The position numbers were made by a program, and so were the translations under genes. A DNA stretch of 49,673 bases from an uncultured Chlorobiaceae bacterium (lineage in GTDB: Bacteria; Bacteroidota; Chlorobiia; Chlorobiales; Chlorobiaceae). The notes under the pieces are model-generated. The model made no database searches. It worked only from the letters and a program-made list of their open reading frames with translations, and was not told the DNA's origin. Below, in pieces: positions 1 to 49,673 of the stretch. Numbering within the stretch: the first letter of the stretch is position 1; every line of letters starts with the position of its first letter. Where the stretch lies: the NCBI GenBank assembly GCA_903871235.1, contig CAIQGA010000122.1:1-49673 (forward strand), given 5' to 3'.

Positions 1-3000
1 CGCAAGGGTATTGCCGGTGCCATTGATAGCGGTATCCGTCAGTGTCAGGTTTTCGATATTGGCTCCCAACGTGTACGTTATACTGGACAGCACAGTATCA
101 GTACCTGCCGAAAAATCTTCAGTCACCACGTCACTGGTACTATCCACAACGTAAATATCATTACCCAAACCGCCGGTCATGCTGTCATTGCCTGCGCCGC
201 CATCAAGCGTATCGTTGCCAGCCTCACCCGTCATACGGTCATTTCCACCATAGCCGTAAATGAGGTCATCATTTGATGTTCCCAAAAGGGTATCATTGCC
301 CTCTGTGCCAGGAATAGTATGACTCTCCTCTGTTGTAAAATCGTAGGTTATGGTTCCTGCATAACTATTTCCAGCATAATCCTTAATCGAACCGGAAGTA
401 AAGGTCACAAAATAGTGAGTGCTGCACAGCAGGTTTGATGCAGGGTTGATGGACAGTGTGTTGCCGGATATCGTGAGGTTTGTGCTTGTTGCCGCATCAT
501 AGCTTTCAACAATCGTCCCATCAAATGAACCGCTGTGAATGGCGATAGTACCGGTTCCCTTCTTAATCGCTTCGCTGAAGGACAGCACAATGTCGATACC
601 CACTGGAACGTCAGTTGCACCATCGACAGGATTAGCGGAAATGAGATCTGGCGCTGTAACATCAGGAAAGTAATATGTTGACGACAGCCGTGCAACCCTT
701 ACATAATCAATATCAAAAAGATATGACGTATTATCTGCGGCTCTTGTAACCGGGTTAAGTGCTCCGCTGTAAGCTTCTATCCAATCTGGCCCTGGTGCCC
801 AGATGTTCAGGTGCAGTTGCATCGCATTCTGGGGAATATAATCTGCTTCCATACGGACCAACTCACCGTCAACAAACCATCGTACGGCATTTTGAAACCA
901 TTCGACCCGATAGAGGTGGTCTTCTGTTATAACTCCTTCAATGGAATTAAATTGGGGATGACCTGCGCCAAGAGGCTCATTAGCGTAGATGTTTGTCTGA
1001 ATCTGATCGGGTTTATTCGACAGCGCTTCAAAATCGATTTCGTCATGAAGGTTGCCCGGGTTGTTAGTGTAGCTGAACATGCCTCCGACAAGACCATCTA
1101 CCGGATTGACGAAATGAGCCTTGAACTCAAAAACAATACCACCCGTATAGTTTGAAAACGTCTGTTTGGTAATAGCTTCTGAGCCATAAAAAGAGGGCAC
1201 AGAACGGTTGCTGGGGTTGTAGGTATCAAGTTTAAGATGCAATTCTCCATCTGAAACAAGCGGAAGCTCAGCGCGCTGTTGAGTACGCCCGTAAAATGAG
1301 GGGTTTCCCACCGGGTAGGCCCAGATAGCCGAATTTAATTGAGTGTTGAAATCATCAACGAATAGAGTTTCTATCTCAACAATCGGTCCGTTTGTCGTAA
1401 AATCATACGCTGACCCGGCAAAATGATCCCCGGCAAGATTGTTGACCGAACCGGCATCAAGTGTAACGTAATAATGCGTACTATCCGCAAGATTTGCTGT
1501 TGGGTTGATTGTTAACTTATTCTCTGCAATTGAAAGATTTCCACTGGTTGCCACATCGTAACGTTCCACAACAGGACCGTTAACCGAACCACTGTGAAGC
1601 GCAATAGTGCCTGTACCTAACGTAATCGCTTCATTGAACTTCAGCACAATATTACTGCTGACATCAAATTCCGATGTCCCTTCGGGAGAGCTGATGGTAA
1701 GCACCGTTGGTGATGTCATCCCACCAGGATTTACCAGCACAGTTTGCAGACTGCTCACCGTCTCATAGTTCATCAGATTATCCCAATATCCTGCAACAAC
1801 CGTTATGTGCTTTCCGACCTCATTCTGGGTCAAGGTTATCGCAGTAGCACTATTTCCACCATTAATAGTGACACCATCAGCTTTCCATACATAAGTGGGT
1901 GCTGTATGAATACCATCCAAATCTTCCAGCTTATTGCTTGCCGTTAATACCGAGCCCTGAACAACGCTGCCGGTAATAAGAACAGTGCCCGTTGGCGCAT
2001 TATTGAACTCCAGGAATGTGTTTCCAGTAACACTTAAGGCCTCACCTGTACCCTGGTTCACCGTGTTACCCTCAGAAAATGTCCAGTCCATCTGCACGGT
2101 AGCTGTCGAATATTCGAAGTTGTTACTGTAAGCAATTTGCTGAAGTACAGAATCGACCAGGCTTTGCGTTGCATGGTCGTTGAAAGTGATCTTCAACAGC
2201 CCCTCGGAGTTGCTGTTGATAACACCAATTGCCGTACCTCCTATCGTGAGATTGCTCCCTTCGATCAACGCACCGAGAGAACCGAAATGTTTGGCAGAAA
2301 ACAGATCATTGTTATCAGCGCCACCATGACGTGACAGGGTAAGTGTTGCACCAGAATAGTTCCCACTCAGTGCAAGAGCTGCATCATAAATCTGGACATC
2401 ACGATCCAGCACAACTGGTATCCCATTTTTGGTATAGACATTGATGGCATCAAGAGAATTGATTTTGCCAAAATCAGTGTCCAGGCTTCCATCGCTGTTA
2501 TAACGCACAACAACAATATCACTGGTATTATACCCGTTTGTACTGGTATTGCGAATAACACTCCCCGACACAAGAATTTTGCCGTCGGATTGCACGGTCA
2601 TATCGGCGCCATAAGCATACTTCCATGTAGCATCAGAAATAGTTGTCGTAACTCTACCATCACCATCAAAGCTTTCATCCAGCGTACCATCTTTGTTATA
2701 ACGCACCAGAGCTATTTTCCATGTATCATTCCACTGGCCGCTGCCAGCAACAAGGATTTTACCATCGCTCTGGACGACAACACTAAACCCTTTGTCATAT
2801 TGAGTCAGGCCGGTAGTCACTTTTCCGTCACCATCAAAGCTTGTATCCGGTGTGCCATCGGGGTTATAGCGGGCCAAAGCGAAATCATACCGCCCTGCAT
2901 AATAAGCCAACCCGGCCACAAGAATTTTCATTTTTCCGTCATCAGGCTGAATGGTCACACTCTCTGCCGCGCTCCACCAATCATAGGAACCAGTAACAAA

Positions 3001-6000
3001 ATCAGTGATAAGCTTGCCATCGTCAGAAAACGTGGTGTCAGGTGTGCCATCTTGATTGTAACGTGCAACGGCAAAGTTGCGCATTTGAACATCAGTGGCA
3101 GTGAATCCTGCAACAAGTATCTTGCCATCAGATTGCACTACGAGGCTATTAGCGTGATCCAAACGTGTATTAAAATCCGTAGTTAACTTGCCATCATCAG
3201 AAAATGTGGTATCAGGAGTTCCGTCCATATTGAAACGCAAGACAACAATATCCTGATTGTTCCCCCCGGCTAACAGGATCTTACCGTCAACCTGTACAAC
3301 ACTCATGTACGCATAATAATGGTCGAGAATACCCGATGTATAGGCGGGAATATTCGTTGTTACTTTACCATCATCGGAAAAACTCGTATCCAACGTACCG
3401 TCAGGGTTATAACGGGCCAACGCAAAGCAAGAGTTAGATTTTCCTGCCGCCAGAATTTTGCCGTCACTTTGCATCGTCAGGCCAAAGCAATAATCCAAAC
3501 TACCAAAATCAGTCGTCAGTATGCCGTCACCGGAGAAGGTCTTATCAAGGCGCCCGTCAGCATTAAAGCGCGCCAACGCAAAATCACTTAACGCAAAATC
3601 ACTTTTAAAACCAGCGCAGCTTGATCCCGCGACAAGAATCTTTCCACCAGCCTGCAAAAAAATACTGGAACCTGTATCGCATAAGCTAAAATCTATGACA
3701 CTTTTCCCATAACCATTAATATTAAAGGTGGGTGCAAGAGGATCGTCGCTTGTGCCATTGATGGTTACGGTAACGGTCTGGTCAGCGTAAGCCCCGAACT
3801 CGTCCGTTACACGGGCTGTATAGCTATCGGTAACCGTTTCACCCTCAAAAAGCGCCTGTGTTGCAGCTTTGGTATCATCAAGCGTGTAGGTCCAGACTCC
3901 AGTGTTTGTATTGATGGCTATGCTGCCATAAGTGCTCGACGGCGTTGTGTCGGCAATGCTCCAACTCAGGGTTGCACCAGTATCAACATCAGTGGCCGTC
4001 AACTTGCCGCTGGCCGTAGCCAAACCGTCAACCCGATAGCCGGCCTCAGTTACCGATCCCTGACGAGTTTCCGCTGAATTCGTTACCACTGGCGCATCGT
4101 TCGTGCCATTGATGGTTATCGTTTCTGTGGTGGTCGGGTAGTCCGTGAAATTTGTTGAATTGTTGATCAGCACTGATACCGTACCGCTGCTCCAATTTGC
4201 AACAATCAGGTCAGGCTTGCCATCGCCGCTCACATCCGCACTCGTAACTGAACATGGATAAGATCCCGTCGCGTAATCCGCTCTGTCGGCAAAAATGCCA
4301 TCACCTTTGTTGAGCAGCACTGATACCGTCCAATCACTCCAATTAGCAACAATCAGGTCAGGCTTGCCATCGCCATTCACGTCCGCACTCGTGACTGAAT
4401 GTGGTCCATGTCCAGTAGCGTAATCGACTTTGTCGTCAAAAGCACCCTTATTACCATTGTTTAGCAGCACCGATACCGTATTGCTGCGGGAATTAGCAAC
4501 AATCAGGTCAGGCTTGCCATCGCCATTCACGTCTACACTCGTCACGGAATATGGAATCTCTCCTGTCGCATAGTCAACTTTTGCAGCAAAGTCGCCATAA
4601 CCGTTGTTTAGCAGTACTGATACCGTATTGCTATAATAATTAGCGACAATCAGGTCAGACTTGCCATCGTCGTTCACGTCTGCACTCGTAACTGAACATG
4701 GATAAGATCCCGTCGCGTAATCCGCTCTGTCGGCAAATGCACCGTCACCATCGTTTTTCAGCACCGTTACTGTATTGTTACCACCGTTAGCGACAATCAG
4801 GTCAGGCTTTTCGTCGCTGTTCACATCAGCAATCGTTACTGATCGAAAAGATCCCGTTGCGCATTCGACTGGCGTCGCGAAAGTACCGTCGCCATTGTTT
4901 TTTAGCACTGATACGGTACTGCTGTAAGCAACAATCAGGTCAGGCTTGCCGTCGCCGTTCACGTCTGCACTCGTCACTGACTCTGGACCATATCCCATCG
5001 CGTAGTCAACGTTATCTGCAAAGGTGCCATTGCCATTGTTTTTAAATACAGACACCGTATAGCTGCTGTTATTAGCAACAATCAAGTCAAGCTTGCCGTC
5101 GCCATCCACGTCCGCACTCGTCACTGACTCTGGAAGAGATCCTGTTGCATAGTCGACTTTGTCGGCAAAAGACATTTCTGCAATAGCAGCACGATCAAGA
5201 ACCTGATAAGAGACAACAATCGTTGTCTGTTCACCCTGCCCCATTGCATTATAAACAGCGCTTGAGGGGTCGATTGTGAGTATACTGCCATTCATTGTAA
5301 TGCTGGATAAAGCAAATAGCACACCATCAACGGTATAGGTTACACTTCCAACGCGAAGCATGTTTGTGAGGTCATCGTCATGGGCATTGGCCAGCAGGTC
5401 CAAGCTGACAGATGAGTCTCCTTCTGCCACTGTTGCAACAAGAGGGGCGGATACGCCGTGGATGGTTACGGTTATGGTCTGGTCAGCGTAAGCTCCAAAC
5501 TCGTCCGTTACCCTGGCGGTGTAGCTCTCGGTAGCGGTTTCGCCCTCATGAAGTGCCTGCGTTGCGGCTTTGGTATTGTCAAGCGTGTAGGACCAGACTC
5601 CAGTGTTTGCATTGATTGCTATGCTGCCATAAGTGCTTGCTGGCGTTGTGTCAGCAATACTCCACGTCTGGGTTGCACCAGTATCTGGGTCACTGGCCGT
5701 CAATGTGCCACTGGCCGTAGCCGAACCTTCGAGCAGATAACCGGCCTCTATTACAAAACCTTGCCGTGCTTTCGCTGAATTTGTTACAACAGGCGCATCG
5801 TTTGTGCCAAGGATAGTTATCGTTTCCGTGGTGGTCGGGTAGGCGGTGAAACTTGTTGAACTGTTCAGCAGCACCGATACCGCGCTGCTCTGATTAGCAA
5901 TAATCAGGTCAATCTTGCCGTCGCCATCCACGTCCGCACTCGTCACTGATTGTGGAGAATATCCCGTCGCATAGTCAACTTTCTTGGCAAAGGTGCCATC

Positions 6001-7683
6001 ACCTTTGTTTAGCAATACTGATACCGTATTGCTGAAATAATTAGCAACAATCAGGTCGGACTTGCCATCATCGTTCACGTCCGCACTTGCTACTGAATAT
6101 GGTCGAGTATAATAACCAGCTCCCGTCGGGTAGTCGGCTTTAGTGGCAAAAGTGCCATCGCCATTGTTCACCAGCACCGATACCGTATTGCCAATATAAT
6201 TAGCAACAATCAGGTCAAGCTTACTGTCGCCGGTCACGTCCGCACTCGTCACGGAAAGTGGTCCTTTTCCCGTCGGGTAGTCAACTTTCGTAGCGAAAGA
6301 ACCACACCCATTATTCACCAGCACCGATAACGTGTCGCTGCCCCAGTTAGCAGCAATCAAGTCAGGCTTGCCGTCGCCGGTCACGTCCGCACTCGTCACT
6401 GAACTTGGTTGAGATCCTGTCGCATAGTCGACTTTAGTGGCAAAGGTGCCATAACCATTGTTTTTCAATACCGACACCGTATTGCTGCTCTCATTAGCAA
6501 CAATCAGATCAGACTTACCGTCGCAGTTCACGTCCGCACTCGTCACTGACTCTGGCCAATATCCCGTCGCGTAGTCAACTTTATCGACAAACGTGCCTTT
6601 GCCATTGTTCACAAGCACCGACACCGTATTTCTGTTCCTGTTAGCAGCAATCAGGTCAAGCTTGCCGTCGCCGTTCACGTCCGCACTCGTGACGAAACTT
6701 GGATAAGATCCCGTAGCGTAATCAACTTTATCGGCAAACGTGCCATTGCCTTTGTTGAGCAGCACAGATACGCCAGAATTAACATTAACAACAATCAGAT
6801 CGGGCTTGCCGTCGCCATTCACGTCTGCACTTGTAACTGACGTTGGGTTAGATCCCGTCGCGTAATCCAATTTGGTGGCGAAAGACATTTCTGCAATAGC
6901 TGCACTATCAAGAACCTGATAGGAGACAACAATTGTTGTCTGTTCACCTTGCACCATTGAGTTATAAACACTGCTTGAAGGATCAATGCTGAGTGTATTA
7001 CCGTTCATTGTGATGCCGGACAAAGCAAATAGCACCCCATCAACGGTATAGGTTACAGTTCCAACACGGAGCGTGTCGGTAAGGTCGTCGTCATGGGCGT
7101 TGGCCAACAGGTCCAGGCTGATGAGGGACGAGTCTCCTTGTGTAACCGTTATTGCAAGAGGGCCTGATACTGTAGGGATACTGTTTGTCAACAGATAACC
7201 ATAGTCCGGCGCGTCTACCATTGCCGCTGGCTCCACTGTACCGGTCTGTACCTCCAGCACCCAGTCGCCGCCTGACGCTGTGCCGCCAGTAGGATCATCC
7301 GAAGCTGCAACATCGGCTCCGGTAATCTGAGACAGGGTTTCGATGAACTGCCGCCCTTGCTCGCCAGCGGCAACATTGCATCCATAAAGCAGCAGATCAC
7401 CAGTGCTGGTCAGAGCACTACCGATAAGCGCAAGTTGGATGGCATACAAGTCAAGAGTGGAATTGTTCAGCAGGGTTGAGCCAATGGTGAGGAAACCGGG
7501 GGCTCCATGCGAAATAATCTGTATGGAATCATAGCCACTATGCCCGGAGAGAGCCGTGACCATTTGATCAATGCCGTCCTGGTTTGCATCAAGCACCTGG
7601 TACTCAGTACTAAGCGCAAATTGTGAAATCAGAAGACCCTTGTCGTTGACGCGACTATCGATGAAGACTCTGGTTGTAGCCAT
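1..7683 (-). CDS. Giant multidomain RTX/VCBS surface protein with embedded GH16 domain (C-terminus beyond the window)
   Basis: The minus-strand frame from ATG at 7683 stays open to base 1 (2561 codons), so the gene continues off the left edge. Domains in order: DUF4347 (about residues 4-165, ending in GGDWVLE); cadherin-like segment (173-265); seven FG-GAP repeats with DVNGDGKPDL-type calcium loops (265-615); VCBS domain (615-742); a second cadherin-like/7x FG-GAP/VCBS set (745-1310); seven delta-60 repeats (1323-1731, SDGKILVAG); Ig-like and Big_5-like domains (about 1899-2095); a GH16 glycosidase-like domain (2106-2332) with E2215, D2217 and E2219 in E-I-D-F-E; another Big_5-like domain (2339-2448); RTX nonapeptides (GGAGNDSMTGG type) to the edge. 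There is no classical signal peptide, and RTX proteins of this build usually leave by a type I secretion system; none is encoded nearby. Likely role (inference): extracellular adhesin or cell-surface glycan-active protein. No clear Shine-Dalgarno sequence precedes the ATG. Confidence 0.93.
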   Translation of the reverse strand, partial: MATTRVFIDSRVNDKGLLISQFALSTEYQVLDANQDGIDQMVTALSGHSGYDSIQIISHGAPGFLTIGSTLLNNSTLDLYAIQLALIGSALTSTGDLLLYGCNVAAGEQGRQFIETLSQITGADVAASDDPTGGTASGGDWVLEVQTGTVEPAAMVDAPDYGYLLTNSIPTVSGPLAITVTQGDSSLISLDLLANAHDDDLTDTLRVGTVTYTVDGVLFALSGITMNGNTLSIDPSSSVYNSMVQGEQTTIVVSYQVLDSAAIAEMSFATKLDYATGSNPTSVTSADVNGDGKPDLIVVNVNSGVSVLLNKGNGTFADKVDYATGSYPSFVTSADVNGDGKLDLIAANRNRNTVSVLVNNGKGTFVDKVDYATGYWPESVTSADVNCDGKSDLIVANESSNTVSVLKNNGYGTFATKVDYATGSQPSSVTSADVTGDGKPDLIAANWGSDTLSVLVNNGCGSFATKVDYPTGKGPLSVTSADVTGDSKLDLIVANYIGNTVSVLVNNGDGTFATKADYPTGAGYYTRPYSVASADVNDDGKSDLIVANYFSNTVSVLLNKGDGTFAKKVDYATGYSPQSVTSADVDGDGKIDLIIANQSSAVSVLLNSSTSFTAYPTTTETITILGTNDAPVVTNSAKARQGFVIEAGYLLEGSATASGTLTASDPDTGATQTWSIADTTPASTYGSIAINANTGVWSYTLDNTKAATQALHEGETATESYTARVTDEFGAYADQTITVTIHGVSAPLVATVAEGDSSVSLDLLANAHDDDLTNMLRVGSVTYTVDGVLFALSSITMNGSILTIDPSSAVYNAMGQGEQTTIVVSYQVLDRAAIAEMSFADKVDYATGSLPESVTSADVDGDGKLDLIVANNSSYTVSVFKNNGNGTFADNVDYAMGYGPESVTSADVNGDGKPDLIVAYSSTVSVLKNNGDGTFATPVECATGSFRSVTIADVNSDEKPDLIVANGGNNTVTVLKNDGDGAFADRADYATGSYPCSVTSADVNDDGKSDLIVANYYSNTVSVLLNNGYGDFAAKVDYATGEIPYSVTSVDVNGDGKPDLIVANSRSNTVSVLLNNGNKGAFDDKVDYATGHGPHSVTSADVNGDGKPDLIVANWSDWTVSVLLNKGDGIFADRADYATGSYPCSVTSADVSGDGKPDLIVANWSSGTVSVLINNSTNFTDYPTTTETITINGTNDAPVVTNSAETRQGSVTEAGYRVDGLATASGKLTATDVDTGATLSWSIADTTPSSTYGSIAINTNTGVWTYTLDDTKAATQALFEGETVTDSYTARVTDEFGAYADQTVTVTINGTSDDPLAPTFNINGYGKSVIDFSLCDTGSSIFLQAGGKILVAGSSCAGFKSDFALSDFALARFNADGRLDKTFSGDGILTTDFGSLDYCFGLTMQSDGKILAAGKSNSCFALARYNPDGTLDTSFSDDGKVTTNIPAYTSGILDHYYAYMSVVQVDGKILLAGGNNQDIVVLRFNMDGTPDTTFSDDGKLTTDFNTRLDHANSLVVQSDGKILVAGFTATDVQMRNFAVARYNQDGTPDTTFSDDGKLITDFVTGSYDWWSAAESVTIQPDDGKMKILVAGLAYYAGRYDFALARYNPDGTPDTSFDGDGKVTTGLTQYDKGFSVVVQSDGKILVAGSGQWNDTWKIALVRYNKDGTLDESFDGDGRVTTTISDATWKYAYGADMTVQSDGKILVSGSVIRNTSTNGYNTSDIVVVRYNSDGSLDTDFGKINSLDAINVYTKNGIPVVLDRDVQIYDAALALSGNYSGATLTLSRHGGADNNDLFSAKHFGSLGALIEGSNLTIGGTAIGVINSNSEGLLKITFNDHATQSLVDSVLQQIAYSNNFEYSTATVQMDWTFSEGNTVNQGTGEALSVTGNTFLEFNNAPTGTVLITGSVVQGSVLTASNKLEDLDGIHTAPTYVWKADGVTINGGNSATAITLTQNEVGKHITVVAGYWDNLMNYETVSSLQTVLVNPGGMTSPTVLTISSPEGTSEFDVSSNIVLKFNEAITLGTGTIALHSGSVNGPVVERYDVATSGNLSIAENKLTINPTANLADSTHYYVTLDAGSVNNLAGDHFAGSAYDFTTNGPIVEIETLFVDDFNTQLNSAIWAYPVGNPSFYGRTQQRAELPLVSDGELHLKLDTYNPSNRSVPSFYGSEAITKQTFSNYTGGIVFEFKAHFVNPVDGLVGGMFSYTNNPGNLHDEIDFEALSNKPDQIQTNIYANEPLGAGHPQFNSIEGVITEDHLYRVEWFQNAVRWFVDGELVRMEADYIPQNAMQLHLNIWAPGPDWIEAYSGALNPVTRAADNTSYLFDIDYVRVARLSSTYYFPDVTAPDLISANPVDGATDVPVGIDIVLSFSEAIKKGTGTIAIHSGSFDGTIVESYDAATSTNLTISGNTLSINPASNLLCSTHYFVTFTSGSIKDYAGNSYAGTITYDFTTEESHTIPGTEGNDTLLGTSNDDLIYGYGGNDRMTGEAGNDTLDGGAGNDSMTGGLGNDIYVVDSTSDVVTEDFSAGTDTVLSSITYTLGANIENLTLTDTAINGTGNTLA
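690..1368 (-). other. Glycoside hydrolase family 16-like domain inside the giant protein
   Basis: Residues about 2106-2332. The segment opens with LFVDDFN and contains HDEIDFEAL at 1027-1041, which matches the GH16 nucleophile/acid-base motif E-x-D-x-E with both glutamates and the aspartate present. The flanking hallmarks of the jelly-roll fold are also visible: GGIVFEFKAHF, HLYRVEWFQNAVRWFVDG, and a closing YLFDIDYVRV strand. GH16 enzymes cut beta-1,3 or beta-1,4 glucans or galactans; the substrate cannot be read from the sequence. Confidence 0.8.
2490..3715 (-). repeat. Seven delta-60 repeats within the giant protein
   Basis: Seven units of roughly 55-60 residues carry the pattern SDGKILVAG ... 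FALARYNPDGTLDTSF ... DGKVTT, the signature of the delta-60 repeat family (TIGR02608). Seven such units would suit a beta-propeller; that fold is an inference. Confidence 0.85.
3754..5451 (-). repeat. Internal 1.71-kb module, copy 2
   Basis: Residues about 745-1310 of the giant protein, running from APLVATVAEGDSS to VTVTING. It again holds one cadherin-like segment, seven FG-GAP units and one VCBS domain. Units 4 and 7 of this copy share DRADYATGSYPCSVTSADV almost base for base, pointing to recent unit duplication or gene conversion inside the copy. Confidence 0.85.
5455..7167 (-). repeat. Internal 1.71-kb module, copy 1 (cadherin-like, 7x FG-GAP, VCBS)
   Basis: Residues about 173-743 of the giant protein. 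The module begins at SGPLAITVTQGDSS and ends at ITVTIHG. The same domain order with near-identical boundary sequences recurs immediately downstream, offset by about 1716 bp (for example TYTVDGVLFALS and TNDAPVVTNSA occur in both). Each FG-GAP unit is about 48 residues (D-Y-A-T-G ... SVTSADVNGDGK ... VSVLLNNGDGTF). Confidence 0.85.
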
Positions 7684-8153
7684 GATCGTTGTATGGTTTG
7701 GTTGCTCAAAATGTTGCGCTCACCTGCCAACAAACAAACAGCAATACCACCCAATGAGCGGAAAGGAAACTTTATTCCAATTATTAATACGACGCAAGCC
7801 CGACTGCACAGTATTACACCAAAACCAGTTAAATCATACAGTGAGCCTGAAAAAAAACAAATATCACATTTCACAAATGTAGCACCAATACTACAATTTT
7901 TTCAAAAAAAACACATAAAGAACAATCCATTTGGCTTTTTTATTTAATCGAAAATGAATCTTATTGACTACGTCATGCAACCAAACGGCTCTACCAAGAG
8001 ACTTTTTGTAAGGAAAAATCAATTAATTGGGCAACAGGAGGGACAGTAATCAGCAGGAACAGAAACAGATAGATTGGGGTATTTGCGGGATGAATGTGAA
8101 TATTTCGGACGCCATTGTGGGGACACGCAAGAACATGCCCCCACAAATTTCAT
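7684..8153. other. Intergenic region upstream of the giant gene
   Basis: 470 bp, AT-rich, no credible gene. It should hold the promoter of the giant minus-strand gene. A small inverted repeat TGTAG-N8-CTACA lies at 7878-7895 within runs of A/T, a possible operator but too short to call. The right end carries the stem-loop listed separately. Confidence 0.5.
8115..8146 (-). terminator. Stem-loop just downstream of alaC
   Basis: TTGTGGGG at 8115-8122 pairs perfectly with CCCCACAA at 8139-8146 around a 16-nt loop, beginning 8 nt after the aminotransferase stop codon. There is no T-tract on the minus strand after the stem, so it is a poor intrinsic terminator and may instead stabilise the 3' end of the mRNA. 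Confidence 0.4.
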
Positions 8154-9356
8154 TTATTCACGCAGGAATTTTTTAATATTCCGCGCAGCCTGCCGAATCC
8201 GCTCCTCATTCTCAATCATGGCGACACGCACATACTCATCACCGTAGGCGCCGAATCCTATGCCGGGACTGACGGCGACTTTTGCTTCAGTAAGCAGTTT
8301 CTTGCTGAACTCAAGGCTTCCCATGGCGCGGAAGGGTTCTGGAATCCGGGCCCAGACGAACATGCTTGCCCTTGGAGTTACCACCGGCCAGCCTGCGTTG
8401 ATAAAACTTTTAACCATGACATCACGCCGTTTGCGATAGACCTCGCAGATCTCCTGAACGCAGCTCTGGTCTTCGGTGAGGGCAATGGTTGAGGCAACCT
8501 GAATGGGGGTGAAGGTACCGTAATCGAGCCAACTCTTGATTTTTTCGAGGGCGCCGATCAGTTTGGCGTTTCCAACCATGAACCCGACACGCCATCCGGC
8601 CATGTTGTAGGTTTTTGAGAGGGTGTAGCTCTCGACGGCAACATCCTTTGCTCCGGGTACCTGAAGGATTGAGGGGGTGACGTAGCCATCATAAGTCAGT
8701 TCGGCGTAGGCAATGTCACTGATAATATAAAAGCGCTCCTGACGGGCAATATCGACCAGCTTCTGATAAAAAGGAAGCTCGACAGTGGCCGTGGTAGGAT
8801 TGTTGGGGAAATTCACCACCAGATACTTGGGCTTTGGCGACGATTCGCGCAGTGCTTTTTCTATGTTTGCAAAAAAGCCCTCTTCGTCAAGGGTAAAATC
8901 GTCGTTCAGTTCCAGTTTCAGGCGATGGACGTTGCCGCCGGCAAGAATGAATGCCTGGGAGTGAATGGGATAACAGGGATCGGGCACCATGGCAAGATCA
9001 CCGGGATTGGTGATGGCCTGCACAAGGTGAACATAACCCTCTTTTGAGCCCATCGTTGCCACAACCTCGCGATCAAGGTCAAGGTCTACATTATACTTTC
9101 GCTTGTACCAGGTTCCCACCGCACCACGAAGCTTGTAAATTCCCTTTGAAACGGAATAGCCGTGAGTCCTCGGTTTATTGATGCTTTCAATCAGTTTATC
9201 GACAATGTGCTGAGGTGTCGGGCCATCAGGATTACCCATCGAAAAATCAATAACATCCTCTCCGGCACGCCGTTCAGCCATTTTCAGCTCATTGACTGCA
9301 GCAAAGACATACTTGGGCAAACGCTTGATCTTGTCAAACTCTATTTCATCAAACAT
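8154..9356 (-). CDS. alaC: AlaC-type alanine/class I aminotransferase
   Basis: PLP-dependent fold-type I aminotransferase of about 400 residues. It closely follows the E. coli AlaC (YfdZ) pattern along its whole length: IDFSMGNPDGPTP near the N-terminus, HGYSVSKGI, the pyridoxal lysine in TLSKTYNMAGWRVGF, DYGTFTPIQVA, and AKVAVSPGIGFG near the C-terminus. It most likely transfers amino groups between alanine/pyruvate and glutamate/2-oxoglutarate; related proteins are sometimes annotated as LL-diaminopimelate aminotransferases, so the substrate is less sure than the family. I chose ATG at 9356 (MFDEIEFDKIKRL), since the open frame upstream codes for a non-homologous hydrophobic stretch. It is divergent from the hdr-flox operon, with about 450 bp between. 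Confidence 0.85.
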   Translation of the reverse strand: MFDEIEFDKIKRLPKYVFAAVNELKMAERRAGEDVIDFSMGNPDGPTPQHIVDKLIESINKPRTHGYSVSKGIYKLRGAVGTWYKRKYNVDLDLDREVVATMGSKEGYVHLVQAITNPGDLAMVPDPCYPIHSQAFILAGGNVHRLKLELNDDFTLDEEGFFANIEKALRESSPKPKYLVVNFPNNPTTATVELPFYQKLVDIARQERFYIISDIAYAELTYDGYVTPSILQVPGAKDVAVESYTLSKTYNMAGWRVGFMVGNAKLIGALEKIKSWLDYGTFTPIQVASTIALTEDQSCVQEICEVYRKRRDVMVKSFINAGWPVVTPRASMFVWARIPEPFRAMGSLEFSKKLLTEAKVAVSPGIGFGAYGDEYVRVAMIENEERIRQAARNIKKFLRE

Positions 9357-9802
9357 GATCTTGTAATGAAAATTTATAATATTTAAAACGGGGAGTTGTT
9401 GCATCATAAGCAAAAAGAGTATCATATCAATGACTTTCCGGATATTTCTCCCCCTCAGGGCTGCCGAAGCATCGACTCATCATGCTGAAGTGCAAAAAAA
9501 CAAGAAAAAACGCGGCTCTTCTGATGCACCACCCCCACAACAAAAAAAGAAAAAAGAGGTGAACGCTTTGATTCCTCTTGCTGTTAATTAACAATTGTTG
9601 AAAAAAAACGAAGCGAACATCGAACAGCCAAAACGCTGGCAAGTAAGTAGTGGCGCAGCTCTCAGGGCTTTTGTGCTCTTTTTTCATCTGAGAGGTGAAT
9701 AAATTATTGGGCCTGATTTATTTGACATTAATTTAATTTTCTTTAACATACCTTGTTCGTGTCATTTCGCTTCCCGCTCCAAGTAAAGTAATCCTATACC
9801 AC
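9357..9802. other. Divergent intergenic region alaC / hdr-flox
   Basis: 446 bp between two divergent starts. A minus-strand frame of 86 codons (9427-9687) has no recognisable motif and unusual composition, so I do not call it a gene. The region probably holds promoters for both sides. Confidence 0.5.
9722..9750 (+). promoter_or_regulatory. Candidate sigma-70-type promoter of the hdr-flox operon
   Basis: TTGACA at 9722-9727, then a 16-17 bp AT-rich spacer and TAACAT at 9744-9749, about 55 bp before the first start codon. The -35 box is a perfect match to consensus and the -10 box is moderate. Confidence 0.4.
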
Positions 9803-11311
9803 GTGTCAAAACTCAAGATGACAGTAAAGGATACCCTGAAGCATCAGCTTGAGGAATCCACCGGAAATGACTATAACTGCTGCTACCAGTGTGGAAAATG
9901 TACTGCTGGCTGCCCTGCAGGAGCGTTTATGGACAGTCCTCCGGCAAGAATCATGCGTCTCATCCAGGCTGGCTATATCGAAGATGCCCTGAAAAGCGAA
10001 GCGCTCTGGTTCTGTGTCGGCTGCATGACCTGCACTTCACGATGTCCGCAGAACATGGATATTGCTGCAACAATGGACTCGCTCAGGGCTATGGCGCTTG
10101 AGAAGGGTATTGTTTCACAAAACAAGGCAAAAAAGCTGGTCACTGCATTCCATGTCTCCTTCCTCAACAACGTGCGCAAACATGGCCGTCTTGAGGAACT
10201 CTCACTCATCAACAGCTACAAGCTTCGCACCAGGACATTTTTGCAGGATGCGGAATCAGGCGTCAAGATGATCATGAGCGGAAAGATCAATCCGCTCCAT
10301 ACCCTTACCGGTAAAGGTGGAGTAAAGGGTAAGGAGCAGATCGCAAAAATTTTTGAAAGTTCCAGCAAAGAGTCTCATCTGGCGGCTCCGAAACGGCGTC
10401 CGACAAAAAAGGAATTTGTCGCAACAGAGCCCCGTTCAATCAAGCCAGGCATGACCATCGGCTACTATCCCGGCTGCTCGCTGAGTGGGACGGCACGGGA
10501 ATATGATATTTCGGTCAAAAAAATGTGCGCCCTGCTCGGTCTCAAGCTTCAGGAAATTGAGGACTGGAACTGCTGCGGAGCAACATCGGCCCACGCCACC
10601 AACCATAAGCTTGCCGTGCTTCTTCCGGCAAGAAACCAGGCGCTTGCCGATGCACAGGGGCTGAATCTGGTGCTTGCACCTTGCGCCGCCTGCCAGAACC
10701 GTCAGGTAACCACCCGGCAGTCACTGCTCGACTCCCCGGAGCTTCGTGAGGAGGTTCGTTCAATTACCGGCATAGTGCCAACATGCAATGCTGAATTTAT
10801 TGGTGTTACCCAGCTTCTTGAAGCAATGGATCCGGAAGAGATCAAACGAAGGGTGAAAAAGCCCCTTACCGGTCTCCATCTTGCCTGCTATTATGGCTGT
10901 CTTCTGGTGCGTCCAATGGAAGCAATGGGTTTTGACGACCCGGAAAATCCGCTCAAAATGGAGGCAATCATGACCGCCCTTGGAGCCACACCTGTCGACT
11001 GGGCATTCAAGATTGAGTGCTGCGGAGCCGGGCTGACGCTTGCTCAGCAACCGCTGGTCGAAGAGTTAACACACTCCATTGCCAAAAACGCAGCCGACAA
11101 CGGTGCCGAAGCCTTTGTTGTCGCATGTCCCCTTTGCCAGGCTAATCTTGACATGCGTCAAGGGAGCATGAGAAAGCGGTTCGGTGATGTCAAAGAGATG
11201 CCGGTGTACTACATTTCAGAGCTTGTCGCCATCGCCTGCGGTGCCGACCCTTCTGAAGTCGCCGTGGGAGAGCATTTTGTGCCTGCGCTCGACCTTGTCT
11301 CAAAACTTTAG
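9803..11311 (+). CDS. HdrC-HdrB fusion, heterodisulfide reductase-like subunit
   Basis: 502 residues that join two normally separate proteins. The N-terminal ~190 residues are HdrC-like with two 4Fe-4S motifs, CYQCGKCTAGCP (C27-C37) and CVGCMTCTSRCP. The C-terminal ~290 residues are HdrB-like with two CCG domains: YYPGCSLSG ... DWNCCGA, and HLACYYGC ... IECCGAG followed by CPLCQANLD. HdrB CCG domains bind non-cubane clusters that reduce a disulfide; in methanogens the substrate is CoM-S-S-CoB, while in bacteria a DsrC-type trisulfide/disulfide has been proposed. GTG at 9803 and ATG at 9818 (MTVKDTLKHQ) are both possible starts; neither has a strong ribosome binding site. First gene of the operon. 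Confidence 0.9.
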   Translation: MSKLKMTVKDTLKHQLEESTGNDYNCCYQCGKCTAGCPAGAFMDSPPARIMRLIQAGYIEDALKSEALWFCVGCMTCTSRCPQNMDIAATMDSLRAMALEKGIVSQNKAKKLVTAFHVSFLNNVRKHGRLEELSLINSYKLRTRTFLQDAESGVKMIMSGKINPLHTLTGKGGVKGKEQIAKIFESSSKESHLAAPKRRPTKKEFVATEPRSIKPGMTIGYYPGCSLSGTAREYDISVKKMCALLGLKLQEIEDWNCCGATSAHATNHKLAVLLPARNQALADAQGLNLVLAPCAACQNRQVTTRQSLLDSPELREEVRSITGIVPTCNAEFIGVTQLLEAMDPEEIKRRVKKPLTGLHLACYYGCLLVRPMEAMGFDDPENPLKMEAIMTALGATPVDWAFKIECCGAGLTLAQQPLVEELTHSIAKNAADNGAEAFVVACPLCQANLDMRQGSMRKRFGDVKEMPVYYISELVAIACGADPSEVAVGEHFVPALDLVSKL

Positions 11312-11412
11312 GGTACGACCAAACCTTTGAACACCTGACAAAAAATCAGGGTTCAGGGGCGTTCCATGCCAGGCCGTTCCGGTCAGCAGCTTCATACTAA
11401 AAGATTGAAATA

Positions 11413-13383
11413 ATGGCAAAAATCGGAGTATTTATATGTCACTGCGGCGAAAATATTGCTGCTAAGGTTGATTGTACCAAACTGGCGGCCGCCATGGGTG
11501 AACACCCCGGCGTTGCAGTCTCTGTCGAATACAAATATTTCTGCTCCGATCCAGGTCAGGAGAGCGTCAAAAAGGCAATCCGCGAAAACAACCTGAGCGG
11601 TATCGTCATCGCCGCCTGCTCACCAAGAATGCATGAAGCCACCTTCCGCAAAGCATGTGCTGAAGCGGGGCTGAACCCCTATTTGTGTGAAATAGCCAAC
11701 ATCCGCGAACAATGTTCGTGGGTGCATACCGACAAGGATATGGCGACCGAAAAAGCGGCGGACATTGTTCGTTCAATGGTCGAAAAAGTCAAACGCAACA
11801 ACAAACTTCAGCCTATTGAAGTGCCGGTAACCCGCCGGGCCCTGGTCATCGGCGGAGGTATTGCCGGTCTTCAGGCGGCACTCGATATTGCCAATGCCGG
11901 TCAGGAAGTTGTCCTCGTCGAGCGGGAGCCCTCCCTTGGCGGCCACATGGCACAGTTGTCGGAGACCTTCCCTACACTCGACTGCTCACAGTGCATCATG
12001 ACCCCCAGAATGGTCGAAACCGCCCAGCATCCCAAAATCAGGCTCCTTACTTATGCCGAAATTGAGAGTGTTGATGGCTATATCGGCAACTTCAAGGTGA
12101 GGGTTCGCATGAAATCGCGCTATGTTGACATGAATACCTGTACGGGCTGCGGCGACTGCACAACAAAATGTCCGGTCAAAAAACTCTCAAGCGAATTTGA
12201 TTGTGGCCTTGGCAAACGTACCGCCATTTATACCCCGTTCGCGCAATCAGTCCCCAATATGCCGGTCATCGACAAGGCAAACTGCATCTACTTCAAGAAC
12301 GGCAAGTGCAAAATGTGCCAGAAATCCTGTCAAATCAATGCAATCAACTTTGATATGCAGGATGAATTCATCGACCTTGAGATCGGTGCAATTGTGGTAG
12401 CCACCGGCTTCCAGATCCAGAATACCGCTCTCTATGGTGAGTATGGTTACGGCAAATTTCCAGACGTCATCACCGGCCTTCAGTTTGAGCGCCTCGCCTC
12501 GGCAAGCGGCCCTACTGCCGGAAAGATCCTTCGTCCCTCCGACGGAAAAGAGCCTGAAACAGTTGTCTTTATACAGTGCGCCGGATCGCGCGACCCTTCG
12601 AAGGGAGTACGCTACTGCTCCAAAATCTGCTGCATGTACACCGCCAAACATGCCATGCTCTACGCCCACAAGGTGCATGACGGTAAAGCCCATATTTTTT
12701 ACATGGATATCCGTGCAGCAGGCAAAGGGTATGATGAATTTACCCGCCGGGCCATTGAGGAGGATGAGGCCTCCTACATCCGTGGCAGGGTGAGCAAGCT
12801 CTGGCTGGAGAACGGTAAAATGATGGTGCGCGGTGTCGATACCCTGCTCGGCAAGCCGGTGACCGTTGTGGCCGACATGGTGGTTCTGGCCACCGCAATG
12901 GTGCCACAGCCCAATGCCAAAGAGTTTGCCAAAACCATCGGTATCGCCTACGACGAATATGGCTTCTATAACGAAGCCCATCTCAAGCTGCGCCCCGTTG
13001 AATCATCAACGGCAGGGGTCTTTCTTGCCGGAGCGTGCCAGTCGCCCAAAGATATTCCGGACTCTGTTGCCCAGGCATCGGCCACGGCCAGCAAGGTGCT
13101 CGCCCTTTTCAGCAAGGAGAAGCTTGAGCGCGAGCCGGTTATTGCCATCAACAACGAAGCGACCTGCGCCGGATGCTGGGGCTGCGTTCTTGCCTGTCCC
13201 TACAACGCCATTGAGAAAAAGGATATTCGCGACCGTTCGGGAAAGCTCATCAAACAGGTGGCCTACGTCAATCCCGGTCTCTGCCAGGGGTGCGGTACCT
13301 GCGTCAGTTTCTGCCGCTCGAACAGTCTCGATTTGGCCGGATTTACCGAAAAACAGATCTTTGCTGAAGTGATGGGGCTCTAA
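11413..13383 (+). CDS. hdrA: HdrA-like flavin/iron-sulfur subunit
   Basis: 656 residues, normal HdrA length. It has an N-terminal HdrA domain with HCG and CSPRMHE motifs, an FAD-binding GGGIAG (147-152), the LDCSQCIMTPRM segment, two ferredoxin-like cluster motifs in the middle (CTGCGDCTTKCP and CKMCQKSCQ), and a C-terminal pair (CAGCWGCVLACP, CQGCGTCVSFC). HdrA carries the FAD that splits electron pairs in flavin-based bifurcation, sending one to ferredoxin and one through HdrBC. It lies 101 bp after the HdrC-HdrB gene; that gap has a short hairpin (CCTGA...TCAGG near 11335) but no terminator, so one transcript is likely. Confidence 0.92.
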   Translation: MAKIGVFICHCGENIAAKVDCTKLAAAMGEHPGVAVSVEYKYFCSDPGQESVKKAIRENNLSGIVIAACSPRMHEATFRKACAEAGLNPYLCEIANIREQCSWVHTDKDMATEKAADIVRSMVEKVKRNNKLQPIEVPVTRRALVIGGGIAGLQAALDIANAGQEVVLVEREPSLGGHMAQLSETFPTLDCSQCIMTPRMVETAQHPKIRLLTYAEIESVDGYIGNFKVRVRMKSRYVDMNTCTGCGDCTTKCPVKKLSSEFDCGLGKRTAIYTPFAQSVPNMPVIDKANCIYFKNGKCKMCQKSCQINAINFDMQDEFIDLEIGAIVVATGFQIQNTALYGEYGYGKFPDVITGLQFERLASASGPTAGKILRPSDGKEPETVVFIQCAGSRDPSKGVRYCSKICCMYTAKHAMLYAHKVHDGKAHIFYMDIRAAGKGYDEFTRRAIEEDEASYIRGRVSKLWLENGKMMVRGVDTLLGKPVTVVADMVVLATAMVPQPNAKEFAKTIGIAYDEYGFYNEAHLKLRPVESSTAGVFLAGACQSPKDIPDSVAQASATASKVLALFSKEKLEREPVIAINNEATCAGCWGCVLACPYNAIEKKDIRDRSGKLIKQVAYVNPGLCQGCGTCVSFCRSNSLDLAGFTEKQIFAEVMGL

Positions 13384-13437
13384 GAAAGCCTCCATTTTTT
13401 CCATGAACGAACAGAACTTTGCTACTGGAGTACGCCG

Positions 13438-13887
13438 ATGAGTGAACCATTTGAACCAAAGATCGTCGCTTTTGTCTGTACATACTGCACCTACGCAGGA
13501 GCTGATCTGGCAGGAACGAGCAGACTGAAATATGCACCCAATGTCCGCATTGTCCGACTTCCCTGCACCGGAAGAATCAGCCCCATGTTTATCCTCAAAG
13601 CGCTGCAGAAGGGGGCTGACGGTGTCCTGGTCAGTGGCTGCCATCCGGGCGACTGCCATTTCACCCATGGCAACTATCATGCACGCCGCCGCTGGATGGT
13701 TTTTCGTGCTCTGCTCGATTTCACCGGCATACCACCGGAACGGGTCATATTTTCATGGATCAGCGCGGCTGAAGGAAGCAAATTTGCCGATCTCATCAAC
13801 AGTGTCACGGAAGATATCCGTAAACTTGGCCCTTTTGATCAGTATCAGGAGTTGATCAAAGAGACTGAATCACCGGCGACCCTTTAA
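13438..13887 (+). CDS. MvhD-like iron-sulfur subunit (FloxD-type)
   Basis: 149 residues of the MvhD/hydrogenase iron-sulfur family: FVCTYCTYAGADLAG near the N-terminus, RLPCTGRISP in the middle, and SGCHPGDCHF. In methanogens MvhD passes electrons from hydrogenase to HdrA through a 2Fe-2S cluster. No hydrogenase genes are present here; the following subunits are flavin/iron-sulfur proteins, so the electron donor is more likely NAD(P)H. It starts 54 bp after hdrA and is followed 12 bp later by the next subunit. The start ATG at 13438 agrees with family length. Confidence 0.9.
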   Translation: MSEPFEPKIVAFVCTYCTYAGADLAGTSRLKYAPNVRIVRLPCTGRISPMFILKALQKGADGVLVSGCHPGDCHFTHGNYHARRRWMVFRALLDFTGIPPERVIFSWISAAEGSKFADLINSVTEDIRKLGPFDQYQELIKETESPATL

Positions 13888-13899
13888 AAACAAGAGGCA

Positions 13900-14730
13900 A
13901 TGATTACACAGGAAAAATACAGAACAACGGTCAAAGAGCTTCTTGCCAACGGCACAATAAAAATGGCGATCGGCTACAAACCGGGCTCAACCCCCGACCG
14001 GCGGCGTCCGCTCTTTATCCGCACCTCGGAAGAGGCCGACCAGCTTGTGCTCGACAGTACCTGCCTGACGAACCTTTCAGGATACCTCGTCACCGAAGGG
14101 TTGCTGAGCGATGAAAAACGGGTAGGCATCTTTCTGCGCCCCGAAGGAATCCGCTCCATCAACATCCTGGCGGCAGAATACCAGCTCAATGTCGATCAAA
14201 TCGTTATTTTCGGATTTGACTCTACAGGCCGGGAAGTCAGACCGCTGCAGGGCCGAAATGCTGAAGATTTCTCAGCGCTGCTCAACGAAATCAAGGAGAA
14301 CCCTCCGGTCATCCATAAAGAGGCACTCCTTGAGCGCATCGAAAAGATGAACGCAAAAGAGCGGTTCGACTTTTGGCAGGAGGAGTTTTCGCGATGCATC
14401 AAATGCTACGCCTGCCGCCAGGCTTGCCCCATGTGCTACTGCCGCCGCTGCATTGTCGACAGCAATCAGCCGCAATGGGTCAACACCTCGTCGCACACCC
14501 TCGGAAATTTTGAATGGAATATCGTAAGGGGATTTCACCTTTCCGGTCGGTGCGTCCAATGCGGCAACTGCGACCGGGCCTGCCCCGTCAACATTCCACT
14601 CCGCCTCATCAACCAGAGGATGGCCAAAGAGGTGATCGACGGATTCGATCATTTTGCCGGATTAAGCCCGACCCAGGAGCCGGTACTTGCAAGTTTCAAA
14701 AAGGACGACACTGAGACATTCATTCTCTAA
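13900..14730 (+). CDS. Iron-sulfur subunit of Flox type (FloxC-like)
   Basis: 276 residues. The N-terminal half resembles the LutB/FrhB-like domain (MAIGYKPGS ... SEEADQLVLDSTCLTNLSGYL). The C-terminal half has a dicluster ferredoxin region, CIKCYACRQACPMCYCRRC and CVQCGNCDRACP, with extra cysteines. Position between mvhD and the beta-like subunit matches the FloxABCD-HdrABC cluster of sulfate reducers, read in reverse order. Predicted to relay electrons within the complex. Translationally close to both neighbours (12-13 bp gaps). Confidence 0.8.
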   Translation: MITQEKYRTTVKELLANGTIKMAIGYKPGSTPDRRRPLFIRTSEEADQLVLDSTCLTNLSGYLVTEGLLSDEKRVGIFLRPEGIRSINILAAEYQLNVDQIVIFGFDSTGREVRPLQGRNAEDFSALLNEIKENPPVIHKEALLERIEKMNAKERFDFWQEEFSRCIKCYACRQACPMCYCRRCIVDSNQPQWVNTSSHTLGNFEWNIVRGFHLSGRCVQCGNCDRACPVNIPLRLINQRMAKEVIDGFDHFAGLSPTQEPVLASFKKDDTETFIL

Positions 14731-14743
14731 GTAACCAACACCT

Positions 14744-15751
14744 ATGACAAGAATCCTTTTCAGCGATAAACTTGACCATTGTGTCGAAAAATGGCGTTCG
14801 GCAGGGATGAGCGTGATTGGCCCTGTGCAGGGAGAGTCTCTTTCAAGCTATGCCGAAGTTGAGCGAAGCAGCGACCTCTGTTTCGGCATAGTGCTGCCCG
14901 ACCGTTCACTCAAGGAGCTCTTTTTTCCGCAGACCGAGCCAATGCTGCGCTACACCATCAAGAAAAATGAGATCGACACGGCTGACTTCACTGCACCGAC
15001 ATCGCCAAGAATCATTTTTGGTGCACGGCCTTGTGATGCTTCAGGTCTGGCAATTGACGATCCCCTTTTCGGATGGGATTACAAGGATGAATACTGGTTT
15101 CAGCGGCGCAAGACATCGGTTATTGTAACCATTGCCTGTACCAACGCGGATGACTTCTGTATGTGCACCTCACTCAAAGAAACCCCCGACAGTACCAAAG
15201 GCTCCGACGTGCTGCTTCGTCCTCTCGACAAAAACCGGGGATGGGTAGTTGAAGAGCTGACTGACCGTGGACGTGAAGCCTTCGCCCTCATCGCCGAATA
15301 CATCAAGGAGAGCGACGAAACGCCCCTGCCAATCGCCGAAGTGCATGAAAAGTTCAACCTCGACACCTGCGTTGCCTGGCTGCAAAAACCAGAGAACTTT
15401 GACAGTAAATTCTGGAAAGAGATCTCAATGCGCTGTATCGGCTGCGCCTCCTGCACCTATCTTTGTCCCACCTGCCACTGTTTCGACATTCAGGATGAGG
15501 GCGACACCTACAGCGGTATCAGGAGAAAAAACTGGGACAGTTGCTCCTTTGCCCTCTTTACCATGCACACCTCGGGCCACAACCCCCGTTCGACGCAATC
15601 GGCACGATGGCGCCAGCGCATCATGCACAAATTCAACTATTTTCCAGGCAAGTTCAGTGTGAACAGTTGCAGCGGATGCGGCCGATGCTCACGCCAGTGC
15701 CCGGTTGACATGGGTATTACCGAGACTTTACAAGAGATATCAAAATTATAG
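14744..15751 (+). CDS. Iron-sulfur subunit of Flox type (FloxB-like, sulfhydrogenase beta-like)
   Basis: 335 residues, similar in layout to the beta subunit of sulfhydrogenases and anaerobic sulfite reductase A: an N-terminal domain with FGARPCDASGLAIDD and CMCTS motifs, then two C-terminal 4Fe-4S motifs (CIGCASCTYLCPTCHC and CSGCGRCSRQCP). This family partners an FAD/NAD(P)H module that is encoded directly after it (GTG start 3 bp after this stop). The predicted job is to take electrons from that flavin subunit into the complex. Confidence 0.85.
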   Translation: MTRILFSDKLDHCVEKWRSAGMSVIGPVQGESLSSYAEVERSSDLCFGIVLPDRSLKELFFPQTEPMLRYTIKKNEIDTADFTAPTSPRIIFGARPCDASGLAIDDPLFGWDYKDEYWFQRRKTSVIVTIACTNADDFCMCTSLKETPDSTKGSDVLLRPLDKNRGWVVEELTDRGREAFALIAEYIKESDETPLPIAEVHEKFNLDTCVAWLQKPENFDSKFWKEISMRCIGCASCTYLCPTCHCFDIQDEGDTYSGIRRKNWDSCSFALFTMHTSGHNPRSTQSARWRQRIMHKFNYFPGKFSVNSCSGCGRCSRQCPVDMGITETLQEISKL

Positions 15752-15753
15752 CC

Positions 15754-16620
15754 GTGACAGAAACCATCCACAACGCGCAACCGAACATTTACAAGCCGGC
15801 TATCATGAAAATCGTCGCACGCCACGACGAAGCGCCCGGCGTAAGAACCTTGAGGCTCGAGTTCCAGGACCCGGACGACCATGAAGCGTTCAAGAAAACC
15901 TTCCGTACCGGCATGTTCGGACTCTACGGCGTCTACGGCGAGGGAGAGAGTACCTTCTGCGTCGCAAGCCCCGAGACCCGGAACGAGTATATCGAATGCA
16001 CCTTCCGCCAATCCGGCAGGGTGACTTCGGCTCTCGCCAATGCCGATATCGGTGACCTCGTCACCTTCCGGGGTCCCTACGGCAACCGTTTCCCCATCGA
16101 GGAGTTCCACGGCAAAAACCTCCTCTTCATTTCAGGAGGAATTGCCCTTCCCCCGACGCGAAGCGTTATCTGGTCGTGCCTCGATCAGCGTGAAAAATTT
16201 GGCAAGATCACCATTGTCTATGGAGCCCGTACCGTAGCCGATCTGGTCTACAAGCATGAACTTGACGAGTGGCAGAATCGCCCGGACGTAGACCTTGTCC
16301 TCACCGTTGATCCCGGTGGAGAGTCACCCGACTGGAAATACCGGGTCGGCTTTGTGCCCACCGTACTCGAAGAGGCCTCCCCCTCTCCCGACAACTGCAT
16401 CGCCGTGATATGCGGGCCGCCCATCATGATCAAGTTCACCCTCATCTCGCTCAAAAAACTTGGCTTTGATGAAAAAAACGTCTACACAACGCTCGAAAAC
16501 CGGATGAAATGTGGAGTCGGCAAGTGCGGACGCTGCAATGTGGGGTCGGTCTATGTCTGCAAGGAGGGACCGGTCTTTACTGCGGAAGAGGTATCGCGTA
16601 TGCCAGCCGCCGATCTCTGA
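15754..16620 (+). CDS. FAD/NAD(P)-binding reductase subunit (FloxA-like)
   Basis: 288 residues of the ferredoxin-NADP reductase type seen in sulfhydrogenase gamma and dihydroorotate dehydrogenase PyrK: an FAD domain (TFRGPYGNRFP), a nucleotide domain (LLFISGGIALPPTRS, ITIVYGARTVADL, VICGPPIMI), and a C-terminal 2Fe-2S motif CGVGKCGRCNVG followed by VYVCKEGPVF. It is the likely entry point for NADH or NADPH. GTG start at 15754 is supported by the 2-bp spacing after the upstream stop and by the length of the family. Last gene of the operon; its stop is 9 bp from the end of the convergent murB. Confidence 0.87.
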   Translation: MTETIHNAQPNIYKPAIMKIVARHDEAPGVRTLRLEFQDPDDHEAFKKTFRTGMFGLYGVYGEGESTFCVASPETRNEYIECTFRQSGRVTSALANADIGDLVTFRGPYGNRFPIEEFHGKNLLFISGGIALPPTRSVIWSCLDQREKFGKITIVYGARTVADLVYKHELDEWQNRPDVDLVLTVDPGGESPDWKYRVGFVPTVLEEASPSPDNCIAVICGPPIMIKFTLISLKKLGFDEKNVYTTLENRMKCGVGKCGRCNVGSVYVCKEGPVFTAEEVSRMPAADL

Positions 16621-16629
16621 CGCCTTCTT

Positions 16630-18258
16630 TTAAAGCAGGCGAATCCGGAAAAAGCGCTCCGGTTGATGAAAATCAGCCGGGAGTGGCGCATTGTTCCACC
16701 AGGGGAAAAGAGCTAGCTCCCCCCTTCCGGATGAGGCCGAGCACTGCAAGGCAAGAATTCTTTCTTTGACGAAAGGCTGCAACAGTTCCCACGAAAACTC
16801 CATTCCAAAGAGTCTATCACCCTGCACCTTATGCACCGCCTTTTGCCAAGGCTCTGCTGAAAGCACTTCATACCCTTTCGTCCTCTTTCGTGGAGCATCA
16901 AAGCGCAAGGCAACCCAATGACCCTCCGGAGTTAGCTCAAACTCAAGATAGCCCCCTCCCGGAACACCGGAAGCGATAAAGAGTTCAGATACGCCGTAAT
17001 TCCACAGCCCGTCAAGAAAACTTCCTGCCGGAATGGCTGAGGGCGGCTTGACGGCAAAAAGGGCCGGATCACTGCTGCGGGTTATCCAGCGAAGAAAGGG
17101 TGCCTGGGGATTAAGTGCCGCATCCTCAAGCGAATGCAACTGCTCAACAGCGACAAACGCTCCAGCAGGAAACTCCCTGTCGAGTGCGGCGTACCCAACC
17201 AGTGGCCCCTGCATGAGAACTCGGGGAAAAAGCGACTTCTCTGTTGCCGCCGCGCCCTCCTCCTGCGGATTCCATAAAAGACCTGCCCACCCTTTGGAGG
17301 AATCCCGTGTGTCGGCAACAGAAGCGACACCGCAGGACGCAAGCAGATCAGCATCAAACAACCCGATACACTGCACCTCAAGATCGAGCTGAGCCCCCGC
17401 CTCTGCAAGCGCGGCACGTTGCATTCGTGCGGCAAGCGTGAGGACATCTCGGGCCGTTGCCCCTCCCCTGTTGTAAATAAAGTTGGCATGATGAGGGCTC
17501 ACCATGGCACCACCCTCTCTCGTCCCCTTGAAACCAAGCTCCTCAAAAATGCTGCCACTCGAACGCCCCACAGCATAGTTATTCTTGAAGGTCGAGCCGC
17601 AACTTGGAAAATCGAAATGGTGCTTCGCCTCGCGCTCCCCTTCATGGCCCTCCATCAACGCTCTTGTCTCCTCCGCCGAGCAGGCATGGGGAAAACGCAA
17701 AAGAGCGGCAACCACAATCTCCGGACTCTCCATCAAGGCAGTATGCTTGTAGCCGTAAAAGATCTCTTCCGGCAACCGCCAGCGCAGGCAACCCTCAACC
17801 GAGAGCGTCAGAACCGCCGCCGTAATGGCCGAAACCTCACCCCCGAAACAGCGGGCATTCATCCGCACGGTTGCGCCAATCTGTCCGGGAAGCCGGTAGA
17901 GCCACTCGCCCCCTCCCCTGCCAGCCCGCAACAGCTCTTCAGCAATGCGGCTGTTCTCCACCCCCGCCTCGCAAAAAAGCTCATCATCCGAGAGCCAGTG
18001 CATACGCTCCATCCGGCCAAGGGAAAGCACCACACCCGCAAAATCAGCATCCGAAAAGAGGATATTGCTTCCGCTGCCCATGAGCGCAAGCGGGAGACGT
18101 TGCCCGACACCCCAAAGCAAAATATCGGCAAGCTCCGCCAGAGAGACGGGCTCGGCAAAATAGCGAGCGCTCCCCCCTATCCCGTAATAACCCCTTTCGG
18201 CAAGGGAGAGGTTTTCAGAAACGGCGGGCGGTATGGTGAAATCGTTAACAACGGTCAT
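16630..18258 (-). CDS. murB: MurB with C-terminal DOMON-like domain
   Basis: 542 residues, about 200 longer than ordinary MurB. Residues 1 to ~300 are UDP-N-acetylenolpyruvoylglucosamine reductase: FAD motif ALMGSGSNILFSD, LPGQIGATVRMNA, and FPSCGSTFKNN carrying the proton-donating serine. The enzyme makes UDP-MurNAc for peptidoglycan. Residues ~325-542 look like a DOMON/CBM9-like fold (LWNYGVSELFIASG, GGYLEFELTPEGHWVALRFD), as in the DOMON_murB_like family. Such domains bind sugars or heme; the ligand here is unknown. Base composition is GC-rich, producing a long antisense frame that I do not accept as a gene. Confidence 0.9.
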   Translation of the reverse strand: MTVVNDFTIPPAVSENLSLAERGYYGIGGSARYFAEPVSLAELADILLWGVGQRLPLALMGSGSNILFSDADFAGVVLSLGRMERMHWLSDDELFCEAGVENSRIAEELLRAGRGGGEWLYRLPGQIGATVRMNARCFGGEVSAITAAVLTLSVEGCLRWRLPEEIFYGYKHTALMESPEIVVAALLRFPHACSAEETRALMEGHEGEREAKHHFDFPSCGSTFKNNYAVGRSSGSIFEELGFKGTREGGAMVSPHHANFIYNRGGATARDVLTLAARMQRAALAEAGAQLDLEVQCIGLFDADLLASCGVASVADTRDSSKGWAGLLWNPQEEGAAATEKSLFPRVLMQGPLVGYAALDREFPAGAFVAVEQLHSLEDAALNPQAPFLRWITRSSDPALFAVKPPSAIPAGSFLDGLWNYGVSELFIASGVPGGGYLEFELTPEGHWVALRFDAPRKRTKGYEVLSAEPWQKAVHKVQGDRLFGMEFSWELLQPFVKERILALQCSASSGRGELALFPWWNNAPLPADFHQPERFFRIRLL

Positions 18259-18434
18259 GCGAAGCGGTTCCTGTCACGGGTTAATAGCTGAACAAAAGAG
18301 CCTGGGCTGAGCCAATATAAAAAAATATCTCCGCAGCGACAGGCAGGCAGAATCTCTAATGAGTTCAATGCAAATTTACTTGCTTATTAATCCGATTTAT
18401 ACAATATTAAAGTTGAACTTTACTATTGCACACA

Positions 18435-19622
18435 ATGATTGCACGTCATCTCATGTCTACCCTGCAGGGTCGGGCTGCACAGTATCCGGTTGTAACGCTT
18501 ACCGGTCCAAGGCAATCAGGTAAAACCACTCTTTGCAGAACAACTTTTCCGGAAAAACCTTACAGCAATCTGGAGCGACCTGATATCCGTCATTTTGCAC
18601 AGCAGGATCCCGCAGGATTTTTGGCCCAGTTTCCAAAAGGCGCTGTGCTTGATGAAGTGCAGCGTGTGCCTGAACTGCTTTCATGGATTCAGGTTCGCGT
18701 TGATGAACACAAAACGGCTGGTGAATTTATTTTGACGGGAAGCCATCAATTTGAACTGAACCGTCATATCAGTCAGTCACTTGCCGGAAGAACCGCTCTA
18801 CTGAAGCTGTTGCCCTTATCGGTTGCTGAACTGCGTGATGCAGGGCAACCCACCGGCGTTGATCGTCTCTTGCTATCGGGTGGTTATCCACGTATTCATG
18901 CAGAGAAGCTTGATCCAGCGGTCATGCTCGGAGATTATTTTGCCACTTATGTTGAACGCGATTTGCGGGAATTGCTGCAATTACGCCTTATGCGCCAGTT
19001 TGAAACCTTTGTCCGCCTGGCAGCAGGAAGAGTAGGCCAACTGCTCAACCTGCACTCTCTTGCTGCTGATGCCGGGGTTTCGAGCGTGACCGCAAAAAGC
19101 TGGCTTACCCTGCTTGAGGCATCCTATGTTGTTTTTTTACTTCCACCCTGGTTTGCCAATATCGGAAAACGATTAACAAAGTCCCCAAAACTCTATTTTT
19201 ACGATGTGGGTCTGGCCTCCTGGCTGATCGGAATAACACAGGAGTCACATCTGCAAGCTCACCCTTTGCGAGGATCGCTGTTTGAAAATCTGGTGGTTCT
19301 TGAAATGCTCAAGGCACGCATCAATGCCGGCTTGCCAGCAAACCTCCATTTTTATCGCGACATCAGTGGACTGGAAGTTGATGTTCTGCTGGAGGCAGGC
19401 AACATCATAAGGCTCTTCGAAATCAAGTCATCGCAGACGATTAATCAGGAGTGTTTCATACAGCTCAATAAAGTTGCGGCTCTTTTTGGTGAACGTGTCG
19501 CAAAAAAAGTGGTGCTCTACGCTGGTCATGAACAACAAAAACGCAGCAATGCCGAGGTTGCAAGTTATCTGTATGCCGGTGAAGCTGCAACCAATGAAGG
19601 TATCATCGACAGTTTAGGCTAA
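18435..19622 (+). CDS. DUF4143/AAA ATPase of the COG1373 type
   Basis: About 395 residues. Walker A GPRQSGKTTL near the N-terminus, Walker B-like GAVLDEVQRVPELL, sensor-like EFILTGSHQFEL, an N-terminal AAA_14 domain, then a DUF4143 C-terminal domain ending in the PD-(D/E)XK-like stretch ISGLEVDVLLEAG ... LFEIKSS. These ATPases are scattered, frequently transferred genes of unknown function. I prefer ATG at 18435 (MIARHLMSTLQG) over TTG at 18426. Left of it is a ~170-bp AT-rich gap from divergent murB. Confidence 0.88.
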   Translation: MIARHLMSTLQGRAAQYPVVTLTGPRQSGKTTLCRTTFPEKPYSNLERPDIRHFAQQDPAGFLAQFPKGAVLDEVQRVPELLSWIQVRVDEHKTAGEFILTGSHQFELNRHISQSLAGRTALLKLLPLSVAELRDAGQPTGVDRLLLSGGYPRIHAEKLDPAVMLGDYFATYVERDLRELLQLRLMRQFETFVRLAAGRVGQLLNLHSLAADAGVSSVTAKSWLTLLEASYVVFLLPPWFANIGKRLTKSPKLYFYDVGLASWLIGITQESHLQAHPLRGSLFENLVVLEMLKARINAGLPANLHFYRDISGLEVDVLLEAGNIIRLFEIKSSQTINQECFIQLNKVAALFGERVAKKVVLYAGHEQQKRSNAEVASYLYAGEAATNEGIIDSLG

Positions 19623-19756
19623 AATTGGAGCGCATGCAAAACCAGAGAGAAGACTCTGGCGTGGACGCTGTTATAAGCTTGAAAAGAGAGCCAAAAGAGT
19701 ACTCCTTGACGTAAAGGGTTCTTTGTCAATCTCCAAATTTGGCAAACGTTCCTCGT

Positions 19757-19942
19757 TTAAGCAATAACGGTTGCCATATTGCTCAATCTCCTGCCTTTCG
19801 TTTTTCTGCCGCCATCCAGCTTTGCTCTCTCTTTGAGAATCCGTTTGAGGAGTTCTGCTGCTGGCTCATCGTTCGAGTCGGGCTCTGCCAGTTCACCCCG
19901 GAATGCTTTGGCAAGCACCGATTGGTCAAAACCGAACTGCTC
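19757..19942 (-). pseudogene. Relic of type I restriction specificity subunit (HsdS C-terminus)
   Basis: The minus-strand frame between stops encodes FDQSVLAKAFRGEL followed by NDEPAAELLKRILKERAK, a signature of HsdS C-termini (usually QSVLAKAFRGELVPQDPNDEPA). Only ~61 codons remain; there is an in-frame TAA at 19943-19945 just upstream and no target-recognition domain or hsdM/hsdR nearby. It sits between the DUF4143 ATPase gene and a dispersed repeat, so this 530-bp gap holds the debris of a lost restriction locus. Confidence 0.7.
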
Positions 19943-19990
19943 TTACACCATTGCGCGGCCATCCATCATTTGGGAACAATATAACTCTTT

Positions 19991-20075
19991 ACCCTCTTTT
20001 TTATGCGGTAGTACGTTCAAGCAAAGTGCAATCGTTATTTTTGGGCAGAGCTGGAGCTCGGCGTTCCCAGGTTGC
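19991..20075 (+). repeat. Dispersed repeat, copy 1 (~85 bp)
   Basis: Starts ACCCTCTTTTTTATGCGG and ends GGCGTTCCCAGGTTGC, with a central GAGCTGGAGCTC palindrome-like core. A second copy in the same orientation lies at 21450-21536. It is non-coding; open frames across it (RAGARRSQV) are spurious. Confidence 0.85.
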
Positions 20076-20150
20076 AAGAAATGGATCGGATGTTATCTTG
20101 AATCATTTTCGCCGACAGGAAAAAGGCGAAAATCATCTGAACGCTCATCT

Positions 20151-21401
20151 ATGCAACAGCCTGAACAGCGCAGTGCCACCCGCTCCCGTATGCGCGAGAT
20201 TTTGCTGGGAAGTGGCGTGGTGGTAGTGGGATTGTGTGCGCGGGCTCTTGTCGACAAGATGCTTGCGCTTCATGCAAGTCGCGATCTTGTGGCGCATTGG
20301 GCGCAGCTCCAATCGGTCTTCGAACTGGTTGCCGGTGTTGCGTTGAGTGGCATAGGGCACGGCATAACGGTCTATGCGTCCCGTCACAATCAGGATCCGG
20401 TGTCGCTGCTCCGCAGTGGCCTTTTCTGGGGATTATCCCTTTCGGGTCTGGTTGCCATTGCATTGCTTTCCGGCATGACGACGCTGAATGAAGTTGTCCA
20501 TCGGGAGCTTCTGCAGGGAAGCGAACTCACCTCGTGGGCAATCGCTGCCGGATGGCTTTCAGTGCTCTCCGGATTGTTCTATGCCTACTGGCTGGGTCGG
20601 AAATGGCGCGGAAGGATGCTGCTGCTTATGACGGCTATCTGGACACCCATGGCGCTTGCAGCCCTTGGTCTTTTCGGTGCACCCTCACTCCTGCTGCTTG
20701 TGCGCGTACAACTTGCGACCCATGCCCTTCTTGCCTGCGCCCTCGTTCTTTCATTCAACTGGAAAGGAGCCGCCAGGCGCAAACCGGGAGGAACGAAATT
20801 GTATGCCTATCTGCCAGCAGGGCTCTCAATAGGAATTCTGAGTCCAGCTTCACAGGCATGGAGTCGGGCGGAGATAGCCTCCCGTCTTTCATGGGGTGAT
20901 GTTTCGCAACTGCAGGCGCTATGGCGAACCAGCGAATGGATTACCCTTCTTTCGGCAAATATCCTGATGCTCATTTTTCTGCCCCGTTTTTCAGTCTCCG
21001 CCAGCAAAACAGGGTTGCGAAGCGAACTGTTCCGAGCCTGGCTCATCATAGCTCTCCCTGCGGGTGTGGCCCTGGCGGGTATATGGGTGTTTCAACCGGT
21101 ACTTCTGCAACAACTCTATGACACAAGATTTATCATGCCTGCTGGAGTATCAGCCCTTTTTCTGCTGGGAGATACCTTGCGTGTTGCCTCATGGGTGCTG
21201 CTTATGGCATTATTTGCCACTGAAAAAGTAAAAGCAATAGCGATTGGCGAATGGCTCTCACTGCCGCTCTTCGCACTGCTCATCACCCTCTTTCCGCTCA
21301 CCTCACTCAAGGCCGTTGGATATTACTATCTCTTGACCTATGCTGTCTATCTCTGCTTCAATATCTACTGCCTTCGCCGCACTCTTTTCACCTCTTCCTG
21401 A
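20151..21401 (+). CDS. Flippase-like polytopic membrane protein
   Basis: About 416 residues with roughly ten to twelve hydrophobic segments and few charged residues (for example LLGSGVVVVGLCARALVD, LFWGLSLSGLVAIALLSG, SWVLLMALFATEKVKAIAIG). The overall look fits the polysaccharide transporter/O-antigen flippase (MATE-like/Wzx) group, but no diagnostic motif allows a substrate. The frame is open upstream to 19779, but that part runs through the HsdS relic and the dispersed repeat, so the start at 20151 (or ATG at 20190) is preferred; neither has an obvious ribosome binding site. It stands alone between the two repeat copies, suggesting an accessory or recently placed gene. Confidence 0.7.
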   Translation: MQQPEQRSATRSRMREILLGSGVVVVGLCARALVDKMLALHASRDLVAHWAQLQSVFELVAGVALSGIGHGITVYASRHNQDPVSLLRSGLFWGLSLSGLVAIALLSGMTTLNEVVHRELLQGSELTSWAIAAGWLSVLSGLFYAYWLGRKWRGRMLLLMTAIWTPMALAALGLFGAPSLLLLVRVQLATHALLACALVLSFNWKGAARRKPGGTKLYAYLPAGLSIGILSPASQAWSRAEIASRLSWGDVSQLQALWRTSEWITLLSANILMLIFLPRFSVSASKTGLRSELFRAWLIIALPAGVALAGIWVFQPVLLQQLYDTRFIMPAGVSALFLLGDTLRVASWVLLMALFATEKVKAIAIGEWLSLPLFALLITLFPLTSLKAVGYYYLLTYAVYLCFNIYCLRRTLFTSS

Positions 21402-21449
21402 CTCACGGCTTTCGTCGGCAATCAAGGCTCGGATGCAATCCGGGCAATC

Positions 21450-21536
21450 ACCCTCTTTATTATACGGTAGTACGTGCATGCAAAGTACAATCGTTTTTTG
21501 GGGGGGCCGAGCTGGAGCTCGGCGCTCCCAGGTTGC
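21450..21536 (+). repeat. Dispersed repeat, copy 2 (~87 bp)
   Basis: Matches the copy at 19991-20075 with a few substitutions and small indels (shared CGGTAGTACGT, GCAAAGT-CAATCGTT and GAGCTGGAGCTCGGCG). Same orientation, about 1.46 kb apart, flanking the flippase-like gene and ending 77 bp before miaA. Confidence 0.85.
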
Positions 21537-21613
21537 GCAGGGAAAATATGAGCGGTATTGTCGTTTATCTTTTATTTTGAGGGGAGAACAATCATTTATT
21601 ACCGATAGACAAT

Positions 21614-22570
21614 ATGGACGTTACAAAAACGGAACAACCACCGGTTATAGTTATTCTTGGACCTACGGCTTCGGGCAAATCGGCGCTTGCTCTGGCGGTG
21701 GCGAAAAAGATTGGGGGGGAGATTATTTCGGCTGATTCGCGGCAGGTGTACCGGGAACTTGATATTGGTGCGGCAAAGCCTTCTCTGGAGCTGCTTGAAG
21801 AGGTGAAGCACCATTTTGTGAATGAGAAAACTATCGGCGAACCCTTTACGGCTGGCGACTTTGCAACCGAAGCTGTTGAGAGGATTCTTGACATTCATCG
21901 GCGTGGAAAGCGTGCGGTTGTTGCGGGTGGATCGACCCTCTACCTTGAAGGGTTGATTGAGGGATTTGCGGATCTGCCTCCGGCAAACCCTGTGATAAGG
22001 GGGCGGCTGCTTGAGGAGCTTGAGCGTGAGGGAAACGAGCGGCTCTATGCAAGGCTGCTCGAAAGAGACCCGGCACAGGCAGCAACCCTTGACCCGACCA
22101 AGAGCCAGCGACTTATACGGAGTCTTGAAATTATTGAGATCACTGGTCTAAGCGTTACGGAGTTGCAGGCAAGGGGAAAGCAGCGGCAGGGCGGCCTCAA
22201 CTTTGTCACTATGGGGCTTGCAATGCCCCGACCCCTCCTGTATGAGCGCATTAACCGGCGTACAGACGAAATGATTAAAGCGGGGCTCTGCGGCGAGGCT
22301 GAACAACTCTATCACAAGTATCAAGCGCTCCTTGCTGGCGGAAAGATCTCTGCGCTGCAGTCGGTAGGATATCAGGAGCTTTTTCAATATTTCGACGGAA
22401 AAGTCACCTCGCATGAAGCTATTTCGCTGATAAAGCAGCATACGCGCAATTATGCGAAACGACAGGTGACTTTTTTCAGGAACCGACTGACGGTAACATG
22501 GGTTACCGCCCCAATCGACAGCCGTGAGCTTGAGACACTGGCTGATCGGCTTGTGCACGATTTGCCTTGA
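21614..22570 (+). CDS. miaA: tRNA dimethylallyltransferase
   Basis: 318 residues, full length for MiaA. It adds a dimethylallyl group to A37 of tRNAs reading UNN codons. Visible: P-loop [11 protein letters not shown] at the N-terminus, the substrate-binding [39 protein letters not shown], and near the C-terminus [23 protein letters not shown] at 21614 follows a moderate purine-rich stretch (GGGGAG about 30 bp earlier is too distant), so initiation strength is uncertain. No linked hfq. Confidence 0.95.
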
Positions 22571-22584
22571 TAAGCAAATAATAA

Positions 22585-22845
22585 TTACGTTCTCTGCCGC
22601 TTTCGGATAAAGCTTCCGGTTCAGCAATTCAACTCATCCTTGATGCGAAAACCGGCAGGATCATTGATGCCAACAAAGCGGCTGCCAATTTTTATGGGTG
22701 GCCGGTTGCTGAGCTGAAGCAGATGTTTTTTGGAGAGATTGCTCCCTTTGCAAAAAAAATCATCGTTAGCTGCCGATTCTCTCTAACAAAACCGTCTGGG
22801 GGCAATCTGAGCGAATCCCCCTTTTCGACAGCTTTGACCCTCTGA
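22585..22845 (+). pseudogene. PAS-domain relic
   Basis: The 290-bp gap after miaA contains an open frame without a start codon that encodes GSAIQLILDAKTGRIIDANK, then AAANFYGWPVAELKQM: the core of a PAS domain (the T-G-R-I-I-D-A-N motif is typical). The similarity stops near 22740 and the frame ends at TGA 22843-22845. It is most likely the residue of a PAS-containing sensor kinase or diguanylate cyclase. Confidence 0.65.
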
Positions 22846-22863
22846 ATCAATGAGCGTACTGCA

Positions 22864-23277
22864 TTATGACTTGATTTTGTTGCGGAGAGTGGTGATTGAC
22901 GTTACAATAGCTCCCGGATTTTTTGCGATAATGGAAGATGCGAGATAAACAAGGGCAGAAACACAGTTAATGACACTGGAAATTTTTTGCAGGGTTTTTA
23001 TTTTTTGATTGGCCTCTTCTATAACACCTTTTAATTCATCGGCAGGGGCATCCAATGCGTCAAGAGAGAGACCGACGGCTGCCGTCGTTGCGTCGCTCGA
23101 CAAACAGAGAAGTGTCTGACAGAATTCGTAGAGAGAGTCATATTCTGCGCGACTTATTTTGTGTTCTTCCTGATTATAATGGCCATCCATATAGCACTTG
23201 ACGCTGTGCTCCGCAGCACGAAATGCCTCAGCAATACTGCGGGCTTCATCTGGAGTTAATGGTAAAGCCATCTTCAT
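22864..23277 (-). CDS. Small alpha-helical protein of unknown function
   Basis: About 137 residues, no family recognised. Starts MKMALPLTPDEARSIAEAF and is rich in A, L and E/K heptads; residues near the C-terminus (VINCVSALVYLASSII) form one hydrophobic segment that could be a membrane helix or pack in a helical bundle. AAGGAGAG lies directly before the ATG at 23277 and gives better spacing for the second ATG at 23271 (MALPLTP), so the true start is one of these. It follows the lipoprotein gene by 16 bp and is surely co-transcribed with it, hence probably works with it. Confidence 0.7.
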   Translation of the reverse strand: MKMALPLTPDEARSIAEAFRAAEHSVKCYMDGHYNQEEHKISRAEYDSLYEFCQTLLCLSSDATTAAVGLSLDALDAPADELKGVIEEANQKIKTLQKISSVINCVSALVYLASSIIAKNPGAIVTSITTLRNKIKS

Positions 23278-23293
23278 TCTCTCCTTTTGTTTG

Positions 23294-24202
23294 TCATGAT
23301 TTAGCGAGTATGGTAATCTGCTTGCGAAGGTCAAGAACAAGGCCGTAAAGATTCTTGATTACTTTTTGGTCATTGAGGTTGTTTCGGTGATCATAAAGCT
23401 GTTGATGCCCCTTCGAAATAGTGTCAAGTACCGTCAGATAGGCATGTACTGCGTGCAATCTCGCAATGTTTTGCTCTTGACGCAGCTCTCTCCACTCCGT
23501 AACTGCATCTTGCGCCGCAGCGGAAGGATAACCATCGTTAAGGAGAGCGCCGTAATACAACTCAAGAGCATCGCGCTCCGTGTTTAAATCATCCAGAAAA
23601 TCAGTGGCAACAATCTGACGGAGTTCACCTGCAAGGATTGTTTGTAGTGGCTCATTCGCCTGCTCGATAGTTTTTTTCACCTGCTTTACCTGCCAGGGCT
23701 TCATGATCGTTTGAACTATCGAGCCAACCGCACCAAGCGTTCTTGTCGAAATTCTTTTTTCTGGCGCAAGCGTTGCATTCAGATCATTTATTTTCGTGTT
23801 AAGGGTCGTCATGTTTTTGCTGTAGTCCACTGTGCCGTCGGCGGAGAGTGTCGCCAACGCCCTCATATAATCAGAGACAACAGCTAATAGCATGTTCAGC
23901 GATTCAGCCTGATTCTTTCGTTCCATCGCGTTAGTACCATACACTCTCTGGCGTAACGCAAAGAACCTCTTCTGCTCCCCTGTTGGCCTCTTGAGGTGTT
24001 TAAAATGGAGCGCATCATACCGTTTCAACCTCACTGGTGTATCTGCATAGGTTGTAACAATCCCGTTAAACTCTGATGCTTCGAGCGATGTTTTTGACCA
24101 CTCCTGTACTGCTGTTAAATTGGTGCAGGAGGTCGTCAGCATGACCATGCACAAACAGGCGAAAGCTGACATCCATCCTTTTCTGTGAATCAAAGATTTC
24201 AT
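23294..24202 (-). CDS. Predicted lipoprotein of unknown function
   Basis: 302 residues. N-terminal signal MKSLIHRKGWMSAFACLCMV followed by lipobox LTTSC, so the mature protein starts at that cysteine and is lipid-anchored. The rest is mostly helical with conserved-looking ATLSADGTVDYSKN and several K/E-rich helices; no catalytic motif seen. Its lack of recognisable family and the tight pairing with the small protein downstream suggest a two-gene envelope module. Upstream (24203-24759) is a long AT-rich gap. Confidence 0.75.
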   Translation of the reverse strand: MKSLIHRKGWMSAFACLCMVMLTTSCTNLTAVQEWSKTSLEASEFNGIVTTYADTPVRLKRYDALHFKHLKRPTGEQKRFFALRQRVYGTNAMERKNQAESLNMLLAVVSDYMRALATLSADGTVDYSKNMTTLNTKINDLNATLAPEKRISTRTLGAVGSIVQTIMKPWQVKQVKKTIEQANEPLQTILAGELRQIVATDFLDDLNTERDALELYYGALLNDGYPSAAAQDAVTEWRELRQEQNIARLHAVHAYLTVLDTISKGHQQLYDHRNNLNDQKVIKNLYGLVLDLRKQITILAKS

Positions 24203-24759
24203 CCGCTCTCCTTGTTTTTAGAATAAACTTGAACGATAGAAAAACAGCACCGAAGCAATGTAATAAAAAGATATTAATACAAGATTATATGACACACTTT
24301 TTTAACCGCATTGGGCCGCGTGTTCCATTTTGTTCCGTTGAAGGGATCTGATGGCGGAAAAGGGGGACAAAAAACCTGCCCCTGCTGATCATGGAGGATA
24401 GATGGCACATTGGCATCGAACTGCACTGCGGCGTGGTCGTCTGATTATATTTGCCAGTGATGGTTTATTTACTACTTTCTGACGGGGAGTTTTTTTAAAA
24501 CGGGAAAAAAATCAACGACATGGTTCAACAATTGTTCCCCTCAATAAAAAAGGACTATTTAAAGCCGTAGAAAAATAACCGCCTGATCGCATAACAAAAA
24601 CCTTAACTCTTTATTTTTTTACCTTGCTTTCTGCTAAGGCTCCATGCATAAGTTCCGTTTTATAAATCCCTTGTACATACCACCGTGCACTGGTAGCAGA
24701 AAAATCCTTTAGACGCTTGAATGCCAATGTTTTACAGTTATTAAAGTTATAGGTTTATC
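24203..24759. other. Long intergenic region with possible gene debris
   Basis: 557 bp between divergent genes. No intact gene. A plus-strand stretch at about 24388-24438 translates as MEDRWHIGIELHCGVVV before TGA, and the frame continues LYLPVMVYLLLSDGEF; this is reminiscent of short DUF5348-like proteins, but too little is left to be sure. The GGGACAAAAAACCTGCCCC stretch at 24363-24382 is probably part of the same debris. Confidence 0.3.
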
Positions 24760-25386
24760 ATGAAATACTCAGTATCAGCCCGTAAAGAATTAACAATCCT
24801 GAAAATAGAAGAGGATGTGTTTGATTTTCGCCACAATGAAGCATTCAAGTTGGCAATTGAAGAACTGGTGAACAAAGAGAACGCTAAAAACCTGGTCATT
24901 GATTTTTCTCAGGTAAAAGCCATTGATTCATGTGGGATCAGTTCAATGCTGCTCGCTCACCAACTCTTCAACCAGTCACAGGGGCTGGCCATTTTCGTCT
25001 CGCTCTGTAAACAGATCAAGGATCTGCTGAAACTGACCAATCTCGATAAACAACTCTATATTTTTTCTTCTATCAATGAGGTTGTAACCCTGATTGAACC
25101 GGCCATGAAAAACAAGCGAGGTGCCAGAGTAAAATCACAACCACCGGTTGATGAAATTATTGACGAACTCCTGTGCGACGACCTTGACCTTCTGACTCCT
25201 CCTGATCTCAATGACGAAGATCTCGAGGAGCATCTTGTGGAATCTGATGAAATATCCCTGGAATCTGAACACTCCGATCCTGTAATAGAAAAAGAAATCT
25301 GTTCAAAAAAGCGGGGCCGTCCCAAAAAAACGGAATCTGATACCACACCAAAATCCAAAAAGCACAAGGACGAACCTGAGGCCTGA
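24760..25386 (+). CDS. STAS-domain protein with acidic linker and AT-hook tail
   Basis: 208 residues. Residues 1-115 are a STAS (anti-sigma factor antagonist-like) domain: NLVIDFSQVKAIDSCGISSM, with D56-S57-C58-G59 where SpoIIAA-type proteins have D-S-S-G; the usual phosphorylated second serine is cysteine here. Residues 130-172 are strongly acidic (DEIIDELLCDDLDLL). Residues 183-208 are basic with KKRGRPKK, a canonical AT-hook core, followed by KSKKHK. A DNA-binding tail on a STAS domain is unusual and suggests a chromatin- or promoter-linked switch protein. The gene stands alone with no anti-sigma kinase or phosphatase next to it. Confidence 0.82.
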   Translation: MKYSVSARKELTILKIEEDVFDFRHNEAFKLAIEELVNKENAKNLVIDFSQVKAIDSCGISSMLLAHQLFNQSQGLAIFVSLCKQIKDLLKLTNLDKQLYIFSSINEVVTLIEPAMKNKRGARVKSQPPVDEIIDELLCDDLDLLTPPDLNDEDLEEHLVESDEISLESEHSDPVIEKEICSKKRGRPKKTESDTTPKSKKHKDEPEA

Positions 25387-25463
25387 ACAGTATTCTCCCT
25401 GTTGACACCCGTTATGTTATGCTCCCCTATTCCCGTCCAGAATTCCGGATATGAAAAGCCTTG

Positions 25464-25507
25464 CCCCTGAGAGTTGTGAGAAAATCCCTCACGGTCAAGC
25501 TCCGGGG
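25464..25507 (+). ncRNA. Structured RNA element in the leader region of the cfa pair
   Basis: CCCCTGAG (25464-25471) can pair with CTCCGGGG (25500-25507) with one mismatch, enclosing a second hairpin GTGAG (25476-25480)/CTCAC (25488-25492). There is no T-tract, so it is not a plain terminator for the STAS gene. It may be a 5' leader structure of the cyclopropane synthase mRNA or a processed 3' end. Confidence 0.3.
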
Positions 25508-25552
25508 GTGACTGCCTGAACCGTTCAATTCACCTGTAAATCCGGAGAAAAC

Positions 25553-25581
25553 TTGGCAAGTACCTTTCTATTACATACATT
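25553..25581 (+). promoter_or_regulatory. Candidate promoter of the cfa pair
   Basis: TTGGCA at 25553-25558, a 17-bp spacer, then TACATT at 25576-25581, about 50 bp before the first cfa start. If this is the only promoter, the structured element at 25464-25507 would lie outside the transcript. Confidence 0.35.
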
Positions 25582-25633
25582 ATAGCAGGTAAAGTCTTGC
25601 GCATCAGAACGAGAAACCATAACAATTTGCTCC

Positions 25634-26752
25634 ATGGGCGATTTTTTTTTCCGACGCAGGGTGGAACAACTGCTTGGTGATGCGGGGATTACCATTAACG
25701 GCGTCAATCCATGGGATATCGCGGTGCACGATGACCGTTTTTATCGCCGCATTCTTGTAGAGGCTCATCTTGGCGCTGGAGAGTCGTATATGGATGGATG
25801 GTGGGACTGCCCTCAGCTTGATGAATTTTTTTACCGCATACTGAGGGCCGGAGTCGACAAAAAAGTTTCGGGCCTTCTGCGTTTCATCAACGGAGTACTC
25901 GGTCGTATCCTCAACCTTCAAAACCCTGCAAGAGCCTACATTGTCGGAGAGAGCCATTACAATATCGGCAACGATCTCTATACGGCCATGCTCGATCATC
26001 GCATGATGTACAGTTGCGCCTACTGGAACAATGTCTCGACTCTTGAAGAAGCCCAGGAGCAGAAACTGCGCCTCGTTTTCGACAAACTGTTGCTCGAACC
26101 AGGAATGAATATACTTGATATCGGCTGCGGATGGGGTGGAGCTGCCCGGTTTGCCGCCGAGCACTATGGCGTAACCGTTACCGGATTGACAATTTCCAGC
26201 GAGCAGGCGAAGCTTGCACGGGAACACTGCGCCGGATTACCGGTTGAAATCAAACTGACAGATTATCGCAATACGAAGGGGAAGTACGATCGCATCTACT
26301 CCATCGGTATGTTTGAACATGTCGGACATAAAAATTACCAGAACTACTTTCAGATTGTACGGAAGCACCTTGTGCCGGACGGGCTCTTTCTCCTGCACAC
26401 CATTGGAAGTAACCGTTCGGGGAGCAATACCGACCTGTGGACCAGCAAATATATTTTTCCCAACTCTATGCTGCCATCAGCCAACCAGATAACCGCAGCA
26501 GCCGAAGGGAGGCTGATTCTTGAAGACTGGCACTCTTTCGGGCACGACTATTATCACACACTGAAAGCCTGGAACAACAATATTGAAAACAACCGGGTCG
26601 CGCTTGCATCAGCCTATAATGAAAGGTTTTTCAGGATGTGGCGCTACTATCTGCTGAGTGCTGCAGGCTCTTTTCGGGCGCGACATGTTCAGCTCTGGCA
26701 ACTTTTATATTCACGCCACGGAGTGGAAGGACGATTCAGGGTACCACGATAG
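25634..26752 (+). CDS. cfa: Cyclopropane-fatty-acyl-phospholipid synthase, copy 1
   Basis: 372 residues, normal length for CFA synthases. It transfers a methylene from S-adenosylmethionine onto double bonds of membrane phospholipid acyl chains. Visible: N-terminal lipid-binding region with LGAGESYMDGWWDC, HYNIGNDLY, YSCAYW, the SAM motif ILDIGCGWGGAARFAAEHYG, GLTISSEQ, and MFEHVGHKNYQNYF, all hallmarks of the family. It peripherally contacts the membrane. It is followed 30 bp later by a paralogue of identical length, most likely in one transcript. The ATG at 25634 gives the expected N-terminus. Confidence 0.93.
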   Translation: MGDFFFRRRVEQLLGDAGITINGVNPWDIAVHDDRFYRRILVEAHLGAGESYMDGWWDCPQLDEFFYRILRAGVDKKVSGLLRFINGVLGRILNLQNPARAYIVGESHYNIGNDLYTAMLDHRMMYSCAYWNNVSTLEEAQEQKLRLVFDKLLLEPGMNILDIGCGWGGAARFAAEHYGVTVTGLTISSEQAKLAREHCAGLPVEIKLTDYRNTKGKYDRIYSIGMFEHVGHKNYQNYFQIVRKHLVPDGLFLLHTIGSNRSGSNTDLWTSKYIFPNSMLPSANQITAAAEGRLILEDWHSFGHDYYHTLKAWNNNIENNRVALASAYNERFFRMWRYYLLSAAGSFRARHVQLWQLLYSRHGVEGRFRVPR

Positions 26753-26782
26753 CTTTTAGCCAATAAAACTGACTCCCGGAAT

Positions 26783-27901
26783 ATGTTAAACAACTACTGC
26801 AAAAAACAGTTGGAGTGCCTCTTCGAGCCAGCAGATATCAGCATCAATGGCAATCGTCGGTGGGACATTCAAGTTCATCATCCGCTCGTTTTCCGTCGTA
26901 CCATCACTGAAGGAAACCTTGGTCTTGGTGAGGCATATATGGATGGATGGTGGGAATGCGATGATCTTGAGGAGTTCTTTTTCCGGCTGCTCAGTACAAG
27001 AGCGGATGAAAAAATAGTTACCCCGATAAACCTCATCGGAAAATGGATTGGCAAAGCCGTCAATCTGCAACATCCTTCACGGGCATTTACGGTCGGGGAA
27101 CATCATTACAATACCGGCAACGATCTCTTTGAGGCCATGCTTGATAAACGCATGATCTACAGTTGCGGCTACTGGAAAGAGACCGACAGCCTTGATGAAG
27201 CGCAGGAAAAGAAACTCCGTCTGGTCTTCGACAAACTGCAGCTTCAACCTGGAATGAAAGTCCTTGATATTGGCTGCGGCTGGGGAGGAGCTGCACGCTT
27301 TGCGGCTGAACACTATGGCGTTTCAGTAACCGCCATAACGGTCTCCACCGAACAGGCAAAAATTGCGAAGGAACACTGCGCAGGCCTGCCGGTCACCATC
27401 AACGTGACCGATTATCGTAACATACATGGCTCTTTCGACCGCATCTATTCGATCGGCATGTTCGAGCATGTCGGACATAAAAATTATCGAAACTATTTCA
27501 GGATGGTCAACAACTGCCTGAAGCCTGGCGGTTTGACTCTGCTGCACACCATAGGAGGGAGTCAATCATGTTCAAATGTTGATCCCTGGATATGCAAATA
27601 CATCTTCCCGAACTCAATGATTCCGTCTGCAAGCCAGATCACAAAAAACTACGAAGGGCTCTTCATCCTTGAAGACTGGCACGTCTTTACCCATGACTAC
27701 GCCTTGACGCTCAAGGCATGGCATGAAAACTTCGAAAAACAGTGGCCTGAACTCCAATCCCGCTACGATGAAAAATTTTGTCGTATGTGGTGCTACTATC
27801 TTCTGAGTTGTTCTGGTGCGTTTCGTACCCATTTTCTTCAACTCTGGCAAGTACTGCTCTCAAAAAACGGCCTGCCGGGCAGAACCAGCATTCCCCGATA
27901 A
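26783..27901 (+). CDS. cfa: Cyclopropane-fatty-acyl-phospholipid synthase, copy 2
   Basis: 372 residues, collinear with copy 1 without gaps over nearly the whole length. All family motifs are kept: LGLGEAYMDGWWEC, HYNTGNDLFEAML, VLDIGCGWGGAARFAAEHYG, MFEHVGHKNYRNYF. The two differ mainly at the N-terminus, in the 280-300 region and at the C-terminus. Both look catalytically intact, so they may differ in substrate chain, in position of the double bond or in expression. The stop is 10 bp from the end of the convergent namZ-like gene. Confidence 0.93.
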   Translation: MLNNYCKKQLECLFEPADISINGNRRWDIQVHHPLVFRRTITEGNLGLGEAYMDGWWECDDLEEFFFRLLSTRADEKIVTPINLIGKWIGKAVNLQHPSRAFTVGEHHYNTGNDLFEAMLDKRMIYSCGYWKETDSLDEAQEKKLRLVFDKLQLQPGMKVLDIGCGWGGAARFAAEHYGVSVTAITVSTEQAKIAKEHCAGLPVTINVTDYRNIHGSFDRIYSIGMFEHVGHKNYRNYFRMVNNCLKPGGLTLLHTIGGSQSCSNVDPWICKYIFPNSMIPSASQITKNYEGLFILEDWHVFTHDYALTLKAWHENFEKQWPELQSRYDEKFCRMWCYYLLSCSGAFRTHFLQLWQVLLSKNGLPGRTSIPR

Positions 27902-27911
27902 CCGGGATTAC

Positions 27912-29183
27912 TCAAGGATAAAGAATGAGACGTTCAGGAGTGCTTCGGTCGAACTGCTCCACCTGACGGCTGCTCTCCTCAATGATGGTTTCAAGAGGTA
28001 ACTGTTTTTTTATCATCTCCCGAAAAAGAGGAGTTCCTGCAAGCTGATCAAAAAACTCTCCTCTTTTGTCGAGGCCAAGCTCTGCGGGATAGAGTCGCTG
28101 AAGCTCAAGCAGCAGTGCCGTTGCCGTTCTGAAGGGGCTGAATGCTTTCCGGTCGAAGAGCGAAAATTTTAAACCATGGCAAAGCTCCTTGCTGAACTTT
28201 CCTGAGCCTGGCTGAAAAACGACGGCGGTGAACGACACTCCCGCCAGGCGATATTTGCTGAGAGCATCAGCCAATTCCCCGCTTTTGATAAACGGGGCGC
28301 CGAACTGCATAAAGGGGGCGTCGGTACCCCGCCCTTCGCTGACCGTTGTCGCTTCAAGAAAGACTGTGGCAGGATAGAGTATGGCTGTCTCAACACTTCT
28401 GATGTTCGGGGACGGGCTCCTGAAGCTGAACCCCTGGTACTCATCGCCAAACTTCCAGCGCCCGTACCCCTGCATAGCAATCACCCTGAGATCAAGCTTC
28501 CTGAAACAGCGCTCCTGCAAAAGCAGGGCAATTTCGCCAACCGTCATCGAATGAACAAAGGGAATATCGACGGCCCCGACAAATGATGCATATCCCGGCT
28601 TCAGCATGAACCCTTGGGGATGGAGAGGAATAACCGGATTGGGACGATCAAGCACCATGAAGGGTATGGCAGCCTCTTCGCAGGCCTCCATGGCACTCTT
28701 CATGGTCGAAATATAGGTATAGCAACGGGTGCCGACATCCTGAAGATCAAAAACAAGCAGATCAATTTGGCGCAACTGTTGAATATCAGGTTTTTTGGAA
28801 GCTCCGTAGAGCGATACAACAGGCAGCGTATCCGAAACCATGCTGCTGCCAACTTTTTTTCCAGCTTCGACGTCAGCCGAAAAGCCATGCTCCGGAGCCA
28901 TGAGAAACTTCAGTTTGACGCCATAGCGCAGCATGAGAAGGTAGTCGGGCTCCCCTTTTTGGCTGAGGCTTGCCGCGTTGGTAATGAGGCCGACCCTCAA
29001 GCCGGAAAGTTCCCGGAATCTGGAAGCTTCAAGCCGGTCAATCCCGCAGAGCAAGGGTTCCGCCAAAACCGGAAGTGCGGCAAGAGAGAGGAGCGCGACA
29101 GCAACGAATGAAGCCAGTTGCTGAGAGAGGCCCCTGTTTCCGAAACGAACGAGCCGTTTGAAAGAGAAATGGTTCATAGTCAT
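27912..29183 (-). CDS. Secreted DUF1343 protein, NamZ-type exo-beta-N-acetylmuramidase
   Basis: About 423 residues. An N-terminal signal sequence (FVAVALLSLAALPVLAEP) is followed by the DUF1343 core: LSGLRVGLITNAASLSQKG, MAPEHGFSADVEAGKKVG, SLYGASKKP, LLVFDLQDVGTRCYTYIST, VLDRPNPV, and EGRGTDAPFMQFGAPF. Members such as B. subtilis NamZ release terminal MurNAc during peptidoglycan turnover, so a cell-wall recycling role outside the inner membrane is likely. ATG at 29183 lies after AGAGGTATTG; the TTG at 29186 is less probable. It is separated from the tRNA upstream by its own short promoter region. Confidence 0.85.
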   Translation of the reverse strand: MTMNHFSFKRLVRFGNRGLSQQLASFVAVALLSLAALPVLAEPLLCGIDRLEASRFRELSGLRVGLITNAASLSQKGEPDYLLMLRYGVKLKFLMAPEHGFSADVEAGKKVGSSMVSDTLPVVSLYGASKKPDIQQLRQIDLLVFDLQDVGTRCYTYISTMKSAMEACEEAAIPFMVLDRPNPVIPLHPQGFMLKPGYASFVGAVDIPFVHSMTVGEIALLLQERCFRKLDLRVIAMQGYGRWKFGDEYQGFSFRSPSPNIRSVETAILYPATVFLEATTVSEGRGTDAPFMQFGAPFIKSGELADALSKYRLAGVSFTAVVFQPGSGKFSKELCHGLKFSLFDRKAFSPFRTATALLLELQRLYPAELGLDKRGEFFDQLAGTPLFREMIKKQLPLETIIEESSRQVEQFDRSTPERLILYP

Positions 29184-29219
29184 CAATACCTCTGAACGAA
29201 AGCGGAGTTTCTGCTAAAC

Positions 29220-29250
29220 AAAAAAGCCGCCCTTTTGAGGAGGCGGCTTT
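29220..29250 (-). terminator. Intrinsic terminator after initiator tRNA
   Basis: On the minus strand AAAGCCGCC (29250-29242) pairs with GGCGGCTTT (29231-29223) around a 10-nt loop and runs into a T-tract (29225-29220). It begins 2 bp after the tRNA CCA end and should close the PSP1-metG-tRNA unit. Confidence 0.85.
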
Positions 29251-29252
29251 AC

Positions 29253-29328
<76 letters not shown>

Positions 29329-29374
29329 ATGTTTGTGCTACCAATTTAAGCAATAAATATTGATTTGCAAACTA

Positions 29375-31534
29375 TTATTGTATCTGTCTGCCATTTATTT
29401 CATTTCCTTGCGGTTCTACAACAAAAAGCTTCCCGTCCTCGCCCTCTACAGCAAGAATCATCCCCTCTGAAACATCATCACGGATGGTGCGGTCAGCCAA
29501 ATTGGCCACAATGAGCACATTTTTGCCTACCATCTCTTCCGGAGTGTAGTGTTTGGCTATTCCGGCAAGCACCTGTTTGGTTACCGAACCAACCTGCAAC
29601 TGAAGTTTGAGGAGTTTAGCCGCTTTATTAACTTTTTCAGCAGAGATGACGCGTGCAACCCTCAAATCAACCTTCAAAAAATCATCAAAGCTGATGAGAG
29701 GTTTGAACTCCATCTTTTGCTGTTCAACTCCAGCCTCACGCTTTACGGCATCGGCCAGCAAAACCTCAATTTTTGCAAGTTCCGGAGCGATATCGCTCTC
29801 CTCTATTTTTGTAAAAAGAATTTCCGACTTTTCGCGGAGCCGATGTCCCATGTTTAATCCAGACATTTTCGCCTGCTCCCAGAGGGAAACACCTGGTTTT
29901 ATGAGGCTTTCGATCGTACCGGCGAAACCAAGCATAGCATGTATGCGATTGCAGGTTTCCGGAATAACAGGATAAAAAAGCAGCGCAAGCGTATGGCAGA
30001 GGTTCAGGGATACTGACATGATCTTCGCAGCAGCATCACGATCACTCTTTATTAATTTCCATGGTTCGTTTTGCGTAAGAAACCGGTTAGCCTTACGAGC
30101 GATATCCATTGTTTTGGAAACTGCCTCACGGAAATGAAAGTGTTCATAGGCTTGTCCAATTTCATCAATCAAATGGTCAAGATCCACCCTATTGCCAAGC
30201 TCGTCAATTTCAACATCATTGCCATGAGTCAGAATAACTGTAAATGACTTCATAACATCAAGAGGGCAATCAATCGGTACGACCCCACCGAATTTAGAAT
30301 TGGTAAAATCAACCGACCGCTTGATAAAGTTTCCGAGGGTATCGGCCAGTTCACCGTTGGTTCGGTTTTGAAAGTCGAGCCAACTGAAATCGGTATCCTT
30401 GTTTTCAGGATAATTCATGGCAATACTGTAACGCAGGGTATCGGCCGGAAACTTTTCAAGAAATTCACCGAGGTAAATGGCATAGTTTCTTGACTTCGAA
30501 AACTTTCTTCCCTCAAAGTTCATGAACTCCGAAGCAGGCACATTATCGGCAAGATTGTAGCATCCGCTTTGACGCCCCTCATTCCAGGCCATCAAAATTG
30601 CCGGTAACATCAGGGTATGAAAGACCACATTATCCTTGCCAATAAACTGGACAAGGCGACACTCAGGGTTCTGCCAGTACTCTTTCCACCGTTCACTTTG
30701 ACCAAGCGCTGCGGCCCACTCCCTCGTAAAGGAGATATAACCAAGCACGGCATCAAACCAGACATAGAGCACCTTTCCCAGAGCCTCCTGGCTCTCAAGC
30801 GGAACGTTGATCCCCCATCCAAGATCACGGGTTATTGCCCGATCTTTCAGCCCCTGATTCAACCAGGTGCGGGAATAATTGACCACATTCTGCCGCCACT
30901 CCTGCTCGTGCCCCTGCACATAGTTCTCAAGCTGCTGCTGGAAACGCCCGAGCGGAAAATACCAGTGCATGGTTTCGCGAAGTTCCGGCGTCGCATCCGA
31001 GAGTTTGCTTTTCGGATTGATAAGCTCAAGCGGGCTTAAATGGGTGCCACACTGTTCGCACTGATCGCCATTAGCCTCCGCATTATTGCAGATCGGGCAG
31101 GTTCCCGTCACATAGCGATCCGAAAGAAAGCGGTCGGCCTTGCGGTCAAAAAAAAGTTTTTCGCTCTTTCTCTGAAAAATCCCCTTCTCTTCAATATCAA
31201 GAAAAAATTCCTGGGCAGTCTTGTGATGCAGCTCAGAAGTTGTTCTTCCATAATAGTCAAAAGAGATTCCGCACTTCGAGAAGGCCGCCATGTTCATCTG
31301 ATGATAACGGTCAACAACATCCCGGGGCGAAATCCCCTCTTTTTCGGCTGTAATGGTAATGGGCACGCCGTGTTCATCCGAGCCGCCAATATGAATAATA
31401 TCCTCACCCTTGAGCCTCTTGTAGCGGACATAAATATCAGCGGGAAGATAGACCCCGGCCAGATGGCCCAGATGAACCGGGCCATTGGCATAAGGGAGTG
31501 CTGTCGTAACAAGGGTTTTTGTAAACTGATGCAT
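29375..31534 (-). CDS. metG: Methionyl-tRNA synthetase
   Basis: 719 residues, the long bacterial form. Class I aminoacyl-tRNA synthetase that charges initiator and elongator tRNA-Met. HIGH-type motif PVHLGHLAG near the N-terminus, a zinc knuckle CPICNNAEANGDQCEQCG (four cysteines), KFSKSRNY as the KMSKS loop, an alpha-helical anticodon domain, and a C-terminal Trbp111/EMAP-like tRNA-binding domain (KVDLRVARVISAEKV ... LVGSVTKQVLAGIAKHY pattern). It starts 10 bp after the PSP1 gene and is followed by the initiator tRNA, its own substrate, then a terminator. The start ATG at 31534 matches the family. Confidence 0.96.
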   Translation of the reverse strand: MHQFTKTLVTTALPYANGPVHLGHLAGVYLPADIYVRYKRLKGEDIIHIGGSDEHGVPITITAEKEGISPRDVVDRYHQMNMAAFSKCGISFDYYGRTTSELHHKTAQEFFLDIEEKGIFQRKSEKLFFDRKADRFLSDRYVTGTCPICNNAEANGDQCEQCGTHLSPLELINPKSKLSDATPELRETMHWYFPLGRFQQQLENYVQGHEQEWRQNVVNYSRTWLNQGLKDRAITRDLGWGINVPLESQEALGKVLYVWFDAVLGYISFTREWAAALGQSERWKEYWQNPECRLVQFIGKDNVVFHTLMLPAILMAWNEGRQSGCYNLADNVPASEFMNFEGRKFSKSRNYAIYLGEFLEKFPADTLRYSIAMNYPENKDTDFSWLDFQNRTNGELADTLGNFIKRSVDFTNSKFGGVVPIDCPLDVMKSFTVILTHGNDVEIDELGNRVDLDHLIDEIGQAYEHFHFREAVSKTMDIARKANRFLTQNEPWKLIKSDRDAAAKIMSVSLNLCHTLALLFYPVIPETCNRIHAMLGFAGTIESLIKPGVSLWEQAKMSGLNMGHRLREKSEILFTKIEESDIAPELAKIEVLLADAVKREAGVEQQKMEFKPLISFDDFLKVDLRVARVISAEKVNKAAKLLKLQLQVGSVTKQVLAGIAKHYTPEEMVGKNVLIVANLADRTIRDDVSEGMILAVEGEDGKLFVVEPQGNEINGRQIQ

Positions 31535-31544
31535 GGGTAACGCG

Positions 31545-32522
31545 TTATTTTTTTACAAACAGTGCATTGAACTTGTTGAGAGGGAGTTTTCGGGTCTGGT
31601 CGCTCTTCAGATAACGAAGCCAGACAAGTTTTTTCTGGACATCAACGCTTTCAACAACAGCAGCCCCCTCGGGAGTATTGACCCTGCTTCCTGTGGCAGG
31701 AAACTGTGACTGGGCATTCGACTGGGTGCGGCAACCCTTTTCATGTTTCGAATAACTGAGGCAACATTTCGGACGGTTACACAACCCGGTGATATTGAAT
31801 GCATGGCTCTCATTGCCTGACGATTCCGAATATTGTGATTTTTCAGCAAAAGGGTTTGCATGAATTTTCGGAATCCAGCTCGAACAGCAAAGAAGACATC
31901 CACATGGCCCGAAAGCATTGGCCCTTCTTGCCTCCTCCCGTGTGGTTATCTGCACCATCTGGATTCTTGCCTTGAACTCTCCCGCCAAGTCACGCACAAG
32001 CGTCCTGAAATCAACCCGGTGTGATGAGGTATAATAGACCGAGAGCTTCTGCTGATCCATACGCAACTCAACATCAACAAGCTTCAGATCGAGTTCATGC
32101 TTTTTAATCTTGTTCAGGCAGACCTCCCGTATCTCCGTCTGCCTTTTCTTTAGCTCAACAATAGCCAGATTGTCACTCTCATCGGCAACCCGCAACACCG
32201 CAGTCCACTCCTGCCCACCTTTGTCGAGCCCTTTAAGCTGGATCTTTTTTCGGGCGATCTGGCCAGTCGAATAGACAACGCCAAAATCGTAACCACCGTC
32301 AGACTCAATAATGACCTGCATGCCAATAGTGAAAGGAGTTCCCGTATTGTTGACAAAAAACTCCCGCCGGCACCCCTGCAACTCAACCTCGCATATATCA
32401 GAGGAAACATCATCTGGAAGAACTCCGTAAATTGTCTCCATCTCACTGTGCAGCAACTGTGAAAGCCGCAACCTTACCCTTGTATTATCACCTAAAAGAC
32501 AACTACATATAACATTACTCAT
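31545..32522 (-). CDS. PSP1-domain protein (YaaT/RicT-like)
   Basis: 325 residues. The PSP1 domain is recognisable from VDFRTLVRDLAGEFKARIQM and its cysteine clusters GPCGCLLCCSSW and ITGLCNRPKCCLSY, which match the cluster-binding cysteines in RicT/YaaT proteins. In Bacillus such proteins form the Ric complex that tunes RNase Y; in Bacteroidetes/Chlorobi the role is unknown. The N-terminal part (TIGMQVIIESDGGYDFG) is the beta-rich start of the domain. Promoter-proximal gene of the PSP1-metG-tRNA unit. Confidence 0.85.
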   Translation of the reverse strand: MSNVICSCLLGDNTRVRLRLSQLLHSEMETIYGVLPDDVSSDICEVELQGCRREFFVNNTGTPFTIGMQVIIESDGGYDFGVVYSTGQIARKKIQLKGLDKGGQEWTAVLRVADESDNLAIVELKKRQTEIREVCLNKIKKHELDLKLVDVELRMDQQKLSVYYTSSHRVDFRTLVRDLAGEFKARIQMVQITTREEARRANAFGPCGCLLCCSSWIPKIHANPFAEKSQYSESSGNESHAFNITGLCNRPKCCLSYSKHEKGCRTQSNAQSQFPATGSRVNTPEGAAVVESVDVQKKLVWLRYLKSDQTRKLPLNKFNALFVKK

Positions 32523-32868
32523 AACCGGTCAATTTGGTATATAGAAAACTGTCCCTCTCTCTCTTTTTGCATTTTTCGTCTTCAAGGTATACAAATTTAT
32601 ACTCTTTTCACCATACCACAAATCCCCCCAAAATGGGGCAGTTACTGGCAACCGCAAAATAATTATTAACCAAAGAAATGCATAAAAGAGATGTTGGCTG
32701 GCTTGACTGACTCTCTGTCAAGATGGGGTCGTTGTGGATGACTGTAAGATTAATAGATCGTATGATTAGATGATTGACAGATTGTAAGAATGATGGATTA
32801 ATAGATCGTATGATTGAAACATTGCGTTATCGACAGATTGTGTGATTAATGAAGGATACGTGAAGAAA
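32523..32868. other. Intergenic region with degenerate repeats
   Basis: 346 bp, no gene. It should carry the promoter of the PSP1-metG-tRNA unit near 32530-32600. The right half holds the TAATAGATCG-containing repeats listed separately. Confidence 0.5.
32751..32846. repeat. Two 48-bp degenerate tandem units
   Basis: TAATAGATCGTATGATT occurs identically at 32751-32767 and 32799-32815, exactly 48 bp apart. GACAGATTGT recurs inside both units at slightly different offsets, so the array is imperfect. It is AT-rich and lies after plsC in its direction of transcription. It may be simple slippage product or a binding array. Confidence 0.6.
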
Positions 32869-33633
32869 TCATTCATTGGGTAAATGCAGGAATTGTCGGA
32901 TCGCTTCAATGCGTTTGTTTATTGACAGCGTTCCCCTTACGACGGTTTTGGCGTCATAAAACGTGCGGTTGATGATCTTCTCCTTGAGTTCGTCAAGATG
33001 CTGCTCCGTCATCCTCTGCATGTATGTGGTCATAGCGTCCGCGCCTGGAAACTCTTTCGCCGTTACCAGATGCGGCTCCCTGAATGACAAAAAGAGATCG
33101 GGTTTTTGTTCATCGAGATATTCGATCCGGCTCACTACGGAAACAAGATAGATCTCTGGAATCGTATCAAGAGCGCGGGAGAGAATTGAGGCGGTCCCTT
33201 TAAAAAAGAAGAGGGGCCTCTTGTCAACCGCCTCTATCTTGCCCTGGGGAAAAATCCACAAGGCATTTTGTCGCTCACTCTTGGCCGTCAGCAATTCGGC
33301 GGCATAACGAAGGGTGCCGACCGCACTTCTCGCACGGGAACGGTCGAGAGAAAAGGCTCCTATTCGGGTGAAAAAGCGATGTTTCCGCAACTGCTGAAAC
33401 TCAATAATGATATGCAGATTTTGACAAAAAAACTCTTCGGTACAGAGTTGCGACCAGAAGCCGTCCCACCAGTATGCGTGATTTGCGTAAAAAATAACCG
33501 GAGTGCCGAGGTTCATCTCCTGCACTCCGGAATGCATAAAAACGCGTACCGAATTAAAATACCTGCGGAACTGCCGGCGAGAATACCAGCCAAACCACAG
33601 GGTATAGAGCCTGCTGCGACGAACTTTCAGCAT
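32869..33633 (-). CDS. PlsC-like lysophospholipid acyltransferase
   Basis: 254 residues. Acyltransferase block I appears as YANHAYWWDG (H-x4-D), with downstream blocks GAFSLDRSRARSA and LWIFPQGKIEA; the latter corresponds to the FPEGTRS region, with Q in place of E. The family moves acyl groups onto glycerophospholipids or ornithine/other lipids. The altered block III hints that the acceptor is not ordinary lysophosphatidate. A near-perfect ribosome binding site (AAGGAGGGCT) precedes ATG 33633, 8 bp after the aminotransferase stop, so it is the last gene of a five-gene run. Confidence 0.8.
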   Translation of the reverse strand: MLKVRRSRLYTLWFGWYSRRQFRRYFNSVRVFMHSGVQEMNLGTPVIFYANHAYWWDGFWSQLCTEEFFCQNLHIIIEFQQLRKHRFFTRIGAFSLDRSRARSAVGTLRYAAELLTAKSERQNALWIFPQGKIEAVDKRPLFFFKGTASILSRALDTIPEIYLVSVVSRIEYLDEQKPDLFLSFREPHLVTAKEFPGADAMTTYMQRMTEQHLDELKEKIINRTFYDAKTVVRGTLSINKRIEAIRQFLHLPNE

Positions 33634-33641
33634 AGCCCTCC

Positions 33642-34850
33642 TTATTTGAATGCTCTCCTGATACGGTTGACCGCTTCCTCCAATGAGGCAATTGATGCCG
33701 CGTAGGAGAGACGGAGATTTTCCGGCGCACCAAACGCATCGCCCGGTACAGTTGCCACATGATGGACTTTCAGAAGATATTCAGCTACATCTGCCGAATC
33801 TTTCATGACAACGCCGTTGAAGGTCTTGCCAAGCACACCGCTGATGTCGGGGAACATATAAAATGCACCCTGTGGAAGAGCGGTCTTGAATCCGGGGATG
33901 CTGTTGAGAGCCTCGTACATGTAATCGCGCCTCTTTTCAAATTCAGCACGACGCTCTTCAACAATCCCCTGGTCACCCGTCAAGGCGGCAACTGCGGCTT
34001 TCTGTGCTATGGCATTGGGGTTTGAGGTGGTCTGCGACTGAATCTTGTCGCAGGCATCAATCAGCCATTTCGGCCCGGCAAGGTAACCGATTCTCCACCC
34101 GGTCATGGCGTAGGTTTTCGACACACCGTTACTCACAATGACCCACTCCTTCATTTCCGGAATCCTTGCTGGAGAAAAGGGACGAACATCGCCATAAACA
34201 ATCATGTCGTACATCTCATCAGAGAGCACAAAAATACCCCGCCCTTCGACCACCTTCATCAAGGCTCGAACCTCCACTTCACTATAGACCGATCCGGTTG
34301 GATTCGATGGGGAGTTCAGAACAAGAATCTTTGTTTTCGGAGTAATAGCAGCCTCAAGCTGGGAGGGTGTCATTTTATAGTCGCTTTCAAGAGTGGTATG
34401 CACGATGACGGGCACTCCGCCTGCAAGACGAACCATTTCAGGGAAGCTCACCCAATAGGGGGCGGGAACAATCACCTCATCGCCCTCTTCGCAAAGAGCA
34501 AGGAAGGTATTGGCCAGAGTCTGTTTGCCGCCGTTGCTGACAATGATCTGGTTTTCCGCAAAATCGAGAGCGTTGTCGCGCCGAAACTTTTCGACAATGG
34601 CTTTTTTCAGCTCAGCAATACCCGAATTTGCCGTATAACGGGTAAACCCGGCATTAATGGCATCTATACCTGCCTGATTGACATGAGCAGGAGTAGGAAA
34701 ATCCGGCTCACCTGCCGAAAGACTGACAATATCATGCCCTTCAGCCTTCATTTTACCGGCAAGATTGGTAATTCGCATGGTCTGCGATTCCTGCATACTG
34801 AGCACCCTGCGGGTAAGATAGTGTTCTTCCGGAAGAAGTGGTTTTGACAT
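33642..34850 (-). CDS. aspC: Aspartate aminotransferase (class I, I-gamma type)
   Basis: About 402 residues. PLP fold-type I enzyme: [14 protein letters not shown] near the N-terminus, [36 protein letters not shown], pyridoxal lysine in [21 protein letters not shown] (K in S-K-T-Y), and a C-terminal RLSYAAS with the carboxylate-binding arginine. It interconverts aspartate/2-oxoglutarate with oxaloacetate/glutamate; thermophilic relatives also take prephenate. ATG at 34850 ([12 protein letters not shown]) is preferred to an upstream in-frame start at 34901 that would overlap coaD. 31-bp gap to coaD. Confidence 0.9.
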
Positions 34851-34881
34851 ATAAAAGTATATAAGTGGTTTGTTATGATTT

Positions 34882-35376
34882 TTATCTGCTCTGTTCTTCA
34901 CGTTTTTGATGCATCATCTCCAAAACACAGGGATGAACAAATTTACTGACATCTCCGCCAAGCATACCCACCTCCTTGATGATTGATGAGGCCACATAGG
35001 TATATTTAACGTTCGGCATCAAAAAGACGGTGGTCACCTCCGGATAGAGCTGACGGTTCAAAAGCGACATCTGAAATTCGTATTCAAAATCCTTGACCTG
35101 CCTCACCCCCCTGACAATGGCTCTCGCCCCCACCTGACGGGCATAATCCACAACGAGCCCGTTGTGCAGCACCTCAACAGATACGCCCCGATAATCGCAG
35201 GTAACCTCCTTCGTCATTATTTCCCGCTCTTTGGCTGTAAAAAGAGCACGTTTCTGGGAGTTCTCTGCAATAACGACAATAACTTCCTCAAAAATATTCA
35301 AGGCACGTTCAAGCACATCAAGGTGGCCGTTGGTAAAGGGATCAAACGTTCCCGGATAAATAGCTTTCTGTTTCAT
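34882..35376 (-). CDS. coaD: Phosphopantetheine adenylyltransferase
   Basis: About 164 residues, usual CoaD length. It makes dephospho-CoA from 4'-phosphopantetheine and ATP. The nucleotidyltransferase motif [13 protein letters not shown] (with T/HxGH) is at the N-terminus and ISTRSV-like [12 protein letters not shown] near the C-terminus. ATG at 35376 ([12 protein letters not shown]) is chosen over an in-frame TTG at 35385. 12 bp after rsmD; rsmD-coaD pairs are a common bacterial arrangement, which supports both calls. Confidence 0.95.
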
Positions 35377-35388
35377 CGGCGGCAAAGG

Positions 35389-35925
35389 TCAATGCTGAAA
35401 AAAAGTAACTCTTGTCATGCCGTAATCGCGATGAAAAGAGTAATGGGGTGAGTGCTGAAAATCGAGATGCGCGCTATGTTCGACAAGCAGGAACCCCTCG
35501 CCGGAAAGAAGGGTGCCTGCAAAAATACTCTCAATCAATCGATCATAATCCGGCCACGAATAGGGCGGATCGCAAAAAAGAAGATCAAACGGCCCCATCG
35601 CACGGCGGAGAAATGCCGAAACATCTCCATTAACAATCTTGACGCTCTCTTGAACACCCAACTGAAGTGCGGTTGCCTTCAGCGCTTTAAGGGCATCAAC
35701 ATGCTGATCGACAAAGCAGACAGAGCGGGCACCACGGCTCAACGCCTCAAAACCAAGAGAGCCAAAGCCTGCAAACAAATCAAGAATGGAGGCCCCCTCA
35801 AAGTCCATCCTTGCCGTAAGCGTATCAAAGAGCGACTTTTTTACCCTGCTGCTGCAGGGACGTATCGCGAGCGACGATGAGCTCTTGATTTTCCGTCCTT
35901 TATAGAGACCTGCCAGAATCTGCAT
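35389..35925 (-). CDS. rsmD: 16S rRNA (guanine-966-N2)-methyltransferase
   Basis: 178 residues. N-terminal GLYKGRKIKSS and RPCSSRVKKSLFDTL, SAM motif ILDLFAGFGSLGFEALSRG, and the catalytic LLFCDPPYSWPDY (DPPY) are classic RsmD. It methylates G966 in the 30S subunit. It is 10 bp after the transketolase N-terminal gene and 12 bp before coaD. Confidence 0.93.
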   Translation of the reverse strand: MQILAGLYKGRKIKSSSSLAIRPCSSRVKKSLFDTLTARMDFEGASILDLFAGFGSLGFEALSRGARSVCFVDQHVDALKALKATALQLGVQESVKIVNGDVSAFLRRAMGPFDLLFCDPPYSWPDYDRLIESIFAGTLLSGEGFLLVEHSAHLDFQHSPHYSFHRDYGMTRVTFFQH

Positions 35926-35935
35926 GAAGCTGCCT

Positions 35936-36853
35936 TCAGCTCAAAAAATCACCAAACCGCGTCTCGCCAAGAATAGCAAGCGCTTTTATGGCATCATCTT
36001 TGGACGGCGGTTTTCCGTGCCAGTTCGATTTATCAGGCATACTTCCCTCAAAAAAAGGAACCCCTTTGCCCATGATGGTTGTCGCAAGAATCACCGTCGG
36101 CTTCTGACGATCACCGCACGCCTTGATTTTTTCTACCGTCGCAACAAAATCCTCCATATCGTTGCCATCGCAACAACAAACATCCCAGCCAAACGAGCGC
36201 CATTTATCAGCAAACGGCTCAACGCTCATGATGGAGGTAACCTCACCATCAATCTGCAAATTGTTGTAATCAACAATACCAATAATCTTGTCCAGCTTGT
36301 AATGAGAGGCGCTCATCGCCGCTTCCCAAATCTGCCCCTCCTGGCACTCGCCATCGCCCATCAAACAGAAAACATCACCCTGACGCCCATCAAGACGAAG
36401 ACCAAGCGCTGCACCAACCGCAGCGGAAAGACCCTGACCAAGGGATCCGGAAGCAATTCTGATTCCTGGAAGCTTCGCTTCAGAGGTAGGATGACCCTGC
36501 AGGTAGGAGCTGACCTGTCGAAGTGAATTCAGTTCACTGAGAGGAAAATACCCTGAACGGGCAAGCACACTGTACCAAACCGGAGCAATATGACCATTGG
36601 AAAGAAAAACCATATCCTCGTCATGAAGTTTCCAGAACTCATGCGGCTTATGCTGAAGTACCCTGAAATAGAGTGCGGTAAAAATATCGGCCATGCCGAG
36701 CGAACCACCCGTATGACCGGAATTGGCCATAGCAAGCATTCTGATAACATCACGACGGACCTGGCGGGCCATCTCCTTGAGATCATCAATAGAGGCAAGC
36801 TCAAGAAGCACGCCTTTTCTTTCAGCAGGATACAGTTTCAACTCTTTTGCCAT
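35936..36853 (-). CDS. Transketolase N-terminal subunit, without its C-terminal partner nearby
   Basis: 305 residues, covering only the thiamine-diphosphate domain: GHTGGSLGMADIFTALYF, SNGHIAPVWYS, GSLGQGLSAAVGAALG, and GDGECQEGQIWEAAMSASH ... IVDYNN for the Mg/ThDP site. The pyrimidine and C-terminal domains are missing; in split transketolases they are on an adjacent gene, but here the neighbours are dedA and rsmD. The protein must either pair with a C-terminal half encoded elsewhere or have another job. It heads the tightly spaced run tktN-rsmD-coaD-aspC-plsC. Confidence 0.88.
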   Translation of the reverse strand: MAKELKLYPAERKGVLLELASIDDLKEMARQVRRDVIRMLAMANSGHTGGSLGMADIFTALYFRVLQHKPHEFWKLHDEDMVFLSNGHIAPVWYSVLARSGYFPLSELNSLRQVSSYLQGHPTSEAKLPGIRIASGSLGQGLSAAVGAALGLRLDGRQGDVFCLMGDGECQEGQIWEAAMSASHYKLDKIIGIVDYNNLQIDGEVTSIMSVEPFADKWRSFGWDVCCCDGNDMEDFVATVEKIKACGDRQKPTVILATTIMGKGVPFFEGSMPDKSNWHGKPPSKDDAIKALAILGETRFGDFLS

Positions 36854-36931
36854 GGTAGGTCAACAAAATGCTTGTGAATGAATAAAAAAAAGCTTGAAGT
36901 TAAGTGGCTGGAGATAAATAACAAAAAAAAC

Positions 36932-37576
36932 TTATTCATGGTGCAGCTTTCTCTCCCTTAAAAATTTCCATCCGGAAAAAAAAAGAATTAAAACAAAAAT
37001 AATCGAAACCGGAATGGTGTAGAGTGCAGCATAACCGCCAATATCCTGCCAGTTGCTTCCCAAAAAATAACCTCCATAGAGCAGAAGCACGTTCCAGGCA
37101 AACGCACTCGTCAAAGCAGCAAGCAAAACCAATGGCGTCCTGAGGTGCATCAAACCAGCCATAACCGAAATAACCGCCCTCGAACCGAACAGGAATCGGT
37201 TCGCCAGCACGGCAAGATAACCGTGAGTGGCAAATTTTTGGCGAAGCAACTCCATATCAGAAGGAGGGAAAAAACGGTGAACACTTTTCGCCAGCCAGTG
37301 CTGCGCCGGACTCTCCCCTCCTGCATACAATTTCATGCCAAGATGCCGACTGAGCATATAGACAAGCATAAAACCGGCCGTAGAGCCCAGCGAAGAGCTC
37401 AACAGTGCCTCAGCAAAATGAATGTCACTTTTACTGATCAGATAGCCGATAAAGGCAATCGGAATATCTCCCGGTATCGGCGGTACAACATTTTCCAGAA
37501 ATGCAATCAAAAAGAGAAAAAAATAGATCGCAGCAGGATCGGCATGCTGCAGCCAGACAATCGCAGCTTCAAGCAT
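36932..37576 (-). CDS. DedA-family membrane protein
   Basis: 214 residues with about five hydrophobic segments. DedA signature: FLENVVPPIPGDIPIAF with the conserved acidic E and PPIPGD, and NRFLFGSRAVISVMAG matching the FxRxxPGxRT/G motif region in degenerate form. These proteins help lipid flipping (undecaprenyl phosphate or phosphatidylethanolamine) across the inner membrane. It follows purC by 29 bp and precedes the transketolase half by 78 bp. Confidence 0.87.
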   Translation of the reverse strand: MLEAAIVWLQHADPAAIYFFLFLIAFLENVVPPIPGDIPIAFIGYLISKSDIHFAEALLSSSLGSTAGFMLVYMLSRHLGMKLYAGGESPAQHWLAKSVHRFFPPSDMELLRQKFATHGYLAVLANRFLFGSRAVISVMAGLMHLRTPLVLLAALTSAFAWNVLLLYGGYFLGSNWQDIGGYAALYTIPVSIIFVLILFFSGWKFLRERKLHHE

Positions 37577-37605
37577 AACCGACCCTCCGTTCTATAGTGC
37601 CAGCC

Positions 37606-38316
37606 TCAATCAAGATCAAGAACCCTTCTTTGCACTTCACTGTAAGCGTCCTCAACACCACCAAGGTCAAAGCGGAAACGATCCTTGTCCATTTTTTCAT
37701 TCGTCTCAAGATCCCAGAAACGGCAGGTATCGGGGCTGATTTCGTCACCCAGCAGAATCTCGTTGTTGTGGCGGCCAAACTCAAGCTTGAAATCAACCAG
37801 TTTGAGTTTTCTTGCGGCAAAAAATTCTCTGAGCAAAGCATTGATGCTCTCTGCACGATTTTTCAGAACAGCAAGCTCCTCAAGCGTGGCAACGCCAAGC
37901 GCCACAGCGTGAGCCTCATTCATCAGCGGGTCATCGAGATCATCATCTTTGAGATAGAACTCGACAATCGGCGTTGCAAGTACCGTTCCTTCACTGAAGC
38001 CGTACCGCTTCACCAGCGAACCTGCCGCAATATTGCGCACAACTACCTCGACCTTGATGATATCGAGATAACGGCACAGCATATCACGATCAGAGAGCTT
38101 CTCGACAAAATGAGTACGGATACCTTGAGCTTCAAGCAAGGTGAAGAGCTTGCATGATATTGCATTGTTCACAACACCCTTCTCGGCGATACTCCCCTTT
38201 TTCTTGTTATTGAACGCTGTTGCATCGTCCTTGAACTCCTGTATCACCAGATTGGCATCATCCGTTAAAAAAACCTTTTTAGCTTTGCCTTCATACAGTT
38301 GTGTCGTCTTTTTCAT
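37606..38316 (-). CDS. purC: SAICAR synthetase
   Basis: 236 residues, typical for bacterial PurC. It joins CAIR and aspartate with ATP in purine synthesis. Hallmarks: LYEGKAKKVFLTDD at the N-terminus, FKDDATAFNNKKKGSI, VRNIAAGSLVKRYG, and LVDFKLEFGRHNNEILLGDEISPDTCRFWD. It follows the 136-residue unknown gene by 60 bp. Confidence 0.96.
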   Translation of the reverse strand: MKKTTQLYEGKAKKVFLTDDANLVIQEFKDDATAFNNKKKGSIAEKGVVNNAISCKLFTLLEAQGIRTHFVEKLSDRDMLCRYLDIIKVEVVVRNIAAGSLVKRYGFSEGTVLATPIVEFYLKDDDLDDPLMNEAHAVALGVATLEELAVLKNRAESINALLREFFAARKLKLVDFKLEFGRHNNEILLGDEISPDTCRFWDLETNEKMDKDRFRFDLGGVEDAYSEVQRRVLDLD

Positions 38317-38376
38317 GTCGCAATAAAATTATAGTGATTGGCCACCGCGAACGATAACCGTTAATACCCCAAACAA

Positions 38377-38787
38377 TCAGCCCCTTTGCTGACCCTCCTG
38401 GTCAGAAGCCGCCTGCTGCACCGCACCGGTAAGCACAATGGCAATCTGATCGTCGGTCAACCCCTTGTCCTTTAAAAAACTCATAAACCTGAACACTCCC
38501 AAATCCGAGAGCATCGCTTTCGGCTGGTACTGCTCATCAAGTCCTCTTGCACGACTGTACTCTTCAGAGGTCTTGATCCAGTCATCAATGAACTGTTCCG
38601 ACTTCCCGTTCTCAAGAAAAAAACCGGTCACAATCACTTTAACCTTGTCCATTGCCGGTTCCGGATGAACTTGAAAGAGCAGTTGCATCTCTTCAGAAAT
38701 CCTTGCCAACACAATAACCGCCTCTCTGTCAAGGGTCTCCTCGAGGATATCTTTCGCCTGTTCCTTGACATCACTCTTCTGGGTCAT
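38377..38787 (-). CDS. Small acidic protein of unknown function
   Basis: 136 residues, no family recognised. Mostly helical and charged, starting MTQKSDVKEQAKDILEE; contains ARISEEMQLLFQVHPEPAMD, ARGLDEQYQPKAML and a glutamine-rich end. No signal, membrane segment or metal motif. Upstream region 38788-38892 is shared with the divergent endonuclease/phosphatase gene and likely holds both promoters. Codon use resembles the flanking housekeeping genes, so it is probably a real lineage-specific gene. Confidence 0.75.
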   Translation of the reverse strand: MTQKSDVKEQAKDILEETLDREAVIVLARISEEMQLLFQVHPEPAMDKVKVIVTGFFLENGKSEQFIDDWIKTSEEYSRARGLDEQYQPKAMLSDLGVFRFMSFLKDKGLTDDQIAIVLTGAVQQAASDQEGQQRG

Positions 38788-38892
38788 AATGCTTCCCGGA
38801 TTGTTGAAAAATAAAATATTGACAAACTGGAAAATCCCGATTAAGTTACAGAATGATTATGGGAAAGAAAAAAAATTAGAACGAAAGAGGCC

Positions 38893-39921
38893 ATGCAAAA
38901 AATACTCCGCTGCGTTTTTCTCTTTTTCATCACAGCCTTATCGGTATCAGCTCCGGTCAGGGGAGGCTTAAATACTGAAAAAAACGTACTTTTTCTCTGG
39001 TGGAACGTTGAAAATCTCTTCGATTGGCACAACGACCCGACAACCGAAGATGACGATTTTACCCCGGAAGGAAAACTGCAATGGACAGAAAAAAGAGTCC
39101 TGCTGAAAGAGATGCGCATCCGCCACCTCCTCTCAGCAGTAGAGGCACACCCCGACTACAGAAAATATCCTGATATCCTTGCTTTTGCCGAAGTAGAAAA
39201 CCGCAATATCTTTGAGTGTACACTCCAGGGTACCGGCGATGTCGTCTACAAAACCATCTATCACGAATCGCGTGATCCAAGAGGTATCGACATCGGCCTC
39301 GCCTATAACCCAAAAACAATTCGCCCGGCAGGATCGAAAGCCTATTCAGTGCCTCTTGACGATAGACCGACAAGAAAGATCGTCGTAGCCGGATTTTCAG
39401 CCGATAGCCACCCTTTTTACGTCATTCTGAACCACTGGCCCTCACGCTCCTTCGACACCGGATGGACAGAACCGAAACGACTTGCTGCGGCAAAAGTGGC
39501 CCGCCACATTCTCGACAGTCTGCTTGTCAGCAACCCGAAAGCTGACTGCATCGTCATGGGCGACTTCAATGATGAACCCTCCGACCGCTCCCTGAAACAG
39601 GTGCTCCGTTCAACATTCGATGCTGCAAAGGTCAGGGCGAACGGAAACAGCCTCCTGTACAACTGCTGGAGCAACTACGAAGGAATAGGCAGCTACTTCT
39701 ACGACAACCACTGGCAACAGATCGACCAGATCCTTCTCAGCCCGGGAATGCTTGACAACAGGGGATTGACAGCACCAGAAGATGCGTTCCACTGCTTCTC
39801 CTTTTTCCGGCTCTTCGACTACTCCGGCAAAAAGCCCTGGGCCACTTACGAAAAAAGAAAATACAAGGGGGGCTACTCCGACCATCTGCCACTGATTTTA
39901 AAAGCCCGCATCGCCCCTTAG
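38893..39921 (+). CDS. Secreted endonuclease/exonuclease/phosphatase family protein
   Basis: 342 residues. N-terminal signal peptide (LFFITALSVSAPVRG), then an EEP fold: LWWNVENLFDW, ILAFAEVENRNIFE with the metal-binding glutamate, NHWPSRSFDTG with the catalytic histidine, CIVMGDFNDEPSDRS (D and N of the active site), and C-terminal YSDHLPLIL with the general-base D-H pair. All active-site positions are present. Substrate may be DNA, RNA or a phosphodiester lipid; secretion suggests nutrient scavenging outside the cytoplasm. Confidence 0.87.
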   Translation: MQKILRCVFLFFITALSVSAPVRGGLNTEKNVLFLWWNVENLFDWHNDPTTEDDDFTPEGKLQWTEKRVLLKEMRIRHLLSAVEAHPDYRKYPDILAFAEVENRNIFECTLQGTGDVVYKTIYHESRDPRGIDIGLAYNPKTIRPAGSKAYSVPLDDRPTRKIVVAGFSADSHPFYVILNHWPSRSFDTGWTEPKRLAAAKVARHILDSLLVSNPKADCIVMGDFNDEPSDRSLKQVLRSTFDAAKVRANGNSLLYNCWSNYEGIGSYFYDNHWQQIDQILLSPGMLDNRGLTAPEDAFHCFSFFRLFDYSGKKPWATYEKRKYKGGYSDHLPLILKARIAP

Positions 39922-39934
39922 CGCCAACAAAGCC

Positions 39935-40921
39935 TCACCGGGCATTATGCTTGTGATTGTCGGAGATGTTTTTCACGCTCCATTCCACCCGCTTCGTAAA
40001 CACTGCCTTGCGGACAGGGCACTCCCCTTTTTGACAGATTTCGCACGAAAAATCAAGACAGCCATCCGTGTGAACAAAAAGTTCAATGCTTCCACCAAAA
40101 TTGTCATTGACCAGCTTGTTGAGTTTGTCAATCTGCAAGTGCGCTTCGTGCACATTCAAGTACCAGGGAACGGTCAAATGGCAATCAAGATGAAGCGTGC
40201 TCCCGTACTTAATGATGCGCAGATTGTGAAGATCAATCCACTCATTACTGCGATTGGCCTGCAGCAAACTCACCATTTTTCCCAACAACTCTTCATCCGC
40301 CTCGTCCATGATTCCCCTGAGGGAGTCGCGAATAATCTTGTAGCCGGTAAAAACAATAAGGAGCGCAAAAATCAAAGCAACGGCACTGTCGAGCCACGCC
40401 ACCTTTGTCAAAAACAAGATGATCAGGCCGATGATAATACCAATGGTGGAATAGGTATCTGACTGAAGATGTTTTCCGCTGGCAACAAGAGCAAGAGAAT
40501 TGTTTTCCTTCCCCTTTTTAACAGCAAGCGCACCGACAACATAATTGATGATTGCCGTCGCCGTGATCAAAAGTATTCCGTAATCAAGCTGGGCAACCGG
40601 TTGCGGATCACCAAGATTTTTGGCAGCCTCATAGATGATAAGCAACCCGGCGCAGGCAATCAATGTACCCTCAATAGCCGCTGAAATAAATTCCACCTTC
40701 CCGTGACCATAAGGATGACCGGTGTCTTTTGGTTTGGCAGAAATATAGAGACTGTAGAGGCCGATGAAGCCACTGGTAACATTCACCGTACTTTCAAGCG
40801 CATCAGTAAGAATTGCTACTGAATTGGTAAGATACCAGGCCACCAGTTTGGTTACAAAAAGAACGACACCGGTAACAACAACAATTTTCTGGAAATTATA
40901 GTTTTGTTTTGCTGTGGTCAT
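39935..40921 (-). CDS. Cation diffusion facilitator transporter
   Basis: 328 residues, about six membrane helices. CDF signatures: TNSVAILTDALESTVNV in the second helix, HPYGHGKVE, and the metal-site region ASGKHLQSDTYSTIG in the fifth helix, followed by a ~100-residue cytoplasmic domain. The C-terminus has extra cysteines (CLDFSCEICQKGECP) and NHKHN, a possible metal-sensing site. It probably exports Zn, Fe or Mn by proton antiport. Lies 15 bp after the P-type ATPase gene, so the two are one operon; converges with the EEP gene. Confidence 0.9.
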   Translation of the reverse strand: MTTAKQNYNFQKIVVVTGVVLFVTKLVAWYLTNSVAILTDALESTVNVTSGFIGLYSLYISAKPKDTGHPYGHGKVEFISAAIEGTLIACAGLLIIYEAAKNLGDPQPVAQLDYGILLITATAIINYVVGALAVKKGKENNSLALVASGKHLQSDTYSTIGIIIGLIILFLTKVAWLDSAVALIFALLIVFTGYKIIRDSLRGIMDEADEELLGKMVSLLQANRSNEWIDLHNLRIIKYGSTLHLDCHLTVPWYLNVHEAHLQIDKLNKLVNDNFGGSIELFVHTDGCLDFSCEICQKGECPVRKAVFTKRVEWSVKNISDNHKHNAR

Positions 40922-40936
40922 GATTTTTGATAAAAG

Positions 40937-43522
40937 TTATCTCTTGTCGTTGCGTTCCCTTGCTCTTTTTTCCTGAAAAAATTTTGAAGATCCAACCCAC
41001 TTCACCCCCTCAAACCAGAGGACACTCCCGATGCCCGCAGAGAAGCAGAGAAGAAGATCAGATGAATGTAATGCGGAAAAACGGAAAAGATGAACAAAAA
41101 AAGGAATATAGAGCACAACTCCCAAAAAGAGGAGCGCCCCGGCTACCACCGGAATGAGTGCCTTGTTGGGATAGCGCATGGTAGCAACAAATGTCTGGCT
41201 CCAGGAGCGATTGGTCAAAATCAGACCGAGATTTGAAATCATCAACGTCGTAAAAGTCAGTGCGCGAACCTCAGGCTCTGAGTCACCCTTTGAAAAGGAG
41301 AACCAGAAAACCGCAAGCACAACCGCAAGCACAATGACGCCCTGCAGAAGGCTGAGCGCAACCATCTTTCGGCTGAACAACGGCTCCCTCGATTTCCGGG
41401 GTGGCCGCTTCATGACATCACTCTCCTCCCCCTCAGCTTCAAAAACGATTGAGCAGGCGGGATCAATGATCAGTTGCAAAAAAGCGATATGCGCTGGCAG
41501 CAAAAGAAGTGGCCACTGAAAAAGCACCGGAAAGAGCGATATGCCTGCGATAGGGACGTGAATAGCAAAAATATAGGCAATAGCTTTCCGAATATTGTCA
41601 AAAATCCGGCGTCCAAGCTTGATGGCCTGCACAATCGAAGAAAAATCGTCATCAAGCAAGACCAGTGAAGCCGACTCGCGGGCCACATCAGTTCCTCGTC
41701 CGCCCATTGCAATACCAATATTGGCCGCCTTCAGTGCAGGAGCATCATTCACCCCATCGCCGGTCATGGCAACAATTTCCCCATTGGCCTTGAGCGCACT
41801 CACCAACCGAAGTTTCTGCTCAGGCACAACCCTTGCAAATATATTCACCTCATTGATTCTCTGCTGCAACTCAGCCTCCGTCATCACCTCCATCTCCGGG
41901 CCAGTAATCCATGCCTCAGCTTTTTGCAAACCAATCTGCCGGGCAATGTTGCGAGCGGTGCCGGGATAATCGCCGGTTATCATCACCACACGGACACCAG
42001 CGCTATAACACTCTGCTATGGCCTCAGGCACCGTCGGACGCACCGGATCAGCAAGCCCGATAAGCCCAAGAAATTCAAAAACAAAGTCATGCTGCTGACA
42101 AGGTAAAACCGGTTGCTGAAAAAATGCCCTCGCCACTCCCAATACCCGCAACCCCCGATCAGCCATTTCACTGATACGGCAGGAAAGCCGCTCGCGTTGA
42201 AGATCATCACAATGACAAAGATCAAGAATGGCTTCGGGGGCACCTTTGGCAGCAATGGTATAATGCTGATTTTCCGACGATTTCCATACGCGCGAAAGGG
42301 AGAGTAGCTCTTTGGACAAGGGGTATTCATGCACCAGGAGCCAATCCTTGTGCAGATGCTCTGTCGCAGTCAGATAGGTATCACCAGCCTCTTTTATCGC
42401 CTTTTCCATCGGATCAAAAGGGTCGAGCTGACTGGCAAGAATAGTAAACTCAAGAAGCTCATGAAACTCCTCTGGAATGGAGTGTCGCGAAACCTCTTCG
42501 ACATCAAGAAATGCACCCCCGGCAAAGAGGCTGCTGACCGACATGCGATTCATGGTCAGCGTACCAGTCTTATCGACACAAAGTACCGTAGATGAGCCAA
42601 GCGTCTCGATGGCAGGCATCCGGCGGGTAAGTACCCGTTTTTTGGAAATACGCCACGCTCCCATGGCAAGAAAGATGGTCAAAACAACCGGCAGCTCTTC
42701 GGGCAGGGTTGCCATGGCAAGGGTAACCCCGGCCAGTAACCCGTGAAGCCAGTCGCTGCGGGTAAGACTGTAGAAAATGACCACCAGCGTGCAGAGTGAG
42801 AGACCAACCAAAGCAAGATGGTGCACCCATCGGCCCGTCTCCTTCTGCAACAGGGTCTCCTCCGGCACAACAGCCTGCAACACCTTGCCGATTTTACCAA
42901 CTTCGCTCGTTGTACCGGTTGCGACGACCCGTGCAATCCCCTGCCCCTGAACCACCAGTGTCCCTGAATAGATAAACGGCAAATCGTCTCCCCCCGGGTG
43001 CAGCTCTTTTGCATCCCGCAAGTCATCAGATTTTCGGACAGGAACAGATTCGCCGGTCAAAAGGGATTCATCAACCATCATATTGAGACACGCAAGAAGC
43101 TGTGCATCGGCCGCAACACGGTCACCCTCATTGACGACAAGGAGATCACCCCGTACCACCTCACGCCCCGCAATGCGCCGCTCTATACCATCCCTTACAA
43201 CCTGGGCACGAGGACTCGAAAGATCGCGAAGCGCATCCAGCGCATGTTCAGTCTTTCGCTCCTGGTAAAGGGTGAGGCCCATGACAAAAAAAACAAAGCC
43301 AAGAAGCATTAACGCCTCAGGGACATCACCAAGCAGCAGATAGAGCACACCACAAGCCACCAGCAAGAGAAACATCGGCTCGCGGACAACGCCAAAGGCG
43401 AGCGAAAAAAGAGAGCGACGCTCCGAAGAGGGCAGCTCATTATACCCTTCGGAGAGCAATCGTTCTGCAGCTTCTGCTTCTGAAAGGGATGCAAACCCTT
43501 CAGGTTTCATTGTGTTTTTCAT
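40937..43522 (-). CDS. P-type cation-transporting ATPase (P2-like)
   Basis: 861 residues. Cation ATPase N-terminal domain (ASLSEAEAAERLLSEGYNEL), TGES (156-159), transmembrane-4 PEELP (274-278) where SERCA-like pumps have PEGLP, phosphorylation site DKTGTLT with D317, KGAPE nucleotide motif, MITGDYPGTA and GDGVNDAPALKAANIG hinge. The layout with ~10 membrane helices matches the calcium/manganese-type family; the ion cannot be fixed from the motif alone. It is the first gene of an operon with the CDF transporter. Confidence 0.9.
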   Translation of the reverse strand: MKNTMKPEGFASLSEAEAAERLLSEGYNELPSSERRSLFSLAFGVVREPMFLLLVACGVLYLLLGDVPEALMLLGFVFFVMGLTLYQERKTEHALDALRDLSSPRAQVVRDGIERRIAGREVVRGDLLVVNEGDRVAADAQLLACLNMMVDESLLTGESVPVRKSDDLRDAKELHPGGDDLPFIYSGTLVVQGQGIARVVATGTTSEVGKIGKVLQAVVPEETLLQKETGRWVHHLALVGLSLCTLVVIFYSLTRSDWLHGLLAGVTLAMATLPEELPVVLTIFLAMGAWRISKKRVLTRRMPAIETLGSSTVLCVDKTGTLTMNRMSVSSLFAGGAFLDVEEVSRHSIPEEFHELLEFTILASQLDPFDPMEKAIKEAGDTYLTATEHLHKDWLLVHEYPLSKELLSLSRVWKSSENQHYTIAAKGAPEAILDLCHCDDLQRERLSCRISEMADRGLRVLGVARAFFQQPVLPCQQHDFVFEFLGLIGLADPVRPTVPEAIAECYSAGVRVVMITGDYPGTARNIARQIGLQKAEAWITGPEMEVMTEAELQQRINEVNIFARVVPEQKLRLVSALKANGEIVAMTGDGVNDAPALKAANIGIAMGGRGTDVARESASLVLLDDDFSSIVQAIKLGRRIFDNIRKAIAYIFAIHVPIAGISLFPVLFQWPLLLLPAHIAFLQLIIDPACSIVFEAEGEESDVMKRPPRKSREPLFSRKMVALSLLQGVIVLAVVLAVFWFSFSKGDSEPEVRALTFTTLMISNLGLILTNRSWSQTFVATMRYPNKALIPVVAGALLFLGVVLYIPFFVHLFRFSALHSSDLLLCFSAGIGSVLWFEGVKWVGSSKFFQEKRARERNDKR

Positions 43523-43662
43523 GACCTCTCTTGATAATCTTGAATTGTAAGACGATCACGTTGATGGGACAATCAGAATACTAATATAATCAGGGTTTTT
43601 GATATTAACAGATGGTAGCGGGAGGAAACGAAAAAAAAGGCGACTGCGGAACACTTGGTGTT

Positions 43663-43938
43663 TCAGCGGTTCTGCGCAGTGTGGAATATGGACAGTATTG
43701 TAATCGTCTTGTTATCCGAGGTGTAGATAACGCAGTACGGGATATCAGAAAAGTAGAGTTCCCTGGTATCTGTTATTTTACCGGGCTTTGCGCTCTGAGG
43801 AAACGGCAGCAACTGTTTTTTCGTTTTTTCAATAATCCTCAAAACCGTTTCTCTTGCTATTCTCTCGCTCTCTTGCTTGATATAGTGCTCTATATTTACA
43901 AGATGCTCTTTTGCTTGATCAGTCCAGGCTATCCGCAA
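43663..43938 (-). CDS. ParE/RelE-type toxin
   Basis: 91 residues of the RelE/ParE superfamily: N-terminal MRIAWTDQAKEHLVNIEHYI, central KQLLPFPQSAKPG, then ELYFSDIPYCVIYTSDNKTITILSIFH, the typical beta-sheet end. ParE-like members poison gyrase, RelE-like ones cleave mRNA; the sequence alignment favours ParE. The start overlaps the antitoxin's end by 20 bp, a common sign of translational coupling. Confidence 0.88.
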   Translation of the reverse strand: MRIAWTDQAKEHLVNIEHYIKQESERIARETVLRIIEKTKKQLLPFPQSAKPGKITDTRELYFSDIPYCVIYTSDNKTITILSIFHTAQNR

Positions 43939-44179
43939 CTCTTTGCTCCCATTCTTTTACGACAGTTTCATGATCTGTAACCCGCCCAGCCTTCATATCT
44001 TCCAATCCCTTCTGAATGCTTTGAATCTGCCACTCGTTATAATCCAGATAGGCTGAAACCGCCTCCTCCAAGACAAAGGTTTTCGTCCGCCTGGTCGCCA
44101 CAGCAAGAGCCGCAAGGCGGTCATTGGTCTCTTTTGGAATCTTGAAGGTGACTTGCTGCCGTTTTGTTTTTGTCGTCAT
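43919..44179 (-). CDS. Ribbon-helix-helix antitoxin
   Basis: 86 residues. N-terminal ribbon-helix-helix DNA-binding motif (RQQVTFKIPKETNDRLAALA) and a C-terminal helix that should bind the toxin (QSIQKGLEDMKAGRVTDHETV). ATG at 44179 follows GGAAAGATC; the longer frame from 44266 has no ribosome binding site. Antitoxin-first order with 20-bp overlap to the ParE-like toxin is standard. Confidence 0.88.
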   Translation of the reverse strand: MTTKTKRQQVTFKIPKETNDRLAALAVATRRTKTFVLEEAVSAYLDYNEWQIQSIQKGLEDMKAGRVTDHETVVKEWEQRVADSLD

Positions 44180-44353
44180 GATCTTTCCTTTGTTGAATGA
44201 AATCGTAATTTGATGTACTTCGTTAATATACGCCTTTCGTGCGAATTTTCGATACATCCGCTTCACGATTTGATCTTGATACGGTTGGACAATGCTGGAC
44301 GGGAGCCCGCCATTTAAAAATATCCTTGAAATAACGCAGCCATTCCGCTACAT

Positions 44354-44363
44354 TGTAGCTACA
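44354..44363. promoter_or_regulatory. Candidate operator of the dinJ-type antitoxin
   Basis: TGTAGCTACA is a perfect 10-bp palindrome 35 bp before the antitoxin start, and GCTAC-N3-GTAGC overlaps it (44347-44359). RelB/DinJ antitoxins bind short palindromes of this sort. A separate 9-bp inverted pair (ACTTCGTTA at 44217, TAACGAAGT at 44365) spans the region shared with the divergent TA pair. Confidence 0.45.
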
Positions 44364-44398
44364 CTAACGAAGTGATAACGTTAAAACAAGGAAAAGAG

Positions 44399-44662
44399 AT
44401 GATTGCAAACACTGTTGTGAGAGCACGAATCGACGAAAAAACCAAAGCCGAAGCCACCGCAGTGCTGGCTGCCATGGGGCTCACCCTGTCCGATGCCGTG
44501 CGGCTTATGCTGATACGGGTTGCCACAGAGAAAGCACTGCCATTTGAACCGCTCATTCCGAATGCCGAGACGATAGAAGCTATTATGGAGTCACAACGAG
44601 GAGAACTTATTACCGTCGGGTCCCGGGCAGAATTATTCAGGGTGCTTAATGAGGAGGATTGA
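44399..44662 (+). CDS. RelB/DinJ-family antitoxin
   Basis: 87 residues. N-terminal VRARIDEKTKAEATAVLAAM with GLTLSDAVRLMLIRVA, the classical DinJ/RelB ribbon-helix-helix. ATG at 44399 (MIANTVV) lies after GGAAAAGAG. Its 3' end overlaps the start of the toxin remnant by 14 bp, the usual overlap for this pair. With its toxin broken, it may now be an orphan antitoxin able to neutralise related toxins. Confidence 0.88.
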   Translation: MIANTVVRARIDEKTKAEATAVLAAMGLTLSDAVRLMLIRVATEKALPFEPLIPNAETIEAIMESQRGELITVGSRAELFRVLNEED

Positions 44663-44825
44663 ACTATCCCGCAAATTCATGCGCGACTATCAAAGAGAAA
44701 AATCATGAATGCACGGCAAATCACTTGATGCTCTATTGAACGGAATTCTTGATCTCCTCGAGGCCGACGAGGTTTTACCACCCAACGCCGTCGATCACGG
44801 ATCACACAGCGAACTTGGATTGTAA
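44649..44825 (+). pseudogene. YafQ-type toxin remnant
   Basis: Reading from ATG 44649 gives MRRIELSRKFMRDYQREKS, then an in-frame TGA (44706-44708), then MHGKSLDALLNGILDLLEAD ... LPPNAVDH and GSHSELGL before TAA. YafQ proteins (about 92 residues) have YKREKKGRHGK at the TGA and end in a GSHSEL/GTHAAL motif. Between DH and GSHSELGL roughly 35 codons, including the catalytic-histidine region, are missing. So this gene has both a nonsense codon and an internal deletion in frame. Confidence 0.8.
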
Positions 44826-44832
44826 TGCTGAA

Positions 44833-45333
44833 TCAAACGCTCGTCCGCTTGAGACCATCCAGATAATCTGCCCACGCCTGCATCATCCGCCTCCGCTCCT
44901 CAAGATGCTTCGTTCGATTGTACGCCGCGCCAAGCCGATCAGGCACCCGGTGCCCGAGCTGCGCCTCGATAGCATCAGGGCTGAAATTCAAAGTTTCATG
45001 CAGCATCGTTCTCGCCGTCGTGCGAAATCCATGGCCACACACCGTATCGGAATCCCACCTCATGGTTCTGAGTGCCGAGTTTATCGTATTGGGAGAAAGC
45101 ACCCTCGATGACGCCCGCCCAGGGAAAACGTACTGGCTCCTGCCGGTGAACGGATGCAGCTCCCGCAAGACTTCAACAGCTTGCCGAGACAGCGGTATAA
45201 CATGCACCTGCCCCTGCTGCCTCGCTTTTTCTTCCAGAGTCAGTTTCGTATCCTCAACAGGCAGCCGCCATTCCGCGCCATCAAGATCGACATCCTTCCA
45301 CCGCGCCTGCCGCAGCTCCCCAGGGCGAACAAA
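44833..45333 (-). pseudogene. P4-type tyrosine integrase, C-terminal fragment (copy A)
   Basis: Codes for the catalytic domain only: FVRPGELRQARWKDVDL (catalytic arginine), HGFRTTARTML (H-x-x-R), LGHRVPDRLG and the tyrosine in AAYNRTKHLEERR. About 92% identical at protein level by eye to copy B (46644-47921). The homology stops precisely at 45333, where the sequence jumps to DNA that in copy B lies upstream of the integrase start. The open frame continues to 45492 but that extension is read-through of non-coding DNA. Confidence 0.85.
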
Positions 45334-45436
45334 GTTAACGCCGTTGCGAATAACTGTACTTACGAGTATACCCAAAAACAGCGGATTATAACGAACAATA
45401 CGGAACAATAGCGAACAACAGAAAAGCAAAAACCCC
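45334..45436. repeat. 103-bp repeat, copy next to integrase fragment A
   Basis: Matches 47941-48043 without gaps, from GTTAACGCC through AAAACAGCGGATTATA to AAAAACCCC. In copy B this DNA lies between the integrase start and tRNA-Pro. It includes three phased GAACAA units at 45393, 45403 and 45413. Confidence 0.85.
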
Positions 45437-45451
45437 AGTTTTTGGCTGGGG
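45427..45451 (-). terminator. Intrinsic terminator after the HTH antitoxin gene
   Basis: On the minus strand CCCCAG (45451-45446) pairs with CTGGGG (45438-45433) around 7 nt and is followed by TTTTT. It lies about 100 bp after the antitoxin stop. The left half is shared with the terminator at 48035-48060. Confidence 0.7.
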
Positions 45452-45554
45452 CTTGGGTGCGTCACCATGCGGGATTGCAATCTCCTTTGCATGGAGGCCT
45501 CTTTCGAGGACTTTAATCCGGTGCTGAAGCAGAGCGGGACAGAAGACCAAATGT

Positions 45555-46127
45555 TCAGCAGGTTGAGTGCTCTTCGAGGATGTCTTTTTCAACGCAATTC
45601 TTTCCAACAGCACTCTGATCAGAGCAGTCATGCCTGGATACAACACGCAGCTTTTGATGGCTATCAGTGAATCGCAACATGAAATTAAGCAGCACTTCTC
45701 CGTAGAATGCATTGATCTTCCCTATAATAAGCTCATCACCATCGACCCGCTTTGCTATTCCTACTAACTGCTCAAGCTGCTCATGGATAGAAAAGACATG
45801 GCTTTTGATCTGCTCGGCAACAGGAAGTGTCTTGTCCTCAAAAACCACTTGCACGGCAACGCCAAGCGCAGAGGCATACTGATTGATGTCACCAACTTTG
45901 AGTTGCAGATCGTTTCCCGCCTCCATTCTTGAAATTTTGCTTGAGTCGCACTTCATGCTCTTTGATAGCTCTTTTTGAGAAATCCCTCTCCTTATCCTGA
46001 GCTGTAAAAGACTATTGATAATTTGACTTTGACCAATCTCCGTTTCAACAAGATCCTTTATCTCGCAATCCTCAGCAAGGAGCGCGGCCGCGTCCGCAAC
46101 CGATCCAAATCTCAGGTTATCTCCCAT
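45555..46127 (-). CDS. HTH-domain antitoxin-like regulator
   Basis: 190 residues. A Cro/C1-type helix-turn-helix at about residues 45-98: LRIRRGISQKELSKSM then CDSSKISRMEAG ... INQYASALGVAVQVVF. The C-terminal part (EQLEQLVGIAKRVDGDELI) is of unknown fold and has an odd cysteine-rich end (HDCSDQS, KNCVEK). GGGAGGTAATATAA precedes ATG 46127. It follows a RelE-like gene by 37 bp, the toxin-first order typical of HigBA systems, so it most likely neutralises it and represses the pair. It sits between the two integrase copies. Confidence 0.8.
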   Translation of the reverse strand: MGDNLRFGSVADAAALLAEDCEIKDLVETEIGQSQIINSLLQLRIRRGISQKELSKSMKCDSSKISRMEAGNDLQLKVGDINQYASALGVAVQVVFEDKTLPVAEQIKSHVFSIHEQLEQLVGIAKRVDGDELIIGKINAFYGEVLLNFMLRFTDSHQKLRVVSRHDCSDQSAVGKNCVEKDILEEHSTC

Positions 46128-46164
46128 TTATATTACCTCCCGTTTATACGATCGTTTTCTTACT

Positions 46165-46524
46165 CTATTTCTTAATCGCTTTTACGACTTTATGAGCCTC
46201 ATTAATATCCACCCGTTGACTTTCTTTTGTTCCGATACTAAGAATATATATCACCTTATCCTGCTCTGACGGATACACATAAAGCCTCGTTTCTTTTGCG
46301 CCCACAACACCAGTCTGCCCGATCCGGTAAACACCTTTCCCCTCTGACACAAAAAAACCGGGGTTATGATTAAGCTTGATTGGTGATTGCCCATCCTTAA
46401 GAAGACCGATTATCTTATTAAGATTGTTAAAGCATGAAACATATTCTCTGCCATGGTTTTTCTGAAACTTGCTAAAAGCAGATTTACTTGCTAAGGATAT
46501 ATCCAACTCCCATTCATCTTGCAT
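46165..46524 (-). CDS. RelE-like (HigB-type) toxin candidate
   Basis: 119 residues. Layout of the RelE/HigB superfamily: helices at the N-terminus (LASKSAFSKFQKNH), then strands KGVYRIGQTGV, ETRLYVYPSEQDKVIYILSIGTKE and a C-terminal helix (INEAHKVVKAIKK). No perfect family motif, so this call leans on context: a HTH gene 37 bp downstream. It is slightly longer than HigB proteins (~100). Could also be an uncharacterised RelE-like family. Confidence 0.65.
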   Translation of the reverse strand: MQDEWELDISLASKSAFSKFQKNHGREYVSCFNNLNKIIGLLKDGQSPIKLNHNPGFFVSEGKGVYRIGQTGVVGAKETRLYVYPSEQDKVIYILSIGTKESQRVDINEAHKVVKAIKK

Positions 46525-46643
46525 AATAATCTAAGATTCTATGTAAAAGTTTGTTTTTTGCATAAAAATATGCAAAAGCTGCAAAAAACACAAAGAAGGA
46601 TGGCTATTCTTTTGCCTTCATGCACAAAACCAACCTAACCAAG

Positions 46644-47921
46644 CTAAGTGATAGATCCTTTGAGGCTATCCAGATAATCAGCCCAAGCCTGCATCATTCG
46701 CCGGCGTTCCTCAAGATGCTTTGTTCGATTGTAAGCAGCTCCGAGGCGATCAGGGACGCGGTGCCCAAGCTGCGCCTCGATAGCGTCCGGGGAGAACTGC
46801 AATATCTCATGCAACATAGTGCGGGCCGTAGCCCTGAATCCATGGCCACAAACCGTGTCCGAATCCCACCCCATGGTTCGCAGTGCCGTGTTCACCGTAT
46901 TGGGAGACAACACCCTCGATGATGCGCGCCCAGGGAAAACATACTGGCTTCGTCCGGTGAACGGGTGCAGCTCCCGCAAAACTTCAACAGCCTGCCTGGA
47001 CAGCGGTATAACGTGCACCTGCCCCTGCTGCCTCGCTTTTTCTTCCTGAGTAAGTTTCGTATCCTCAACCGGCAACCGCCATTCAGCGCAATCAAGATCA
47101 ACGTCCTTCCACCGCGCCTGCCGCAGTTCCCCGGGGCGAACAAAAAGCATGGGAGCGAGCCGAAGCGCACTCCGAACAATAACCGTGCCTGCGTACCCGT
47201 CGATAGCAACCAGCAATCGGCCAAGCACAACCGGATCAAGAATTGCCGACATGCTCTTTGCCGTGTGATGCACGAGCACCTTACTGAGGCCCTCCGTTGG
47301 ATCCGAGAGCACGCCCGGCAACGAGCTTACTTTCGCATAGCGGAAAACCTGCCCGATGATCGTTTTTACCCGATGCGCAGTTTCGTATGCCTTCCGATCT
47401 TCAACAAGCCTGAGCACCGCCAGAACGTCGCGTGTGGTGATCTCTGCCATAAGTCTATGGCCAAGCATCGGCAGAACGTCGGCATCCAACCTATCCATGA
47501 TCTTCTTCGCGTGTCCGGGCGTCCACTCCTTTTCTTGTATAGCGTGCCATTGTCGGACAACCTTCTCGAACGTGTTCTCCTGCACCTCCACAGCAAGCGA
47601 TTCCGTAGACTTCCTTGCCTTCCGTTCAAAGCTTGGATTAATTCCCCTGGCAATCATGTTTCGGGCCTCCTGCCTCAGCTCCCGCGCCTCATCAAGACTT
47701 ATGTCAGGATAAACACCAAAAGAGATGAGCCACGGTTTTCCATCAAACCGATATTTAAACCTCCACCCCCTCGATGCAGGGAGAAGCTTCCCTTCATGGG
47801 TATACTTTTGGGGTGCGATTAACAGAAAAAGTCAACCTCCGTCAAAGAGTGATTGAGGTTTATCGGTGGCCTTCGTCAACTCTACCTTACGTGCTGATAA
47901 TGGAATGATTTGCTTCGGCAT
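46644..47921 (-). pseudogene. P4-type tyrosine integrase with in-frame TGA (copy B)
   Basis: From ATG 47921 the frame reads MPKQIIPLSARKVELTKATD and SLFDGG, hits TGA at 47832-47834, then continues in the same frame with LFLLIAPQKYTHEGK, WRFKYRFDGKPWL, SFGVYPDISLDEAREL to the normal end at 46644. P4-type integrases have DGGGLFLL at this place, so the TGA replaces a glycine codon. Beyond it, all 395 codons are intact, including R of FVRPGEL, H-x-x-R (HGFRATARTML), LGH and the tyrosine in AAYNRT. A shortened product could start at 47657 (MIARGINP) but would lack part of the DUF4102 arm-binding domain. The gene points away from tRNA-Pro, whose 3' end is 176 bp upstream. Confidence 0.87.
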
Positions 47922-47933
47922 GGGTATACTTTT
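47795..47933. repeat. 15-bp direct repeat pair at the integrase start
   Basis: CATGGGTATACTTTT occurs at 47795-47809 and 47919-47933, 124 bp apart. The right copy contains the integrase start codon. A related AAAGTATACT lies at 47970 and GTATAC also occurs near the break in copy A (45367). The GTATAC core is palindromic. Confidence 0.6.
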
Positions 47934-47940
47934 ATTTGTC

Positions 47941-48043
47941 GTTAACGCCATTACAAACAACTATCCTTCAAAGTATACTAAAAAACAGCGGATTATATGG
48001 AACAATACGGAACAATAACGAACAACAGAAAAGCAAAAACCCC
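47941..48043. repeat. 103-bp repeat, copy between integrase B and tRNA-Pro
   Basis: Gap-free match to 45334-45436. It contains GAACAATACG, GAACAATAAC and GAACAACAGA at 48000, 48010 and 48020. Confidence 0.85.
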
Positions 48044-48092
48044 TGCATTTACAGGGGTTTGCGAACAATATAGAACAGTATGGAACTATTCT
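48000..48092. repeat. Two triplets of 10-bp phased GAACAA repeats
   Basis: Units start at 48000, 48010 and 48020, and again at 48063, 48073 and 48083 (GAACAATATA, GAACAGTATG, GAACTATTCT). They flank the terminator and end 4 bp from the tRNA-Pro 3' end. Spacing of one helical turn suggests a protein-binding array, for example integrase arm-type sites. Confidence 0.65.
48035..48060 (-). terminator. Intrinsic terminator after tRNA-Arg/tRNA-Pro
   Basis: On the minus strand AAACCCCTG pairs with CAGGGGTTT around a 6-nt loop (TAAATG) and continues TT. It lies 36 bp after tRNA-Pro. Confidence 0.8.
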
Positions 48093-48096
48093 TGTG

Positions 48097-48169
48097 TCGG
48101 GGTGGCGGGACTCGAACCCACGACCTCTGCGTCCCGAACGCAGCACTCTACCAACTGAGCCACACCCCG
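48097..48169 (-). tRNA. tRNA-Pro (CGG)
   Basis: 73-nt cloverleaf, all stems paired: acceptor CGGGGTG/CACCCCG, D-stem GCTC/GAGT, anticodon stem CTGCG/CGCAG with loop TTCGGGA, T-stem GTGGG/CCCGC, A73. CCA is not encoded (CAC follows). The 3' end borders the integrase island, and P4-type integrases commonly use tRNA 3' ends as attachment sites. Confidence 0.95.
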
Positions 48170-48186
48170 AAAGATCTTTTTATTTG

Positions 48187-48259
48187 TGCCCTTGGGCAGA
48201 TTCGAACTGCCGACCAATAGTTTCGGAAACTAGTACTCTATCCACTGAGCTACAAGGGC
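48187..48259 (-). tRNA. tRNA-Arg (CCG)
   Basis: 73-nt cloverleaf: acceptor GCCCTTG/CAAGGGC, anticodon loop TTCCGAA, T-stem GGCAG/CTGCC, A73. The outermost anticodon-stem pair is a C-T mismatch. CCA is not encoded. 17 bp upstream of tRNA-Pro and transcribed with it. Confidence 0.93.
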
Positions 48260-48359
48260 CTGATGTTATCACCAACTGAATCAAATCAGCGAACTGAAGA
48301 TAAGAATTTCCAAGGAAAAGAAAAGAGAAATTTCAAGCCGAGAATAGACCAATCACAGC

Positions 48360-49673
48360 TCATTTTCCCGTTTTGGGGAGCGTAATGATAATAGAGGTAC
48401 CACGCATCGGAGTGCTTTTGATCTTGATGTCGCCGTTCATCTCCTTGATGATTCCATAGCTGATCGAAAGGCCAAGACCTGTCCCCTTTCCGGATTCTTT
48501 GGTGGTATAGAATGGGTGCATGATATACTCCATATTCTTTTCGCTTACGCCTATGCCGTTATCCTCCACGCTTACAACGACCGAATCGTTGACAAAAAAA
48601 GAGCGTATGAGGATTTTCATTTCAAAGGGCGCTATATTGAGCTGTTTCTTCTCTTCCAAAGCGTCCATGGAGTTTTTGATAAGATTGAACATGACCTGCT
48701 CAAACTTGTAGATGTTACCAGTGACGGGAAACCTCTCCTGTTCGGGTTTAAAGTCGAGGATGATCGAGCGATGTTTGCACTGCTCTGAAACCATCAGGAG
48801 CGCGTTGCGAATGCTCTTGTTGATATTGACATCCGAGGAGATGTAGTTGTTGTCCGTGCTTGAAAACGAGCGAATGTTGTCGATGATGGTCTGGGCTCTG
48901 ATGATGTTTTCAAATATTTTTTCAGAGCTTGTTTTAATCTCTTGTTTACAACTCCAGTCGTTTTTTGAGGCCATCATCAACATCTTGTCGACCATAAGCC
49001 CGATATTGTTGATTGGCTGATAAATTTCATGCGCAATACCGGAGGCCATTTCACCAAGACTGATCAATTTCTTTGCATGGAAAAGCTCATTTTCAATAAT
49101 CTTGCGCTGTGAAATATCGCGGATAATGATCATAAACGACAACGGTGCACCATTATAGTCCTGGATCAGGGCTGCGCTGATTTCAGCCGAATAGACCGTA
49201 TTGTTTTTCTTTTTCAGAAGAATCTCTTTGTTTTGGACAAGCCCTTCACGGAGCGTTACGTCAAAAATCTCTTCGATAGCCTGCAGATTACCGGGATAGA
49301 CAATTGTTGAGAACGGCAATCCTGTAAGATCTGATTTTTTGCTTGCTCCAAAAATCTCCAGACCGATATCTGAAATACTGCTTATGACACCATTGAGATG
49401 GGTCGTTATGATACTGTCGGGAGAGGCCGCTATGAGGGTCTGATACTGCTTGTCCAACTGTCGTCTCGCTTTTTCAGCTTCATTGTATTCGTTTTGCTTT
49501 GTGATAAAAACAGCCAATGACTCTATTTTCTTGCTCTCCTCATAAATAGGATAGGCTGAAATCTGGTAGATATACTCTGTCCCCCCACTGTTATGATATT
49601 TATCCTTAAAATGAACCGGTTCTCCCGTAGCAAAGACATGTTCAAACTTCTTTTTTCGCTCTTCCGAAAGTTC
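48360..49673 (-). CDS. PAS-domain sensor histidine kinase (5' end beyond the window)
   Basis: The frame is open from 49673, so at least 437 residues are present and the N-terminus is missing. Order: end of one PAS/PAC unit (TEYIYQISAYPIYEESKKIE), a second PAS (LIAASPDSIITTHLNGVISS ... FMIIIRDISQRKI), HisKA with LGEMASGIAHEIYQPINNIG, and HATPase with N-box NLIKNSMDALEE, G1 VEDNGIGV, and G2 GKGTGLGLSI. The phosphorylated histidine is present, but the residue three after it is Y where H-E-I-N-Q-P is normal. It presumably pairs with a response regulator outside the window. Ends 100 bp from tRNA-Arg. Confidence 0.92.
   Translation of the reverse strand, partial: ELSEERKKKFEHVFATGEPVHFKDKYHNSGGTEYIYQISAYPIYEESKKIESLAVFITKQNEYNEAEKARRQLDKQYQTLIAASPDSIITTHLNGVISSISDIGLEIFGASKKSDLTGLPFSTIVYPGNLQAIEEIFDVTLREGLVQNKEILLKKKNNTVYSAEISAALIQDYNGAPLSFMIIIRDISQRKIIENELFHAKKLISLGEMASGIAHEIYQPINNIGLMVDKMLMMASKNDWSCKQEIKTSSEKIFENIIRAQTIIDNIRSFSSTDNNYISSDVNINKSIRNALLMVSEQCKHRSIILDFKPEQERFPVTGNIYKFEQVMFNLIKNSMDALEEKKQLNIAPFEMKILIRSFFVNDSVVVSVEDNGIGVSEKNMEYIMHPFYTTKESGKGTGLGLSISYGIIKEMNGDIKIKSTPMRGTSIIITLPKTGK

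What the first reader, a model, noticed from the sequence alone, without database searches (positions are those of the whole stretch)
690..1368. GH16 glycosidase domain built into a giant RTX/FG-GAP surface protein
The protein combines structural repeats with a domain that has the complete GH16 motif E-I-D-F-E (E2215, D2217, E2219). An adhesin carrying its own endo-glycanase could remodel extracellular polysaccharide of its own or a partner cell. Green sulfur bacteria live in consortia and aggregates where giant surface proteins have been suspected in cell-cell contact; this one would be an enzyme as well.
Basis: partly seen in the sequence, partly recalled or inferred. Interest (0 to 1): 0.72.

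Follow-up and report, generated by a model that had tools for sequence, protein, structure and literature searches.

The report
Secreted green-sulfur-bacterium polysaccharide-cutting enzyme (GH16)
A very large, probably exported protein of a green sulfur bacterium carries a real, probably active sugar-polymer-cutting domain of a known type; it looks like a patchwork-built variant of secreted slime-trimming enzymes known from other bacteria.

Summary
Observation confirmed. Window 691-1368(-) encodes residues 2106-2331 of an ORF of at least 2561 aa that runs off the contig. The stretch is a true GH16 domain (PF00722 63.8 bits, cut-off 22). Its predicted fold matches lichenases (3i4i: Z 25.9, rmsd 2.7, 211 aligned). 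E2215, D2217 and E2219 are invariant in 14 of 14 aligned domains and dN/dS is 0.09-0.21 in 4 of 4 pairs, so it is probably active.

It is of the EXDXE (lichenase-like) class, so laminarin and agarose are poor substrate guesses. Eleven of 86 family genomes hold 13 full-length copies: 7 in compact 422-805-aa proteins, 6 in proteins of 1096 aa or more. One module, many carriers. The nearest outside relatives are compact alphaproteobacterial RTX/DUF4214 proteins. Type-I-exported glycanases are already known in rhizobia.

Verdict: new variant of a known kind; most likely a type-I-exported endo-beta-glycanase trimming extracellular polysaccharide. Adhesion and consortium roles are untested. The most novel open reading: the N-terminal DUF4347 domain (invariant His59/Cys102) is a cysteine protease, making this a two-enzyme giant.

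The parts
691..1368 (-). GH16 catalytic domain, residues 2106-2331
   Evidence: PF00722 63.8 bits; AF2 pLDDT 85.5; lichenase fold Z 25.9
1027..1041 (-). catalytic strand E2215-I-D2217-F-E2219 (EXDXE)
   Evidence: E, D, E invariant 14 of 14
1..7683 (-). giant ORF, at least 2561 aa, C-terminus off the contig
7213..7668 (-). DUF4347 domain, residues 6-157; His59 (7507-7509), Cys102 (7378-7380)
   Evidence: PF14252 175.9 bits; H59, G60, C102 invariant 15 of 15
5863..6888 (-). first FG-GAP repeat block (limits set by motif, by eye)
   Evidence: PF13517/PF01839
5452..5802 (-). first VCBS/cadherin-like domain (limits by eye)
   Evidence: TIGR01965 and PF17803, 2 stretches each
4162..5175 (-). second FG-GAP repeat block (limits set by motif, by eye)
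   Evidence: PF13517/PF01839
3751..4101 (-). second VCBS/cadherin-like domain (limits by eye)
   Evidence: TIGR01965, PF17803
2455..3732 (-). delta-60 (DUF5122) repeats (limits by eye)
   Evidence: TIGR02608 360.5 bits, PF17164
1390..1716 (-). Big_5 Ig-like domain before GH16 (limits by eye)
   Evidence: PF13205, 2 stretches
331..663 (-). Big_5 Ig-like domain after GH16, residues 2341-2451
   Evidence: PF13205
1..309 (-). start of RTX calcium-binding repeats, cut by contig end
   Evidence: PF00353
328..3693 (-). core block shared with the G083a protein (81.3% aa over 1108 codons)

Best explanation
This is a calcium-binding, type-I-exported, multidomain endo-beta-glycanase. Shown: a lichenase-like GH16 domain with a conserved catalytic strand sits between two Ig-like domains; repeat domains lie upstream and RTX repeats downstream; the same GH16 module occurs in many different carriers in the family. 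Inferred: an ABC-HlyD-outer-membrane channel exports the chain, calcium folds the RTX and Ig parts outside, and the GH16 domain cuts beta-linked extracellular polysaccharide by the retaining mechanism (E2215 nucleophile, E2219 acid/base, D2217 helper; roles by alignment to lichenase). The likeliest substrate is polysaccharide of the cell itself or its close neighbours, as with rhizobial ExoK/ExsH/PlyA, not a food glycan. The repeats act as spacer or retention parts that hold the enzyme near the cell.
For: GH16. Catalytic residues invariant 14 of 14. dN/dS 0.205, 0.197, 0.092, 0.213 in 4 of 4 GH16 pairs. RTX repeats in the window and in the same-site G054 protein, complete at 805 aa. One gene set in the genome has an RTX protein, ABC transporter, HlyD (TIGR01843 291.1, cut-off 208.65) and outer-membrane efflux protein. 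In G066 and G037 the GH16 gene lies near family-2 glycosyltransferase and Acyl_transf_3 genes. A 2002-aa GH16-RTX protein lies among sulfotransferase and glycosyltransferase genes on a Rhodobacteraceae plasmid. All 5 alphaproteobacterial relatives scanned carry RTX, DUF4214 or both.
Against: No activity was tested. The C-terminus is unread. In the window no polysaccharide genes were seen among the 10 ORFs scanned between 8154 and 22570 (the rest of the window was not scanned). The neighbours of only 2 of the 11 carrier genomes were Pfam-scanned, and these two were picked because they looked like sugar genes by eye, so that support is selected; by eye the neighbours of G063, G032 and G054 are not sugar genes. 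The GH16 pairs are less constrained (0.09-0.21) than the three flanking genes (0.024-0.065). The genome's best ABC hit is under the LssB cut-off (525.9 against 693.1) and its outer-membrane protein under the type-I TolC cut-off (173.7 against 225.15). Lichenase Trp103 is His here (13 of 14 rows His, 1 Asp). BglS and ExoK equivalog cut-offs are far from met.
Confidence: 0.55

Rival explanations
1. The protein is mainly an adhesin and the GH16 domain is a substrate-binding (lectin-like) part whose catalysis matters little.
For: Giant repeat architecture with FG-GAP, cadherin-like and RTX parts; green sulfur bacterial giants have been proposed as contact proteins (PMC4053972, passages).
Against: All three catalytic acids invariant in 14 of 14 rows, even where one copy reads EIDSE; the module also occurs in compact 422-558-aa proteins without a giant scaffold.
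Confidence: 0.17
2. It is a digestive or offensive enzyme that opens beta-glucans of algae, or the sheath or capsule of neighbouring cells.
For: Fold and profile closest to lichenases.
Against: Green sulfur bacteria are photoautotrophs (general knowledge); the 10 window ORFs scanned include no sugar uptake system or other glycanase; two relatives, picked by eye, sit near polysaccharide-making genes.
Confidence: 0.22
3. The fusion is an assembly chimera: a compact GH16 gene joined by error to a repeat protein.
For: The ORF ends at a contig end inside repeats; the genome is in 234 contigs with 3.96% contamination.
Against: Another assembly (G083, contig CAJEXI010000002.1) has the same delta-60 to Big_5-GH16-Big_5 core over 1108 codons at 81.3% identity; long fusions also occur in G063 and G078.
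Confidence: 0.03

Closest known systems
Bacterial licheninases (GH16_21; e.g. Bacillus 1GBG, 3O5S)
   Same: Best fold and profile matches; EXDXE strand; Phe92, Tyr94 and Trp192 equivalents kept (F103, Y105, W201 of the modelled domain).
   Different: About 25% identity; Trp103 replaced by His; inside a giant repeat protein; BglS equivalog cut-off not met.
Rhizobial ExoK, ExsH, PlyA/PlyB, RL2412 and EglC glycanases
   Same: Glycanases, several exported by the type I system PrsDE, that cut the cell's own polysaccharide (PMC2275737 and PMC4916376, passages). RL2412 combines limited glycosyl-hydrolase similarity with RTX motifs. NCBIfam EglC matches only the RTX part of relative L029, below its cut-off; that EglC and ExsH are GH16 is recalled.
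   Different: ExoK only 27.9% identical and on a very long branch; PlyA and PlyB are called non-RTX in PMC3034196 (passage); DUF4347, FG-GAP and delta-60 parts are not described for them in the passages I saw.
Alphaproteobacterial GH16-RTX/DUF4214 proteins (Microvirga L006, Rhodospirillales MAG L007)
   Same: Nearest relatives of this GH16 module outside the family, 53% and 41% identity.
   Different: Compact: open frames of 438-767 aa among those listed.
Giant RTX proteins of green sulfur bacteria (Cag_0614/Cag_0616)
   Same: Giant repeat-rich style; DUF4347 was found in 36 of 98 order genomes.
   Different: This GH16 is in 13 of 86 family genomes, and the Cag giants are described as adhesin-like; I did not examine their sequences.

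Membership tests
GH16 (PF00722) | Profile match above curated cut-off | tested here: met
   63.8 bits against 22
GH16 (PF00722) | GH16 fold with catalytic E-x-D-x(1-2)-E strand | tested here: met
   Z 25.9, rmsd 2.7, 211 aligned to 3i4i; motif on predicted strand 112-121, aligned with DEIDIE of 1gbg. Cleft coordinates not inspected
GH16 (PF00722) | Retaining glycanase activity | not testable with these tools
   needs assay
GH16_21 licheninase | EXDXE strand (no beta-bulge) | tested here: met
   EIDFE; class split from PMC6827312 passages
GH16_21 licheninase | Aromatic cleft residues Tyr24, Phe92, Tyr94, Trp103, Trp192 (1GBG) | tested here: not met
   Phe92, Tyr94, Trp192 kept; Trp103 is His; Tyr24 not clearly alignable
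NCBIfam BglS / ExoK equivalogs | Curated cut-offs 300 and 350 bits | tested here: not met
   71.1 and 52.9 bits (scored within the whole 2561-aa protein)
RTX type I secretion substrate | RTX nonapeptide repeats | tested here: met
   PF00353 46.2 bits, cut-off 23
RTX type I secretion substrate | C-terminal secretion signal | tested here: inconclusive
   C-terminus off the contig; the complete same-site relative L029 has RTX repeats
RTX type I secretion substrate | Exporter (ABC, HlyD, outer-membrane channel) in genome | tested here: inconclusive
   C224 gene set: HlyD over its type I cut-off, ABC and TolC-like proteins below theirs; link to this protein not shown
LapA/RTX adhesin | N-terminal retention module or known ligand-binding domain | tested here: inconclusive
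   none named in Pfam/NCBIfam scans; N-terminus is DUF4347; absence does not exclude
DUF4347 putative cysteine protease (Tce1-like) | Conserved His and Cys dyad | tested here: met
   H59 and C102 invariant 15 of 15
DUF4347 putative cysteine protease (Tce1-like) | Same fold as Tce1 (9qpe_G) | tested here: inconclusive
   model pLDDT 64.1; 9qpe_G is Foldseek rank 15 behind 14 methyltransferase-type rows; profile E 0.59

The most novel reading that the evidence does not exclude
The giant protein is a two-enzyme machine. DUF4347 at its N-terminus is a C80-like cysteine protease (His59/Cys102) that processes the exported chain, releasing or arming the GH16 glycanase. The GH16 module is a cassette exchanged at fixed chromosomal sites, so that related strains carry different polysaccharide-cutting specificities in the same place.
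Probability: 0.2. Interest if true: 0.65.

Novelty: new variant of a known kind. Interest (0 to 1): 0.42.

Why it matters
If active, it gives green sulfur bacteria a concrete enzyme for shaping the matrix between cells, testable with one recombinant domain. It also suggests that at least some of their giant exported proteins are modular enzymes, not only adhesins. Exchange of the GH16 module between carriers, and its apparently non-orthologous forms at one chromosomal site, would link polysaccharide variation to strain differences.

Tried and rejected
C-terminus: I looked for the rest of the ORF on 9 other contigs of the genome that carry RTX repeats or a transporter. No exact end overlap of 15 bases or more with the window end was found at 14 of 14 contig ends tested, but no two of the tested ends overlapped at all, so the test says little. 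C188 and C208 have open RTX frames running in from a contig end but could not be linked; one neighbour gene expected from G054 was not found in the genome. Left unresolved.

Cohesin/dockerin-like tail of the G063/G083 giants: my reading by eye (it stands in my notes); Pfam and NCBIfam gave 0 families for the 314-aa tail of L026, so not claimed.

No C80 or caspase chain was among the rows shown, which does not exclude it. NCBIfam EglC as a GH16 match: rejected, it hits RTX repeats only and also an RTX tail without GH16; my note says otherwise and is corrected here.

Viral collection: GH16 and DUF4347 searches gave 0 relatives among the pattern hits.

Rows left out: G073 (GH8-GH16, L035) and G062 (50-aa fragment) were hits but not aligned. 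A2 has 12 of the 13 full-length family copies plus L006 and L007; the G078 copy, near-identical to G063's, is in A1 instead and also has EIDFE. From the tree I dropped L093 and L094 (same loci as L006, L007) and L096 (distant); further hits without a locus were not used; 26 rows kept.

Literature: full-text searches 'GH16, RTX, type I secretion, endoglycanase' (2 papers, neither opened), 'green sulfur bacteria, GH16' (2 papers, neither opened) and 'green sulfur bacteria, exopolysaccharide, glycoside hydrolase, Chlorobi' (15 of 31 listed, none opened) showed no title on a green sulfur bacterial GH16 giant. (giant adhesins with glycoside hydrolase, 12 of 31 listed) was not opened either. Subscription papers are mostly not held, so I do not claim that nothing is in print. 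Passages only were seen of PMC3034196, PMC4053972, PMC6827312, PMC8262886, PMC13323088, PMC4916376 and PMC2275737; all others as search listings.

Full report
What is there. The window is one whole contig (G000:C122, 49673 bp) of a 3.3-Mb genome in 234 contigs. The ORF 1..7683(-) codes for at least 2561 aa and is open at the contig end. From N to C it reads DUF4347, FG-GAP block, VCBS/cadherin-like, FG-GAP block, VCBS/cadherin-like, delta-60 repeats, a stretch without a named domain, Big_5, GH16, Big_5, RTX.

Is the GH16 domain real and intact? PF00722 scores 63.8 bits against a cut-off of 22. The nearest solved structures by profile are lichenases (E 7.8e-21 for 1gbg; carrageenase 5.9e-8, laminarinase 1.7e-6). 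The AF2 model (8 rows, pLDDT 85.5, pTM 0.85) aligns best with lichenases: 3i4i Z 25.9, rmsd 2.7, 211 aligned; 1gbg Z 25.2, 2.5, 207. Laminarinases follow at Z 23, so the fold alone does not pick the subfamily; the sequence leans to lichenases. The strand motif is EXDXE, which the GH16 roadmap uses to divide these enzymes from the bulged EXDXXE types (PMC6827312 passages; which enzymes are in the bulged group is partly recalled). E115, D117 and E119 of the domain (E2215, D2217, E2219) are invariant in 14 of 14 rows, 12 family copies and 2 alphaproteobacterial. Equivalents of lichenase Phe92, Tyr94 and Trp192 are kept; Trp103 is His in 13 of 14 rows and Asp in 1. dN/dS is 0.205, 0.197, 0.092 and 0.213 in 4 of 4 GH16 pairs (Nei-Gojobori): purifying selection, though weaker than in the three flanking genes compared (0.024-0.065).

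Who else has it? In 86 family genomes, 13 (the window's own included) match at E <= 0.001. Two of these are not full relatives: G062 is a 50-aa fragment at a contig end, and G073 is a distant GH8-GH16 protein. The other 11 genomes hold 13 full-length copies, 3 of them in G083. In 296 genomes drawn from the phylum, 10 match at E <= 1e-30, all of one genus of 139; G018, of a second genus, matched but is not among these. In 119 genomes of the Microvirga family, 8 match at E <= 1e-40. In the tree of 26 domains the 13 family copies form one clade (98/100); the alphaproteobacterial RTX/DUF4214 rows are the nearest, with their own branching unresolved, and ExoK is far off on a very long branch (midpoint root, for drawing only). 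The patchy distribution suggests transfer between the groups; direction was not tested.

Carriers differ while the module stays. Of the 13 family copies 11 are complete: 422, 438, 447, 448, 502, 558, 805, 1096, 1443, 1446 and 1928 aa. Two are cut by contig ends: G078 (1785 aa so far) and the window (2561 aa so far). Tails after the GH16 are RTX (G052; with Ig-like domains in the window; G054 with the Ig-like domain before the GH16), DUF4214 (G066, G075, G037), or Ig-like domains with no further Pfam match (G063, three in G083, G032, G018) (the G078 protein was not scanned). The window shares a 1108-codon core (delta-60 to Big_5-GH16-Big_5) with G083a at 81.3% aa identity, but the two differ on both sides of it. 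G032's 558-aa protein looks like the start of the delta-60 region joined directly to GH16, in a site that by eye has the same flanking transporter and PIN-like genes as G063's.

One chromosomal site, two GH16 forms. The window gene and the G054 gene (L029) lie near the same genes: aminotransferase 96.7%, 502-aa and 656-aa redox proteins 95.4% and 98.8% aa. In G054 about 2.8 kb with other ORFs, among them an aminotransferase fragment, lies in between; in the window about 0.5 kb. Yet their GH16 domains are 65.7% identical with dS 1.12, against dS 0.28-0.43 for the three neighbour genes. The window's GH16 is closer to G083a (81.8%, dS 0.48; tree 95/94). So the two copies at this site are probably not simple orthologues; replacement or exchange is the simplest reading. 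A dS above 1 is rough, and only one site and one pair were measured.

Export. RTX repeats begin after the second Ig-like domain. The complete same-site relative L029 has RTX repeats. The genome has an RTX protein followed by ABC, HlyD and outer-membrane efflux genes on C224; the HlyD is over its type I cut-off, the ABC and outer-membrane proteins are under theirs. No join between the window ORF and any other contig could be shown.

What does it do? Rhizobia export glycanases through PrsDE that cut their own polysaccharide (PMC2275737 passages), and ExoK/ExsH cannot cut unsuccinylated succinoglycan (PMC4916376 passage). In G066 and G037 the GH16 gene is near glycosyltransferase-2 and Acyl_transf_3 genes, the broad type that ExoH belongs to (recalled); on CP050561.1 exoH lies next to exoK. 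These are 2 of 11 carrier genomes and were picked by eye; the others' neighbours were not scanned. A Rhodobacteraceae plasmid has a 2002-aa GH16-RTX-GDSL protein among sulfotransferase and glycosyltransferase genes. By analogy I favour trimming of extracellular polysaccharide. The window's own neighbourhood does not show this: the 10 ORFs scanned between 8154 and 22570 are an aminotransferase, five iron-sulfur/flavin/NAD redox proteins, a MurB-like protein, an AAA/DUF4143 protein, one without a match and an IPP transferase.

DUF4347. His59, Gly60 and Cys102 are invariant in 15 of 15 domains. A 2026 paper describes Tce1 (PA0256) as a putative cysteine protease effector with a His/Cys dyad (PMC13323088 passages); PA0256 was earlier noted to contain DUF4347 (PMC8262886 passage), and the PDB chain 9qpe_G bears that name. 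In the passages, Tce1 itself did not affect yeast growth and its protease activity is unproven. My model of the window's domain is too poor to support the fold. DUF4347 occurs in 36 of 98 order genomes, with 29 matches in G083. A proteolytic function in these giants is a lead, not a result.

Novelty. A 2010 review counted about 20 predicted polysaccharide- or saccharide-degrading RTX proteins (PMC3034196 passage), and green sulfur giants were proposed to stabilise cell contacts (PMC4053972 passages). What seems new is the combination of parts and the module swapping, so I file it as a new variant of a known kind.

Noticed in passing
window 7213-7668 (-): DUF4347 has invariant His59 and Cys102 in 15 of 15 domains; a DUF4347 protein (Tce1) was recently described as a putative cysteine protease. 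Found in 36 of 98 order genomes.
   Followed up: partly
window 676-1383 against L029:9549-10286: The same chromosomal region in a close relative carries a GH16 module of much older divergence (dS 1.12) than three neighbouring genes (dS 0.28-0.43).
   Followed up: partly
L071 (G000:C224) 1-8283: RTX protein with a weak C39-like peptidase match (22.1 bits, cut-off 24), followed by ABC, HlyD and outer-membrane genes: a likely type I export set.
   Followed up: partly
L107:7123-13131 (CP081162.1): 2002-aa GH16-RTX-GDSL protein inside a polysaccharide gene cluster of a Rhodobacteraceae plasmid, with a second GH16 gene nearby.
   Followed up: no
L035:15614-17875 (G073): 754-aa protein fusing GH8 and a distant GH16.
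   Followed up: no
L023/L024 (G083:C2): Three GH16 genes of 1096-1446 aa within about 24 kb, and 29 DUF4347 matches in the same genome; one GH16 copy reads EIDSE.
   Followed up: partly
L076 (G000:C159:1997-2485): A DUF4347 match interrupted by one in-frame TAA.
   Followed up: no
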